From: Bemisia tabaci
Lineage: Eukaryota > Arthropoda > Insecta > Hemiptera > Aleyrodidae
Assembly (NCBI RefSeq): GCF_918797505.1
Contig: NC_092795.1
Coordinates: 18,339,131 to 18,403,130 of the forward strand
DNA length: 64,000 bases
Direction of reading: 5' to 3'
Below, piece after piece: positions 1 through 64,000 of the stretch (the stretch's first letter is position 1; every line of letters begins with the position of its first letter). The position numbers and the translations under genes were made by a program. Below the pieces are notes generated by a model. The model was given only the letters and a program-made list of their open reading frames with translations. It did no database searches and was not told the DNA's origin.

Positions 1-96
1 TCTCTATTTTAATTCAATACTTGACCTCTTCCTGATTAACTCAGTCCAGTCCAACATCCCCAATACCTACCTAGTATCTTGAAATATCTTGCCCTC

Positions 97-221
97 AAAC
101 CCCTTTGTCTCCTCTAGGAGGAATCCAATCAAGCACCTCTTTCAGTAACCTCTCTTCCGTCATCCTGATAACCTAACCATACCAGACAAACTGTTTGGCC
201 ATGACGTCAAATACGTCTAAA
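97..221 (-). pseudogene. Fragment of non-LTR retrotransposon reverse transcriptase (C-terminal)
   Basis: Read on the minus strand, this stretch encodes a decayed piece (FDVMAKQFVWYG, an in-frame stop, then MTEERLLKEVLDWIPP) that matches the C-terminal part of the better preserved reverse transcriptase at 44679-45389 (MTEERLPKKMLDWVPPG). An in-frame stop replaces the His after WYG, so it is dead. It has lost the rest of the gene; bases 1-96 are too diverged to assign. It is one of five 3'-end fragments of this family in the window. Confidence 0.7.
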
Positions 222-944
222 CTTCATTTTAAAAATATCGTTATGATTGGTTATGACAATGTTGAACTAAGTATTCATATAGAACGCCATAATGTTCGTA
301 ATTTTCATCATAGTTTTTTCACATCGATGCAAGTTATCTGAAAAAGAGCAATTAACCTCTAGACATGGTGCGAATTTAAGTATTCTGAAAAAAGTTTCCT
401 TATCAAAATTTCACTTAGAAACGTTTGTCGCGACGAAAATTACTAAAGTTGCCTCCAAAACAAGATATTAAACTTTTTCGATGCGTAAATTTAAACCTCT
501 ATGAAAAAAACAAAATTTTACACGAGTCAAATCGCGCGATGAACGTTAACGTAACGGTCTCTGATGTGGTATAAACATATGGCAACCTCAATTTCGGCGC
601 TTTGGCTCGGCTGTTGCACGTTCAAAATTCTAAACAACACAAGGTGGAGAAGAAATACTGATCGATTATGAAGCCTGCCAAGACCCTCGTAGTGCGCGAT
701 TTGATTCAAGAAGAGTGTTGCTTTTCTTGTGAGCAGGAAGTACCCCGGAACCAGCGTAAACTAAAAACGTTGATATTTTCGTTAGGGGTTAATTTCGGTA
801 ATTTTTGTGGCGTACATCGTGTTCTACATGAATTTTTGGTCGGGAAACTCCTACGAGAATGGTTAAATTCGTACCTTGTCTAGTGGTCCATGAAAGACCG
901 TTTTTGGGGAGTTTTACTCCCTTTTCCTGTACTTCTATATTTTT
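222..944. other. No recognisable gene or element
   Basis: AT-rich sequence with only short chance reading frames on both strands. I see no splice-bounded coding segment, RNA gene or inverted repeat. Confidence 0.5.
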
Positions 945-1190
945 GTGCCAAGGAAAAACGCTTCATGAGCATTTGAGAGTTGCCAAATTTCCTTCCGTAA
1001 GGTATTTATTTTTGGGGGAAAATATGAATATTTTTCCTCGGTATTTTCAGGAATTTCAGAAAAAATTGCGGGCAAAATTTTCTGAAACGTCGGAAGAGAA
1101 ATATTCATAAGTTCACCGGGAAATTCGTGTTTTTTCAAAGGAAATTCGGCAGCGCTTGGAGGCTCCTACGGCGTTTTTCCTTAGCAGGGC
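945..1190. mobile_element. MITE, 'GTTGCCAAATTT' family, copy 1
   Basis: A ~246-bp element with imperfect terminal inverted repeats: the left end reads GTGCCAAGGAAAAACGC and soon GTTGCCAAATTTCC, and the right end reads GGAAATTCGGCAGCG then GGCGTTTTTCCTTAGCAGGGC. The interior is AT-rich and non-coding. The same end sequences recur near 6.2, 14.6, 29.5, 39.5 and 43.1 kb, with a related copy at 22.3 kb. The right end is followed by AGTATA, agreeing with a TA target site. Overlapping short frames are not genes. Confidence 0.7.
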
Positions 1191-3460
1191 AGTATAGACC
1201 CTTGGTTTGGCGGCACAAGCCGACAATCCGGAGCGGACAAGACGGTGCGGCGCGGCGCGGCGGCGCACAGTGGATCGAGTTAATACAAGAGGTCGAACAT
1301 GAAATTGGTAGCTATAATTTCAAATTTCAATGTTTATTTCGTCACGTCGTAAATTTCAAGGAGTGTTTCTGGAAGAAAATTTCACGATGAAACCAATGGA
1401 ACCACTTTTAGATCCTGAAAATTTTGCGTAAATGAAGTTATAAGCGTTTAAAGTTTCCAAATTTTGTCCGACCTCTCCTATTGACTCGGTCCACCGTGCG
1501 GCGATGCGCGACGCGACTCGGTGGGACTCGTTGAACGGAGGAAAGTGGCACAGACGATTCGGCTGTGACGTCATGACCCCTTCTAAGTAGGCCGCTGCCA
1601 CAGAGCCACGGAGCTCGAGAGCCGCGCTGCCATCGCTGAAAGTGAAACCGGAGTGAATTGCCTGTTGAATCATACGCCATAATAGCATAATAGCTTTTAT
1701 ATCATTCGGCGCCCATCACCATCCATCTCCCATGAATGCCCCGCTCTGCGCTCTACGCACCGAGCAAGACTCCAAGTTCAAAGTTCGAGAACAGAGCCCG
1801 CCCTCTTGCCGGTCCCTTCTTCCCGTCCTAATTGCTCCTTGCCTCCTCCATCCTGTCCCTCTTTCCGAAAAAAGCTCATGGCCGTGAGCATGCACAAAGA
1901 AAATTTCACGTTCGGATCTACGGCAACATTTAACGACTATTCTTGGGCGTGGGAGACCTAGGAGGATCCAAGGGGGGCATAGTGGGCGTACACCCCCCTC
2001 CCTCGTCGCTCGGAAAAGGTAGGGAAGAAAAAGGGAAGGAAGTGAAAAAAGGAGAAACGTAGAAAAGAAGAAAGAGGGACGCTTTTGGTGATTATTCATG
2101 ATGAAATTGACTTAAAACTGCATGTTAGATGCGTTAAAATTTCGAAAATTTACAAGTGGAAGCCCCCCCCCCCCCGACCCCTCTTTCACCCCCTCACCCG
2201 TTCGAAGTGTCTGGATTCGCCTTTGTTTTGTGAGTAATTTTTTAAGACTCTGGAATTCTCGTTGTCTCGTGTATATTTTCGTTGTTGTAAGGATACCAGT
2301 CGAAAAGAGCGTATTCAGTGATGGAAATATACTCATTCATAGATGAAATAACTTTGGTTCACATGACACATCAAAGTGTCCGGTTCGGGTTACTTTAATT
2401 CTCTGTCAAAAGTATCGTTGATTTTGGGAACCAAAGTTTCAGTCAACTATTTTAAGATGCATAATTTGCACCGAAATATTTGATTATCTGAAACCAAAAT
2501 TCGGTAACTACGATCGAAAATTTTGGTTACTTGGGTCGAAAACTGGGGTTTTCAGTAAAACCAGAGACTGGGTCTGTGTAACTAATATTTTTTTCTATGT
2601 AGTCAGGATTTTCAATCGGTTCAAATGAAGTAATCAGCGTAGTCATTCCTTAGATATTTCCTGCAGGAGGTTAGAATAAGGGTGGCGCATAAGGAGCGGC
2701 TGCCATCGCAACAAAGTTTCTAAAATGTGAGGAAAGAAAAAATGTCGTGGGTGAAGAGGAAAGGAAAGATGGAAAGTAGCCACAATTACTAAATTTACGA
2801 AGAATCACGAAAGCTAATTGAAAACACAGTCATCCTATTGTATGGCTTGACTGAACCAATGCAAAATGTGCGATTCTGTTGATAGATATCGTCCACTTAT
2901 ATCTCGCCTTCAATTTTGCCGCATTGGCAAAAAACATACAGAAGATCGCGAATAGTTATCTATTTGGGAAACACACATATCTACCGCTCCAGACGGCCAT
3001 ACCCCATACGCTTTGGTTGAGCCGATGAGGTTAGTTTTTAACCTACTGGTAAGTGGCTTTAATTTTGCTACATAGGCAACACACATACCGGAGGGCACGA
3101 TATTCGAAAAAAATCTAGTGTCTTCTTCCATAAACTTTTCTGAACACATCTTTTGATACTCTGAAATTTGGATAACTTTTGATCATGCGTAATATTGACA
3201 GATATCGTCTACTTGAAGTCCTCCTTCAAAAAACCATGCTATCCATGCTAGACTCAGGTTTTATAAAAGTTTTTCATGACAGTTATTGCCACTAAGGAAA
3301 TTTACTTTCCAAAAAATAAAGTGGTATCATTAACCATAAATTGTATGTGAGTATAAATTGTTAAAATCCCCATCCCTATGCAAAAACACCATTGGTTCCC
3401 AAGTCTGGAACCAGCTAATCCTGATTTTATTCATAACTCCCCAAAATTATAATAATTATT
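1191..3460. other. Intergenic; GC-rich patches and a poly-C run, no supported gene
   Basis: Holds a (CGGCG)-type GC-rich stretch at about 1236-1270, a moderately GC-rich block at 1480-1990 open in several frames but matching nothing I know, and a 13-base C run at 2163-2175. At 2880-3210 two diverged blocks resemble each other (around TTCAATTTTGCCGCATTGGC and TTTAATTTTGCTACATAGGC), suggesting an old local duplication. No splice-bounded coding exon is evident. Confidence 0.4.
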
Positions 3461-3619
3461 TTGCTGGTTCGCACTGACGTTTTCGAGATGGATCCAATTC
3501 GGAATAAGGAAAAAAGGAAGTAAAATTAATGAGGGACGAAGCGGGTGATCAGTAGAAAGTTCGACGCTAATCGGGGCTGAGACGATTCATCGATTAGCCG
3601 ACGCGGATACCGCACAAAA

Positions 3620-3654
3620 ATGTTGTCCGTAATGATGCACGTGCCGGACTCCAG
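3620..3654 (+). CDS. Candidate first coding exon (unrecognised)
   Basis: An ATG in good context (CACAAAAATG) opens a short frame reading MLSVMMHVPDS and runs into a textbook splice donor, CCAG|GTAAGT, with GT at 3655-3656. The upstream 150 bases are richer in CpG (GACGCGGATACCGCAC) than the surroundings, as insect promoters can be. The exon would carry 11 codons plus two bases. I cannot find a matching second exon, and eleven codons are too few to recognise a family, so this rests on the start-plus-donor pattern alone. Confidence 0.2.
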
Positions 3655-4339
3655 GTAAGTGCGACGGAACGTCTAATTTTGACCTCGTGCATTTTTCAGA
3701 ATGGGATTCTCAGGCCGATGACGGCGGTCGCTGAGCTTGTTCGCTTCCATTCATTGGTCCCTCAAGCCGGATATCATATTTGCTTAAGTGTTGCCGCTTC
3801 TCTATGCTCCTTGATAGAGTGACTGATAAAATAGTCATCAAATGCGTATCAATGACTATTCGTTGTAATTCTTCCCTCGTTTTTTCTTTTTTTTTTTGAA
3901 AGAGAAACAACAAATTTGAATCATTTCATTAGATTTTTGGTGTATTTTCATTACTTATTTAAAAAAAAAAATTGTAACCCGAAGAAAAATTACGACTTTC
4001 CGTCTTAAAACAGAACAAAAATCCTTTCCAAGAGGACAAGGGAAGGTAAGGGTTCTGGGTTTTCCTGGTAAAAAAGGGGATTTTTTTTGGGTATATGAGA
4101 GTTTTTTCTGGAATTTTTTTGGGAAATTAACCTCTCTTAAATGCCTCGTGAAATTATTGTCGAACAAAATTCAGCAACATAAAAATTTTGGATTCAAATC
4201 ACCAATAATCCTCGGAAAACATCTCAATTTGGTTTTCTCTTTTCCTGACGCATCAGACAATACAACGATAGAAAAAACTGGTTTTTAGCCATTTTTCTTG
4301 TGCAAATTTTCAAGGGGGATGGAGTGCCGGACGTCACAT

Positions 4340-5060
4340 GATAGAGAAATAGGAGCCACTTTTACAGCGCTCTGGCAATCTGCGACACCTAACCGCCACA
4401 GCGCCCCTTCCTCCCATAGTCTTCTGGGGAGTTGGCACTCCCTCATATTCCATGTGAAACTCCCTGTCACCATCTTTTTACTGAGCATTCCCCTTGGCTC
4501 CTTCCAGGAGAAACCCAATGGAGATGTTGCATATGTGAGGAATTTGCGATTTGACTGTTGATTCTTGTGTAAAAGTTCGCGAGAAACACGATGGTGCCAC
4601 TGGTTTTCTCTGGAATCAACTCCCAAGCTCAAAAGAAGCTCTCAAGTTGAGGCCGAAATGGAGGGGATATCCCACCCTGCCCTGAGAGTCCACCTCTACA
4701 TCAAGACAAACTCTCCATGCAAAGATAGGGAGCAAATACATTAGCAGGGTTGCCGTGTTTTCAGTTTTGGAGTCCCCAAATAAAATGACAGCCCTGTCAA
4801 TGTATTTGCTCCCTATCTTTGCATGGAGAGTTTGTTTTGATGTAGAGGTGGACTCTCAGGGTAGGGTGGGATATCCCCTCCATTTTGGCCTCAACTTGAG
4901 AGCTTTTTTTGAGCTTGGGAGTTGATTTCAGAAAAACCAGTGGCACCATCGTGTTTCTCACGAACTTTTACATACGAATCAATAGTCAAATCGCAAATTC
5001 CTCACACATGCAACATCTCCATTTAGCAACCTCTTTGGCATAGCCTTAATTGCTTCCGTC
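4340..5060 (-). pseudogene. Non-LTR reverse transcriptase 3' fragment split by a foldback element
   Basis: On the minus strand, 4340-4516 encodes MRECQLPRRLWEEGALWRLG, nearly the same as the C-terminus of the RT at 44679 (MRECQLPDNLWEDRALWRLG). The alignment stops at the left edge of the foldback element (4517) and picks up again beyond its right edge with AGCAACCTCT...TCCGTCA (5025-5060), matching the next part of the RT 3' region. The foldback therefore landed in an already decaying RT copy. Not functional. Confidence 0.65.
4517..5023. mobile_element. Foldback (long inverted repeat) element, copy 1
   Basis: About 507 bp, almost entirely two ~235-bp complementary arms around a loop of roughly 35 bases (about 4753-4786). 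The outer end is AATGGAGATGTTGC, repeated inverted at the right end (GCAACATCTCCATT). Each arm also carries GAAACACGATGGTGCCACTGG and GCAAAGATAGGGAGCAAATAC. There is no coding capacity. RNA from either strand would fold into a long hairpin. Related copies lie at 39744-40180 and, more diverged, 14084-14336. Confidence 0.85.
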
Positions 5061-5518
5061 ACTAGTCAAATGACATATTTCAAATTTCGGGGTGGGGGGT
5101 GGACAGGCCCACCTTGATGGATGATGATGATGTTCTCAGTTCATACTGACTGGTAATGAATATCCTACTCTACGATTTTTTACGCGTTTTTGCTACAAGG
5201 GTGATTTCAAATCGACACCCCTCAAATTCTGAACAATCAGAGCCACACGGCGACTAAAGTAGTCCACAAGCGAAAAGAGACCGACTCGTGGGGGGTTCCG
5301 AGAGACATTTCACGAGGGAATCTCGGGAAGCGACGGTGGTGGCGGCGAGGTGGGAAAATCGGATGACGCAACCGCAGATAAGAAATGAAACCAACGAAGA
5401 GCGTGCAGCCCGCGCTGAAGACGTGCGGAGGTAATAGTCCCCGGTCGGTCCACGAGGAGCACTGCCTCGGCCGGGGCGGCGCGGACCAGAAAATCACGGG
5501 ATTTCCTCCGCGCGTGAG

Positions 5519-5698
5519 CTCCCAGCCGAAGACGTCTGGACTCGGGACTGTGGGATGGACACCGACTCGAAGGGGGGGATCGGTAATGACGATGACTGCC
5601 CCGATGATGATGATCGTGCTGACAATGAAGTCGCTGATTGTGATGACGATGATAATGATATCACGTTAGTTGGCCCGACTGGCACAAGTGGTGGGTGG
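5519..5698 (+). CDS. Candidate coding exon, acidic (Asp-rich), unrecognised
   Basis: One plus-strand frame is open from 5438 to a stop at 5717-5719. It encodes a plausible stretch (LPAEDVWTRDCGMDTD) then a strongly acidic segment with DDD and DDDD clusters (about 5582-5660), ending ITLVGPTGTSGG. A GT donor (GG|GTAATT) at 5699-5700 would end the exon in phase 0. A Met codon at 5555 could be the start; otherwise the exon begins after an AG near 5518 or 5525. The block sits in a CpG-rich island (5240-5600), as a 5' exon might. The reverse strand is also open here as a Ser-rich frame, so the strand is not certain. No family is recognised. Confidence 0.27.
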
Positions 5699-5719
5699 GT
5701 AATTTTGTGTGAGAAGTGA

Positions 5720-6169
5720 AAGTTGGCGTGCTAGATTTCTCCTCCTCTGCCCGTCCCGGGCCCGTCTTAGCAGCGTTGCCGCTCCGTGCGCAATTTTACA
5801 CGTATTATTTCTACTCCGTTGAAGAGGAACGTCGTGTGAGCTTTCTGGTGTTGCTAAATATCCTCCGACAAATTACGATTATTCAGGAATTTTTTTTAAT
5901 ATTTTTCCCCAAAATGTCTAATGGCCGATTGTAAGACCTCCGGTCAGGTGCTTGTCAAAGTGGTAGTTTGGAGCTGACCAGAGTTTGACCAGAGGTAGGT
6001 GTGTATGACTCCCGCTTTTCCTCAGGTCAAGTCCCGGTCAGCCTATGTTCTTGCTCGCAAACCAGTGGTTAGACTGATTAGCAGATTGACTACTGGTCAG
6101 AGTCTGACCACTGGTTTGGTGATCAGAGGGCGACAAGAGATCTTACAAACGGTCCTAACTAATTTTCTT
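5720..6169. repeat. TGACCAG-rich inverted motifs; no gene
   Basis: 5940-6130 holds repeated CTGACCAG/CTGGTCAG motifs in both orientations (for example CTGGTCAGAGTCTGACCACTGG split across 6095-6116), suggesting a degenerate foldback. The rest shows nothing recognisable. Confidence 0.35.
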
Positions 6170-6289
6170 CACAGTTCAAATTTCATTTACTCAAAGAGTA
6201 TTCATACATTTTCTTTAAGCAAAGTATTTTTTCAGAAGAAATTTGGCAACATCAGCGTGTTCATACAGTGTTTTTCCTTAGCACGGTAG
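6170..6289. mobile_element. MITE, 'GTTGCCAAATTT' family, right-end fragment
   Basis: The right terminal repeat is clear: AATTTGGCAACATCAGC followed by GTGTTTTTCCTTAGCACGG. The left repeat is not recognisable, so this is a truncated copy of the family seen at 945-1190. Confidence 0.55.
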
Positions 6290-6299
6290 TATTCCACAC

Positions 6300-7121
6300 T
6301 GAAATTCCAAACTTTTATGTTCAATTTGGCGATCCTGCGGCGTCTTGGTGCTCAGATGCCGGCCAGGAGACCAACGGAGGACCCCACCAAACCCCTGTCA
6401 CCGATTTTGCTGTTGAATTACTTGGACTATCACTGGATATCCTTGTTGAAGAATGGTGTCTGGCAACAGGGGGGATACCCGATACCAAGACTTTGAGACT
6501 CAAACTACAATTCAGCAGCTTTAACCTAGATTCAAAGCCCCCACCTCGGTCCCCCCCCCCGGTGGGCCCGCAGCTCCCCCCGTAAGTTGTTTTTGTCCTC
6601 CTGCGAAGCTTTTTTTCAGCCCAGAGCGCGATTGCTGTTTGGAGCACTGAACAGGAAAAACTGAAAAATTTTACTTTTACTGAAGTTGAAAGTGAATAAA
6701 AACCTTGTCATCACACAGGAACTTTTGTACGAATGTTTCCTGAAATTTCCTGCTGAAATCTCACGTATCAACGGCTGAAGTCAAATAATGTGTATCTATT
6801 GCAACGATTCGAATCTTCGATTAGGTGTTAATTCGTGAAAAAGGAAGGGACACAAATTTTCTCTTTGACAACCTAAGAAATCATACTCGTGTAGTTAGGC
6901 TTATGGTGTTACATATTTCCTGTGGCGTTTTATTTTTTCGAAATACCAGCAGTCGCAGTCGTCGTCTCTACTCCAAATTTCGTGCACCTTTCATCAGGAT
7001 TGTTCTTCGAAAATTTCGCACACAAACACTGAAATCCCCCCCCCTCTCCAATAAAAAACCCAAACAAGGGATAACTCATTAAAAAAGGTTAAAGGAAACT
7101 CTAGGTATCATGCTAAGATGA
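6300..7121. other. No recognisable gene or element
   Basis: Frames across 6268-6647 on both strands look like chance openings in a GC-richer patch. The rest is AT-rich without repeat structure I can define. Confidence 0.4.
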
Positions 7122-9450
7122 CATGAATAGTTGCTCTTCAAATCATGCTCAGCACGTTGCGATATCCTAACGAAAGCACAAAATACACTCACATACTATA
7201 CGCCTGTATGCAGCTATTTATGACCAGAGGATATTTGTATGGCATAAACGAAGAATTGAAAGCGCTATGCCATTTTAGATCCTCGCAGTAAAGCCTGCCG
7301 TAAGCGCCGCGCCGCGGGTGAAGTGGTGAGTGCCTGGACAGTCAAAACGCCTTCAACTCCGTGCGTATGCAACACGGACATCCGTGGAGCTCGAATAGTT
7401 GTATCCAGGAGTTTTGTATAGTGATCGTCGCATTCGACACTGACTGAGGACGCTCTGCTTGCTTTTCCTTCACTGTCACTTAATTCTAGCGTTGCCTATT
7501 GTGCCGATGAAGTAAATTATTACTTATTTTTATCGCTACATTGTAAATTTTCCAAATGATGCATTGATTGCTTACATTTTATAGCAATTTTGTGCTAAAA
7601 CGTGGTCTGCGGCTTCAACCCTCTCTGATCTAAGAATGACGAATATTGCCAAGTTGTTTCATAGACACTTCTAGAAACATGAAAGCGCGCATTACAACAT
7701 TCGGATTTGTTTCACGCTGATGAGTTAGAAAAAAGTCCAGTTTAAAATGTAAATCAACTTTTGGTTGATTCAGAGAATGGGAAGGCATGCAGGACCCAAA
7801 GCTTGTAGAAAATACATATGTCTTACGTTACTGATTGCTTGAGAGAAAAAACATTTACTTCTTTTGTCAACTCTTTAATTACGATTTTATGCGCGAACTT
7901 GAGGCCGATTTCCTATAAATATTTCATCATTGATTCGCTTTTCATTAACTTCAGTCCATTGATGCACCGATTTGATGATCCTGAAGCAATCAGTAGCGTG
8001 AGATATATTTTCTACAAGCTTTGGATGCTGCCTCAGTGGGCCCTTAATCAAACTTCAGTTCATTTACATTTCTAAGTGGACTTTTTTCTAACTCCTCTGT
8101 GTTGAGATGCGCGCTTGAATTTCACCTGTACTGACGATAAAACAACTTTGCCACATTCGTCGCGTTGTTCTTAAATCATAGAGGGTAGGAGCCGTAGCCC
8201 ACATTTTAGCAAGGCAACTTTGTTATTAAGAATAGAAAAAACAACTTAATCGGCCCGAAACATTAACAGAGAAACAACTTAAAACGGGACCAAGGCCGCA
8301 AATAATAAAAAGAAACACATAAAAGGAAATAAGAAACCCGGGACGTTTCGCAGGGATCACACCCGAATTTACCGCATGTTTACCCGCATGTTATATAGCA
8401 ATCAAAGCATTTCTTGGAAAATTTACAATGTAGAATTATAAACAAGCAGTAAGCTCCAACGCATTCGCGTCGGAAAGCGGCTCTGGCGACGGTCGGAACT
8501 TTATGAATAAATTGCTCCATTTAAAAATCAAAACAATATCGAATTGCGATATATTACACGGATAAGATAGGGCTATGTCCTGTCGTAAGCGGCGCCATAG
8601 AGTCGATGTCATTTCAATAATCGCCCCGATGGCCACGATAGTTGTTAAACGTTTACGGTTTCCTTGGTAACCTTTGTTTGCTATCAGCTGATATCGAGTA
8701 ATATGCCTAGGAAGCTCCAACCACTGCATTCTTCCAAAAAACCGCGAAAACTTTAAAATTCAAAATTTCAAATTTTGAACGTAAAGTACATTTTTTCCAT
8801 CACGAGATTAAAGCACAGACAAGTTTTGAATTATTGACTGTATCACCATGATTCCAAAAATACACCACACAACATAGCATTGGCTAACAATAAAACAATA
8901 TGCAATAAAATAAAGTCATGACAAGGTACATAGTCGAAAATGGCGCCGATTCCCATCAACCAACGCGCGGTCTCTCCAATGTAACATGATCCATTGATAC
9001 TCCCCAGCTGGGACCGTCCGGAATAGCAGCTCTAGTGCAAGCACCAGGGCCGCTAAAAGTAATGCATTTACTTCATCGGTACAGTAGGCAACGCTGGAAT
9101 TAAGTTACAGTGAAGGAAAAGCAAGTAGAGCGCCTTCAGTTAGTGTCAAATGCAGCAAACACTACACAAAACTCCTAGATGCAACTATTCGAACTCTACG
9201 GATGTCCGGGTTGCATATGCACGGAGTTGAAGGCGTTTTGACTGTCCAGGCGCTCACCACTTCATCCGCGGCGCGGCGGCGCTACGGCGGGCTCTGCTGC
9301 GAGGGTCGAAAATGGCAGAGGACTTTTAAAGCTTCGTATATACCACAAAAATATCTCGTAGGCACGATTAGTTACATGCAGGCGTAGGATGTGAGTATAT
9401 TCTGTGTGTCATGTCGCCACGTGCTGAACATTAATTGTGGAGCAGCTATT
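7122..9450. mobile_element. Large element with ~400-bp terminal inverted repeats
   Basis: The left arm (about 7122-7527) and right arm (about 9050-9450) are reverse complements over their full length with moderate divergence. Matching landmarks are GCCGATGAAGTAAA against TTTACTTCATCGGTAC, and AACGCCTTCAACTCCGTGC against GCACGGAGTTGAAGGCGTT. The 1.5-kb centre (7528-9049) has only short frames and no transposase, integrase or polymerase I recognise, so it is probably a non-autonomous derivative. A clear target duplication at the edges is not visible. Pieces of the arm sequence recur at about 27760-27830 and 58545-58760. Confidence 0.7.
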
Positions 9451-10028
9451 CATGCTTGAGCAATCTCTACGAAGTATATCTATATGACTATGTTTCTAAG
9501 CATGAGAAATAGGACTTATTTCATAGTGGACACTTGTTTTATGTGTTTTTGCTTCTCGCTGTGCTTTCATAGTCCCTTCGCAGACAACAAGCGACAAGAG
9601 TTGAAGATCAACAGTTGACGAAAAATGACGAGAATTTGAAAGAAGACAGCCGGAGTTCTTGTTCTCTTCCGGTATAATTTGGAAATGTACCAATTTATAC
9701 CGGAAAGACGTCAATTTTTGCGCGTTTACTACTCTGTGAAAAATCTGGTATCCGCACAAGAGACGATTTTTTGTATTAGCTGAATCAGCAATAGTTTGCA
9801 TTTTGCAACAAGGAACCAATACTTCCAGTTCTTGCTCATTCATTGAAGCAACTATCTGCCTATGGAAAATTTTGGCACTTATTTTTTTTCAAGAATGAGT
9901 CAAAAGAAGTTCCTCATTGCAAAATGTACACCAACAAATGGATTTGTGGAATTTTGAAGGAACTCCGATTTTGCAAAGTGTGGATGCAACCACTCTTTTG
10001 GGTGCAACGGCAGAAATCCGTACGCGTG
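9451..10028. other. No recognisable gene or element
   Basis: Reading frames on both strands (9496-9843 minus, 9843-10223 plus) are short, lack splice context and match nothing I know; the second runs into a repeat. Confidence 0.4.
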
Positions 10029-10119
10029 TACGATATATCGATACACCTTCATAATCGATTCTTTACCATAGCTTCAAATGGGGAAATTTCGATAATCGAC
10101 CATTCATGCCTCGCCACTG
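10029..10119. mobile_element. hAT-type MITE, internally deleted copy
   Basis: Carries one terminus, GCCTCGCCACTG at the right, and the diagnostic interior (ATCGATTCTTTACC, AGCTTCAAATGGGG, TCGATAATCGA), but the other half of the ~165-bp consensus is missing apart from a CGATATATCGAT remnant at the left. It belongs to the family with intact copies at 30086 and 32074. Confidence 0.65.
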
Positions 10120-10120
10120 T

Positions 10121-10590
10121 GGTAGTGGATGCCTTTCGTGATCGGTGTGTCGCCGTCGGTGCGATGAAGCTCTTGGGGCGGCAAGACTGCCGTGATAGCG
10201 ACGAGAGCATAAGTGCAAACTAGGATGAACCTTGAGACACATAAAAACATGTGCTAATCATGGCTCATACAGAAATGCACTTACTGCTCTCTTTGCCATC
10301 ACGGCAGAAGAGGGACGAGGAAGAACAGCGTCCGCGAGGGCGAGGCGTGAATGATCGATTATCGATATTTCCTCATTTGAAGCTATGGTAAAGAATCGAT
10401 TATTAAGGTGTTTGTTGCGAACATCCTGTTTATCGATCTTTTTCCATAAGTTTAAATGGCAGATCAATCGATATGTCGCAGAGCACGCCACGCCATTAGC
10501 TCGGTAGTGGATGCCTTCGCGGTCGGTGAGATGCAGCTCTTCGGGCGGCAAGAGGGACGAGGAAGAACGGGGATCCACGGGGGCGAGGCG
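10121..10590. repeat. Local duplication flanking a MITE
   Basis: GTAGTGGATGCCTTTCG...GGCGGCAAGA at 10121-10187 recurs as GTAGTGGATGCCTTCGC...GGCGGCAAGA at 10503-10551. GAAGAGGGACGAGGAAGAAC at 10306-10325 recurs at about 10551-10569. The MITE at 10335-10499 sits between repeated blocks, so this looks like a short segmental duplication with the repeats caught inside it. Confidence 0.55.
10335..10499. mobile_element. hAT-type MITE, divergent full-length copy
   Basis: About 165 bp, with the same interior as the copies at 30086 and 32074 (in reverse orientation) and ends decayed to GAGGGCGAGGC and CACGCCACGCCATTAG. No 8-bp target duplication is visible, as expected for an old copy. Confidence 0.7.
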
Positions 10591-10599
10591 GGGAGGAGG

Positions 10600-10770
10600 A
10601 GGGATGAAGAGGCGAGGAATCCGAAGCTTTCTGCAAGCTCCAAGCCGAGAGCGAGGCAGAAGTCAAGGTCGTTGCAGTCGCCCTGTCCCCGCCCGGCGCG
10701 GCGCGGCGCGGTGCGCCATGCCCGACCGAGCGACCGAGCGACCGACCGGGCCCGATGGAGCCCGACCGAG
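10600..10770. repeat. GC-rich low-complexity block
   Basis: Contains CGGCGCGGCGCGGCGCGG near 10695-10712 and a short GACCGAGC tandem at about 10728-10755. Frames are open on both strands because of base composition, not evident coding. Confidence 0.5.
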
Positions 10771-10972
10771 TCCGAGTAGCGCACTTGCATTGTGCCACTG
10801 CCACTGGGTTTGTGTACCATCCACGTTGTCGGATTTCTGCTATGCCATCCTTCGTAAGAATGTCGCATGATGCACACGTTCCTGTGGTTGAATAAGAATT
10901 TTCCGAAACACTTGTGAAGGAGGGGGTTGATAGGGGCCATTTTTGGGCCCAACCTAGCTGAGTATTCTCAAA

Positions 10973-11268
10973 TCTACGATTTTTTGCACATTGAGGGTCA
11001 ATATTTTATGGACTGTATTATGCTTAGGTCACATTCGGGCTCTTTTCAGGTCTAAGACTGGCCTAATCAAGAGTCTAACGGCCGATTTTGGTGATAATGC
11101 AAATTTTTTGGTAATTGACCGCAAACCCACATAACTCGGATTTTTCCCAAAAATCGGCCCTCTGATCTATGTTTAGGCCAGTATTAGACCCAGAAAAGCC
11201 CACAAATGATCTAATTATGATGCGTTCCGTAAAATCCAGACTTTCCATGGGCAAAAAATCGGCTTCAA
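10973..11268. mobile_element. Foldback MITE, ~296 bp
   Basis: Left arm (about 10973-11100) and right arm (about 11145-11268) are imperfect reverse complements: CGATTTTTTGCACAT at the left outer end, GGGCAAAAAATCGG at the right, and inner motifs CTAAGACTGGCCTAA and TTAGGCCAGTATTAG. It is non-coding. Similar motifs around 35650-35740 suggest a relative there. Confidence 0.65.
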
Positions 11269-11464
11269 AGCGATCATACTTTAGGAAATGGCAAGCAAAT
11301 TTCCATGATCCCTCGTTGGCAGATCCTGCGGTCTCTTTTTGAAAAATGCTTTATATCAGAGGTTTGCATTTTGTAGTAATGAAACAAAAGTTGATTCACG
11401 CTGGATCATTGTGCATTTCTCGAGGAGTTATCGCACACATTTACACGCCGTTTTTCAAAACGCG

Positions 11465-11535
11465 GTCGCTTCGAAGAAATTCGACAACATCTTATACTCT
11501 TACGGTGTTCCTCTTAAGTGAGGCAGTATTCCCCT
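11465..11535. mobile_element. Possible degenerate right end of 'GTTGCCAAATTT' MITE
   Basis: AATTCGACAACATC then TTACGGTGTTCCTCTTAAG resembles the right terminus of the family at 945-1190 with several substitutions. No left end is found. Confidence 0.3.
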
Positions 11536-13432
11536 CCTACGGTGGGTCTGGCTTTGTTGCTGAGGGGTCTGAATTTGCATCCAACGCTTGAAAAACACGA
11601 AGGCGGTGCGACTCGCATAGAGACGGGAAGACTTGTTGGAATGGCGATAAGGCTTGACGGAGTGTCGAGTTTTGACGGGTAACTTGTTAAATTGTGTTTT
11701 GATGGTTAAACTTCATCCATAAATTTCAACGGTGTAATGGAAATAAAAGATCGAATGTCCTTTGAAAGTCAGGCACCGAGAACTAGGAAAGCCGTCTCTG
11801 CCAAATATAAGGGGATACAATGATGCAGGATGCACCGACATACAGCAGAATAGCTGAACAAATGTCTGAGTTCAAGAGTGTTTCAGTTTCAGTGTGTGGG
11901 AAAGGGGGGGGGGTTGCCTTCTGCCCCTCACAAATGACTTTCCCTCCTGAAATAAGGAACTAAAATTAGGAGATGCAAACCCTTGCTTTACCTAAAATTG
12001 GTTGTATTCTGCGATAAGGAACCGCAATTTTTGACTTATTTTAGAAATAACATATAAGTCGATCTTCTCTTCAGTAAAAAGAAAATTTTAAATCGCGGAT
12101 GAACTTTGTGTGAATGTGCACTTGAATGGTGAAATCATCTGGACACTGAGAACAATAAACTCGAAAACAAATGAGGTAGGAAACAAGTTTAAAAGTCATG
12201 AATTTCAATTCTGCAGTTGTAGACTAAGCTTGCTGTTGGGGTGGTAGATGAGGAATCTTGATATGAAATACAGAGGAAAAAAGTGATGGTAAGGATCCAT
12301 TGAACTTCAACATCGCAAGGTGCACGTGGTTCATGCGAAGCATAAATATTGATCATCGGATTAGGTCTCTGGTTTAACGGGGTGACTTTGAGTGATGTTC
12401 ATGTTTTGATATTAGGGCAATCAATCAGGTGCACGAGACTCCCCTTTCCCGTGGCTGAGGAGCGTTATCAACTTGCTGAAGAACAGAAAGTAATCAAATT
12501 TTGGTCCCCACTCAGACGCTTTTTTATGAAAGTGGCCTACAATTAGCAGTGCAGCACCGATATTTTTAGAAGAGGACCGTCGCGCCACGTGAAAAAAAGG
12601 GCTCAGAGTAATCAAAAGTGAAAACTAGAAAATTAAGTGAAAATGAATCGATCGTAAACCGAAATGAATTACAAGTAACCCAGTAAGCCTGTTGATGTAA
12701 GGCCTTTGAGCTGATGTCGTGTTAGTTAGTTTTGTTAGTTCGTGTTAATTATTTTACTTCGACCTAGAGCACATGTTTTAGCACCTTGGAGATCGAATTG
12801 CATACCTCACAAAATGCAGGAACTGCGAGTGGATTCCTTTTTACTGGTCCAGCAGTCAATAATAATTTGAAAATGCAAATGAATCTCGAAACACTCATTT
12901 AACTCACAAAATGTTGATTTACGTATCTAAGAAATTGATGGAACTTGATAGATTGGATCCAGTGATTTGTCGCAGTGATCAATAAATTATAGGGATATCG
13001 AAACAAAGTATAACATGTATCGTTTAATTGGCTCAGAAAACGTAAAGACAGGCAGTTAAGGATCTCATACATAAAGTTTTTCTTCAGAATATAATCCCTT
13101 GCTCTTTCCCATAAAAAACGTTTACAGTTTTATAGGGAAGGGGCATCAACGAGAGGTTGGCTTGTTTTAAATTTTTTTCCCGCATCGGTTTTGCGGTGGA
13201 GGAGTCTTAACAATGTTACGCAAGGATAGTACGGAAAGGAATGGTGATGGTAGTAACCGGTATAAAATAATGTAAACAATTGAATCAATCCACTGACTGA
13301 ACGACAATGGCAAGTGCGTTTGAAACCCGTTGCGCATTTCAATACGAATTACCTTACCTGCTAAACTCAACAATTCAAACTGACAATTTTAATGCAAGTA
13401 ACAAATATATATATGACACTGTTAATACATTT
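11536..13432. other. No recognisable gene or element
   Basis: AT-rich sequence with a short G run at about 11907-11915 and only chance frames. No inverted repeat, RNA gene or exon is visible. Confidence 0.45.
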
Positions 13433-13680
13433 GAGGGGCTTGGAGGACAAGGCGCATAAGTGCAGTTTTTTCTATATCGAGGAAACTTATTTGAAGTTTT
13501 GAAATTATATGGCTCCTTATGATAGAAAGAAAGTTCAAACTGACCTCGTGATGCTTAAAAATTGGAGTTTAGGTGCGCATTTTTCATAGAATATGCACTA
13601 AGACTAGGTGTTTTTGAAATCAATAATAGCTCCATTTTTTCAAAAACTGCACTTATGCGCCTTGTCCTCCAAGTCCCTCG
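13433..13680. mobile_element. MITE, 'GAGGGGCTTGGAGGACAAGG' family, copy 1
   Basis: A 248-bp element with ~38-bp terminal inverted repeats: GAGGGGCTTGGAGGACAAGG at the left and CTTGTCCTCCAAGTCCCTC at the right, followed inward by CGCATAAGTGCAGTTTTT and its complement. The interior is non-coding. Copies at 32630-32878 and 35821-36034 share the interior. Confidence 0.85.
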
Positions 13681-14083
13681 TTTGACATGTCATTTGATGT
13701 TGACTTTGATACTTCGTGAATGTGCTTCTCATCGTTCCCTTTCTCTAATCGATCAAGGATGCCTTGAGGCTACACATCCGGCGAAGCAGGCTCATTATAT
13801 TTCGCCGGCTGTTCTGGTAGACTTCCAGGCGTCGACTCAGTCAATTAGCTAATGTCTGAGTTCGACAATTTTCACCGAAGGATTGACAGTTAAAGCGCCG
13901 AGGGCAGGTCATGTCCGTATCTGCGATAACGGTTCTGCGGACAGCCGAGGGTTGGTTAAACAAGTTCCGTTCGCTACATTTTTACAGCTTGATACTGGGT
14001 GCATCAATTAGAGCTTGCTACATTGTTTCAGTGAACCATATATGAATGTAGGCTTGACGTGCTTTGGATATTTTCGATGTTAC
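13681..14083. other. No recognisable gene or element
   Basis: Mixed-composition sequence between two repeats; nothing recognised. Confidence 0.4.
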
Positions 14084-14336
14084 CGTCTGAAACACGATGG
14101 TGCTACTTGGATGATACCTAAAATCAATCCTTAAGCTCAAAAAAGTTGTTAAGGTCGGAACGGTAATGGAGGAGAATGCCCATTTGGCTATAATATGTTG
14201 GCATTAGGTATATCATTCACTGGGGGAGGGGGGGGGTTGTTTTATTGAGATCTCAATTTAAAGGGCTTTTTTGAGCTTATGGGTCGATTTTAGATATAAC
14301 CGATAGCACTCTTGTATTTCCTCTTAAGTTTCGCAC
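14084..14336. mobile_element. Diverged foldback element, copy 3
   Basis: Shares GAAACACGATGGTGCTAC, AAGCTCAAAAAAG and GGTAATGGAGG with the foldback at 4517-5023, and the right arm repeats TTTTTTGAGCTTATGGGTCG. The outer ends and loop are lost or changed; a G-rich run at about 14221-14234 occupies the middle. Confidence 0.5.
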
Positions 14337-14579
14337 AGGTTCAGATCCGGGTTGATGAAAAATTCCCAGGTATATGAGTCAGAGCTCTATTTTCATAGCC
14401 TCTTCAACTGACGTTACCCGGCAAGTTCTTTAAAAGATGCACCATGGACTAATATTGGGCCTTGATGATATTCTATGAAAAATTACCTTCCATTCCCCTT
14501 ATTTTTTTCGAATTTTACATTTGATACCAATTGTCTGCCTAAAATGGACTCAGCTTGGTTCATTCAACCGTTACATGGA

Positions 14580-14817
14580 GAGAAGCTGTATAAGCATTTA
14601 AACATTGCCAAATTTTGCCAACAAAAACAATCATTTTTGTATTAAGTTTTGAATATTTCCTCCTCATTTGCACGCATTTGCGATTAAATGAAGAATAAAA
14701 TTCTCGGAAAAATCCGGGAAAAAAATAACCGTGAGTTTTGCTGGACATTCAAATTTTATCAGAGAATATTTGGCAACCATTGAAGGTTCATACGGCGTTT
14801 ATCCTCAGCATGACAGC
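14580..14817. mobile_element. MITE, 'GTTGCCAAATTT' family, copy
   Basis: Left end TATAAGCATTTAAACATTGCC then AAATTTTGCC; right end TATTTGGCAACCATTGAAGG and CATACGGCGTTTATCCTCAG. AT-rich, non-coding interior of the usual length for the family. Confidence 0.65.
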
Positions 14818-16061
14818 AATCGCCCCTCCTTAATGAATCAGTGTTGAAATCAGGATAGGTAAAAGCTTTACAGGTTAACAGGAACATGGGATACGTATTC
14901 ATTCCCTTTGATTGTGTTTACCTTTTTCCTCATGCTCACAAATCGCCTTCCGAATTGTGAGTATGCAACATACAAGGCGCGGCGCGGCGTCCGGCCGTGA
15001 CTGAACTGAACAGTTAGACTGATAATAAGTTTTATAGGAGGAAACAAGCCGCATCAAATAGGGACTGAGAGAAATACGTTTGAAAATGTATTCCTCCAGG
15101 ATATGAAATGTCAAACATACATGGTGAATCCTAATTTCCATGTGCAAAATATTCTGTCTTGTTGAATTTTTGACAGAGGGAAATGTACGACTATTGCTGA
15201 CATTTTCTATTATAAATAATCTGAAAAACTGATAAACTTCGAGGATTTGAACCAGAACAACGTCATTTTCACAGTAACAAAAACTTTTAAAATCAAATTA
15301 TTGTTTAAGTTTTTCCAAAATTGTATCACGTCACAATCATCCTGGCATCTGATTGATCAAAAACAGTTTTGCTTATATAGAGTGGACGTGAATAGAGTAT
15401 TAATTCTTATCACAGATAAAGCTCTGTCTCTATCTTCCGTCAATATGAGGTCCGAATGACTGTATGACAGCCTTAGACTCGCGGACCAATCAGAAATAAG
15501 AGGCACGGTGTTTTTGTACTGAAAGGATCTAAATGGTAATACTCTCCTTATAAAGGGACCCTGGACCAAACAAGAAGCATCGCTCAAAACAAAAGAGTGA
15601 GACGCAACCATAAAAAAATAGAAAAAGCTTTGCCTTCACTTTTTTACCTGCAAATGCCATGCACAGAATCAGTTCCATCCTCAATTGAATGGGTCTCGAT
15701 CGGTGCTTGATATTGACCTTTACCCCCCGTTAAGGCATAAGCATTAATTATGTCAGAGGCGCACAATGGTGAAATGTGTTCAATTAGTGAACGTGAATTG
15801 CTCGGGCTGGCATCTTTCGGCTGGCACAGCGTCCCCCCTCCCCCCAATCTCGGAATGGTCGTCTGGATGCCCGATTCCCCACAGGTACCGCACAATCGAT
15901 CTTGCCCGCATCGATACTTTAAACGGGCTCTTATGTGCGAGTCGAGCTTCGATATATTGTACGCTTCGCCGTAAGTTATCGTTAAATATATCGATTCGGC
16001 TGCAAGTCGGTGCGCAGGACGGTTCTCCGGGTCTTGAGTCGCGGTATTACGACACACCTAA
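14818..16061. other. Intergenic, GC-rich tracts, no supported gene
   Basis: Contains GGCGCGGCGCGGCG at about 14976-14989 and a GC-richer part from 15830. Frames on both strands at 15644-16057 and 15766-16188 are mutually overlapping and unrecognised. Confidence 0.4.
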
Positions 16062-16130
16062 CTGCACCGGCGCGGCGCGGCGCGGCTCGGCGGGGCGATT
16101 GGCCTATAAACTCAACAGAGCAGAACTTGG
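16062..16130. repeat. GC-rich repeat 'TGCACCGGCGCGGCG...AACAGAG', copy 1
   Basis: AACTGCACCGGCGCGGCG is followed by TATAAACTCAACAGAG. A related arrangement, CAACTGCACCGCTGCGC then ATAAATTGAACAGAG, lies at 34638-34700, so this is a dispersed repeat and not a unique CpG island. Confidence 0.45.
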
Positions 16131-16904
16131 GCTTCCACGATACGTTTATTTATTTTTCTGTTTTGAAATACTGCACCGTACCGGCTGAATTCCCACTTCG
16201 CCGGATTCCGTCGAGATGGAGGACTTAGATACGCTGAGAATCTGAGAACGCTGAAAAATTGGCGTGTTCGGATCGGGCTGATTGTGAGCGGGGCCAAAGA
16301 GAGGGGGCAGTACTTTACTCCTCGCCTGGGGTCGCGTCTATGAGGCCCCTATGCAAACGAGGTACGAAATGAAGGGGTGGATGTTAGATGCTGCCGCGGG
16401 ATTATTCTGTGGTAAGAGAAGGTTATCAGCGGTCTAACTATTGTCGTTCATTTGTTCGGTTTCGCTTGTAAAGTTAGACCAATCAGAGTCACTTATGTAT
16501 TTACAGTGGGTGCTGAACTTTCGACGCACGTGTGGCTATTTTAAGTTTCCAACAATAACTTATTTTAATTCAATTTAGTTATTTATTCATTTATTTTTTA
16601 AAAAATAAAATAATAATAATGGCAACAGTAAACACAATATCCGGCCAAAGAATGAGAAACTGAAGCCATGTAGGTAAATTTTTCAAAATAGCTATTCTTG
16701 TCGATCGAGTCACTCGGAAGTTAAGTTTTCGACTTAAATAACTTTGTGGACACGGATCCACCGGGAATCCAATTTTCACCTAAATTTCATCCAATTGTTA
16801 TCGAGCTATGATCTATCAGATGATTGATTCGTTAGAAAATTTTGGTTTCTGATCGCTAAGCCAATCAGGAGAATTCAATGTTAACGCAATGTAACGGAAG
16901 GGTA

Positions 16905-17172
16905 AGCTGTGATTCTTGCGCCGTAGTGCATGCCTCTCAACATTTGGTAAAACTTTTTTTCAGCAATTAAAAATCTGTTTAATATTCTTCGTATATCCCC
17001 AATAATGGGAAGATCATGCACTTATAGCCCCATCTCCCTTAGTCTCTTCTCAACAACCAGTCCTCGGCAACCGTTAACGGAGACAATCAAACTCGATTCG
17101 CCTGGCCGTATTGAACCCAGGATCTCTTGATCATAGAGCCAGCGTTACAGCCACTACACCACAATAGGTCGA
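16905..17172 (-). mobile_element. tRNA-derived SINE (minus strand)
   Basis: On the minus strand a tRNA-like head reads TGGTGTAGTGG at 17161-17151 (box A of the RNA polymerase III internal promoter) and, 33 bases on, GGTTCAATACG at 17117-17107 (box B consensus GGTTCRANNCC, one mismatch). The T-arm does not pair properly and there is no clean acceptor stem, so it is not an intact tRNA. A tRNA-unrelated body follows down to about 16905, ending near an AAAAAAAG tract. The lower boundary is approximate. Confidence 0.6.
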
Positions 17173-17281
17173 CTTTTTAAAAAATCGATCTTAGTAAATA
17201 TCAATTATTTCACACGTATTTAAACGGACGAATATCAGTGTTGTCAACTTGCTTCAGTCGTCGCAAGTTTCAGAAACGGAG

Positions 17282-17445
17282 CAGTGGTGATGCATGAATG
17301 ATCGATTATCGACATTTCCCCATTTGAAGCTATAATGAAGAATCGATTAATAAGGTGTTCGTTGCAAACACCCTGTTTATCGATCCTTTTTCATAGGTTT
17401 AAATAACAGATAAATCGATATACCGCAAAGCACGCCACGCCATTG
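17282..17445. mobile_element. hAT-type MITE, copy without clear target duplication
   Basis: 164 bp; ends CAGTGGTGATGCATGAATG and CAAAGCACGCCACGCCATTG, with the family interior CCCATTTGAAGCT and CCTGTTTATCGATCC. The flanking octamers AAACGGAG and GAACAGAA match only partly, so the insertion is probably old. Confidence 0.75.
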
Positions 17446-17803
17446 GAACAGAAGCAGCGCACGGATAACCACTCAGCGACGGCCGAACTTCCGCCTGATA
17501 TCAAGTGTAACGCAGCCCAAGTTACCTGGATTTAGTTGTGACGAGGAGGAAGCAGATATTGCTAAGCGAAGAGAAGTATCTTCAATTTCGGATTGAGCCC
17601 GCTTTCGTGTAGAGAATACCTCCACCGCGGCTCATGACGAACTGTAGAAATGATCTTTTCGCTTAACGTCCGAATATCCGTCTTAAAGTGGTGTGACTGA
17701 GCCGGGCTGCGCAGGATAATGAGCAGCGTCCTGCACGAAATTCGAGAGCTGTACCTTATTTTATGACTCGAATTTTTCATCGTCAAGACGAATCTATCAC
17801 TCA

Positions 17804-17932
17804 ACTGGACGCATCTAAACGAAAAAGAATTATATCCATTGTGATGTGAACCCTATCATGCATGAATTTTTATGGGTGTTAGGGCTCTTATCCGAGTGGA
17901 TATGGTTCTTTTTGAGTTAAATACTTCCAACT
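17804..17932. mobile_element. Short palindromic MITE (~128 bp), copy 1
   Basis: The ends CTGGACGCATCTAAACG and the complement of TTGAGTTAAATACTTCCAA pair imperfectly. The centre (CATGCATGAATTTTTATGGGTGTTAGGGCTC) corresponds to the centre of the 23084-23211 element, and the lengths agree, so the two are one family. Confidence 0.6.
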
Positions 17933-19980
17933 AGTACAGGAGGTTACTCTTCCGAAAGCAGGTACTCGAATACCGCCTGTCGGACACTATTGCGGGTATA
18001 GACATGCTCTTACAATTTGGCAATTGTTTCATCGTTAGCCCGTGTTAAGAGATCAACTTAAACAGCTTTTAGAAAAGTTTTAATCCTCTTTCAGGTGCTG
18101 AGAATAGCTTCTGGTATGATTTGAATCGCATTTTACAGAAAAAAGCAAATTCGATAACAGTGTTTTTATAATCATGCAACTTCTTTGTTGCTATAAATAT
18201 TGCTGAATATTTGCACAGTACCTAATATAATTTGCACAAACATTTTCCTTTAAAATTAAAATTCTTTGGTAGAAAAACAAAATCGATCTACTAATTTACG
18301 TTTTTTTATATGAAGATGAAAACGCACGGTTTTGAAAATACCCTATAATCAAGCTGGTTCTCTTCTGTTGAAAATGATCCATTTTTAGCTTGAGTTCAAA
18401 GCATGATTTCAGCAATGTAACATCGCAAATTTTATCTTTTTAGCACATGGAGAGATATGAATGAAATGCTAAACAATGTACGCTAAGTCGTGCTATAAAA
18501 TTAAAGTCCTTATTGAAATCAGGCTAAAAATTTTACCAAAGGCTAGTTTCATCATCAGCTTTTATTTTAGCTGCAAGTCGATAAAATGCTCAGGTTACCA
18601 AAAACGGGGCGAAAAGACCCTTTTTTCGGCAAACTTGGTCATTGCTGGTTAAGATGACCATAACTTCTGGTTTTGAAATACATACAATCTGGTATTGTAG
18701 TGGTCTCAACTCTAATCCTGGTTGTCATTTTCAAATTTTTTCTCAGTACCGTTTTGACTGATAAATTTCAGCTTAAAATTTCATCCTGAGCGTTTTTAAG
18801 TAAACTCTGAACATTGATGGCCATATGCATTAAACTGAAGTTTCATTTCCTCCAAATTATGTAGTTTTTTTGGAATACAGTTTTACCAAACGCATTGGAT
18901 AGCTACGACGCGTAAGTAATACATTCATAAATACAATTGGAGATTAGCATAAAACAAAACCGTCAAACAATGAGACGAGTTGAAGTCATTCAGATTGCTT
19001 ACCCGGAAGAAGTGGGTTTGCTCCACCTGAAAACGCGACTGAAGTAAGTACCTGAGTAGGTAGTGAAGTGGCGGTGAAAATCTGTTTACTAGCTAGTCAG
19101 GCGACTATATTGTCATTCCGTATCAATGAAAACAGTCAATAAAAAACATCAATGCGATAAATATAGGCAGAAGTGGATCGTAGTTTTAAATTAATCACCC
19201 CCCCCCCCCTTCACGCACTGACACAAAATACAGTCACTATGAGAGGGGCATTAGATACTCTTTGCTGAAATTTTTTTTCAGAGAACTCTCAGCTCAGGGT
19301 CAGAAAGTTTTATTTTCAATCACAAATTGAAAAGACGTAACCCTCCAAATATTTTAGGAATTTATCATTTGAGACCGTTGATCGGATGAGGAAGGGGCTA
19401 AGTCCAAAAATACGTGAAAATTGAGTTATTGATGTTAGGGCAAAGATAGGGATTTACAAATATTTTGGGATATTTTGCATCCGAAAAATTTAAACCAAGC
19501 TGAACTTTTGGTAGATAAAAATTAGCATTTTACAAATGTAGTTTCGATAGAAAATAAATAAATAAATTGAAATTCTAGTTTCTTATGTGTATGATATGAA
19601 ATGGCGAGATTGTAGTATAAGTATCGTACGACTCTCGTTGGCATGAACATGTAATACAAGCTCGAGCTATCGATAACCATACATTTCAACTCATTTTGTA
19701 AGGTGGGCATACGTTTGTGTTATGATTTCAGGTATGGATTGGCCAATTGGCGATCATCCTTTGTTGGCCAGCAGGGCTGAGCAGAGGCGCCTTCAGTCAA
19801 AATTTAGGAGCCTTATTGGGTTTTTTGAAAAATATCTCGTAGGTACAACTCTTCTAAGAGAGGGTCCCCCAGATCCGTTTTTCGGCGAGAAATACCTCCG
19901 GAAAAATTATAGGTAGTCCACCCCTGTATGTTTTTTCAATTGTGGCGGGTCTGTCAATGACACATGTTAAGCATGTATAC
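17933..19980. other. AT-rich intergenic, poly-C run, no supported gene
   Basis: Long AT-rich stretch with a 12-base C run at 19198-19209. Frames at 19522-19710 and 19722-19916 are short and unrecognised. No element ends are visible. Confidence 0.45.
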
Positions 19981-20000
19981 ATATACAAGAGTCACTTTCA

Positions 20001-20065
20001 CAGCCCTCTCTGGCGCTCTGCGACGCCTAACCGCCACATAACTTGGTCCTCCCACATAGCAACAT
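20001..20065 (-). pseudogene. Short non-LTR reverse transcriptase 3' fragment
   Basis: TGGCGCTCTGCGACGCCTAACCGCCACA (split by key positions 20011-20038) corresponds on the minus strand to the WRLGVA end of the RT family at 44679-45389. Only the last ~20 codons remain. Confidence 0.55.
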
Positions 20066-20275
20066 CTCTCAAATCTGCAAAAAAGAACCATAGTACGCAC
20101 TCACTCGGTGGATGACGTTATTACGGTAATTTTCAATAATCAAAGTCTTTGCGAAAACTACCGTAACACGATTATTTAACACATGCAACCCACTCATTAT
20201 GAGTAACTTTTCATTCCTATTAGATGTGACCTATTTATGGATCGTCCCTATAGGGTTTGTTTATAGATTCTATTT

Positions 20276-20412
20276 GGACTACATTTTGCAATGAGGAACT
20301 ATAATTTCTGGCTCAGTTTAGAAACACCGTCCGTACCATTAGTTATCTTTTGCACATTAGTGTTTTTACAGATGAGCTAGAAATTATAGTTCCGCATTGC
20401 AAAACGCAGTCC
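20276..20412. mobile_element. MITE with GGACTACATTTTGC ends, copy 1
   Basis: 137 bp with ~45-bp inverted repeats: GGACTACATTTTGCAATGAG and AACTATAATTTCTGGCTC at the left, and GAGCTAGAAATTATAGTTCC then GCAAAACGCAGTCC at the right. Both ends are flanked by ATTT, a possible short target duplication. A second copy begins at 63949. Confidence 0.8.
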
Positions 20413-21729
20413 ATTTATGGATCATTGTGAAATATGCACAAGAGAACTATAAACGTTGAGTCATCGCTAACTTTGGATAAACGCCGAGCTAGTGAATTGG
20501 GCAACTGACCCACCCTAATTAAAACTGCTTCACCTCTTCCGAATGCACTAGTAATGATGGGTATTGCCTAATCGAGTGCTTCTGACTAGTCAGCACTAAC
20601 CTGGGTCAAACTTTGTTTCCAAAGTCTAGTTCAAATGCGGTTACAGCATAGCTCGTGTCAACCCAGGTCAGGTGAGATGGATTTATCTGCATCCGATAAT
20701 GCATTTATGCATGCGAATTGTGATTGATGAGCTTATTACTGGATTATGGCGCCGCTTGAGAACTATGTTGAGCTCTTGAGACGATCTCACTAACCATACC
20801 CAACATTTTTATTCTTACCTCGACACTTCGATCAAAACAATGGTATCTCGTTATCCAGAGAGTCAGCTTTTTTTTACCTATTCAAGAAGCGATATAATTA
20901 TCTTCGACTGATTTTCATATATCGATGAGTGCTTATATAAACGTGTTTTTGTACCTCATTTTTTTCTCTAACCCCGATAGAGAAAAAAGTATCAACCCTA
21001 GGAGATCGCAAAGTTATCCTTTCTATGGCTCTCTAAAAATTGGCATACCGCAATCATTACGAGATGTGTGATTAACCCCAATGGGTTGATCCTAAATATT
21101 TACGTTTTCATTAAAAATTAAAAGTTTCTCTCAATTTGCACGTTGCAATTTATTGGAAATGAAACTATTTCATAAGTATGGTAGATGACGTCATCCATCC
21201 CATCATGTGGGTTCTTTCACCTTGATATAATGAATCGAAGTTGTAGATTATTCATGTCGATACCGCATACTGAGACCGAGGTGGACAGGGAACTACAGTG
21301 AGCACAAAGACGCTGAATAATGTGTTCTTTAAAAGGCATCCCCTAGCCGCTTTAGTATTTAAAACGCAGATGATATTGAATAGCCGCATGAACTCCTGCT
21401 AATTGCGTTTATGCATTCATCTCGATTCCACGATTTTGGAAAAAATGCAGCTTTAATAAGTTGATTTTTGCTCAACTTTAAAAAAAGACCATTTTATCTA
21501 AAAACAAATGGCACCCTCTCCCTCTCCTCAATGAACGGTCTGATTTATGTATATTGTGTTCCACCCCAATATAAGTCATAGCGATGTTCATGTAGATACT
21601 TAGAAACTTAGTTTTATTAACATTTTTACCCTGCGAATTGTACTTACGATTATCAGAATATAAATTTTAAAACGATACCGGTTAGTGTGAATTAAATTTC
21701 TTATTTATAAAGGGAGGATTTAAGCAACA
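20413..21729. other. No recognisable gene or element
   Basis: AT-rich intergenic sequence without repeat ends, tRNA-like boxes or coding-like exons that I can support. Confidence 0.4.
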
Positions 21730-21941
21730 GCGTGGACACGGATGCCATTTGATAGATTGACTAAGAAAGTTCTGGATTGCCCCCCCCCCCCCCCACTAGA
21801 ACACGTCGACGACGCCCTGCCAAATCGTGGATTGGGGGAATGATAAGGCAGGAAATGAGGAGATGCGATCTGACGGAGGAGTTCTGGCAGGATCGCTATC
21901 AGTGGCGGTTGGGTGTCGCAGAGCGCACAGGAGCGCTATAA
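21730..21941 (+). pseudogene. Non-LTR reverse transcriptase 3' fragment with poly-C expansion
   Basis: Plus-strand remnant of the family at 44679: DRLTKKVLD in one frame, a run of 15 C (21780-21794) where the family encodes PPGRR, then RRRPAKSWIGGMIRQEMR and FWQDRYQWRLGVAERTGAL with a stop at 21939-21941. The C run shifts the frame, so the two halves are not joined. The ending WRLGVA...AL-stop matches the family's C-terminus exactly in position. Confidence 0.75.
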
Positions 21942-22297
21942 GAGTGACTTGTTGGTAGTAGCAGTAGTAGGATTTAAGCAATTATTTTACCATTTCTTAA
22001 CTTTATACCCTCAGCTACTAATTCAAAATCTTTACTTTGCCAACTGAGTTTATCCAAGAGCGTGGGGAAAAGGAAATCATGAAGGTCTGACACGAATTTT
22101 TCATCCCCAAAAATGATTCTGAATAGTGTAAGATTCTAGTATGTTCGTGTAAAGTTTGGAGTTTCGGGTTGTTTACGTTTCACTGGATAATCCACTTTTT
22201 TAAGAAACTGTTCATCACGAACCTTGGATAAAAATGTCCGGCTCAAAACTACGCAAATTCTAGACAGAACAACACCTAACTGCTTAATTTACAAAAG
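21942..22297. other. No recognisable gene or element
   Basis: Short gap between a retroelement fragment and a MITE; nothing recognised beyond AT-rich sequence. Confidence 0.4.
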
Positions 22298-22554
22298 TCG
22301 TCGTTTCCCGCACGAAGGAACTTAACTCCATTCCAAGGTTGCCAAATTGACTCAAACAATTAATTTATTTTACAAAAATGAACGTAAGCAATTTTTATCC
22401 AAAATATTTCTGTTTTTTGCTCGGAATCCATAGAAGAATCAGGGAAATTTTCAGTCAGAAATGCTCAAGACTCTCTTGATTAATAGGCAATTTGCGAGGG
22501 GAAATTTGGCAACATTGGAATGGAGTTACGTTCTTTCGTCCGGGAGACAACGAA
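22298..22554. mobile_element. MITE related to 'GTTGCCAAATTT' family, variant ends
   Basis: About 257 bp with ~50-bp inverted repeats: left CGTTTCCCGCACGAAGG then AACTCCATTCCAAGGTTGCC; right GGCAACATTGGAATGGAGTT then CTTTCGTCCGGGAGACAACG. The inner part of each end is the GTTGCCAAATT motif of the larger family, but the outer ~35 bases differ. Confidence 0.75.
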
Positions 22555-22725
22555 GTGTGTAATTAACAACCAAGGGTGAAACGTACATGCTATAATGAGT
22601 TATTTTGCACGCTACCGTCGGGATTCAATCCCTGACCTAGCACTTTTGATATTGTGATGCGCTTTTCCGACATTTCATATTGCGAAAGGTCATTTATCGA
22701 ATTTGCTCTAGTTTTCCTGCATCAA

Positions 22726-22782
22726 TTTTTCTAGACTACCAAGATTAGTTTTTTTTCTAGACTACCAAGATTAGTTTTTTTC
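22726..22782 (+). repeat. Tandem duplication of a ~27-bp unit
   Basis: TTTTTCTAGACTACCAAG plus ATTAGTT occurs twice back to back. A third, diverged copy (TTTTTCTGGACTCGAAG) lies at about 22828-22845. Confidence 0.75.
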
Positions 22783-23083
22783 TAATACTACCTACAAAGT
22801 GGAATATGCTCAAGTTTTCCTGTTGCAATTTTTCTGGACTCGAAGATTAATTTATTACCCTTTTTTGTTCCTTCTTTATTCGTAACATTCAATCCCTACA
22901 AAGTTTCCGATCGCATCTCTAAACCACGTGAATTTTGATTTCTTTTTCGAAATGAACAACAACAATCAGACTGATTTTTATTTTAAGAAATCAGATACGA
23001 AGTCACTTGCGGCTTCTCTATCCAAAACAAATACTGCGCCACTGGGACGATAAATGCACTTACCCAATGCAAATACCAACACA

Positions 23084-23211
23084 ATTGGACGTATTTCTGC
23101 CGAACGGAACTGCGTGCATTATGACGTGAGCCCTGATATGCATATATTCTTATGGGTCTCACGGCTCATGCCATAATGCACATAGTTGTGTTTGGCAGAA
23201 ATACGTCCAAT
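23084..23211. mobile_element. Short palindromic MITE (~128 bp), copy 2
   Basis: The ends ATTGGACGTATTTCTGCC and GGCAGAAATACGTCCAAT are perfect complements over 18 bases, and the arms continue to the centre (GTGAGCCCTG against TCTCACGGCTC). Non-coding; related to 17804-17932. Confidence 0.8.
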
Positions 23212-24081
23212 ATATTGTAATTAATTGATCACGGTTACCGGTAGACTTCTTCTAATTATTGTTGAGATGAGTGCCCCTTCAAAATTTTAACGTGTCAAAA
23301 TTTTTAAAGGCCACTTTCGCAGATAACATCACGTTTCATCAGAGATGTTTGTTCGTTGAATGTGGCTAGCAGAATCACATAAAGCCTGACCGAGCAATTT
23401 TTTTGCGAAAGATTTTAATTTAAATGAACTTCAGTATCTTTTGAGATGCCGTCGCGTTGGGACATATTCATTTTTCTAGCGACCCGAGGAGCGTCCGTGC
23501 TATATGAGGTAAACTCGTACTAAAGAAGGATGTAAGAAGCTGCCTATATCCTTGCAAATGCGTCAAATAAAAGCTAAGAAAGGTCCCTCGATTTTTTTTC
23601 TCATGAACGATAATTTTTGTTTCAGAATTTTGATGTTCATTAACTGTATGGACTTTCTCCATGCCTGACCAAAAGAAGTCAAATCATTTCTCAGCTATCA
23701 ATGTCAGTCACCTGTTATCAGTCATCAATATTACAAAAATTGTTACTTCTATTTTCTTTTGATAATATATTATTATCAATATATATTATATATTATATTT
23801 TCTTTAAATAACTTGGTTTCCTTCTTATTAATGCTAAAAAAGGAGCTAAGGTAATTTGAAGGAAGGAACGAAGAGCACATCTTTCCTTCTGGATTATCTT
23901 CTGGCGAGATCAATTTAGAAAAGGGAATTAACTTAAAAACGATGTTCATGGAGTTCTTCCAAGCCAAAAAAGCTTACTCTTCGTTTGCTAAAAATTTTTC
24001 CGTTAAAAAGTTTTAAGTTAATCAAATAATTTGTGTAGTGCCGATAAAATTTTAAAAAAATGTGCAAAATGCAACAACATA
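23212..24081. other. AT-rich intergenic
   Basis: Includes a nearly pure A/T tract at 23761-23810. No gene or element is seen. Confidence 0.4.
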
Positions 24082-24888
24082 CGAGGGGCGTTCAATAAGT
24101 AAGTATCCCCCCTCTCTAAAATCAATAGGAATGGACCAATTTTCAAAAACTTGGGCTTAAAATCTTTCTTAGTATATACTGAGTTCAGCAAAATAAACTG
24201 CAACAAAATCGGACCATGTGCGGCCGAACGCGAGCCGTTTGAACGCGCCGAGGTGCACACCGCTCCCGCCAAATCCGCGAAAATTTGAAGTCCGCGACAA
24301 GAGAAGAGCTTCTCTGCCAACGCTTCAGTCGTTCATCACTGACGAAAAATCAAAGACGTTTTTGTAGAATACGGTAATAAATGGCAAAACAGACTACTAT
24401 TTATTCCCCTTTCTGAAATCTGAACTGGGGGAGTTCATTTTGAATCAGTGGAAGATGTCAAACAAGCCGTCAACACTTTCATCCCCAGCCGGTTGAAAGA
24501 CCTCTACACGCGTGGTATCCAAAAGCTGTTCTCTTAGTCTCACAATCAGTATCAGACCTGCTTGGATCGAGCTGGTTATGTGAAGAGGTGAAGTAAGTCC
24601 TTTATTCTACAAAACTTCTTTGATTTTTCGTCAGTGATGAACGACTGAAGCGTTGGCAGAGAAGCTCTTCTCTTGTCGCGGACTTCTTTCCGCGGATTTG
24701 GCGGGAGCGGTGTGCACCTCGGCGCGTACAAACGGCTCGCATTCGGCCGCACATGGTCCGATTTTGTTGCGGTTTGTTTTGCTGAACTCAGTATATCCTA
24801 AGGAAGATTTTGAGCCCAAGTTTTTGAAAATTGGTCCATTCCTTTTGATTTTAGAGAGGGGGGATACTTACTTATTGAACGCCACTCG
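24082..24888 (+). mobile_element. Mariner-like element with ~290-bp inverted repeats, internally deleted
   Basis: Both ends read CGAGGGGCGTTCAATAAGTA (right end inverted, one mismatch near the tip) and both are flanked by TA (24080-24081, 24889-24890), the duplication typical of Tc1/mariner. The inverted repeats are very long: 24082-24371 and 24603-24888. The 230-bp centre retains only the 3' end of a transposase frame on the plus strand: FESVEDVKQAVNTF, then YTRGIQKL, an in-frame stop, and QTCLDRAGYV, resembling the mariner C-terminus in which a short GI.KL motif precedes W.KC....G.Y. The catalytic domain is gone, so it cannot move by itself. The short frames across the repeats are not genes. 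Confidence 0.88.
24400..24592 (+). pseudogene. Mariner transposase C-terminal remnant
   Basis: About 60 codons in one frame within the mariner relic, with a stop replacing the Arg/Trp region after IQKLFS and the frame ending at VKR-stop. The DNA-binding and DD(D/E) catalytic parts are deleted. No function is expected. Confidence 0.7.
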
Positions 24889-25407
24889 TAGTATAAAAAA
24901 TTTTCCCTTTCCGCTAAACTCGGTACAAATATATCCCCTAAAGGTATAGTATATGCGATATCATTCCTTAATCAATTCCAGTCCTTAGGAGGCCCTATAT
25001 GATTTACCTTATAATCAAGGCGGGATCAATGAGGCCTTTCATATAGCATCTTGTGTAGGACAATTTTCTCGAACTTCCAAGTAAAAATCAACAGTGTAGC
25101 TTTGTAAAAAAAATCCCCTCAAGAGATTCAAGTGATAATATGCCAAGTACAAAAAAACACAAACTGCTATCTAAAAAGTATTGCGGGTTTTGCAAAATTA
25201 CAGGTTGGCCCGTATCTACCTTAAAATGTGTCAATAGATTATACCTTTTTTTTTGTATTTTTGTCAGAGACGGATAATTGTAATATCTTGCAATGATCCA
25301 TTTTCAAAGCTATGCCGTTGAATTTTACGTGGAAGTTCGGAAAAATTGTCCCTCATATATGATACTATGTGAAAGGCCTCCTTACCTTTCTTTAAGTAAT
25401 AGTATAA

Positions 25408-25576
25408 GGGGCCGTCCCTAAAGTACGTAACGCACTTTTCCAGCATATTTAACCCCCCCCCCTCCTCGTAAAGCTTTCGTGACGCAGATCCCTATCCTTT
25501 AACACGCAAAAATAAAGGTTGTTACGGTCTTCTCGACACCTCCTGGTGCGTTACGTATAGTTTAGGGATGACTCCT
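25408..25576. mobile_element. MITE, 'GGGGCCGTCCCTAAA' family, copy 1
   Basis: About 169 bp; left end GGGGCCGTCCCTAAAGTACG and TAACGCAC, right end GCGTTACGTATAGTTTAGGG ATGACTCC inverted. TAA precedes the left end and follows the right end (on the same strand), a possible 3-bp duplication. Contains a C-rich stretch at 25452-25463. Confidence 0.7.
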
Positions 25577-27290
25577 AAGTCATGGGGCCTCTTAAAGGAA
25601 AAAGCCGATTGAAAACACGACTATAACTTCGACCCTAAAATTTCGATACTCAGAAGAGGTGCGTGATCGATGGGCCGTAGGTGAATTTACCTTAAGGCGG
25701 AACTATGGAGTAAAACTACGCGCCACGTGAGGCCTGTTAGTCACGTTCCGAGCACGCTTCTCCGCTTGAAAATAGTAGAGAAGCAGATAGCGAGACCGAA
25801 GAAAGGAAAAAACCAACGAACGGGGGCTTTCAAAGAAAAACATCGGATTTTCAATAAATTAGCTACCTGATCGACATCTAAATGCGTGCTTAGCACGATC
25901 GGAGAGTCATGCTTTATTTATCGGCATTTAGTAGACGTTATTAACTGCTAACGGCCGTTTTCCCGTTTCAATCAGCTATCGACGAGCCGACGCACACTGG
26001 AACGATCCATCAGGCGTGAGATTTTCAACTTAAACTGCAAAGTTTCATGTTGATTTTATCAAAATTCAAATTAAATTTTGTGCTCTTTGAAGGAAATTTT
26101 ACAGAGATACCATCAGAGCAATTTACAAACTCCTCCGTTTCGTAATAATAAAGATACGCATTCTTAAAGTTGTTCCACATCTTGTCCAAACTCTCTCATT
26201 GGCTCGCTCTACTGTGCTACGAGACGGATCGACGAATGAAACGGTCGATGTTAGAAACGAACCAAACATATCCGTCCTTTAATGAGCCCTAGAACATTAT
26301 GATTCTTACACGTCTGGGGACTCATTAAAAAATAGACTTGACATGTTTTGACGCAAAGCGCTTGAAATATCTGAAACGACGCTTTACGCGAACCGGGCAC
26401 TTGACGTCTCATGAGCTTTACTTTGTTGTGACGTTACGAGCTCGTAAGACGATTGTGATCCGCATCTTAATTTTTCAAGTGCTCCCGGCGAGTTGTGAGT
26501 CTATGCAGTCTCAAAGTCAATGGCGTAACGGTAGGGGAGGGGGAGGCGATCCCACTTCCCTATGGAATACTTGTTGGTGACATCATCAGTGGTTCCTTTT
26601 GTAACGAGGCCATTTTGTATGAATTGTGTTCAGCGTAAAGGAAACTAGATTCCTTGAGATGAAAAGTGAGATATTTTGCTCTCTATTATTTTATGAGTAA
26701 ATCAAAAAGTTAATTTATAAATTGAATATTTTACGAGTCTTTAGAAAAAAAAGAGAAAAAATGGCGCGGTTCTCTTAAGCACCAATTAGACCAAAGCTTT
26801 ATCAAATTACTGTAAAATGTTCACCAAATTTCCATTTTTTCTTACAGATGATAATAAATGCTGTATTTTAATAGGTCGAAAAGTATTGAGGGAATGAAAA
26901 TTCCTCCACGTCTGGCGTCAGTTAAAAAGAGGGGTAGTATGCCTATGCAGTCGTATATTCGTATGACAAGGTCTTATATTTTTTTACCAGAAAATATTTA
27001 CTGGGTCACTAATCGAGACACTAATCGACACATTGGCTGAAAATAAATGGTGGGTTCGAGAGGATCTTAGTTCGTAAATTTGGAAACATAGAAACAAGTT
27101 TTCAAAAAAGCCAGCGAGAAAAGCAAATTCAAATCAAATTCTGATCAAACTTTGATTTGGCTTTTTAATTTTTTTTTACTTGTCAAATGATCCTGCAAAT
27201 AAATTTAAATACACGTGATGCTCTGTATTGTGACCATTTTCTCGACTCGCAACAACAGGATATAATGCGGTGCATGCATATTCTGCACTG
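25577..27290. other. No recognisable gene or element
   Basis: Mixed AT-rich sequence. Frames at 26338-26580 and 26858-27040 are short and unrecognised. Confidence 0.4.
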
Positions 27291-27295
27291 AAAAA

Positions 27296-27515
27296 AAAAG
27301 TTCAATCGTATGAGCCGAACATTTGTTGTCTCCGAACTGTTCGGTTTGTCAAAGCATTTCGGCTCCAGGATCGAACGTTTCGATTCATGTTAGCGAAATT
27401 CGTTCATTATAGCCCGGATCAATCGAAAACTCAAGTACGAACTGAACGTTGTTTAATCCCATGAGCCGAAGTCTTGTTTTGACAAACCGACTAGTTTGAT
27501 AGATACTAAATTCTG
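27296..27515. repeat. Imperfect inverted repeat with GAGCCGAA / TTCGGCTC motifs
   Basis: ATGAGCCGAACATTTGTTG and TTCGGTTTGTCAAAGCATTTCGG at the left have partners CATGAGCCGAAGTCTTG and TTTTGACAAACCGACTAG at the right. Probably a decayed foldback; edges are unclear. Confidence 0.4.
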
Positions 27516-27759
27516 GAAGTTCGGCCAGTATGATCCTTTTATCCCAGAGTAGTAAACCTATCATCCTTTTTATTTGAGATTTTTTCAGTGAACGTAGTAG
27601 TTTACTTCAGCGTTTATGACGACTTCCGTGGAGAATTTTTGTAGCTTTTTTTTTTTAAATAAACATTCACTTGAAGAAACGAAACAACATTCTAATACTC
27701 ACGTAGAGCTCTCTCTTAGCGCGGTAAAACGAGTGGGAGAGAGCGACGTTAATCACAAC

Positions 27760-27835
27760 TCCTAGATGCAACTATTCGTGCTTGACGGATGTCTATGTTG
27801 CATATGCAAACAGTTGAAGGCGCCCTGCATTCCCT
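27760..27835. repeat. Fragment homologous to the arm of the 7.1-9.45 kb element
   Basis: ACTCCTAGATGCAACTATTCG and GTTGCATATGCA...AGTTGAAGGCG match the right arm of the long-inverted-repeat element at about 9172-9240. Confidence 0.65.
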
Positions 27836-28779
27836 TTCCTCGAATAGAGGTTGCAGTCACGCTCGTGTCACCGTGCTTAGAGCAACCTTAAAGGGAAATG
27901 CTCTTTCCAGAGTACATAGTATTTGCAATAGAATCCATTATACGTGGTAATTTGAAGGAGAAGACATTCATGATTTTTTTCAAAGATGAAATAATATGAC
28001 GATGTCAGGCAAAAAAGGCCCCTAAAGCGGAGAAGGATATTGATCAATACAGCGAAGAAAATTTCATCTTGTCAAAAAGATTGTTTTTCAGTTACCAATA
28101 CTAAAAACCCTATGATAATTCTAAAAACGTTTTATTCAAATTTCAAGTCATCATTTTTATCATAAACGATGAAAGTGTTTGTAATGAATCGTTTTGAAAG
28201 CTGGAACAAAAACGAACCAAAAAAAGCCAACGATATCAATCTTCGTCTTTCTCAAAATGCGCGCTAAATCGTTCTCTTGGTATGGAATTTCTCTGCGGGT
28301 CAATATTCGGGTGTTTTTTGCACTAGACGATGCAGCTAATGGATGGAACTAGGAACTTTTCATAAGATACAGAGGGGCACCTTTCCAAAGGAGATCTTGA
28401 GATCACCGTGAGAAAAACCCCACCAATCGCAACTCAAGGGACTCTCCCGGCCCCAAAAAAGAGTTTGGGGAACCTCCTTGCTCTGAAGAAATCTGGGGGG
28501 GGGGGGGGTCTACGCACCTTCCCAGGACAATTTTGAAAAATTGAGTCGTCCTAGGAGCAATTTTCTGCTGTTCCTACAGATACATTGATTTATATACAAT
28601 ATCAAAGATGAATGGTATGTCATGTACTTATCTAGCAAAATATTTCTAATTTTTTGGGAGAGGTAAGACAGATTTTAGGTAAATTTTTGGGCAGTATCCC
28701 TCCCTTTCCCTAACAACCCCCCGGTCCTGCTCAAGATGCAGATCCATTCTCTCTTAACTGTGGCACAGTAATTTCATTT
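27836..28779. other. Intergenic, poly-G run
   Basis: No gene is seen. A 14-base G run lies at 28495-28508. Confidence 0.4.
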
Positions 28780-28966
28780 GGGTCCGTCCCTAAATTACGT
28801 AACGCACTTTATCGGCAATTTTGATCCCCCACCCCTCTACCCTTGTAACACTTTTATGACGTAGGTCCCTGGCCCTTATCCTTTAACACGCAAAAACAAA
28901 ATGGCGTAACGCTCACTTTGACACCCCCCCCCCCCCTTGAGCGTTACTTAATTTTTGGACAGTCGC
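28780..28966. mobile_element. MITE, 'GGGGCCGTCCCTAAA' family, copy 2
   Basis: Left end GGGTCCGTCCCTAAATTACG and TAACGCAC; interior TCCTTTAACACGCAAAAAC shared with the copy at 25408; right end GCGTTACTTAATTTTTGGACAG. A C run (28925-28936) sits near the right end, where copy 1 has CACCTCC. Confidence 0.65.
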
Positions 28967-29510
28967 TAGTATGTTTTTCCACCGTGAGCGCCGATTCGCC
29001 TAACTCCAGAACAAATATTTTATCAGAAAAACTTGGCAACGTACAAATAATCACACTGCGTTCCTCCAAAGCACGACAGCACACGTCAACCGCCCAGGAT
29101 AAGCCACTCCCGTGTAGAGCTTAGAAAATGCGAAAAATGAAAGAAGAGACAACTCGAGGTAGCCGCGTGGAAGGGGGGGGGGGGTGCACGGAGAGCACTA
29201 TTCCCTTTATTTCGTGTTCTTGTCGGGATCGGATCGGGTCTGATGGGGGATCGGGCGTGCAGGCTTTCTAGATAGGAGGGCGGAGTGTCGACGGTGCCCT
29301 TGGCCTTGCACAGAGCATCTATGTCAGACGGGAGCGCAGCGCGCTGCACCGCCACCGTAGTGCAGTGCGACTGCAGTCCGTTCAGCTGCTTCCTGGTTCA
29401 GATAAAGTTTACCCTTTGCATGAGGTAGGCTCGGCCGTCGCGTAGAGTTGATACTCCAGCTGTTCGCACGTCGCACAATGGACCAATAGTAATGGGCAGA
29501 GTGAGGCGTG
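28967..29510. other. Intergenic, GC-rich, poly-G run
   Basis: A 12-base G run at 29173-29184 and a GC-rich part to 29470, open in several frames on the minus strand but unrecognised. Confidence 0.4.
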
Positions 29511-29752
29511 TACTGCTGTGCTAAGGAAAAACGCCGTACGATCATTCGAAAGTTGCCATATTTTCTCTCGTGAAAATTCGATTTTGAATAGTTTGTCTTT
29601 TCATTTTCAGACTTTTTACGTCAAATTACTAACGAAATTCATAGAAAAACTCAAGGAAAAACTTTTACGAATTCTCCCGAAAATTTGCGTTTTGGAAAAG
29701 GAAATTTAGCAACGTCTGAAGGTTCATATGACGTTCTTCTTTAGCAGGACAA
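29511..29752. mobile_element. MITE, 'GTTGCCAAATTT' family, full-length copy
   Basis: Left end TACTGCTGTGCTAAGGAAAA then ACGCCGTACGATC and GTTGCCATATTTT; right end AAATTTAGCAACGTCTGAAG and GACGTTCTTCTTTAGCAGGA. About 242 bp, non-coding. Confidence 0.75.
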
Positions 29753-30085
29753 GGTAGGCCAAGGGCTAATTATAATTTCTAATTAATTATGGCTGTGATG
29801 CCATGCGACAAAATTAATCGGTCTGAATTGTTAAAAATCTCGAAGTAAAATCCGGAGTGCATTTCACTCCACAGGTCCAGAGTCTATTTGGCTCCCAAAA
29901 TCCTTCAATGATATGAGAAAGTAAATGTTGCTCCCTAGTACCGTTAACTCTTCAAAAGAGTAGATTCAGTCTTGCACCAAAATCACGCCGGTTATTTGAG
30001 AGTAATACAGACTCCAGAGTGACATGCACTCTTGAGTTCTCTCTAAGGTTTTCACAGTATGTCATAGTCATCATAGGTGTTGTAC

Positions 30086-30249
30086 CAGTGGCGTGGCGTG
30101 CTTAGCGATATATTGATTGATCTGCCATTTAAACCTATGGAACAGTATCGATAAACAGGGTGTCCGCAGCGAACACCTTGCTAATCGATAATTTACCACA
30201 GCTTCAAATGGAGAAATATCGATAGATCGAAAAGCACGCCATGTCACTG
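30086..30249. mobile_element. hAT-type MITE with perfect 8-bp target duplication
   Basis: 164 bp; left end CAGTGGCGTGGCGTGCTTAG, right end AAGCACGCCATGTCACTG. The flanking octamers are identical, TGTTGTAC at 30078-30085 and 30250-30257. An 8-bp duplication together with CAGTGGCG-type ends points to the hAT superfamily. Interior: GGTGTCCGCAGCGAACACC, a short perfect-looking palindrome, and ATCGAT motifs. Confidence 0.92.
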
Positions 30250-30715
30250 TGTTGTACGTCCATCTTTTATTGGAGTACCACATAGTAAAAAATCCAAGGT
30301 TTGCAAAAACTTTCGTAGGTTCTCTGTGGGTTACCCCCTTCCCCCTCCCTACCATAGTGGTTGAAATCTAGGAGACCAAATTTTGAACTTTTTTGACCTC
30401 ATTCCTCAAAACGCAAATACTGGAAACTTCTTGAAAACTGTCCACAAGAAAATGGATGAGTGTAATTAATCCTCAATTTATTTTTTAAAAATAAACCGTA
30501 GTAAAGTAAAAACTAAAATTTAAAAAAGTGTTTGACATTAAAAAATTGCTTATCTAGGTTTAAACACATATGATAATGGATTGTATAATTTCACTGAGAG
30601 AAAAAAATACAATAGAAACAATGAATTGATTGAATTCACGAGTACTCCTAGGAGCTCTGAAGTGAAGTGGAATAACTCCTCGTAAGAACTAAGATCGGAG
30701 CATAAATTAACGGTA
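30250..30715. other. No recognisable gene or element
   Basis: AT-rich; minus-strand frame 30071-30355 mostly overlaps the MITE and is not a gene. Confidence 0.4.
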
Positions 30716-31526
30716 CACGGACTTTATGTCCACTTTTTTTACGTCCACAGACTTTTCGTCCACAATTTTTATAATAGCAGCGCAGAAAGCGCACTGGCGC
30801 CTACAAACCTAACGGGATACTTCACGCATTGCGCGACGCGTGAAGTATCCCGTTAGGTTTGTAGGCGCCTATGCGCGTGTCACGCTGGTTGCCTGCCGCG
30901 CCGCAACGCTTTAAGCAACTATTTCGCGTCAGAGGCGTTGCACAGTATCCTACAAGATTGAGGGAGCACGAAATAACTAGTTAAAGAGGACTTTCAATTT
31001 TGACTGCATCTGTTACTGAAAAATGCTTAATTTGGCATTGGAGCGTTTCCTAGGCTCCCGCTTTGGTTTTCATCTTATCATATCCATACAGTGTACACAT
31101 GAACATATGAACATATGTTTTTATCTGCTCTTAGAGTCTGTTCTCTTTCATGACTTGATTCATGAATGAAATGTTTTTAAGAATGAAGTACACCTCTCTC
31201 GATTTAAAAATCTGAATTTTCGTATATACTCCCATTTTAAAATTCTCTGTAAAGACGTTAAAAGCCTGTGACGTTGAACGTCTTAATATATACTAACTAA
31301 CTAACTAGTAGTAGTATGCATTTATTTTTGAGGTGGTTCCTGTCATTTAAATGAGAAGAAAAAAATGTGGACATAACATGCCCACAATTTGGACAATTTT
31401 GGACATATTCATGGTTGGACATTAAATCATGTGGACTTAATAAAGACTGGACTTAACGTTTAGTGGACATTAATAGCGGTGGACATTTATTTAATGGACG
31501 AAAGGTAGGTGGACATAAAGTCCTGG
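30716..31526. mobile_element. TIR element with repeated GTGGAC motifs, ~810 bp
   Basis: The ends share GGACTTTATGTCCAC (left, 30719) and GTGGACATAAAGTCC (right, ending 31524), followed inward by TTTCGTCCA and its complement. Near both ends GTGGAC/GTCCAC recurs at least a dozen times (30730-30765, 31365-31515), giving short sub-terminal repeats. AAATTAAC occurs just outside both ends, at slightly different distances. The interior contains the palindromic GC-rich unit at 30777-30975. No transposase frame is visible. Confidence 0.7.
30777..30975. repeat. GC-rich palindromic unit (32-bp arms, 10-base loop) plus tail
   Basis: 30796-30827 and 30838-30869 are perfect complements (GGCGCCTACAAACC...ACTTCACGC) around ATTGCGCGAC. 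A tail follows with GCCGCGCCGCAACGC, AAGCAACTATTTCGCG and GCACAGTATCCTACA, also present after the palindrome at 36539. Same unit family as the tandem monomers at 61231 and 45716. Confidence 0.85.
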
Positions 31527-31633
31527 AAGCAAATTAACTGAACTTTTTCGATCTAAGCATGCCTGCCAAACCTGGCTAATCTAAGCTCACAACCTAACTA
31601 GCCTAACCTTACAAATTCTAACCTACTCGTGCC

Positions 31634-31745
31634 TAAGGGGCTGTCCCTAAATTATAAAATACTCCAGATGTCAGGTATGTAAATCATTGCAATTTTAACA
31701 ATGTAGCAAGGGAAGGGGAGCAAAACGTTACGTAACAATTTATAC
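31634..31745. mobile_element. Degenerate 'GGGGCCGTCCCTAAA' MITE, copy 3
   Basis: Left end TAAGGGGCTGTCCCTAAATT is clear. AACGTTACGTAAC at 31725-31737 may be the opposite end. The interior does not match well. Confidence 0.4.
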
Positions 31746-32065
31746 CGCGAATCGGTCGTTATAAATTGCTGCAGAAAAGGAGGTGTTAGCGGAAAATTCT
31801 TAGCGCGTTGGTGTTTTATTTTATTAACCGCGATCCTTTTACTTTGCCTCATTAATCCTAATCCACCGTCTATTTTCCGCATTAGTGCTTAAGCTGCATG
31901 GTAAATCTACATTTTTTTTTTTTTAACTTTTGCAGTTTGAAAATTAGTTTTTTTAGGGGGGGGGGGGGGGCGGCGAGGTTCTAGATCTCCACGAAGATAT
32001 CCTAGAAAACAACCACTCCAGTGTTGTGTGCATTGTGCGTCGGTGGACTGTTATTCCCGGCCGAT
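31746..32065. other. Intergenic, poly-G run
   Basis: A 15-base G run at 31956-31970; otherwise nothing recognised. Confidence 0.4.
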
Positions 32066-32073
32066 TCCCACAT

Positions 32074-32239
32074 CAGTGGCGTGGCGTGCTTTGCGATACG
32101 TATCGATTCATCTGACATTTGAACCTGTCGAAAAGGATCGATAAACCGGGTGTTCGCAGCGAACATTTTAATAATCGATTACTTAACACAGCTTCAAATG
32201 GGGAAATATCGATGGATCGAAAAGCACGCCACGCCACTG
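32074..32239. mobile_element. hAT-type MITE, intact ends, perfect 8-bp target duplication
   Basis: 166 bp with ends CAGTGGCGTGGCGTGCTTT and AAAAGCACGCCACGCCACTG, flanked by TCCCACAT on both sides (32066-32073 and 32240-32247). Interior GGGTGTTCGCAGCGAACA and CAGCTTCAAATGGGG as in the other copies. This is the best preserved copy and probably among the youngest insertions here. Reading frames over it are not genes. Confidence 0.93.
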
Positions 32240-32247
32240 TCCCACAT

Positions 32248-32629
32248 GAACATTATTGCAAGGCGCGAATACCGCACGGATACGGATTACGCTACGGACG
32301 AGTATCCATACTACGTTCGTACAGAATTGCCACTTTTCAAGGTTTTCCCGCCATTGACGAATCCAAAGAGAGGTCTAGGGGAGTTCTTCTGACAAAACAG
32401 TTTTGATTCTTTTGTCAGATTATAATTCAACTGTATGTTCTCTTTTAGCTTAAAAGTGAAGTAAACCTCTATGAACTTATTCTGAAGCATTCTAGAAAGG
32501 CTATCACTTCGATATCACTATTGGAGGCTTGAAGTCTAATTTTCTTACTTATTTGACTAAAATCGCTTATTTTGAAATGACAAAGGCCTCCACGTAGTAA
32601 TTTAATTTTTTGACCGAATGATCTCAATA
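32248..32629. other. No recognisable gene or element
   Basis: Short gap between two MITEs, AT-rich after 32390. Confidence 0.4.
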
Positions 32630-32878
32630 GAGCGGCTTAGAGGACAAGGCGCTCAAGTGCAGTTTTTTCTATTTCGAGAAATACGTGTTTAAAGTTCCGA
32701 AATTACATGGATCCTTATGGCGATAAGAAAGTTCAAACTGACTTTTTGATGATTGGAAATTGGAATTTGGGAGCGAATTTTTCACAGAATATGCATTAAG
32801 ACTAGGTTTGCATGAAATCATTAATATTTCAATTTTTTTAAAAAACTGCACTTTTGCGCCTTTTCCTCCATGCCCCTC
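32630..32878. mobile_element. MITE, 'GAGGGGCTTGGAGGACAAGG' family, copy 2
   Basis: 249 bp with ends GAGCGGCTTAGAGGACAAGG and CCTTTTCCTCCATGCCCCTC; interior GATAAGAAAGTTCAAACTGAC and ATGCATTAAGACTAGGT shared with copy 1 at 13433. Confidence 0.85.
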
Positions 32879-34637
32879 AAAGCAGAATGTTATAGATTAA
32901 TATTAGTGTCACAAGCACCCATGAGCCTTGCAATTATTAAAGTGTAGACTTTGTACATAAAGGTTTGAAGCAGTGATAATCGTAAGCTAGATCGCTGAGT
33001 GCGTGTTTGTGAGGATTTGCGCGTCACTTCGTCATTTGCCTGACAAAAGGGCGTAACTACACACTGAAATGAGCCCGGAAAAGCAATAAATTTTATGGAC
33101 GGCAGGGTTCATAGCAGAGTGCAGCTACGCCCTTATGTCAGGTGGGCGACGACTTGTCGCATTGTTAAACCGCTTATTAGCATGACGAAGCGGATCTTTG
33201 ACAGCGTCACCACCTTTGGCGAGAAAATATTCGGAGGTTACATAAGAAGTGAGGAAAAAAAGAGGTATCAAAATTAGGTTAATGTTTGCACCCTTTGTCA
33301 TTAGATAGATTAGATATAGTCCGGAAAAGTTCAAAAGTCCTTTGCAATCTGTCGCGGACAATAATTACGTTTTAACATAGGTACCTATACAATACAACAG
33401 AGTCGTGTTCAGAAGTGCGCTTTGCCGCTTTGGCCCGGTCGAATTATGAGAAATTTCCTTAAAGTTTGAAGATAAAGAATATTGATTTGGAAAATTTTAA
33501 ACCATAGATTGATCTTCTTAAATAACTAACAAATGGAGATCAGGAAATGAAAATGTGTATTTGACAAGTTATCAACATTTGACTTCCCAGTTGGTTAGGT
33601 ATTCAGGTAATTTTATGGTCTCATTTGATTGAGTGCCAATGACACACATTTGTTATCTTACATCTCAGCTCTCTACCTCCCCACATTTTCATATTTTGTT
33701 AAAGCTCAAACCTTAAAGATCCCCTGAGCCAATTTTTATGAGTCTTACAGATATCAGCAGGTAAAAACTGTACATAAGCGCGCTATCATTGCAGGTTTGA
33801 ATTATGTGCCAAAATGTTTAAAACCAGTCATAAAAATGTGAATTTTCTTTTGTAAAGAATGCAAAGTTTCATTTTTGGTCATGCAGTTCGCCCAAGAGAT
33901 TTACCGGACCAGTTTCCACGTTTCTCCGGCTTTCAACAAGCTGGTATCTTCGTATCTTCCTCAGGCCTTGTCTCTACGGAACATCTTATGAGAGTTGTCT
34001 CAGAGGGTCGAATCGTGAACATGAAACTTTGATTTTTCGCATTCACCGTCTCCACGGGACGGGGCTCTCGCGTTTTTGCGACAAGTTTATGCGAGAAGAA
34101 ATTTTAATGAAATTCGAGTGCTTAACCGGAATTAAGAGAATAATCGAACACAATTGAAAATTAAACAATTTATTTGAATTAGACAAACGCAGATAATCGA
34201 GGTAACAACAAAATTTCACACAATTCCTTTTCACTTCCTCTTCCCCTCTTAGTGAGGCTTGGAAGTCTGCAAGGAGTACAATGACCCTACAGACTTGGTA
34301 GTGCAATTAATATTGAGTTAGTAATAATTTTCCCTACTTCGCAAGTGAGACTTTTCCCTGCAATAAAGCTCATGAAAATTTCTCGTTGACACAAGGCCTT
34401 AAGGAGAACTCATTATCTACCTATACCTCTTTAATTTTTTGAAATACGACCCTTAGGAAACGGTCCAATAAGGGTTGGGGCGCATAGCGGTCAGGGCTCT
34501 TCTGACAATTGCTTTTTTCTCTTCATGTAGTCAATGAGTGCGTTGGCTATACATTTTAAATGCGTAAACTGAAAAATGTTCACAATTTTTGAGCGATCGA
34601 TAGCTCTGAACTTGAAGCCTCGATCTAGCGACGGAGT
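32879..34637. other. No recognisable gene or element
   Basis: Frames at 33095-33277, 33125-33361 and 34043-34306 are short, overlapping and unrecognised. No element ends are visible. Confidence 0.4.
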
Positions 34638-34700
34638 CAACTGCACCGCTGCGCAGCGCCGCGATAAATTGAACAGAGTAAGATTGTAGACCCGGGAAAA
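34638..34700. repeat. GC-rich repeat, copy 2 of the unit at 16062
   Basis: CAACTGCACCGCTGCGCAGC then ATAAATTGAACAGAG parallels the arrangement at 16062-16130. Confidence 0.4.
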
Positions 34701-34794
34701 GTAGGACAGTAATTCAGAGTTCGCAGGGTTTGTCGGGTTATATAACTCGATATATCGGCTCTTTTAATATTTTTTTATCTATTGTTCAAATAAC

Positions 34795-34945
34795 TCGCGG
34801 GACTCTGCGACGCCGCACGACGCCTCGCGCCGCGCGCCGCGCGCCGCGGACCCGGCGAATGGACTCGAGCGTAGACCTCCTCTCCCATCAATGACGGGCA
34901 ACAAATTAATTTCGAATCATCTCTCGCGGCGAGCGCGTGGTACCT
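34795..34945. other. CpG-rich island
   Basis: Dense CpG with GCGCCGCGCGCCGCGCGCCG at about 34829-34848 in an AT-rich setting. It could mark a promoter, but no start codon plus donor pattern stands out on either strand. Confidence 0.4.
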
Positions 34946-35820
34946 GTCATTATAATAGCGACATCTTACCTCATCACTAAAGCTCTATAATTTCCTGTTA
35001 TAAAATGTTGAGAAAAGGGGGGGGGTATCGATAAGGGCCGTTTTCGGGCCTACCCTAAAGAGCTTAAGTCCCATTTTCTACACCTATGTTTGCGTAGGTC
35101 TAGAATTTAAGGAATGCAATCATATTTGGTCATTCTGATAATAGATAGATTCCCTTTATTCGTTAGACATGCGCAAAAGGCGAACAAACGAGTCAACTTA
35201 GATTGCACTTTATCAACGATTGCAAAGATTAGAATCTGGAATAGTTAACTTAGGCAATTCTGCAGTGATTCGATGAATAAACTCACACCAGTCTTAACTG
35301 CGTAGAATCTTGTCCACTAGGAATCAGTGACAATTTGAGAATTTTGCAATCGTGTTATCATCAATTTTAATCTTAAAGAAGTGCATTGTAACACAGTAAA
35401 CATTGCTTTACATACTCGTTTTCTCTGGTATTATGACTTATTTTATTCTTGTGTTAACTTGTGCTGATCTGATAATTTGTAATTGTTGGAGTTTTCTTGT
35501 ATGTATGTTGCTCTCTTTAAAATTATCGTTGCTGGCAATGTTAGTAATTATGTTTCTTAAACAACTCATGGCATGAATCTTCATTCTTCATACCGAAAAT
35601 AATTCTCATTGCTTTCTTTTGCAATTTGAAAGCAATGAGAATTATTATTGTTGCATGTTAGGACATGTTAGGACTGCATAAGCATGTTGGACTCTTGTAG
35701 GGTCCTAATGCTGGCCTAAACATGAGTCTGAAAATTACCTCACACTTGCATATTTTTCTGGACGTTTATGGCCTTCCAGGATCGTGATTTTCATCAGTGC
35801 TCTCACTTCTTACTACAAAT
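34946..35820. other. Intergenic with one perfect hairpin
   Basis: No gene seen. Contains the hairpin at 35599-35645 (separate entry) and, at 35670-35740, motifs (CTAATGCTGGCCTAAACATGAG) resembling the foldback MITE at 10973. Confidence 0.4.
35599..35645. repeat. Perfect 18-bp-stem hairpin
   Basis: ATAATTCTCATTGCTTTC and GAAAGCAATGAGAATTAT pair perfectly around an 11-base loop TTTTGCAATTT. There is no T-rich tail typical of a terminator, and none is expected here. It is probably a tiny foldback remnant, though a structured RNA cannot be excluded. Confidence 0.7.
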
Positions 35821-36034
35821 GAGGGGCTTGGAAGACAGGTGGAATAAGTGCAGTTTTTGAAAAAAATGACATATAAATGATTTCAACGAAAACTAGTCTT
35901 CCAATTTGTAAACAACAAGAAGTGAGAGTGAACTTTCTTTCCACCATAAGGCTCCATGTAATTGTGAAACTTTCAATATATTTTTCTTGAAATATCAAAA
36001 ATTGCACTTATCCCACTTGACCCCCCCACCGCCG
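35821..36034. mobile_element. MITE, 'GAGGGGCTTGGAGGACAAGG' family, copy 3 (diverged)
   Basis: Left end GAGGGGCTTGGAAGACAGG and AATAAGTGCAGTTTTTG; right end AAATTGCACTTATCCC then C-rich sequence. Its interior runs in the opposite orientation to copy 1 (GTGAACTTTCTTTCCACC). Confidence 0.65.
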
Positions 36035-36090
36035 CTTAAATCAGTACTGTGTTCAGAGGTAATGTATTGCTCACAAATGATGCGCCTCCA

Positions 36091-37023
36091 CCCTGGTAAA
36101 AATTGGCGAAAGGAGCTGCGTTTCAAAATACCATAGGAGTTCTTATAGCCGACTGAAGAAGGCGATAGAAAATCATATAGCTGGCTGTAGAAAGCGGAGC
36201 AAATCATATTGCCGGGCTATACGAAGCTATAAAAAAGTATACAGTCGGGCTATAGTTCCTATCGCCGGGCTTTACACTTTATCGCCATTGGCTATAATAG
36301 GCTATAAGATATTGTGTAGAAATTCGTGTGCTTTGGAAATCATTAAGTTTGATACGGAACTACCTTAATATTTACAAAACACACACTATATTTTCCTTTA
36401 AAACATATTTTTTTTCATCAATTAAAATGAGAATAATCCATACAGAGTGTGCAAGCATTTCAAAATCATGAGTTGAAAAACGCTGACTCCGCGAGATTAA
36501 ATATTGGAGCCTAACACAAAGCGGAGCGGCGACGCACTGGCGCCTACAAACCTAACAGGGATACTTCACGCATTGCGCAATGCGTGAAGTATCCCTGTTA
36601 GGTTTGTAGGCGCCAATGCGCGTTTCGCACTCTCTGCCCGCCCGCCGCGCCGCAGCGTGCCACGGCGTCTGAAGCAACTATTTCACACCAGAGGTATTGC
36701 ACAGTATCATGAGAAATTGAAGGCGCTCCAACTTATTAAGAATGACAGGCATCCTTCAAAAGTACGGAGCTTTCCTCGCAAAATAAATCAAGATACTACG
36801 GCACAAAAAGAGAGCGGTAGTCCAAAAACTAACTAAGTCCTAGTATCCGTATTTTGTAACGTTTAGCATAAACTTTATCGTCTGGCTGTTGCTTAATCGC
36901 CATCGGCTATAAAAGGCTATAAGAAATTGTACAGCCGGCTACAGAAGCTATTGAAAATCTTACAGCCGACTTTAGGTCTATGGTATTTTGGAACACAGAT
37001 TCTACTGCCAATTTTTACCAGGG
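36091..37023. mobile_element. TIR element with CCTGGTAAAAATTGGC ends, ~933 bp
   Basis: The ends CCCTGGTAAAAATTGGC and GCCAATTTTTACCAGGG are near-perfect inverted repeats continuing inward (TTTCAAAATACCATAGG against CTATGGTATTTTGGAAC). Sub-terminal regions are full of degenerate GGCTATA/TATAGCC repeats (36140-36310 and 36890-36980). The centre holds the palindromic GC-rich unit at 36520-36730. No transposase is visible. Confidence 0.8.
36520..36730. repeat. GC-rich unit carrying a perfect 76-bp palindrome
   Basis: 36539-36614 is a perfect palindrome with no spacer: 38 bases starting GGCGCCTACAAACC are followed at once by their exact complement, centre ATTGCGCAAT. The tail (CGCCGCGCCGCAGCG, AAGCAACTATTTCAC, GCACAGTATCATGAG) matches the one after 30869. 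Inserted inside the TIR element at 36091-37023. Confidence 0.9.
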
Positions 37024-37700
37024 CAGTCTTGTGATTATAAAAAATGCTACATATTATGGGTTCCGGTTACAAGTGCAGTTACTACGGTTGTACGAATGGA
37101 ATGGTGCCGATAGGTTAAGGTGCTGTTGCAGCATTATGATGATTTCCACCCCTTTTTAAAATAATTTTTCTTTCGGTATGGTGGTAACAAACTGTAATAA
37201 AATTCCGTTGAATATCTCGATAAATTTTTGCCTGAATTTTATCTTCCTTCATGCATTGCCAGGTGAAATATCAATATTTCTCAACCAGCAGCCCTTTCTT
37301 CCCTTAACCCTTTATTGCATAGCGTTGCATAAAAGCATCAAATGGTTTTCAGCTTTATTTCTATGCTGGAGTATTAAATTGCATCAAAGCAAGAAATAAT
37401 TTTTAGGGAACTTATATGTCTGATCTCCTTGCTTAGAAAAAACCATAAAAATCGATTCCAACCGACTATAGTGTCAAAAAATACTGTGCAGTGTAGATTT
37501 TCTCTCCAAAATCAACGATTTGCTCATGCAAAAAGCATATTTCGCAAAAAGCAGCTCATCGATCACGGCTGATTTTGGGGGCAGGCTCAGCGGAGCGAAA
37601 GTTATGGGTGGTATCGAGGGTGGAGGGCAGCTAACGTTCCTGCGCAGGCAGTGCTCAAATGCGATGCACTAATGACCTGATTATTCTTCATTTTCTCGGC
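37024..37700. other. No recognisable gene or element
   Basis: AT-rich; the frame at 37178-37399 is unrecognised and has no splice context. Confidence 0.4.
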
Positions 37701-37714
37701 TTTACGTAACTCAC

Positions 37715-37908
37715 GGTCCGCGCTCTTCGGCCACGGCGGGAACAAGGGGCGCCGCCGCGACTCCATCAGTTCCACGACCCGACGCCCCCCCCCCCCCCCC
37801 CACCCCGCACCCCCGACGCCTACCTCTACTTTCCCGGTTCAGCCGTCGGATCCCATAGTCCGAATCTGGAACCTCGATTGTCTTCACTCTGGCCACGAAT
37901 TGAGGCTC
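37715..37908 (-). CDS. Candidate coding exon containing a poly-Gly homopolymer
   Basis: On the minus strand an AG (TTGTAG|GAG, exon from 37908) precedes an open frame reading EPQFVARVKTIEVPDSDYGI and RRLNRESRG, then a poly-G tract (17 C on the plus strand, 37785-37801) encoding glycines, then VAEERG up to a strong donor CGGACC|GTGAGT (GT at 37714-37713). An alternative donor lies at AGAG|GTAGGC (GT at 37823-37822), which would leave the poly-Gly part out. The first 28 codons look protein-like but I recognise no family, and no partner exons are identified. Confidence 0.25.
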
Positions 37909-39475
37909 CTACAAATTTGGTTAAAGGGTATGGACCGATTTGGGACCATTCGATTCTTTCAATGTAGGGTGATAGGATAGAGTAACTTAATAGGGAGTAT
38001 TAGGGAGTGTGGACAGTTGGTCCCGAGAAGGCTGCTTGGACTTAGACTTAGAGATGGCTTTGGATTGGGGGGGGGGGTGCTAACTTTTGACAGTTATCTG
38101 ATGTAAGTGCCAGTGCCTATTGCCGACATTGCCTCACATAAAAATCTACGATTTGGAAGTAGGTCTGTGCGAACATTTTCCCAAATTTTCTGGAGAGAGG
38201 CAACATTTGAGAGCTAGCGAGTTATCTTCCCTTAGTTCGACTTTGTCTGTTAATTGAAAAGAGCTTTTTTAGGGCGCCAAGAGTGATGCGATGCTAACAA
38301 ATTGATGATATTAGAACTTTAAGGAATTTCTTAAAAAGGTCTCTAAAATTCAGATCATGATGCACAGTATGACAGGCACTAATACACGAAAATGTGTTCC
38401 GAAAATAGTTCGAAATAACTTTAGGAATAGGACCAGATAAATGCCACTCATCAGTTGTCGTTTCATTTTCTTCGGTTCATAATTTCAAAGTTTTTGGAAA
38501 AACTTTGAAACTATGAAGCAAAGAAAATGGAACGACAACGCTCAAACTGTCTCAAGATCAAAATTTGCATATTGATACTAGGTTTCTACACGATATGATC
38601 ATACTTCCAGAGACCTAGAAAGAGAGAAAGTGTTGAATATCATATTTTGGTACCTTTTAATGCATTGATGTGGTTGGGGAAGTAACTTGCAGAGAGAATA
38701 AATCGAATTAACTTTGGCTGTTGGCACCAAAATTCAGTTCTATATGGAACACCAAAGTTTCCGCTCATGGAAACCGAACTTCGGCTCTTATGCCTCGAAA
38801 TCTTTGATAAAAAATAAGACTCAATGTCGCTAGTAATAAACTCAATCGCTAGAAAACGAATCAAAGATTTTTTCTCCTTGCGGAATTAAAAATCCATGTC
38901 TACCTGATGAACCTCTCCGAAGCTCGGACACCAAATCCAAAGGCTCCACCACTAAGCTTTTATACCATTCCTAACATTAAACCGAAGGCTTCAAAAAGCT
39001 CATTGATGATACGAGCTTACAACTTGAAATGACTGAAAGAATATACGAACTGAAAGAGCACCATTGGGTCCCTCTGAAGCCCCCAGTTTGACCGTGGGCA
39101 AGTTAGTGCCTTTCGGCAGTAGCTTGTTGGCGGTGTGGGCTGTGGGTTCAGGTATGTATATTCGCGAAAGAACGGTGATTGTTGCCGGAAATCAAAGCTA
39201 AATACCGAAAAGCAGAGGCTACCCAGAAGCGGCCTCTAACATGATTTATGTAGGACACGACGCACTCCCTCCCCGCTCCCACGGCCGACCCCCGTGCCCC
39301 CCTTAGCCCCGACGCTCGAAGAACTCTCACTTTCAATGCTCGCCGCTGGTCATGCCTCTGCAGAAGTTGGAACCTCTGGGCGCGCGACTTGCACTCCTAA
39401 GAGCCGCTGAGCCGCTGCTGCCTCATGCCTAAAACAGTCATGCATTTCATTCATTTCAGTTCTGCTTTGTTGAGG
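37909..39475. other. Intergenic with a hairpin and a GC-rich patch
   Basis: Holds the inverted repeat at 38454-38539 (separate entry) and a GC-rich stretch at 39240-39420 with CCCCGCTCCCACGGCC. No supported gene. Confidence 0.4.
38454..38539. repeat. Inverted repeat, ~40-bp arms
   Basis: GTTGTCGTTTCATTTTCTTC...TTTCAAAGTTTT is mirrored by AAAACTTTGAAA...GAAAATGGAACGACAAC with few mismatches and a loop of only a few bases. Likely a small foldback element. Confidence 0.8.
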
Positions 39476-39702
39476 AAACACGCATGACCTTTCCAATGTT
39501 GTCAAATCTCCTCTGATAAAATGCAATTTTCTGAAATATTTTTTCTGTTTTCTTTGGACTCTCAGGAAGTATTTTCTGCCTTATTCTTTTGTCCCTTCAA
39601 ATTATGAGGAAAATATTTAAGACGTTTCTCAAAAATGAATAGTTTATCGGAAGTTCCTCGGCAACATTTTTTTCATACTGTATTCTTCCTTAGCTTGGCA
39701 GC
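39476..39702. mobile_element. MITE, 'GTTGCCAAATTT' family, diverged copy
   Basis: Left AATGTTGTCAAATCTCC; right CTCGGCAACATTTTTTTC and TATTCTTCCTTAGCTTGGC. Outer left end is poorly conserved. Confidence 0.5.
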
Positions 39703-39743
39703 GTTCTGTTGTGGATCTCAACCCACAGATCTGACTGCATTCC

Positions 39744-40180
39744 AATGGAGCTCTTGCATATGTCAGGAAATTGCGATTTAAGTACTGGTCCTGTATCCAC
39801 TTTTGCGAGAAACACGATGGTGCCACTGTCTTTCTCTGAAATCAACTCCAAAGCTCAAAAAAAGCTCTCAAAGTTTTGGCCGTGATGGAGGGAATATCCC
39901 ACGCTACTCCAAGAGTCCATCTCTATATGAAGACAGTCTCTATAGTGCAAAGATAGGGAACAAAAACATTAGCAGGGTTGCCACTTTATTGGGACTCAAA
40001 TACTGAAAGTACGACAACCCTGCTAACGTAATTGCTCTCCTATATTTGCATAGAGAGTTTGTCTTGTTATAGAGATGGACTCTCGGGGTAGCGTAGGATA
40101 TCCCTTCCATTACGGCCTCAACTTTAAGAGCTTTTCTTGAGCTTTGGAGTTGAATTCAGAGAAAACCTGTGGCTTCATCA
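39744..40180. mobile_element. Foldback element, copy 2 (right end truncated)
   Basis: Same arms as 4517-5023: AATGGAGCTCTTGCATATG, GAAACACGATGGTGCCACTG and AAGATAGGGAACAAAAACAT, with complements at 40020-40180. The right outer ~80 bp are missing or replaced. Non-coding; copies differ at several percent of positions or more. Confidence 0.8.
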
Positions 40181-40564
40181 TTCATTAATTTGCATGGTCT
40201 ATTACATTTTTTGAATGGCTGTCATTAAAAAAAAATCCACATGCAGTTACAATTTTTTGCATTGGAAAGTAATATTCATCAAAGATTTTCCTCTGAAAAA
40301 AAACTTGATTCGATTCTGAAAGTCAGGAACGTGTCATCCATAATTATAGCCATCACTTCTCTACGGCCCTTTTAAAGATAACTTCAACGCCATAACTTTA
40401 TATAGTGAAGAGATGAGACTTCTCGTTGATTATGTTTAGGCCATCAGAAGGAGAGTGTTAGACACTTTTGACTTATACTGCGCCTTCAAATTGGACTGAT
40501 ACAACTTATCATACATGGGTGTCAGCTCACGGACCATGAAACCGCCGCGCGTCGGGAAGAGCAA
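40181..40564. other. No recognisable gene or element
   Basis: AT-rich gap between the foldback and the repeat array. Confidence 0.4.
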
Positions 40565-41812
40565 GTGACCTCGATTCCTATGTAATTTTTGACGCTGAAT
40601 CCGAATTTCAACTTTGCGCCATTAAATTCGGACCGGAAAGTTGCCAAATTTGGCAAAAATGGCCTAAAATCGGACTTTTTTCCGGATTATGGCCTGTAAC
40701 TTGCCAAAAATTGATCTGACGATAAAATTAGTTATTTTCAGAAATAAAGCTCGTTAAATTTCCTATAAAAAAGTTCCTATAAACTTTTTTGCTCAAGGCA
40801 AAATCAAGCGCGCTGGCGGGCTCCGAACTTTGTAAAATGTGCGAAAATTGCGCATACTGTAATGTGTTGGGTTATCCTTATTATTTACATCAATTCATTT
40901 CACTAAGTGTAAATTTTATCATCTTCACTTAATTTGTCCAGAAATTACTCGTCGGACGATTAAAACAGGAGACATCGGGCAAAAACCGCGAAAAACACAA
41001 TTTTTGCTCATTTTTCAAAGTTCGGAGCCCGCCAGCGCGCTTGATTTTGCATTGAGCAAAAAAGTGTATAGGAACTTTTTTATAGGAAATTTAACGAGCT
41101 TTATTTCTGAAAATAACTAATTTTATCGTCAGATCAATTTTTGGCAAGTTACAGGCCATAATCCGGAAAAAAGTCCGATTTTAGGCCATTTTTGCCAAAT
41201 TTGGCAACTTTCCGGTCCGAATTTAATGGCGCAAAGTTGAAATTCGGATTCAGCGTCAAAAATTACGTAGGAATCACTGAAAGCATTACTACCCGGGATT
41301 TTTGCAAAAACCGCAAAAAAAACGCAATTTTCGTTCATTTTTCAAAGTTCGGTGCCCGCCAGCGCGCTTAATTTTGCCTTGAGCAAAAAAGTGTATAGGA
41401 ACTTTTTATGGGAAATTTAACGAACTTTTTTTTTAAAACAACCAAATTGTCGTTAGATCAATTTTGGACGAGTCACAGGCCATAACCCGCAAAAAACCAA
41501 ATTTTCGCTCATTTTTCAAAGTTTGGAGCCCGCCAGCGCGCTTGATTTTGCCTTGAGCAAAAAAGTTTATAGGAACTTTTTTATAGGAAATTTAACGAGC
41601 TTTATTTCTGAAAATAACTAATTTTATCGTCAGATCAATTTTTGGCAAGTTACAGGCCATAATCCGGAAAAAAGTCCGATTTTAGGCCATTTTTGCCAAA
41701 TTTGGCAACTTTCCGGTCCGAATTTAATGGCGCAAAGTTGAAATTCGGATTCAGCGTCAAAAATTACATAGGAATCGATGAAAACATTGCTACCCGGGAT
41801 TTTTGCAGGCTA
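40565..41812. repeat. Array of ~300-bp repeat units in both orientations
   Basis: Four copies of one unit: an inverted copy at about 40565-40855, then direct copies at about 40980-41302, 41303-41480 (missing its distal half) and 41481-41812. Landmarks are AGCCCGCCAGCGCGCTTGAT, GATCAATTTTTGGCAAGTTA, TTTGCCAAATTTGGCAACTT and CTACCCGGGATTTTTGC. The first and last copies are nearly identical over ~230 bp, including the 41110-41270 and 41600-41765 segments, so duplication is recent or homogenised. The frame at 41129-41338 is a by-product of the repeat. Confidence 0.9.
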
Positions 41813-43095
41813 TAGCCCTTTTCATGGCTTATTTGCCTGGACTACCGAGACATTCTTCTGAGCGGTTTTTTGGTGTTCAAGGAGTAGAGAGTAGGATCTA
41901 TAGACTAAAGTGAATTGGTGCTCAAAATTTGAAACGGTATTTGAAATCATAATGTAAAATTTCTTCTGTTTTTGATCAATTCTGTCACTCAGCATCCAAT
42001 CGATGGTTATCGTTGAAATCAGTCATTTTGGTGTGTCTGTTGATTACTAAATTAATAATTTCCATGTATCACTCCACGCAGTTTCCTTTTGTAAAGACTA
42101 TACCAATTACGTCGAATTGTCCACCTTGTAAGAAGAAAATTACACGGTTCCGGAAAAAACACATATATTGTAACTTTTTTCTCATACTTAAAACCTGCCT
42201 AAACGTTGAGAGAGTAAAAATAAGAACCATCATGTTTATGAAATCAAAATTTTTATCGGTAATTTCTAAACTTGCATAGGATGAATAAGAATTTTTTAAT
42301 CTCCTGGAGGAAAAACACTCTTTCTAGAGGAATTTTCAGGCTACTGCGCTGTGAGGTTGAACATTTTGGATTGTGTCCGTTTTTGACATTCTCGCATGTT
42401 CACTTTCTTATGAGCTCGAGCATGTAAGCATTCGAATAGACGGCAGGGCCCATCAGAAAATGGACTAGCTAGGTTTGAACGTGCATAGATTCAATTGAAC
42501 TGCTGCTCGAGTCGCGTGCGCGAATCCATGTGATCTGATTTCCTAGGCGTGACCTTGACCCTTGAAACCGTAACACTGCATACAAGACTCGTTCTCTAAT
42601 GACTTATTGTTAGTGTAGGTCGTGGGTTCCCATTCGCCGCTTTCCGCGACCACACTTTCAGCATGTGCAGATTTGAATTTTTTTCAGATTTAAGAACAGT
42701 CTTTTGAATCCCCTGAGAGAGGTCGCATACTGCATTTTTCATCTCTTTGGAGTCGTGCTCAGATACACCTGATTGACTGTAATCTCGTGATGCACCTCGA
42801 CTAATTCAATAGACTTTGTTCTGAACGGATACCTTCCGTTTTGTTTTTAGCGATCCCTCGATGACATATTAACTTATTGTCGGTCTATCTGAAGTATCTG
42901 AACTCATGTTGCAGTTTTTACTCCCCCCCCCCTTCTGAGTCCCCCTGATTCACTTACACGATCAAAAACGTTTAAAATTTATCATTTAAACCGCTTTCCT
43001 GGGTAAATGTATTATTTTCCAGTTTTTTACACGGTTTTCCTAATGCATCATGCAAGATAATCGATACCGAGGTAATCAAAAGATACCTATAACTA
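41813..43095. other. No recognisable gene or element
   Basis: AT-rich; frame 42013-42279 is unrecognised. A C run sits at about 42926-42935. Confidence 0.4.
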
Positions 43096-43354
43096 TACTG
43101 CCGTGGTTAGGAAGAACGCGTTCTGCCGAACGCAGAGTTGCCAATTTTCCTTCGATAAATATTTTAATTTTAAGGAACATTATGAATCTTTTTCCTTGAA
43201 ATTTTCATAAGTTTTAGATCAAATTACGAACAATATATTATTGGCGAAATTGGTAGACAAAGATTCAAAAATTTTCCTGAAAATCAGTGATTTTCCAGTG
43301 GAAATTTGGCAACGCCTGAAGGCTCATACGACGTTTTTTCTTAGCACGGCAGTA
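43096..43354. mobile_element. MITE, 'GTTGCCAAATTT' family, best preserved copy with TA flanks
   Basis: Left end TACTGCCGTGGTTAGGAAGA, right end TTTTTTCTTAGCACGGCAGTA, each flanked by TA (43094-43095, 43355-43356). Inner repeats GTTGCCAATTTTCC and GGAAATTTGGCAACGCCTGA. About 259 bp. TA flanks suggest mobilisation by a Tc1/mariner-type transposase. Confidence 0.82.
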
Positions 43355-43356
43355 TA

Positions 43357-44678
43357 AGCCTCATCAAGGCCGAACCGCTTGAATGCGGGAAGTTTCATTC
43401 CTCCATTAGACTCAATGTTGATGGTACAAGTTCAACGCCTACTTTCACATTCAAAATATTTTCTCTTGGCTCAAAATTTATTGACAGAAGAAAATTTCTG
43501 GCTGCTTCGACGCAAAACCAATAATAACTCTTATTTTCTCCAAAAATGTGACCTGGTTACTTATAATTTAATTCTGTCCATATCTTAGTTTCAGAAATGA
43601 TGCGTGGCGGAAACCCCCTGCCCTGAAAACAGTAAAAAATCTGGAGATAAATCTTCCGAAGTTACATAAGGAAGGAAGGGATCCTGACCGACACTGATTG
43701 AGCAGGAAGAATGGTAGCCCTGATTATCGTGAACAATAGATTCAGTAACTGATCGGTGGTTTCAATGTCGTTTTGTCACGAAGAGTTCGTGCCGCTTTGA
43801 GCTTACGCTTGCTGCGATCATACTCAACGGATTTCAACGTTGAAATATCGTGAGGTGTCAGCGACTGTTTATTGTATTGTCATTTTGCGCTGAATCTTTG
43901 ACTCGTTACCGCTCTAATCAGATACCTGTTCGAGTAAACACGCGCTTCCTAGCGTTTTCCTCTGAGCCATCGCCGTGTTACGGAAAAACGCCCCACGGAA
44001 TTATAGACGTCGCAAAATTTCTTCTAACAGGCTGAAAATAGCCTTGTGACTCTATTCGTATTCCATCCTTTAGATTCCCAAGGCTTTTTTGTTTCACGCA
44101 AAATTTCGAGTCGGGTCAAATTGACTCTTATTTTAATAAATTGATTTTTGAGAGTTTATAAAGTATGGTATTTCTATGTTTATAACTCTCGCAAGAATAC
44201 CAATCCCTTGACGTGCGCTCTTTGGGGCGCATAAGAGACAATTATTTTTTTATTTTGTTTTTTTCTTTTGCAAAATGATTTTTTATTTTCACGTATCATA
44301 GTATACTGGAGACCCGCGGCCGCAAACCATTGCAAGAGAAACGACACGTAAAAATTAGCAGAACAACCATGTTCTAGTTACTTCAGAGATGAATGGATTT
44401 AAAAGCCGACGGGTGGACGCGAATGGAAGCGTATTTATCTCTGATTACAACGTTCTGCACCACTTTTTACGTCTAATTTTTTATTACCGTTTTTAAAAAG
44501 CTACACACACAGTTTTTCTGAAGAATTCTCAAGTTTTTTTTTTTTTTCAAAAAAAAGCTACACACAGCTTTTTAAAAGTTTCGAAATTTTGCGGAATGAT
44601 TTAAAATAAAATCACAAAAAATTTCGACGCGATATTTTCGTTCGTTCAGTTTTCTTTTTACATACATACGAGTCGCTG
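43357..44678. other. No supported gene
   Basis: AT-rich with A/T runs at 44531-44554. The part next to 44679 is probably the 3' untranslated region of the retrotransposon that follows (it lies downstream of the stop on the minus strand). Confidence 0.4.
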
Positions 44679-45389
44679 TTATAGCGCTCTTTGACGCTTT
44701 GCGACACCTAATCGCCACAAAGCTCGGTCTTCCCACAGGTTATCAGGGAGTTGACACTCCCTCATCTCACTTAACACCCCCTGTCGCCAACCTCTCACTG
44801 GGCGTCCCCTACGCCTCCTCCCAGGAGGAACCCAATCAAGCATCTTTTTTGGCAGCCTCTCTTCCGTCATCCTATTGACATGACCATACCAAACAAGTTG
44901 TTTGGTCATGACGTCGAACACGATGTCATTTTCGACTTCCATTATCTGACGCACTCTGTCATTACGGACCCGATCTCTCCTAGAAATTCCTGCCGACCTT
45001 CTCCAGAAATCCATCTCCGTTGCTCTTAGCATATCCTGTGTCCGTTTCTTCAGCTGCCAAACTTCACATCCGTACGTTAATATACTTTTGACTACAGCGT
45101 TGTATATCCTCCTCTTGTTATCTTTGGAAATCCGCTGATCCCAGAGGATTCCATTTAACATCGCTATAGCCTTCCTTGCTAAGGTGTTCCTTTCCCTGAT
45201 AGCTTGATCCGTCCTTCCATCCTGGGTCAACCGCACTCCCAAGTACTTGAAGTGCTCGCAGCATTTGATCTGCTGCCCATCCTCCAACTCAATGCTTTGC
45301 TGATCACCACCAAAAGTCATCTTCTCAGATTTGGATATGCTGACTTCCAAACCCCACTTCCGATATTCTTCTACTAACTTGCGCATCAT
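44679..45389 (-). pseudogene. Non-LTR retrotransposon reverse transcriptase, C-terminal part (5'-truncated)
   Basis: 236 codons are open and end in a stop. The product belongs to the non-LTR retrotransposon reverse transcriptases, which copy element RNA into DNA at a nicked chromosomal site. What remains is the end of the palm and the thumb/C-terminal region: ISKSEKMTFGG, YLGVRLTQDGR (about residue 49), ILTYGCEVWQLKKR (108), MDFWRRSAGISRRDR (131), VWYGHVNRMTEERLPKKM (167), then a basic stretch GRRRRGRPVRGW. The catalytic YXDD box and the N-terminal endonuclease lie upstream and are missing: the similarity stops at about 45392 and ordinary AT-rich DNA follows. 5' truncation is usual for such insertions. 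The first Met is simply the first in the fragment. The frame is intact, so it is younger than the four fragments at 97, 4340, 20001 and 21730. Clade not assignable from this part alone. Confidence 0.88.
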
Positions 45390-45715
45390 GTACTTTTTAC
45401 TAAACCAAAATTAATTTTAAGCTATTCAAGTTCCAAAATCGCTGCATCGTTTCAACATCGTCCGAGTTTCTGAATCGTTGCAATTAAGATACATATTTAC
45501 CCTTTAATTGGGATAAAAACCGGACAGGGACCGTCAAAAGAAATTCGCGTGGACCTAGTTTAGCGGCGATTTCAGCGTCGCGCGAGCCAGGGAAGGGAGT
45601 GCGCAGTGCGGTCGAGTGTCGAGTCATCTTCACAGTAGTGTGTTGCGCTTTCAATCCAGCTAGCGGCAATGTGCCTATGCCCATGATCGAATAGTTATCG
45701 TTTCTCTCGCATTGC
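45390..45715. other. No recognisable gene or element
   Basis: Sequence upstream of the truncated retrotransposon; nothing recognised. Confidence 0.35.
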
Positions 45716-45858
45716 GTTTGGTGCAATGCGAGAAGTATTCACGCAGTCTTGTAGGCGCTGACGCCGACCGCACTATTTGACGCAACACATGAAGTATTCC
45801 GGTAGTCTTGCAGGCGCTGATATGAGTTAGAGGCCGACTGCACCGTGTTCGGCGCAAT
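45716..45858 (-). repeat. Two diverged tandem copies of the GCGCCTACAAGACTGCG unit
   Basis: On the minus strand GGCGCTGACGCC...and CGCCTACAAGACTGCGTGAA-type monomers are visible twice (plus-strand GAAGTATTCACGCAGTCTTG TAGGCGC at 45730, and GAAGTATTCCGGTAGTCTTG at 45789), followed by GTGTTCGGCGCAATTATTTG. Orientation is opposite to the array at 61231. Confidence 0.65.
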
Positions 45859-46612
45859 TATTTGAACTCGCGTTAGGACCATCATGGCATCGAACAATGG
45901 GGCTTTAAAGGCCCTTGTTGTGTTTCGACGCCGAATGAGACGCCGTAACTCCAACGTTGCCTTGTTTCTCCGGATAAAATATTTTTTCTTAGAAAATTTA
46001 GGAAAGTTTTCTATGTTCGCTTTTTTAGATTGAATGGAACAAACTAGTTACGAATTTAAGCACTCTGATACGATACATGATTCTTCAACAGAATCTCACG
46101 CAGAACACGATTCGCGCAACGGAAACTACTGAAATCAACTTTTAGCTATGATATTAACGTTTTTACTGTCCTGTCCATCGGTTACGGGAACTGAATTGCC
46201 CGGTCACAATAAGAAAAACAAAACCCTGAGCGAGTCGAATGGCACACTACAACGACTTTAGCAAACTACTCAATCGAGCATTGTTTCTTCCCCACGCCGT
46301 GTTGCTCAAAGTGTGTACAGCTTGAGTTTAGCATCAAGATTTATGTTGCCATATTTCCATATTACTGAGACTGTCATAGTGACGTTTGGCGTGCACTTTA
46401 ACCAAAGTAAATTATCCTTTCTTCCATGAGTGGAAAGGTTGAATTTATTCGTAAAAAATGTTATTACCACGGATTTCGATCCCTTAAGCTCGACGTCAAG
46501 CGATCGATATCCTCGTTGAGTCGTTGCCTTTTGGTGTCCACACCGCGAGCCTGCAATCCTGGGATCGGAGGATTGCGGAAATTTTCTTGCTCATTGTTTA
46601 CTCATCTTATTC

Positions 46613-46614
<2 letters not shown>
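45859..46614. other. No recognisable gene or element
   Basis: Mixed sequence without element ends or exon signals I can support. Confidence 0.35.

Positions 46615-46666
<52 letters not shown>
46615..46666 (-). repeat. 52-base poly-T (poly-A tail on minus strand)
   Basis: An uninterrupted T run of 52. On the minus strand it follows AATAAA (46696-46691 region, within CAAGCAATAAAGTTAGC) by about 25 bases, the usual spacing of a polyadenylation signal and tail. It therefore looks like the 3' end of a retrotransposed transcript lying at higher coordinates. Confidence 0.7.
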
Positions 46667-47105
46667 CAATGAGAAAGAAGCTAACTTTATTGCTTGAAAT
46701 ATACTCAGAATATTCTGCCGAAGGCGAAGAAAAATTAAGATAGTGTGTGGCAGGGAGTCTGCTTCTGCAACGTCGCAATAGGAGATCCGTGGCTTATTCG
46801 CACTTTGGTCATCGATTTGTTTATATCTCGTTCAAAAGTTGATCTCTGAACTTCCTGTTGTGTGAATATGGTGTATTTACATCCAATTTTGGGGTACGTT
46901 TCCGCCGAAAATCCATCACCCACGGCAATTTCCATGACAATATCCGCCTTGGGCGATCGAATGTACCAAGCTGGCAAGTACCGTAGCTGACCAAAAAATA
47001 GCACCCGAAAAAAACGAAAAACCACGCATCTTCCCACGGGAAGAATGGGATAATCGATCTTTCCAAAAGCGCAAGGGGCGCGGGGCCCGCTGCTGGCCAA
47101 TCCCT
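46667..47105 (-). other. Possible retrotransposed sequence, unrecognised
   Basis: Sequence just upstream (minus strand) of the poly-A tract. Three overlapping minus-strand frames (46735-47100, 46821-47066, 46916-47137) are open for 70-120 codons but match nothing I know. It could be the end of a non-LTR element or of a processed transcript. The far boundary is unknown and no flanking duplication was found. Confidence 0.3.
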
Positions 47106-48900
47106 ACATTTTTGTTGAAATTTGAATTGAAATTCATTTGAAAAAAGTTTGAGCTTGCCTTCGTTCTTTGTTAAAAAATGTTCAAATAACTGGCATTTTT
47201 AGTTTCAGACCATAAGTATTTTCATTCGGAACTATTTACTTTTAATCGTCATAATTCTTCACGGGTCCCTCCCTCTTATGAACCCTTATGGGGCCCCTAA
47301 AAGGGCATTTGCCCCTTGTTGCATGTGCCAGCGTAATTTGTGGATGACAATCCATTTTTCCGTAATTTATTCGCTCTACAAGAAATATGAAACACTTTAC
47401 TAAGAAAATATTTAAGAAATACTTTAAACGAAGGAAAACTGCGTTACTTTTCGGTGGGATATGCACCAAGGAGTTAGCGAGTGCTATAATTTCGAAAAGC
47501 TTATGCAACTTTTTGAGAGGGACTGAAATCTTTGGTTTTGAATTCAGTGTGACGTCCTGTACTTGATCGGAGCGGTCTGAGAAAATTGGCAGCATAAGTT
47601 ACACTTTGTAGCATTGTTTGTACCTATAATTTCATAAAAATTATAGAATATCAAACGAGACTTTGAAGTGTGTGCTTTTGAGTAGGTGTTTTTAGCGAGG
47701 TGTCAGCATATTTCATTTATCAACACAGGAGCATAAATAAAATGGAGGAGTCAAAGTTGCTGAGTTGATAAAGTTTTCATTGATCATTTTATCTTCGCAT
47801 TGAGCTGCATTCGAGCAAAACGATTTTTCTTTCGATTATCAGCCGACAAAGCAATTTTTTTAAAATGCTGCTTCAGAAGGTGCCGGCAAATCATGTCGCC
47901 ACTTAATCACTCAAAGAGCCGTTACTTTTTTGATTTTTTAATAATATTTCTGAAATGTGGAGTGAAGTACTCAGCGTACAAATGGACTTGAAACTGTAGG
48001 ACAGAGTTTATCGTGCACCCTACTTTGTTTACTTACTTCAGGTTCCTGAGCTCATGTTGGCTGCAAATAATAGCAATAAAGTAAGTATTCGTTCGATTGA
48101 AGGAAGAGATCGAACTGAGGTTAAGTGGTAGCGCTGAAAAATAGAGGTTAAGCGGGAACTTTCGGACGGCCTGCTGTCTAGAAAATGAAAAATAAAACTA
48201 GAAAAAAGTGCATAGATTGCCCGCATCGGGTAGCGATTTGTTTAAATCACGCCACGCCATGCATATACATGTTATTAAAATGATAGCATTCCGTGAGCAA
48301 AATTTCGTTCGATGTTTTTAAGTTAAGGGAATTTTTTGCAAATTCCTTCCTTATCTCTTTTTATAGCAGTTGAAATTTGTTTTGAAAAAATTGGAATTGT
48401 ACTGAGGAAAAAATATTAAGTGGCAGTTCCCTTTCATTGAAAATCATGACGATTTCTTTCTTGTCCCGTTGAGGTGATAAGGGGATGTTTCGCATGGTGA
48501 AATAGGGTCTGAGATTACTTACATGGAGTCACATACATTCCTTTCCCTCCAGAACTTAATAATGCTTGTGTTTCTCATTTTTGAAGTTAAAAATTCATAT
48601 CCTGAAAAATTGAGTGGTCAGTAAACAAAATAACCCCATCTCGTCTTGGAATGGACTAAAAAAAGACATGCAAGCCAACGTGAATTGTTCCTGTCGCAGT
48701 GGATGAACATCTAACCGCGCGCTAAATCACAACTCACGTTTGGACGCAACTAAACTTCCTTGAGAGATGGCCTTGTTGCATGGCCAAAAATTGAAGGAGC
48801 ACCCGCTTTCTTCCCGTAGTCTGCAGTTGAAAATCATTGATGTCGGAGACCTTATCGTTGCGACAACTTGTAACTACCCACTCCGGAGACCGATTTTCAT
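47106..48900. other. No recognisable gene or element
   Basis: AT-rich; frame 47242-47595 (minus) is unrecognised. CACGCCACGCCATGCAT at 48248 resembles one hAT MITE end, but no element is attached. Confidence 0.35.
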
Positions 48901-48919
48901 ATTGTATGTGCAAAATTAA

Positions 48920-49190
48920 ATCATCTTATTTTATCTTATTTTCCCTTATTTATTTTATTTCATCTTTGTTGTTTCTTTTATCTTATCCTTTTTCACGTAT
49001 GTTATTTAATCTTTTTCGTTTGTTTAATTTTAATTTATCCCCTCTCGTTTCTTTCATTTTTCTTGAACTGTTCTTGCTGATTTTATTTTATGTTGTTATG
49101 TTTCTTTTATTTCATTTAAGTAAATGTTTTCATTTCATTAATTTTTTTATCGAATTAATTTTTTTTTAAAAAAAAAAAAGAAATTGTTAA
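48920..49190 (+). repeat. T-rich low-complexity tract
   Basis: Dominated by TTTTATC/TTTATTT motifs, ending in a T8-A12 stretch. The 110-codon plus-strand frame here is Phe/Leu/Ser-rich because of composition and is not taken as a gene. Confidence 0.7.
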
Positions 49191-51420
49191 ATTCGTGCAG
49201 ATAAATACTTGTTTGGTCCCAGGTTCATTTGGGAATCATTTTAAAACACTTCGAGGAGGGTGGGAGGGGGGTGGTGATGCGCGTGCTTGAATTTAAAAGT
49301 GCCGCGCTTTTTCACGGGGATAAAGAGGAACGAGTAGCAAAGGTCGACATCGGCAATGGTCGATTCGTGGCGAACGGTCAGAGGTCGATTCGCGAACGAT
49401 CATACGTCGATGCCCGAACGCACCGAACCAATCGAACCTAGTTCACCATTGTGCATTTTATTTTACTTTTCATTTTATCGTTTGTTGCAAATGGAGCATT
49501 ATTAGTATAGGCTGCTTATCTTTGCCGTGGACGACACTAAAGACCTCTAAGTTTAAGTAGCTCTCTTAGCAGAACGAGAGCCATAATGGATCAGGAAATT
49601 CCATCAATGGTTGTAAATTAAACTAAATTTATGCTTTGTTTCTGACCCTTAAAGTAGATACCTAAGTAAACAGGTCTCGATTTTTAATTTGACCTCGACT
49701 GATGAGCAATAAAAGCCTAGCGTATTAATGTCTTCCTTTTCTTCATCAGAGAAAGGCTATGTCCAATAATAGACTTAATTGAAAATGAACTTTGGAGAAA
49801 CGTTCTCCTCTTAATTTTGCACCATGATTTGAAGAGAAAGGTCTTCAGGATTTTTCCATTCTGATACTTGGAGGGAATTTAAGTTTTTTTAATATCTTTT
49901 CTAATAAGACCCAGCTGGGGCGCTAAGTGGCTTTTTTTATTTATTTTTATCTTTTAATGTGATTAGACATACACATCAATGGTGAACCTAGAAAAATTTC
50001 CATTGTGCAAGGAATATGGATTGATAGCATCTCAGAATCGGTGCATTACATGCAATTTTTCTTCATGTACTGATCCGTTATGCTTCAAAATAGTAAAAAA
50101 TTTAAGAACATCTGAAATGATGCAACTGCAGATAGGATTGTGGTTAAGTGATGTCACCTTCATTATGCATCCCCTTAAAATGGAAGGATTTATAAAATGA
50201 ACTTCAAATTTCTTCAATGAAAGTGAAAAACTCTTATGAAGTTGCGTGTAAAAATCAATGTCTCATTTCTGTGTTTTCAGAAACAAGTCGCGGTGAAAAT
50301 GCCTAATTTTTTTTTTAATTTCATGGAAAATAAACTTGATTTTTCTCGTCTTTGAAAGTATCATGTCCTACCGCGATGTGCAAAAAGAATGCTCGATAGG
50401 TACCTATGTCATAACTTTTTCCATGTTTGAATTAAAATGTTCCGATTAGGACTAGTGTGAGAAGTTCCAGTTGTACTTCTTTGAGGCTGGGCCTCAGCCG
50501 GCTCTTTCACTTTTGCAGTCAAGTATACTTAGTGTTTCATCCTCTTATCTTTTTGTGTTCGTGTTTTCAGCACCCTGTCTCTCTTTAGTAGGGAGCCGAG
50601 GCACCCTTCTATGACTCAGTCTTGTCACGTTACAGTATGAGGAACTGCGCAAAAGCAGATTGAAGCAAAGGAAACTGTGTCGGTAGTAAATTCTAGGTAT
50701 CCTACATGAATGTATTTATTTCCAAGTAACTCCTGTGGGTAACAAAACGTTGGCTTCCACATCAAGAATAAAGTTGTCAAAGTAGAGGCTTGAAAGCAAC
50801 TTACAATGAGGTAGATGTAAAGACCTGTGATATTAAAGCGTATTAAAGGTGATAAGGAACTTTACCATCGAAGAAATCTTCAGTCATGGCGACTATGACC
50901 ATGGAGCAGAGACGTTTCCCTCGCTGTATAAGAAAATCTGCCATTAAAGTTTTTCAAGAACAAGAAAAGCTACAGTTTCATCTGCATTTTTCATCAACTT
51001 GGTTCTCAAGAAACCTTCAATGATCAGACGCAATGATATGCTCCTTTGGCGTGGTAGCGAGTGGAGATAATCTATGAACTGCTGAAAGACTACTTTTTCC
51101 TCAAAAAGTGGATTTTTCCACCTACCTACGCGAAAGTCGTAGAGTGTCCACTCAATTAGGGCTCAGACTGAAAAAGAAATTAATTAATTAATTTAAACTG
51201 ACTCAAAAACACTTCCGGATTGAACAGCTTCGATTAACTTCCCACCGTTCCGACAATGAACAGCAGTGGCTAGGCAAGAAATTACTACTAAACAGACACA
51301 CTGCCAAAAAAATAATTTATCCGACGACATGCGAAAATTTATTCAGTGAAAAATATTAGACGTTCTTGACTATTAAATAGGTAGATGTACTATTACTATT
51401 ACTTATGTCCTCAAAAGGGG
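49191..51420. other. No supported gene
   Basis: 49320-49440 is GC-richer with repeated GGTCGATTCG-type motifs (GGTCGACATCGG, GGTCGATTCGTGG, GGTCGATTCGCG). The remainder is AT-rich without recognised features. Confidence 0.4.
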
Positions 51421-51439
51421 TTAGTTTAATGAGAAACAA

Positions 51440-51831
51440 TAACAAACTCGTCCGAACTCGCCCCGGCGAATGTTCATGACATTCGCGGCAGTTCGCGGAA
51501 CCATTCGACCCGTTCGCTTCGAGTCGACGTCTGCCCTTTTTTCGAATTCGACTTCTGCCGATGTCGACGATTGAACTCCGCCCGATAAAGAGGATGCCCG
51601 ACAGATGGCGCTGCTATATTTTCCCTGCATGTTTGTGGTTTGTCTTTGACTGAAAAGTGAGGTTAGTGAATGGTTATTCAATCAATGTGTAATTGCTCGA
51701 AAGCATGTTGAACTTGAATTGATCCATGGTATAAGAAATAAATTGAAGCCGGAAGTGAAATTTTATGGTGCAAGTACAGAGGAATTCGTGTTAGTGTTTT
51801 AAGTTATCATTAGGTCTGTTAAATTTCAAGA
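51440..51831 (+). promoter_or_regulatory. Likely promoter and 5' UTR region of LYRM4
   Basis: The 400 bases before the LYRM4 start change from a CpG-rich block (51445-51600, with TTCGCGG and GTTCGCTTCGAGTCGACG) to AT-rich sequence. AGATGGCGCTGCTATATTTT at 51604 would suit an insect housekeeping promoter. No TATA box at a fixed distance from a known start can be proved. A minus-strand frame (51421-51681) overlaps, so divergent transcription is possible but unsupported. Confidence 0.35.
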
Positions 51832-54372
51832 ATGACTGTCTCCAAGTCCAGTGTGCTAAAGTTGTATAAGGCCCTTATACGAGAGGGCTCCAAGTTTCCA
51901 TCCTATAATTACAGGTATTTTTTATCAATTATTTGAAGAATTTAAGGCATAAGAATGCCAGGCTATCATGTAAGAATCTAGCTAAATCATGATGTAAGAT
52001 CTAGGATAAAGTGGATCGCAACGGTTTGGTAAAGCTGAATGTCATGGCATATCTTGGGCTGGCATTCAGATCAGCTCTTCAAAGAAAGCTTGGTTCTCCC
52101 CAAAATCATTGCAAGCAAATCTCTCTAAGTTGGACTTCACATTTCACAAGTGTGTGTGTAACAGATCTTGCTTGCCATTCAGGTGAGAGAGAAGTTGGTG
52201 ATGAAGGAGCAAATTATTCTCATTGCCTAACTAAGACTGTTATCACCCGAGCAATATCAATCGAACAGTTGGCTAGTGTGCGAATACACACACGTTACAG
52301 TTGTTGGTGAGCCACTGTGGACTGTCAATTTAGCCTGTGAATGTAATTGATCATCGGCGTAAGTCTGCAATCACATAACTCGGTTTGCGACGTCGCAGAC
52401 TTCCTGTCATGCTTTATTTTTTAAACGGAAAACTACTCAACAGTAGTTCTTTACAACTGCCCTGATTTTCCTTCCCTGTGAGAAGATAATTCTGAAAAAA
52501 CTTCAAGGAATGATGTCAATTTGTTCTCTTTTAAAAAAATAACAGAGGCGGAGATTTTCAGACACTGCAAACGAGATAAGTGATTGTAGACTTACGCCGT
52601 AGTGATTCGACCTACTTTCAGACTGCTCATGTAATCGCAGCTGAAGTCTGCGGTAGAGAACCGTCATTTTCCCATGATGTTGACAAATCGCTTACGTTTT
52701 TCCCAAGGCTGGAGAGTGCTCTTTAATAGTTACACTTAAATTTTATTCACTACAGGTATGGTGTTTATGGAGGAATCTGAGGAATCAAATATGATTTGAA
52801 ATCAACATCAGAGCAACCAGCCATTTTCTTGTCGACAGCAGACACATTGACTACTTGATCTCTCTAAATTCTCTATCTTAGACAAAAATCAAAGATGGCA
52901 AGGAGGGGTTGTAATTGAGTAGAAATGCTATTGCCTATGAAGTTAAACGAATCAAGTGTCAAGATATGAATCGGCTGAGAATGGGATGGTTATGCCTGAT
53001 TGCATAGCTAGGGAACCTTCTTCTCTGCCAAATTGATAACAAGAATACTTTTCCACCTATTGACTGGGTTTTAAGCCTTTATTATGTCCAACATCTGTGC
53101 AAAAGAGGTTCTACTAGTATCCATCTTTTTGTGAAGTTTTCAGAATATTTTTGGCAAATCTTTTCAATCCCTTCTGAAAACTAAAGCATTGCATGACCTA
53201 ATTTCTCCTGGACTGTAAGATCATTAAGTTTTTTGTTCTGTTTCGCAATTTTTTTTAACGAAAAAGAGTGAACTTTGTCCCATAGTCCCATATCAGCTCT
53301 TATTTTCAATACCTTTTTTTGTCACTAAAAGCATTAATTTATTAGATATATTGTGTTTTATGGTCTACTGAAACTTTCTATGTCTCCTTCACTCTTTTAA
53401 TACTGCCTTCAATGTTCCAGGATGTATACACTACGAAGAGTAAGAGATGCGTTTCATGAAAACAAGACCACAACTGATCCCTCTAAAATAGAAGAACTTT
53501 ACAAGGAAGGATTATCAAATTTAGAAATTATTAAAAGACAGGTAAGGAAAAAACCAAGGTATTCCTGCATATATTTCTGTGAATGGATAAGACCTAGTAC
53601 ATAAAGAAATTTTGCATATTTAGTTCAAATTTTGTAATTATTTAGGGAGTCAGTGTCCTAGAGGCAATGTACAATAATTTATGGTTCGATTTTTTGGGTC
53701 AAAATAAGACCTGTTTGGGATTTAAAGTTTTCTATGAAAATGCTGTTTACCTTTTTCCCCAAAAATCAAACATGCTTTTTATGCCTAAATTTTCAACGAT
53801 ACTTAGTAAGATTGATGAAAAGTAAAGCTTCTTTAACCCCTATGATTTAGATACCTCAGAGGTGTACTCTTGTAGATTTGTTTTCTTTGCTTTGCAAAGA
53901 ATTTAGCGATGTTTTTACAGCAGCCCCAACCATAGCAATATCTTAATTGAATGCATAATGCTCCTGTGAAAAATGCACTATCTTAAGATTGTTGCACCAC
54001 AATATTTTCCTCAGTTGATTGGATGCCAATTCTCAGAAACAAGTAGTCAGATGTCTAGATAAAGTCATAAAAAAATGCGTCCTATTGGAAACATCTATGA
54101 CTACAACTGTGAACTATTTTACAACTAATCAAATGAATTAATATGCAATCAATTTTTCTTAATAATCAAAAACTTGTGCCATTAAAACAGTCGAGTAATG
54201 CTTTCATGCTGATGCTTAGACTTCAGAGGTCTGTATTATTGTTTGTCTGGGCTCTCTAATTACTCTCCTTTGAAGACAAATTCACCTATATGTAATATTC
54301 TATCTTTCATTTCAGGTTGTAGTCAATCAATTATTTAGACCTGAAAAACTCATCATTGAAGCAGAAAAATGA
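51832..54372 (+). CDS. LYRM4: LYR motif-containing protein 4 (ISD11), three coding exons
   Basis: Exons 51832-51914, 53421-53541 and 54316-54372 join to 87 codons (86 residues; human LYRM4 has 91). Splice sites are ACAG|GTATTT, TTCCAG|GATG, ACAG|GTAAGG and TTTCAG|GTTG. The protein binds and stabilises the cysteine desulfurase NFS1 in mitochondria, together with acyl carrier protein, for iron-sulfur cluster assembly. Visible family features: VLKLYKALIRE with the LYR tripeptide as L11-Y12-K13, F22, then PSYNYRMYTLRRVRDAF and the helix ending IIKRQ, and LIIE near the C-terminus. Arg67 aligns with human Arg68, a residue altered in disease. The LYR motif reads LYK, a conservative change. The Met at 51832 is the only one giving the normal N-terminus. 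No cleavable presequence is apparent. Family identity is very likely. Confidence 0.93.
51915..53420 (+). other. LYRM4 intron 1
   Basis: 1506 bp, GT at 51915 and AG at 53419-53420, interrupting Arg28 after its second base. Contains an open frame at 52011-52310 that is not spliced in and is unrecognised; no transposon ends are visible, unlike most of the window. Confidence 0.85.
53542..54315 (+). other. LYRM4 intron 2
   Basis: 774 bp, GTAAGG at 53542 and a pyrimidine-rich TATCTTTCATTTCAG acceptor ending 54315, phase 0 after Gln68. AT-rich, no repeats recognised. Confidence 0.88.
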
Positions 54373-55035
54373 TGTTGTACCGCGCATGGGTGCGAGTACC
54401 TGCTGTTTAAATTGCCCAGTCCTTTGAAGATACCGTTCTTGGCTACCATTGCTACCAAAGAAAACTGGAATTTTCATGCAAGACGACTGCTAGCAATGCC
54501 TAGTATCTTCAAATTAGTTCAAGATTTCTTTATTTCAATTTAGTAGTAAGTACTGCATCTTTATCTATACATGAAGAACCGAAGCATCATTGGGTGTTTC
54601 TCCATGTACCTTCAAGTATTTTCTTCTTTTTTCTTTTTTCTCTTTCATTAGAGGCCCTTAATTCAATATTCATTCACGACACCTGCATTATCGCTATTTC
54701 TTGTCGCAATTTTCTCTTGTATCCCTGTGAAAATTGTTTAAGAGAAAAATCTGAAACTTTCATATGGTTGAAGACATAATATCATCATCCTAAGTCCGCT
54801 GTCTCTAAAAGTACCGCATATTGAGGGGTGATTCCCATCCGAAAATGGTTCAAGTCAAAGTCGCTTTGGAATTCGAAGTTTTTCTTCCTGAACAGAGGTC
54901 TCTAGGTGTTAAAGTGTTTGTAGCATCTGAATATTGTATCAGCATCAAACAATATCCATAAACCAATCCTATTAGCAGCAACCTGAACATGTTCATAACC
55001 ATGGACATAGAATAAACATCAGCAAAGATTTAAGT
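54373..55035 (+). other. Likely LYRM4 3' UTR with a candidate polyadenylation signal
   Basis: AATAAA at 55011-55016 is the first consensus signal after the stop, about 640 bases downstream. Later signals occur at about 56374 and 57655, so the true 3' end may be further out. Confidence 0.35.
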
Positions 55036-57766
55036 TCTCAAAACAAGTGGCAAATTCTCCTTCGGATGAAAAGGAATGAGGAGCCTGTCTTGAAGATGCC
55101 AAGCTGGAGTGTAGGGAACACACGCAAGAGTGGAAATTAAGTCTGAGCACCCATTCTAGGAGCAAGCATACTTGATGGCCCTTGCATAGTTAGATCAATC
55201 CTCTGGCACATGACACTGCATCAAAGAAAATTGCTCCCAGACTCTTCTTATTCCTGTGGATGGATTTGAACAACAATGGAAGGAAATCTTACTGGTATTG
55301 GATATCTTATTTTCATCTGCAATGGTAATTCTTGTGTCTTAGCTATTTAAATGTTTACTGGTTCTGTAATCCTCTCTTGTAGTAGAAAAGTATTTTTCAC
55401 TAGGCTTTTTGTTCCACTGGAACTTGAATGCTAATATTTGTAAATAATGAATAGCCTTTCTTACCCCATACTGTACTCTAAAACCTCTTGAAAACATTCT
55501 GTTCTGTAATCTCTGAAAATTCAGCACAGTAGAATTTCTGGTGATATGCATGAAAGTTCTAAGTTTATTTGCGTTCTAACTTTTTTTCAACTTTATCCTT
55601 TACCACGCTGATAGTTTAATTGTTGCAGCAAAAGTCAGCCTAATGATAAGCAAAATTGTAATCATTTTGGAAATCACTTTACTTTACCATTTTAGATTTA
55701 TGGCTAAATCTTGTCCTTGTAATACATATTTAGCACCTGTCTGTTCCTGTACCTGTGAAGGATTTGATGCTAAGATCTTTTTCATTGTCAAAAGGTGGAA
55801 TCATTGTTCAAACTTTAAGTTCCTTATTCTGTTCATAGTATGTGTGATATTTATTCATTAATACATTTTTGGTGTATATTTTCATTTTACAATACCATTA
55901 CTCATATTACACCTGCGTAGGCACCAAAGAAGCTTTAATATCTATGAAAAAGTTGAGACAATTTTTCTCCTTTGTTTTTATTTATTTTATTTTTTTTTTG
56001 CCCTGTGAGTTTTCCCAACCAACTACGTAATAGTGATATTGAGGAATTTTAACTGAAGAGAGGACTAGAGAATCATCTCATTTTGAATGGTATTAATGTA
56101 TGCTCATCCACTTTGCCCATGCTCAAAAAGGGGAAATTTGGATGAAATTGTTCAAATTTAAAGAACATCAAGTCTCAATGTGACTATTGACTGGGTCTAC
56201 TGACCTGATAAATGTAAGACAAAGTGGTTTGTCAACGATGACCTGTTTTGATGACAGGACTGAAGGCCAACATTCATAATTTTTGGTCAAAAACTTCCCA
56301 GGCCATTTCGACTTATGAACTGTATTTACACCCTTACATTGCACTGTGTACACTATTTAGAATGAAGATAATTGAAATAAACTTTTATTTTCAATTTTTC
56401 TTCAATTAATGGCACATTTTTATAGGAATAATGTGGATTTAGACATCTATGCACCTTTTTTAGTAAAAATTTGATAGGCTGTAAAATTTCACTATCAATA
56501 CACAACAAAGCAGCTTTTTTGCACATACGTACCACATAACAATCTGTCCTTTTGGTCATTTTAATACACCTAGGTATTATATAATTCCTCTAAACATCTG
56601 CTGTTCAAATTTTCTGGACATCTTATTTGAGTTTTTAAAAAGCTTGTATCGTTAAAGTAATGATCTGAAAGTAACTAAGACAGAATACCATTGTATCTCA
56701 AATGTATACCATCCCCATAGTATACTTCATCAATTATTTTAACGCTTAAAATCCCATACTCCTTGTTTAAGTGGAACACCATGTTGCCAGTATTATCATG
56801 CCTTACTATTGCTTTTGACATATTGCTGGGTAGCACCTTAATATTGTAATATGAAATTAATTTAAAACATGGTTGGGACTGCTTTAAACAAGTGAAGTAG
56901 ATAGGTGAGCTATCCCGCTAATCGAACACCAGTTTTTGTTTTTATACATCACTACTTTCTTAGAAAAAACAAAAATACAGTAAAAGTTTTGATAGGGACG
57001 CCCATATTCTTCAGTACTGGAAAACTTAAGGAAATCTCAAGTAAATCAAATAAAATAGCAAACAAGAAATCTGGTCACATTTTGAAATTAGAAACGAACA
57101 AAATCTAGTGTTCTTAAGATCTTCATGACTGACAGTAACCATCATCAAATACAAATTGATGAATTTAACAATGTACTTACACTACAGAGAAAACAGAGGC
57201 AGAGAAATATTTAATTTTTGGATCAATAAATCTCAGACCCCAGTCTTTAAGATTTTCAAGACAATGACCCACTGTTCAAAAATTGTGTTACAAAATCTAC
57301 AAAAGAATTGCTAATTATTTCATTAAAAAGGCTGGTTAACTGCAGGTTCACAATAACATCTATCTTGAGCTCTGAGGAAAAACAAAGTGGATTATGAACA
57401 ATTTTCCTCCTTTTAAAATTTTGGTTTTAGTAATACTGTTTTGTTGAATTTTGTTAAGATACTCTAAATTTCAAACATGGAACATTGAAATGTCATCAAT
57501 TCTTACTTTCAGACATAGCTGCAGTGTAGACTGATCTCTCCCTTAGATGAAATATCTTTTAAGAATGTGTTCTTCTAGTTTGTATACTTTGCTGTCACCA
57601 GAGTTACATGTTTGTTTGTTAAGTGTTAACAGATTTTGTTTTATTTCTATGAAATAAAATTTATTTTAGATTATCTTTCAGCATTCATTTAATTTCATGC
57701 TATATGATTTGTAGGTTTGTAATATTAAATTGAATCAAAACTTTTAATACCTATTTTTCCAGCCTT
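55036..57766. other. AT-rich downstream region, no supported gene
   Basis: Short frames only. No element ends or tRNA-like boxes are seen. Confidence 0.4.
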
Positions 57767-57922
57767 GAGTTTTTTTAGGTTGATAATACTTTTCAGAGTT
57801 TAATGCAACCATGAAAGTGGTATTAATACTTGATTTAGGGTTATCCTCATCCCAAAACAAGTATTTGCACCACTTTCATGATTGCGTCAACTCTTGAAAA
57901 GTATTATCAACATAAAAAAACT
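57767..57922. mobile_element. Foldback MITE, ~156 bp
   Basis: GAGTTTTTTTAGGTTGATAA, TACTTTTCAGAGTTTAATGC and CATGAAAGTGGT at the left are mirrored by ACCACTTTCATGATTGCG and TCTTGAAAAGTATTATCAAC at the right. The loop is about 20-25 bases near 57840. No coding. Confidence 0.75.
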
Positions 57923-58544
57923 GAAAACTAAAAAAATGGAAATTTGCGGTTTTCGCACGACACGATTCAATTGATGAATGCCTAACCCTTGTCACTTACC
58001 ATGAGTTCATTCTTTTTAGTTAATTCTGAGTTTATACGATGTTAAATTAATTGGAATTGCCATGTTCTGGTCTGATAACTTTTTTCTTGTGTGAATAGAG
58101 GCTGACATTGGCAAATCATTTTCACATTCAATCTTGTCCTGATAGAACGCTCGAGGAAAGTCTTGATAAGTGTTAAAGTTGAAAAAAAAAAAAAAAAAAA
58201 AAACAGACTCGAATCAACAGCTTAAAAGTCAAGACTGATCGAAGTTCATGAAAGGAAATTTTCCAGCATTGTCTCTTCTTGATCAAAAATAATGAAAGGA
58301 GTAGCACCTTAGAGAGTCAAGTTCAGGCAAAAACCATAATTGCTCATGGTAAATCTACTCAAAAAATAAAAGATTCTTTATCAAATCGACATTCTTTTAA
58401 GGACTTTAAAATGATAGAAGACTGTCTCTGAGCACTGATACAAGAAGAAAGTATGTAGTCTCTACATATCCGATACTTTATTATAATGAACCCCCTAACA
58501 GTAGCTCACATGTCAAATAGTACGGCTGTAACGTTTTCGTACCG
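57923..58544. other. Intergenic with a 22-base poly-A
   Basis: A22 at 58182-58203 could be the tail of a retrotransposed sequence on the plus strand, but no AATAAA lies just before it. Nothing else is recognised. Confidence 0.4.
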
Positions 58545-58760
58545 CACAAAACGCCTTCACTCCGCGTCCAATAGATACTTTTCTTCGTGCAAGAGCTATT
58601 GCATCCGCACATTTTGAAGGAAATTTATCGAGGCGCAAGTGTCGCTAACGCACAAAACGCCTTCACTCCGTGTTCCAGAGGTATTTTTTTGCGTGCATGA
58701 GTTGTTGCATCCGCTTATATTGAAGGAACTTTATCAAGGCATAAGTGTCACTTCGCTGAT
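58545..58760 (+). repeat. Tandem duplication, two ~105-bp units
   Basis: ACAAAACGCCTTCACTCCG at 58546 and again at 58653 start two units sharing AATAGATAC/AGAGGTATT, GTGCAAGAGCTATTGCATCC / GTGCATGAGTTGTTGCATCC and TATTGAAGGAACTTTATCAAGG. The units are relatives of the arm of the element at 7.1-9.45 kb (AACGCCTTCAACTCCGTGC). Confidence 0.75.
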
Positions 58761-59520
58761 TTCCCACATTGGCTGAATTTTTCGTTTGCTTGTTAGTTGG
58801 TCTGAGGTGTACTAATTAGTTTCAAAAATACACTATCGCAGTCCATCAATATAAATGAACTTTTACCCGCAGTTTGGCACATCACATAATTATTTGACTA
58901 AAGGGTCAAAAAGATAAAATAAAAAATAAAAAAAAATAAGACACGCGCCTATAAGTATTAAAATTTCTCCAACACTGATGGTTTGATCAAGATCATGGCA
59001 TCATCATTCACCAATTTCCAAATCTCAGTGTATACGAATGAACCTATGTTTTCACTCCAAAATGTGGATACAAATCTTCTTAGAGTGAGAGACCCTTTCA
59101 TCAAGTGGGATTCCTAAAAAGGCGGAAGTGCTATCTTTCGGTCAAGAATGGCCGAAAGAAACTTCAATTCGTTGGTTGAATGGTTTTTGAATGACCATTC
59201 AAAACCTCTAAATTTGATCGCTTTTTATTTTAACGAACTTTTTTCTCGTCACATTTTAATTTTAGTCAAAAGCGAGTTTTCAAGCGAAATGAATTCACCG
59301 AAACTCAAGGAAAATTTGGTGTTTTATTTTTGAACATGTTTTTTACGTATTTTTTAATTTAGATTTTTGCATAAAAAACTTATGTGAATGAAGAGGTGAA
59401 TCGTCTTGTGTTGCAGGAGTGACCCTTATCATGGCTTAAAGCGTCAAATTTGTCTTCACTTAAACTTCCCAAGGAGCATTTTTCAAGGAAAAAATCGTGA
59501 TGTTTTGAAATTAAGTTGCG
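58761..59520. other. No recognisable gene or element
   Basis: AT-rich; frame 59148-59333 is unrecognised. Confidence 0.4.
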
Positions 59521-59850
59521 ATTTTTTTACGATTTTTTGGCGATGAAGTCGCTAGAATCACCAACATCTGAGCGATTATCCTCGATCTTGTCGCAATTTT
59601 ATTCTATAAAATCGAAAGTTTATCTCAATTAGGTATCTTGACTTTTTGCTCGATAATATTGCAATTAATCGCCGTCGGTAAAATCGCGATTTTATCGCAA
59701 TAAATCGCCGTCGGTAAAATCGCAATTTTCTTGCAAATTTATGCCATGAAATCGAAATTTATCGCAATTTTTTATCCGAGAATATTGCGATCAATCGACA
59801 TCGATAAAATCGCAATACACTCTCCAATCAAATTACAACTTATCGCGATC
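59521..59850. repeat. Degenerate AATCGC / GCGATT repeats
   Basis: Many variants of AAATCGCGATTTTATCGC and ATCGCCGTCGGTAAAATCGC within 330 bp (two clear copies at 59665-59720), probably a decayed short tandem repeat. Confidence 0.55.
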
Positions 59851-60228
59851 ACTATTACTTGGGTTGAAAGTAATCCCAAACAGAATCAATGGCTGCATGA
59901 TATTTGTCAAGAAATTTACAATGGAATAGACGTCTGAAAGTCTCAGAACTTTCTGGGACTTGATGATGACTTCACCAAAAACCGTATTCTAGACTGCATT
60001 TTTGGTGGATGAAATTGATGAGGCCAAAGAAAGCCACTCAAAGCACAAACGAGAAATGGAAGTGGAAAGAAAAACATCAGAAACTCAAGAATACGTTTGT
60101 ATGCAAAATAACCACTCCCTCCCCCTTTTTCCCAAGACTCACTCTACCCTTCAAGACGCGCGTCTCTCATTTTAAGAGTTTATTCTTAATTAAACATGCA
60201 ACTAACTTTTTGTCAAATTTTCTGTTCT

Positions 60229-60381
60229 CTAGAAGGAGCTTTGAAGACGGAAGAAGTTGGAGAGTGGAAGCAACCTGGCGGCGGCGGTGGCAGAAAGGAG
60301 AGAGCGAGGAAGCGGGGAGGGGGAGGAGACGATGACACAAAAGAAGGGACCGAGTTGAAACAAGGAAATCATGTTCCAGGT
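60229..60381 (-). CDS. Ambiguous candidate exon (minus strand), unrecognised
   Basis: After TTTCCAG (exon from 60381) one frame stays open for 50 codons to a stop at 60231-60229. An exon at 60585-60700 ends in phase 0, which would fit. However the block is low-complexity and GC-rich, and the plus strand is open too after TTCTGTTCTCTAG (60232), reading a Gly/Arg/Glu-rich segment. Composition alone could explain both. Confidence 0.18.
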   Translation of the reverse strand, partial: TWNMISLFQLGPFFCVIVSSPSPLPRSLLSATAAARLLPLSNFFRLQSSF

Positions 60382-60584
60382 CTGGAAAGTTTGCCATTTT
60401 CTTTGTATTTGATGAAATATTTAATTAATTCAGTTGTAACTTACCTAAAACATTTATCCTCCAGTCCTTTTCATCTCCGGCCCTTACTTATTCAAACCTT
60501 AATTTCCAGAAATATAAAAAAGGGGGAAAAAGCGTCAAAGCAAAGCTGGCATTAACTTCATCTTCTGTAAATGTGATTACTTAC

Positions 60585-60700
60585 CTTATTAAAAATGAAG
60601 TTCAACTTCATTCGTAACTTTTGTCCTCGGGTCGATTCAATTTTACGGCTACTCGTGCGCGACGTTGGATATAATTTTTCTTTTCCTGCTAGGGGCACTT
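60585..60700 (-). CDS. Candidate internal exon (minus strand), unrecognised
   Basis: An acceptor CATTGCAG (ending 60701) and an ideal donor AATAAG|GTAAGT (GT at 60584-60583) bracket 116 bases with an open frame: VPLAGKEKLYPTSRTSSRK then IESTRGQKLRMKLNF. It starts with two bases finishing a codon and ends in phase 0. The sequence is basic and not from a family I know. Upstream, 60701-60890 is also open on the same strand in another frame (KMNRETPVDKFFIRLIRI, then EIENWF). The insertion of the hAT element at 60893 just beyond may have disturbed this gene. Confidence 0.3.
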
Positions 60701-60892
60701 CTGCAATGGTCAGTCGCCTAAGGGAAAGACTGACCCTGCCCTGAACCAATTTTCAATTTCTTCCGGTTTTATTCTTATGAGTCGGATAAAAAATTTATCA
60801 ACCGGTGTTTCGCGGTTCATTTTAAATTCCTCTTTTAGTAATTGAGGGATACCACAAAAAGTACCATTTGGTCGTGAAAAACTCTCTCCAGT

Positions 60893-61758
60893 CAGGGCCG
60901 GATTAAGGGGGTGGCCACATGGGCCGCGGCCCATGGCGGCAAATCTAGGAGGCGGCAAATTTTATAAATGTAGGTATAAAAAAATCGGATTTAGAAAAAA
61001 AAATTACAAACGAGAAAAGGCTACAAAATCTCTCATTTCCTGAGAGTATAGTAATTTATAATTTTGTCGTCTTTCAGTGATACAAGAGACAGCACCTTTA
61101 ATTAGTCGAGTTAAGAGAGAAACCAAACACACAATTTAGCCTGGACCGGGACTTAGGGAGAAATGATGACGAGGACTTGAGATGAAAAGGAGAAGCCCTC
61201 GGCGCGGCAATCGGCATGTAATACATATTAGCGCCTACAAGACTGCACGAATACCTCACGCATTCCATCAAACACAGTGCGGTTATTGTGGTCAGCGTGA
61301 AACGGATAGCGCCTACAAGAATGCATGAATACTTCACGCATTGCGCCAAACACAGTGCGGTCAGCGTGAAACGCATGGCGCCTACAAGACTGCGTGAATA
61401 CTTCACGCATTGCGTCAAACACGGTGCGGTCGGCGCGGCGGCGGGAGTTAAAATCATTAAACCAAATTTTGTGTTTGTTCTCTCATAATTTTTTCGTTCA
61501 TTTCTTATGAATGGAAGGCCTTTTCCATTAGAGATAGGTTTACGAAACTTGATTTTCGCGCAAAGTTCCGTGACCTTTTGCTAGTAGTGTTGACAGGGCT
61601 TTCTCAAAAAATGTGTTCAACACGAGTAAACGCGTCTTATGCACCCCTCCCCCGCTGGTACGTTCACTTGATGTTTTTATTGATGTTTCAAAATAGATGA
61701 GAAGGGGGCGGCAAAATACAGGCGGCCCATGGGCGGCAAGTAAAAAAATCCGGCCCTG
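60893..61758. mobile_element. hAT-type element, 866 bp, non-autonomous, with 8-bp target duplication
   Basis: Left end CAGGGCCGGATTAAGGGGGT, right end AAAAAAATCCGGCCCTG. Near both ends GGCCCATGGCGGCAA and GGCGGCCCATGGGCGGCAA recur inverted. The flanking octamers are TCTCCAGT (60885-60892) and TCTCCAAT (61759-61766), seven of eight identical. No transposase frame is present. The interior carries three tandem copies of the GC-rich unit (61225-61447). CAGGGCCGG-type ends plus 8-bp duplications are typical of hAT. Confidence 0.87.
61225..61447 (+). repeat. Three tandem copies of the GCGCCTACAAGACTGCG unit
   Basis: Units begin at 61231, 61309 and 61378 (spacings 78 and 69). Each reads GCGCCTACAAGA, TGAATACTTCACGCATTGCG, AAACACAGTGCGGTCAGCG. 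Each contains the short palindrome GCGTGAATACTTCACGC or a variant. Short frames through them on both strands are repeat artefacts. Confidence 0.88.
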
Positions 61759-61912
61759 TCTCCAATGCTTCATTTCCTTCATCACAAAATCGCATTTCAA
61801 TGGCTGGACCTCACAGGCTTACCATTAGTATCTCAATATGCCTTCATACTCTATTGTGTTTGCACAGAGGAGTCTTTCTACAATCGACTATTCTACGATC
61901 GTGCATCGTTTT

Positions 61913-62035
61913 TTATAAATATCGCTTGTTGTCTGCTTCGCGAGAAGGCCTGCGAAAATAACTTTCAAGACTCAAAGAGACCAGTGCAGGATTAGATCCT
62001 TTTTGCATGACTTGCTCGAGAACATCAACTTCTTC
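61913..62035 (-). CDS. Candidate 3'-terminal coding exon, unrecognised protein
   Basis: A strong acceptor (TTTTATTACATTTTCCAG, AG at 62037-62036) opens a 40-codon frame ending in TAA: EEVDVLEQVMQKGSNPALVS, then LSLESYFRRPSREADNKRYL. Composition, the good acceptor and an in-frame stop make this the best candidate exon after LYRM4. It starts in phase 0. The C-terminal tail is basic and hydrophilic. I do not recognise the family. The exon at 62782-62925 could precede it. Confidence 0.45.
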   Translation of the reverse strand, partial: EEVDVLEQVMQKGSNPALVSLSLESYFRRPSREADNKRYL

Positions 62036-62781
62036 CTGGAAAATGTAATAAAATAATTTGAATAACAAGAATGCACACATAAGAAACCTTTTTCAAAGAG
62101 AAAAACTTAAATTATATAGAGAAATTTATTTGTTTTTCCTTGACTACCCGATATTAGTGCTCCGATCAAGAAAAATTCAAACCTTAAAACCAGACAACTT
62201 TTTAAATTGATTTTTTTTTAGTTCGGTCCTCTCCCCTTCTTGCAGTGAGAAATTGTCAAGGCTCAAGGTAGCAGAAATCGATTTAATCCGAAGCACAGGA
62301 CAATAAGGGCATGCAATCATTGTCGTATTGGTTGCATACCCATTTCTTTGAAGGACATTTACCTTTTATCAAAGACTGATGGCTCTTGGCCGTAGAATAT
62401 TGAAACAGATCTATCTTATCAAAGTGATCTTTTTTTCTGATTGGCGTTTGACGGATGAAACCTCAACGTGATTTGATCTTCTGACCAGAAATTAAAGTTT
62501 TTGGTTAAAGTGCCGGGAATGGTAATTTCTATCATTTTGCCCGGTGACTTCTCAAAGTGCGAGTGGATATTCTTTACATGCATATACTTTCGTGTGTGAT
62601 TCTTTAAAATAATTTCTCGGGCATTGAAGTGTCGTGATCGGGTATTGCGGGGAACGTGTCTAGTGAGTGCTCAGAGTATGTTTTCAAACTTCAAATCATT
62701 CGTGTGTATTCTCTTGCGACAATTATTTCCTAAAAAATGCCCAAATTTCTGCCCTGAATTTTGAAGAACATTCCTAAGTAC
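62036..62781 (-). other. Possible intron or intergenic sequence
   Basis: Lies between the two candidate minus-strand exons. AT-rich, with no repeats or coding-like segments except the possible extension of the upstream exon to 62671. Confidence 0.3.
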
Positions 62782-62925
62782 GTGGAGCAATTTTTCACTT
62801 CGATCCTTCATATTTAGTACAGTTTCAATCATGTACCAACGGACCATACTCTTGTCCACCATATCATGTTTCGGAAGGCTCAATAGGTCACCGAGTGAGC
62901 AAAGTTCTTTTTTCCGCTGGCGGAG
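62782..62925 (-). CDS. Candidate coding exon upstream of 61913-62035, unrecognised
   Basis: On the minus strand the frame reads RKKELCSLGDLLSLPKHDMV and then DKSMVRWYMIETVLNMKD, with protein-like character and open from an in-frame stop at 62937-62935. CAG at 62928-62926 could be the acceptor though its pyrimidine tract is poor. GT at 62781 (CCAC|GTACTT) would end it in phase 0 to match the next exon, but the donor is weak; the frame also continues open to 62671. Exon limits are therefore uncertain. Confidence 0.33.
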
Positions 62926-63948
62926 CTGAATGTTTCATCTGATATTGTTAAACGCAGCCCGAAGCTACGAGGTGTGGAAAATAGTTTGAGGTAATAACTA
63001 TAATTAGATAATTATACTGTTTACGTTGTAAAATAACAATAATAGCGTCCGGCCGGCCTCACTCTCTACCGCTCGATATACCTTTCACGGTTTCGTACCA
63101 TGAAATATGAACGAATAACGTTAAAACCACCCACTCAAATTTGAGTACCAGCGTTGCCCGATCAGGCAGAAATAACAAACATTTTATCGCAAAATGCGGG
63201 GTTTTTCGTTGTAATTCGACAACTCAGCTAGAACCACCTCAGTGTAAATGTTCCGAGCATATCTCACTGTCCAGATTTTATCGCTGGTAACCGCGAGTTT
63301 TGGACACTCTCCTACGCCCCTCCTGTATCGGACGAGGAACATCTATCTTAGCGTTTTATTTATTATTTTTCTTTTTACTCGTAAAGGGTGTGCACTTACC
63401 GACGAGGGGGAGGGGAGGGTGCCTTTTCGGGGCCAAATCTGCTGACTTATCAAACGATGTGCAAGCTCCGTGTTTTGAGGAGTGTTTATTTAATTTTTTA
63501 ATAACAGCCTTGTCGGCTCTTGGGTGTTTCTTGCCGCGGCGATGCTATGGGAGGTTAGCCTCGAGTCTCACCATGGGTAATGCCCACAAGTATGAAGCAT
63601 GCGCACATAGGGGCTGCGTGTCTCGAGAGGAAAGTAAATGACATCCACTATTGCCACATTTCGCAGGTTATTTTAATTGCACACAACAGGACGGTTGTAG
63701 CGATTCGTTTGAGAATTTCAGGAAATTTTCTCAGCGACCTGAGGCTAATAAGCTGATATTTTCGAACATCGCTGTACAACCGTTCGCTTTAGGACGGATA
63801 CTTTGTCCTCTGAAATTTTGCAACATGGTCTCCTTTCGAGAAATGCAGCCCACGGGATCAGGGCTGAATCTCGACGTTGGAGTTTGATGGCACTGATTTT
63901 GGAACACTCGTGCTAGTATGAGTTAATACATACTATGTTAAGATATTT
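62926..63948. other. Intergenic or upstream part of a minus-strand gene
   Basis: A perfect minus-strand donor, CGTCG|GTAAGT, lies at about 63399-63393, preceded by a GC-rich stretch, and could end a 5' non-coding or short coding exon. Plus-strand frames at 63248-63641 and 63651-63887 are unrecognised. Confidence 0.25.
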
Positions 63949-64000
63949 GGACTACATTTTGCAAATCGGAACTATAATTTCTGGCTCATCTTTAAAAACA
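63949..64000. mobile_element. MITE with GGACTACATTTTGC end, copy 2, cut by window edge
   Basis: GGACTACATTTTGCAAATCG then AACTATAATTTCTGGCTCA repeats the left end of 20276-20412 and, as there, follows ATTT. The rest lies outside the window. Confidence 0.75.

Follow-up and report, generated by a model that had tools for sequence, protein, structure and literature searches.

Satellites borne by transposons are a known kind of repeat, and several described systems resemble the one reported here. For example, miDNA4 of Xenopus tropicalis is described as a Tc1/mariner MITE with either a single internal satellite monomer or an array, for which capture of a pre-existing tandem repeat has been proposed (PMC12628747, PMC9659126). 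The Xstir MITE repeats, also from Xenopus, are tandem repeats described as arising from, or riding on, the interior of a MITE (PMC12628747, PMC9659126). In Tribolium castaneum, segments of the major pericentromeric satellite TCAST form part of TIRs and are reported in the CR1-3 retrotransposon as well (PMC3411249). In Crassostrea gigas, the same type of array is described both inside different Helitron/Helentron elements and outside them (PMC12628747).

We analyzed a 64,000-nt stretch of DNA (the window) of the whitefly Bemisia tabaci, which occupies positions 18339131-18403130 of one contig in an assembly of 609,955,014 bp. A profile search built from the monomers of the window placed a GC-rich monomer of about 70 bp in nine copies at four sites, with E values of 4.8e-20 to 4.4e-13 (the next best match had E 0.8). 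Elements A and B each contain two monomers as an inverted pair, site C contains two, and element D contains three in a tandem array. An initial annotation of the window had named these four sites, and the profile finds the unit at every one of them; its view that the fourth lies outside any definable element also stands, as no element could be defined around site C. The features are given below in window positions.

30704-30711 and 31531-31538, no strand: left and right target-site duplication AAATTAAC of element A, exact over 8 bp, from sequence comparison with family copies
30712-31530, plus strand: element A, a putatively non-autonomous TIR element, internally deleted copy, with ends GGTACACGGACTTTATGTCCAC ... 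GTGGACATAAAGTCCTGGAAGC; it matches positions 1-60, 883-1293 and 1295-1519 of a 1519-bp relative (L009)
30771-30775, plus strand: junction of the ~820-bp internal deletion in A, which ends just left of the inverted dimer, from comparison with full-length relatives
30778-30887, plus strand: inverted dimer in A, head-to-head monomers without spacer; arms 30778-30832 and 30833-30887, 84% complementary
30888-30967, plus strand: GC-rich tail of the core in A (AAGCAACTATTTC...GCACAGTAT), the right end of A/B homology
36089-36090 and 37024-37025, no strand: left and right 2-bp duplication CA of element B, read by eye
36091-37023, plus strand: element B, a putatively non-autonomous TIR element, with ends CCCTGGTAAAAATTGG ... 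CCAATTTTTACCAGGG
36320-36726, plus strand: 407-bp core in B, common to full-length A (81%), from sequence alignment
36533-36620, plus strand: inverted dimer in B, without spacer, arms 98% complementary
45708-45836, minus strand: site C, two decayed tandem monomers (45767-45836 and 45708-45763) from the monomer profile; part of a third apparently extends up to ~45862, by eye
60885-60892 (TCTCCAGT) and 61759-61766 (TCTCCAAT), no strand: left and right target-site duplication of element D, matching at 7 of 8 positions, by eye
60893-61758, plus strand: element D, a hAT-type, putatively non-autonomous element, with ends CAGGGCCGGATTAAG ... AATCCGGCCCTG
61212-61430, plus strand: three tandem monomers in D (61212-61283, 61293-61361 and 61362-61430), from the monomer profile

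As far as the published accounts describe these systems, each shares some traits with the whitefly elements. Like miDNA4, the whitefly carriers are putatively non-autonomous TIR elements with an internal satellite monomer whose copy number varies among element copies. However, miDNA4 is one MITE, while the whitefly monomer occurs in three families with different ends, two of which hold a head-to-head inverted dimer inside a larger common core. The TCAST elements are alike in that satellite monomers, one of them inverted, lie in a dispersed TIR element with target duplications and in another element type besides; the whitefly monomers differ in being internal rather than in the TIRs, and no major satellite was seen in 264 kb, comprising the window and a random genome sample. 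As with the C. gigas arrays, one repeat type recurs in several element types and outside them, but those carriers are of the Helitron rolling-circle type, whereas the whitefly carriers have TIRs and duplicate 8 or 2 bp of the target. Like Xstir, the whitefly tandem repeats ride on a MITE interior; unlike A and B, no single core common to elements with different duplication lengths features in the Xstir descriptions. To the known cases, the whitefly adds a single monomer carried by three families, two of which, with duplications of 8 bp and 2 bp, have a 407-bp core in common. The repeat family is new, and the sharing of a core between element families is unusual. None of the literature matches listed on whitefly repeats, MITE-borne repeats or shared interiors contained an earlier description of this repeat, and among the matches listed for papers containing 11-mers of the unit, none was by title on whitefly repeats. 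The word satellite is absent from the main text of a Bemisia transposon survey (PMC9017028).

The three carrier families

Element A has inverted ends, with mismatches in the outermost bases, and a constant 8-bp duplication, as non-autonomous TIR (MITE-like) elements do. The duplication was exact in 17 of 21 copies with both ends, the window copy included, and matched at 7 of 8 positions in three others and at 5 of 8 in one; it was sought within 3 bases to either side of the ends, and a control on random pairs gave 5 exact matches in 2000. A whole-genome search with the A unit yielded 2135 first-look candidates, the best 40 of which were scored, including the window copy; all 40 matched at near full length with at least 98% identity, and the 30 loci fetched from these 40 all belong to one element family. 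The flanks of these 30 loci contained no further monomers at E 0.001. A full-length copy (L009) measures 1519 bp, with ends of the GGTACACGGACTTTATGTCCAC ... GTGGACATAAAGTCC type, and its palindrome is 144 bp long, with 72 bp per arm at 82%, which is one monomer length. The window copy is a deletion derivative of this ~1.5-kb element, with about 820 bp gone between 30771 and 30775, and its longest open frame is 53 aa. A separate insertion of the unit at 30771/30775 was considered and rejected, since full-length relatives show a deletion junction there.

Several further observations were made on A and its surroundings. Six copies (L001, L010, L013, L025, L027 and L028) have in common an extra segment of ~115-135 bp at reference position 1294, which marks a subfamily to which the window copy belongs. 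Left of the unit, 15 internal deletions or truncations were counted, and six of them (L001, L003, L017, L020, L024 and L026) end within 76 bp of the unit, at positions 829-887; this may reflect selection, since the search needed an intact unit, and a hotspot at the palindrome edge is possible. The window copy is itself surrounded by a 168-bp inverted pair (30086-30249 and 32074-32239, 73%). Relatives of this pair were found in several random stretches (e.g., L033, L036, L037, L038 and L048), which places A between two members of a different repeat that is also abundant.

Element B is likewise a putatively non-autonomous TIR (MITE-like) element, with inverted ends of 46 bp and a duplication of 2 bp. 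The duplication was read by eye in all four copies with both ends (CA in the window, CC in L039, TT in L051 and CT in L052) and, being short, is weak in any one copy; two further copies, L034 and L053, have one end damaged. The longest open frame in the window copy is 91 aa. In the B-unit search, the best 40 of 1260 first-look candidates were scored and all matched over the full length at 98% or more, and the three loci fetched were all B elements. One B copy (L034:1790-2747) appears by eye to be nested in another element of the CAGGGCCGGATT type, seen at its left flank.

Element D carries a CAGGG-type terminal motif, which we take to be that of hAT elements. Its duplications are 8 bp long, as in the hAT superfamily; among the three copies read by eye, they are exact in both L048 copies (CTTTTTTG and CGACCGCG) and match at 7 of 8 positions in the window copy. 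The monomers of the window array are spaced 78 and 69 bp apart. With the whole of D as the query, the best 40 of 5943 first-look candidates, the window copy among them, span 841-889 bp, and the other 39 have 92-94% identity; this query contained the monomer array and so favors filled copies. In the random genome sample, each of the four assessable D copies (in L036, L043 and two in L048) has its two or three monomers at a constant position; the fifth (L039) runs off the end of its stretch and was left out. The longest open frame in the window copy is 160 aa. A protein search with a frame on the minus strand matched six proteins from ENA contigs at E up to 1, five of them below 1e-10 and one at 0.01. 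None of the six carries a Pfam domain, and by eye each consists of D-type flank plus at least one translated monomer, so D-type arrays are present in other sequence sets.

A common core and the turnover of its arms

The likeness between A and B extends well past the monomers. Positions 668-1075 of full-length A (L009) align with 36320-36726 of B over 407-408 bp at 81%, and no other same-strand alignment was found between this copy and the window copy of B beyond this core. In this core, AT-rich sequence of about 200 bp is followed by the inverted dimer and a GC-rich tail. The A unit and B unit alone align at 79% over 194 columns (E 2.7e-41), and the initial annotation had drawn the likeness as a unit of ~200 bp with a shared tail of ~100 bp; the deletion in window A had hidden about half of the A/B similarity from it. 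Its extents are replaced here by 30712-31530 for element A and by the ~407-bp core that the full-length relative reveals. The annotation had also described an architecture that changes from hairpin to perfect palindrome to tandem array. The tandem array in D is confirmed, but the first two are not different forms, both being one inverted dimer.

Profiles of the core-left segment and the tail, searched against the window and the random 200 kb at E<0.01, found the B copies, the window copy of A (tail only) and one relic in L038 at E 1.4e-5; site C reached only E 0.46. In L038, the diverged core-left segment lies beside three decayed tandem monomers, which suggests that the module predates both A and B and was once housed elsewhere. 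The different duplication lengths, 8 bp in A and 2 bp in B, suggest that the two families with this core depend on different transposases. The monomers themselves fall into two types by mean pairwise identity, an A/B type (90% within) and a D type (86% within), with 69% between them; judged by these values, the monomers of D are clearly related to those of A and B, yet of a distinct type.

The number and orientation of the arms vary within the B family. Three B cores of odd length were fetched (L054, L055 and L056) and considered together with L039 from the random sample. Here, the gap is the interval between the two element arms. L054 (gap 328) is without about 80 bp, which comprise the palindrome center, the right arm and the start of the tail, and L055 (gap 369) has a single monomer arm. 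In L056 (gap 457) and L039, an extra direct copy of the left arm stands ahead of the palindrome. Thus, single, inverted, and inverted-plus-direct forms of the monomer all occur in B, and tandem forms are found in D and L038. Two changes are found in both arms: the 1-bp indel by which A and B differ, and in L034 an A-to-T change. Across the A and B copies compared, 34-39 of 40 arm positions pair, and L034 has six mismatches. The symmetric changes fit a correction between arms through the hairpin, but this evidence is weak, since differences in one arm are at least as common in the same copies.

Carriage by descent and its alternatives

To find whether A and B exist without the core, we searched with their arm segments joined directly, so that an empty copy should rank first. 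The A query had 592 nt (parts of the arms, with 267 bp from the left side of the core and 325 bp from the right), and the B query had 526 nt (both whole arms). None of the 32 A copies with both arms among the best 40 of 2453 candidates was empty (gaps of 360-632 bp, 408 commonest), nor was any of the 38 B copies with both arms among the best 40 of 4138 (gaps of 328-507 bp, 407 commonest); scoring was ranked by similarity and took in 40 of 1260-5943 candidates per search, so empty relatives of greater age may have escaped. Copies with only one arm, eight of A and two of B, were left out of these counts. Among the copies compared, the unit has one fixed internal position per family, and inspection by eye of the window sites and the A/B alignment revealed neither a duplication nor a terminal repeat or tail at its own ends. 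A and B carry the unit by descent.

The random sample comprised twenty 10-kb stretches (200 kb), which together with the window make up 264 kb of the 610-Mb assembly. It contained eight monomer sites (in L033, L034, L036, L038, L039, L043 and two in L048), of which D copies account for four, B copies for two, and other sequence, in L033 and L038, for the rest; two marginal L038 matches (E 0.002) were left out. Across window and sample, nine of the 12 sites are inside copies of A, B or D, which cover 2.9% of the 264 kb, and three (site C, L033 and L038) are outside. Since the assessable family copies in window and sample carry the unit, this association reflects descent and not repeated insertion. 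The initial annotation had proposed a small mobile or satellite-seeding sequence that targets, or is spread by, other transposons. Spread by other transposons is borne out by the unit's fixed place inside copies of A, B and D. Satellite-like is also apt for a tandem or inverted ~70-bp monomer which, as in the transposon-borne satellites of the miDNA4 and TCAST kind, keeps a fixed internal position and varies in copy number (two to three in D, arm loss and gain in B). It had suggested a check for enrichment inside TIR elements; the sites are concentrated in the three families, but this is no sign of targeting, since the unit is carried by descent. Targeting fails for A and B, where none of the 70 scored copies with both arms was empty, and nothing points to it for D either, of which empty copies may exist, given a whole-element search that favored filled copies and four of four random-sample copies with monomers.

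The most probable reading, in our judgment, is that the monomer is a satellite-like internal passenger, inherited in at least three abundant non-autonomous DNA transposon families (A, B and D), with the core passed between families by repair capture and then amplified. Transposases acting on the ends of the carriers would move A, B and D, whose target duplications are 8, 2 and 8 bp, respectively, and the monomer would spread with them. Template switching during the repair of excision breaks can fill transposon interiors with foreign sequence. By such a step, a broken transposon copy repaired with a switch into another element, the core would have reached one of the two lineages, A or B, from the other, or both of them from a common donor, after which each family would have been amplified by transposition. 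Neither donor nor direction of transfer emerged among the copies compared, nor was microhomology or an intermediate seen at the core boundaries in the A/B comparison. D may have acquired its monomer by a like process or by capture of a pre-existing array, and template switching driven by the hairpin, along with slippage, could change the number of arms and tend to keep two arms alike.

Compatible with this reading, a conventional genomic satellite in long arrays elsewhere may have been captured separately by D and by the A/B core. The related but distinct monomer types of D and A/B are in its favor, and the published model for miDNA4 has a MITE capture a tandem repeat that already existed (PMC12628747). 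However, no array of more than three monomers was found in the 264 kb, an absence that counts for little as assemblies often omit long arrays, and we regard a separate capture as possible but on the unlikely side. The core could instead be an old, mostly dead mobile element that was inserted once in the ancestor of A and once in that of B and then inherited. It is nearly constant in length in both families, homology stops on both sides of it in A and B, and the core-left segment with tandem monomers in L038 lies outside either family; yet no duplication, inverted repeat or A-tail is visible by eye at its ends in A or B, and that one relic is all that falls below E 0.01 in the 264 kb besides A and B copies. 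We consider an old insertion unlikely.

Alternatively, A and B might descend from one ancestor whose ends were swapped, with the core the oldest part and the terminal repeats newer, as the internal position of the core in both, and the alignment of a full-length A copy with window B over the core only, would allow. A change of ends would, however, also need to change the duplication length (8 rather than 2 bp, or the reverse), and no intermediate was seen; we consider a swap of ends quite improbable. It is a little more doubtful again that the core with its inverted dimer is a module that aids its carrier. As a hairpin, for example, it might help replication or repair-based copying, or else escape or influence silencing by small RNAs; families with different transposases would have acquired it and since grown to thousands of copies. 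As for a small mobile unit with an insertion preference for TIR elements, the concentration of sites in a small fraction of the sequence is what such a preference would produce. But 70 copies with both arms and none of them empty, a single position per family, flanks and architecture that differ between D and A/B, and unit ends free of duplications by eye all speak against it, and we regard it as highly improbable.

With the monomer taken as an inherited passenger, the window offers a well-resolved case of one short repeat in transposon families with different insertion signatures, in several forms within one genome. It allows tests of how interiors are exchanged between transposon families, and of how satellite monomers are seeded, change orientation and change number. 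It also urges caution, as a short repeat may recur inside several transposons without any mobility of its own. Since B or D copies contain six of the eight sites in the random 200 kb, scattered monomer sites in a whitefly annotation would seem to be mostly parts of transposons. Eight sites per 200 kb would correspond to roughly 24,000 in 610 Mb, with a wide error.

Monomer sites outside the families, and other repeats of the window

By mean pairwise identity, the decayed monomers of site C are closer to the D type (75.9%) than to the A/B type (64.9%). The same is true of L033 (78% to D and 65% to A/B), where two monomers lie beside a fragment of another repeat family. Site C adjoins a fragment of a non-LTR reverse transcriptase on the minus strand (44679-45410), which has no Pfam match itself but some of whose relatives carry PF00078. 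Site C was considered as part of this LINE fragment and rejected, as the matches of the fragment's relatives stop at ~45395. An RNA gene was likewise rejected as an account of the palindrome: no part of the window matched Rfam at gathering thresholds, and a palindrome by itself accounts for the low folding energy (z -8.18). The unit was also sought in viral and prokaryote contigs by pattern scans, none of which matched.

Other repeats were noted in the window. Two tandem copies of a 106-bp unit, with 82% matches, lie at 58543-58749 and were not found by the monomer profile. A run of 52 T at 46615-46666 is possibly the tail of a retroposed sequence. Two further elements, at 40571-41778 and 24080-24890, have inverted arms that are very long and alike (279 bp at 99% and 292 bp at 95%, respectively) and are probably recent elements of the foldback type.
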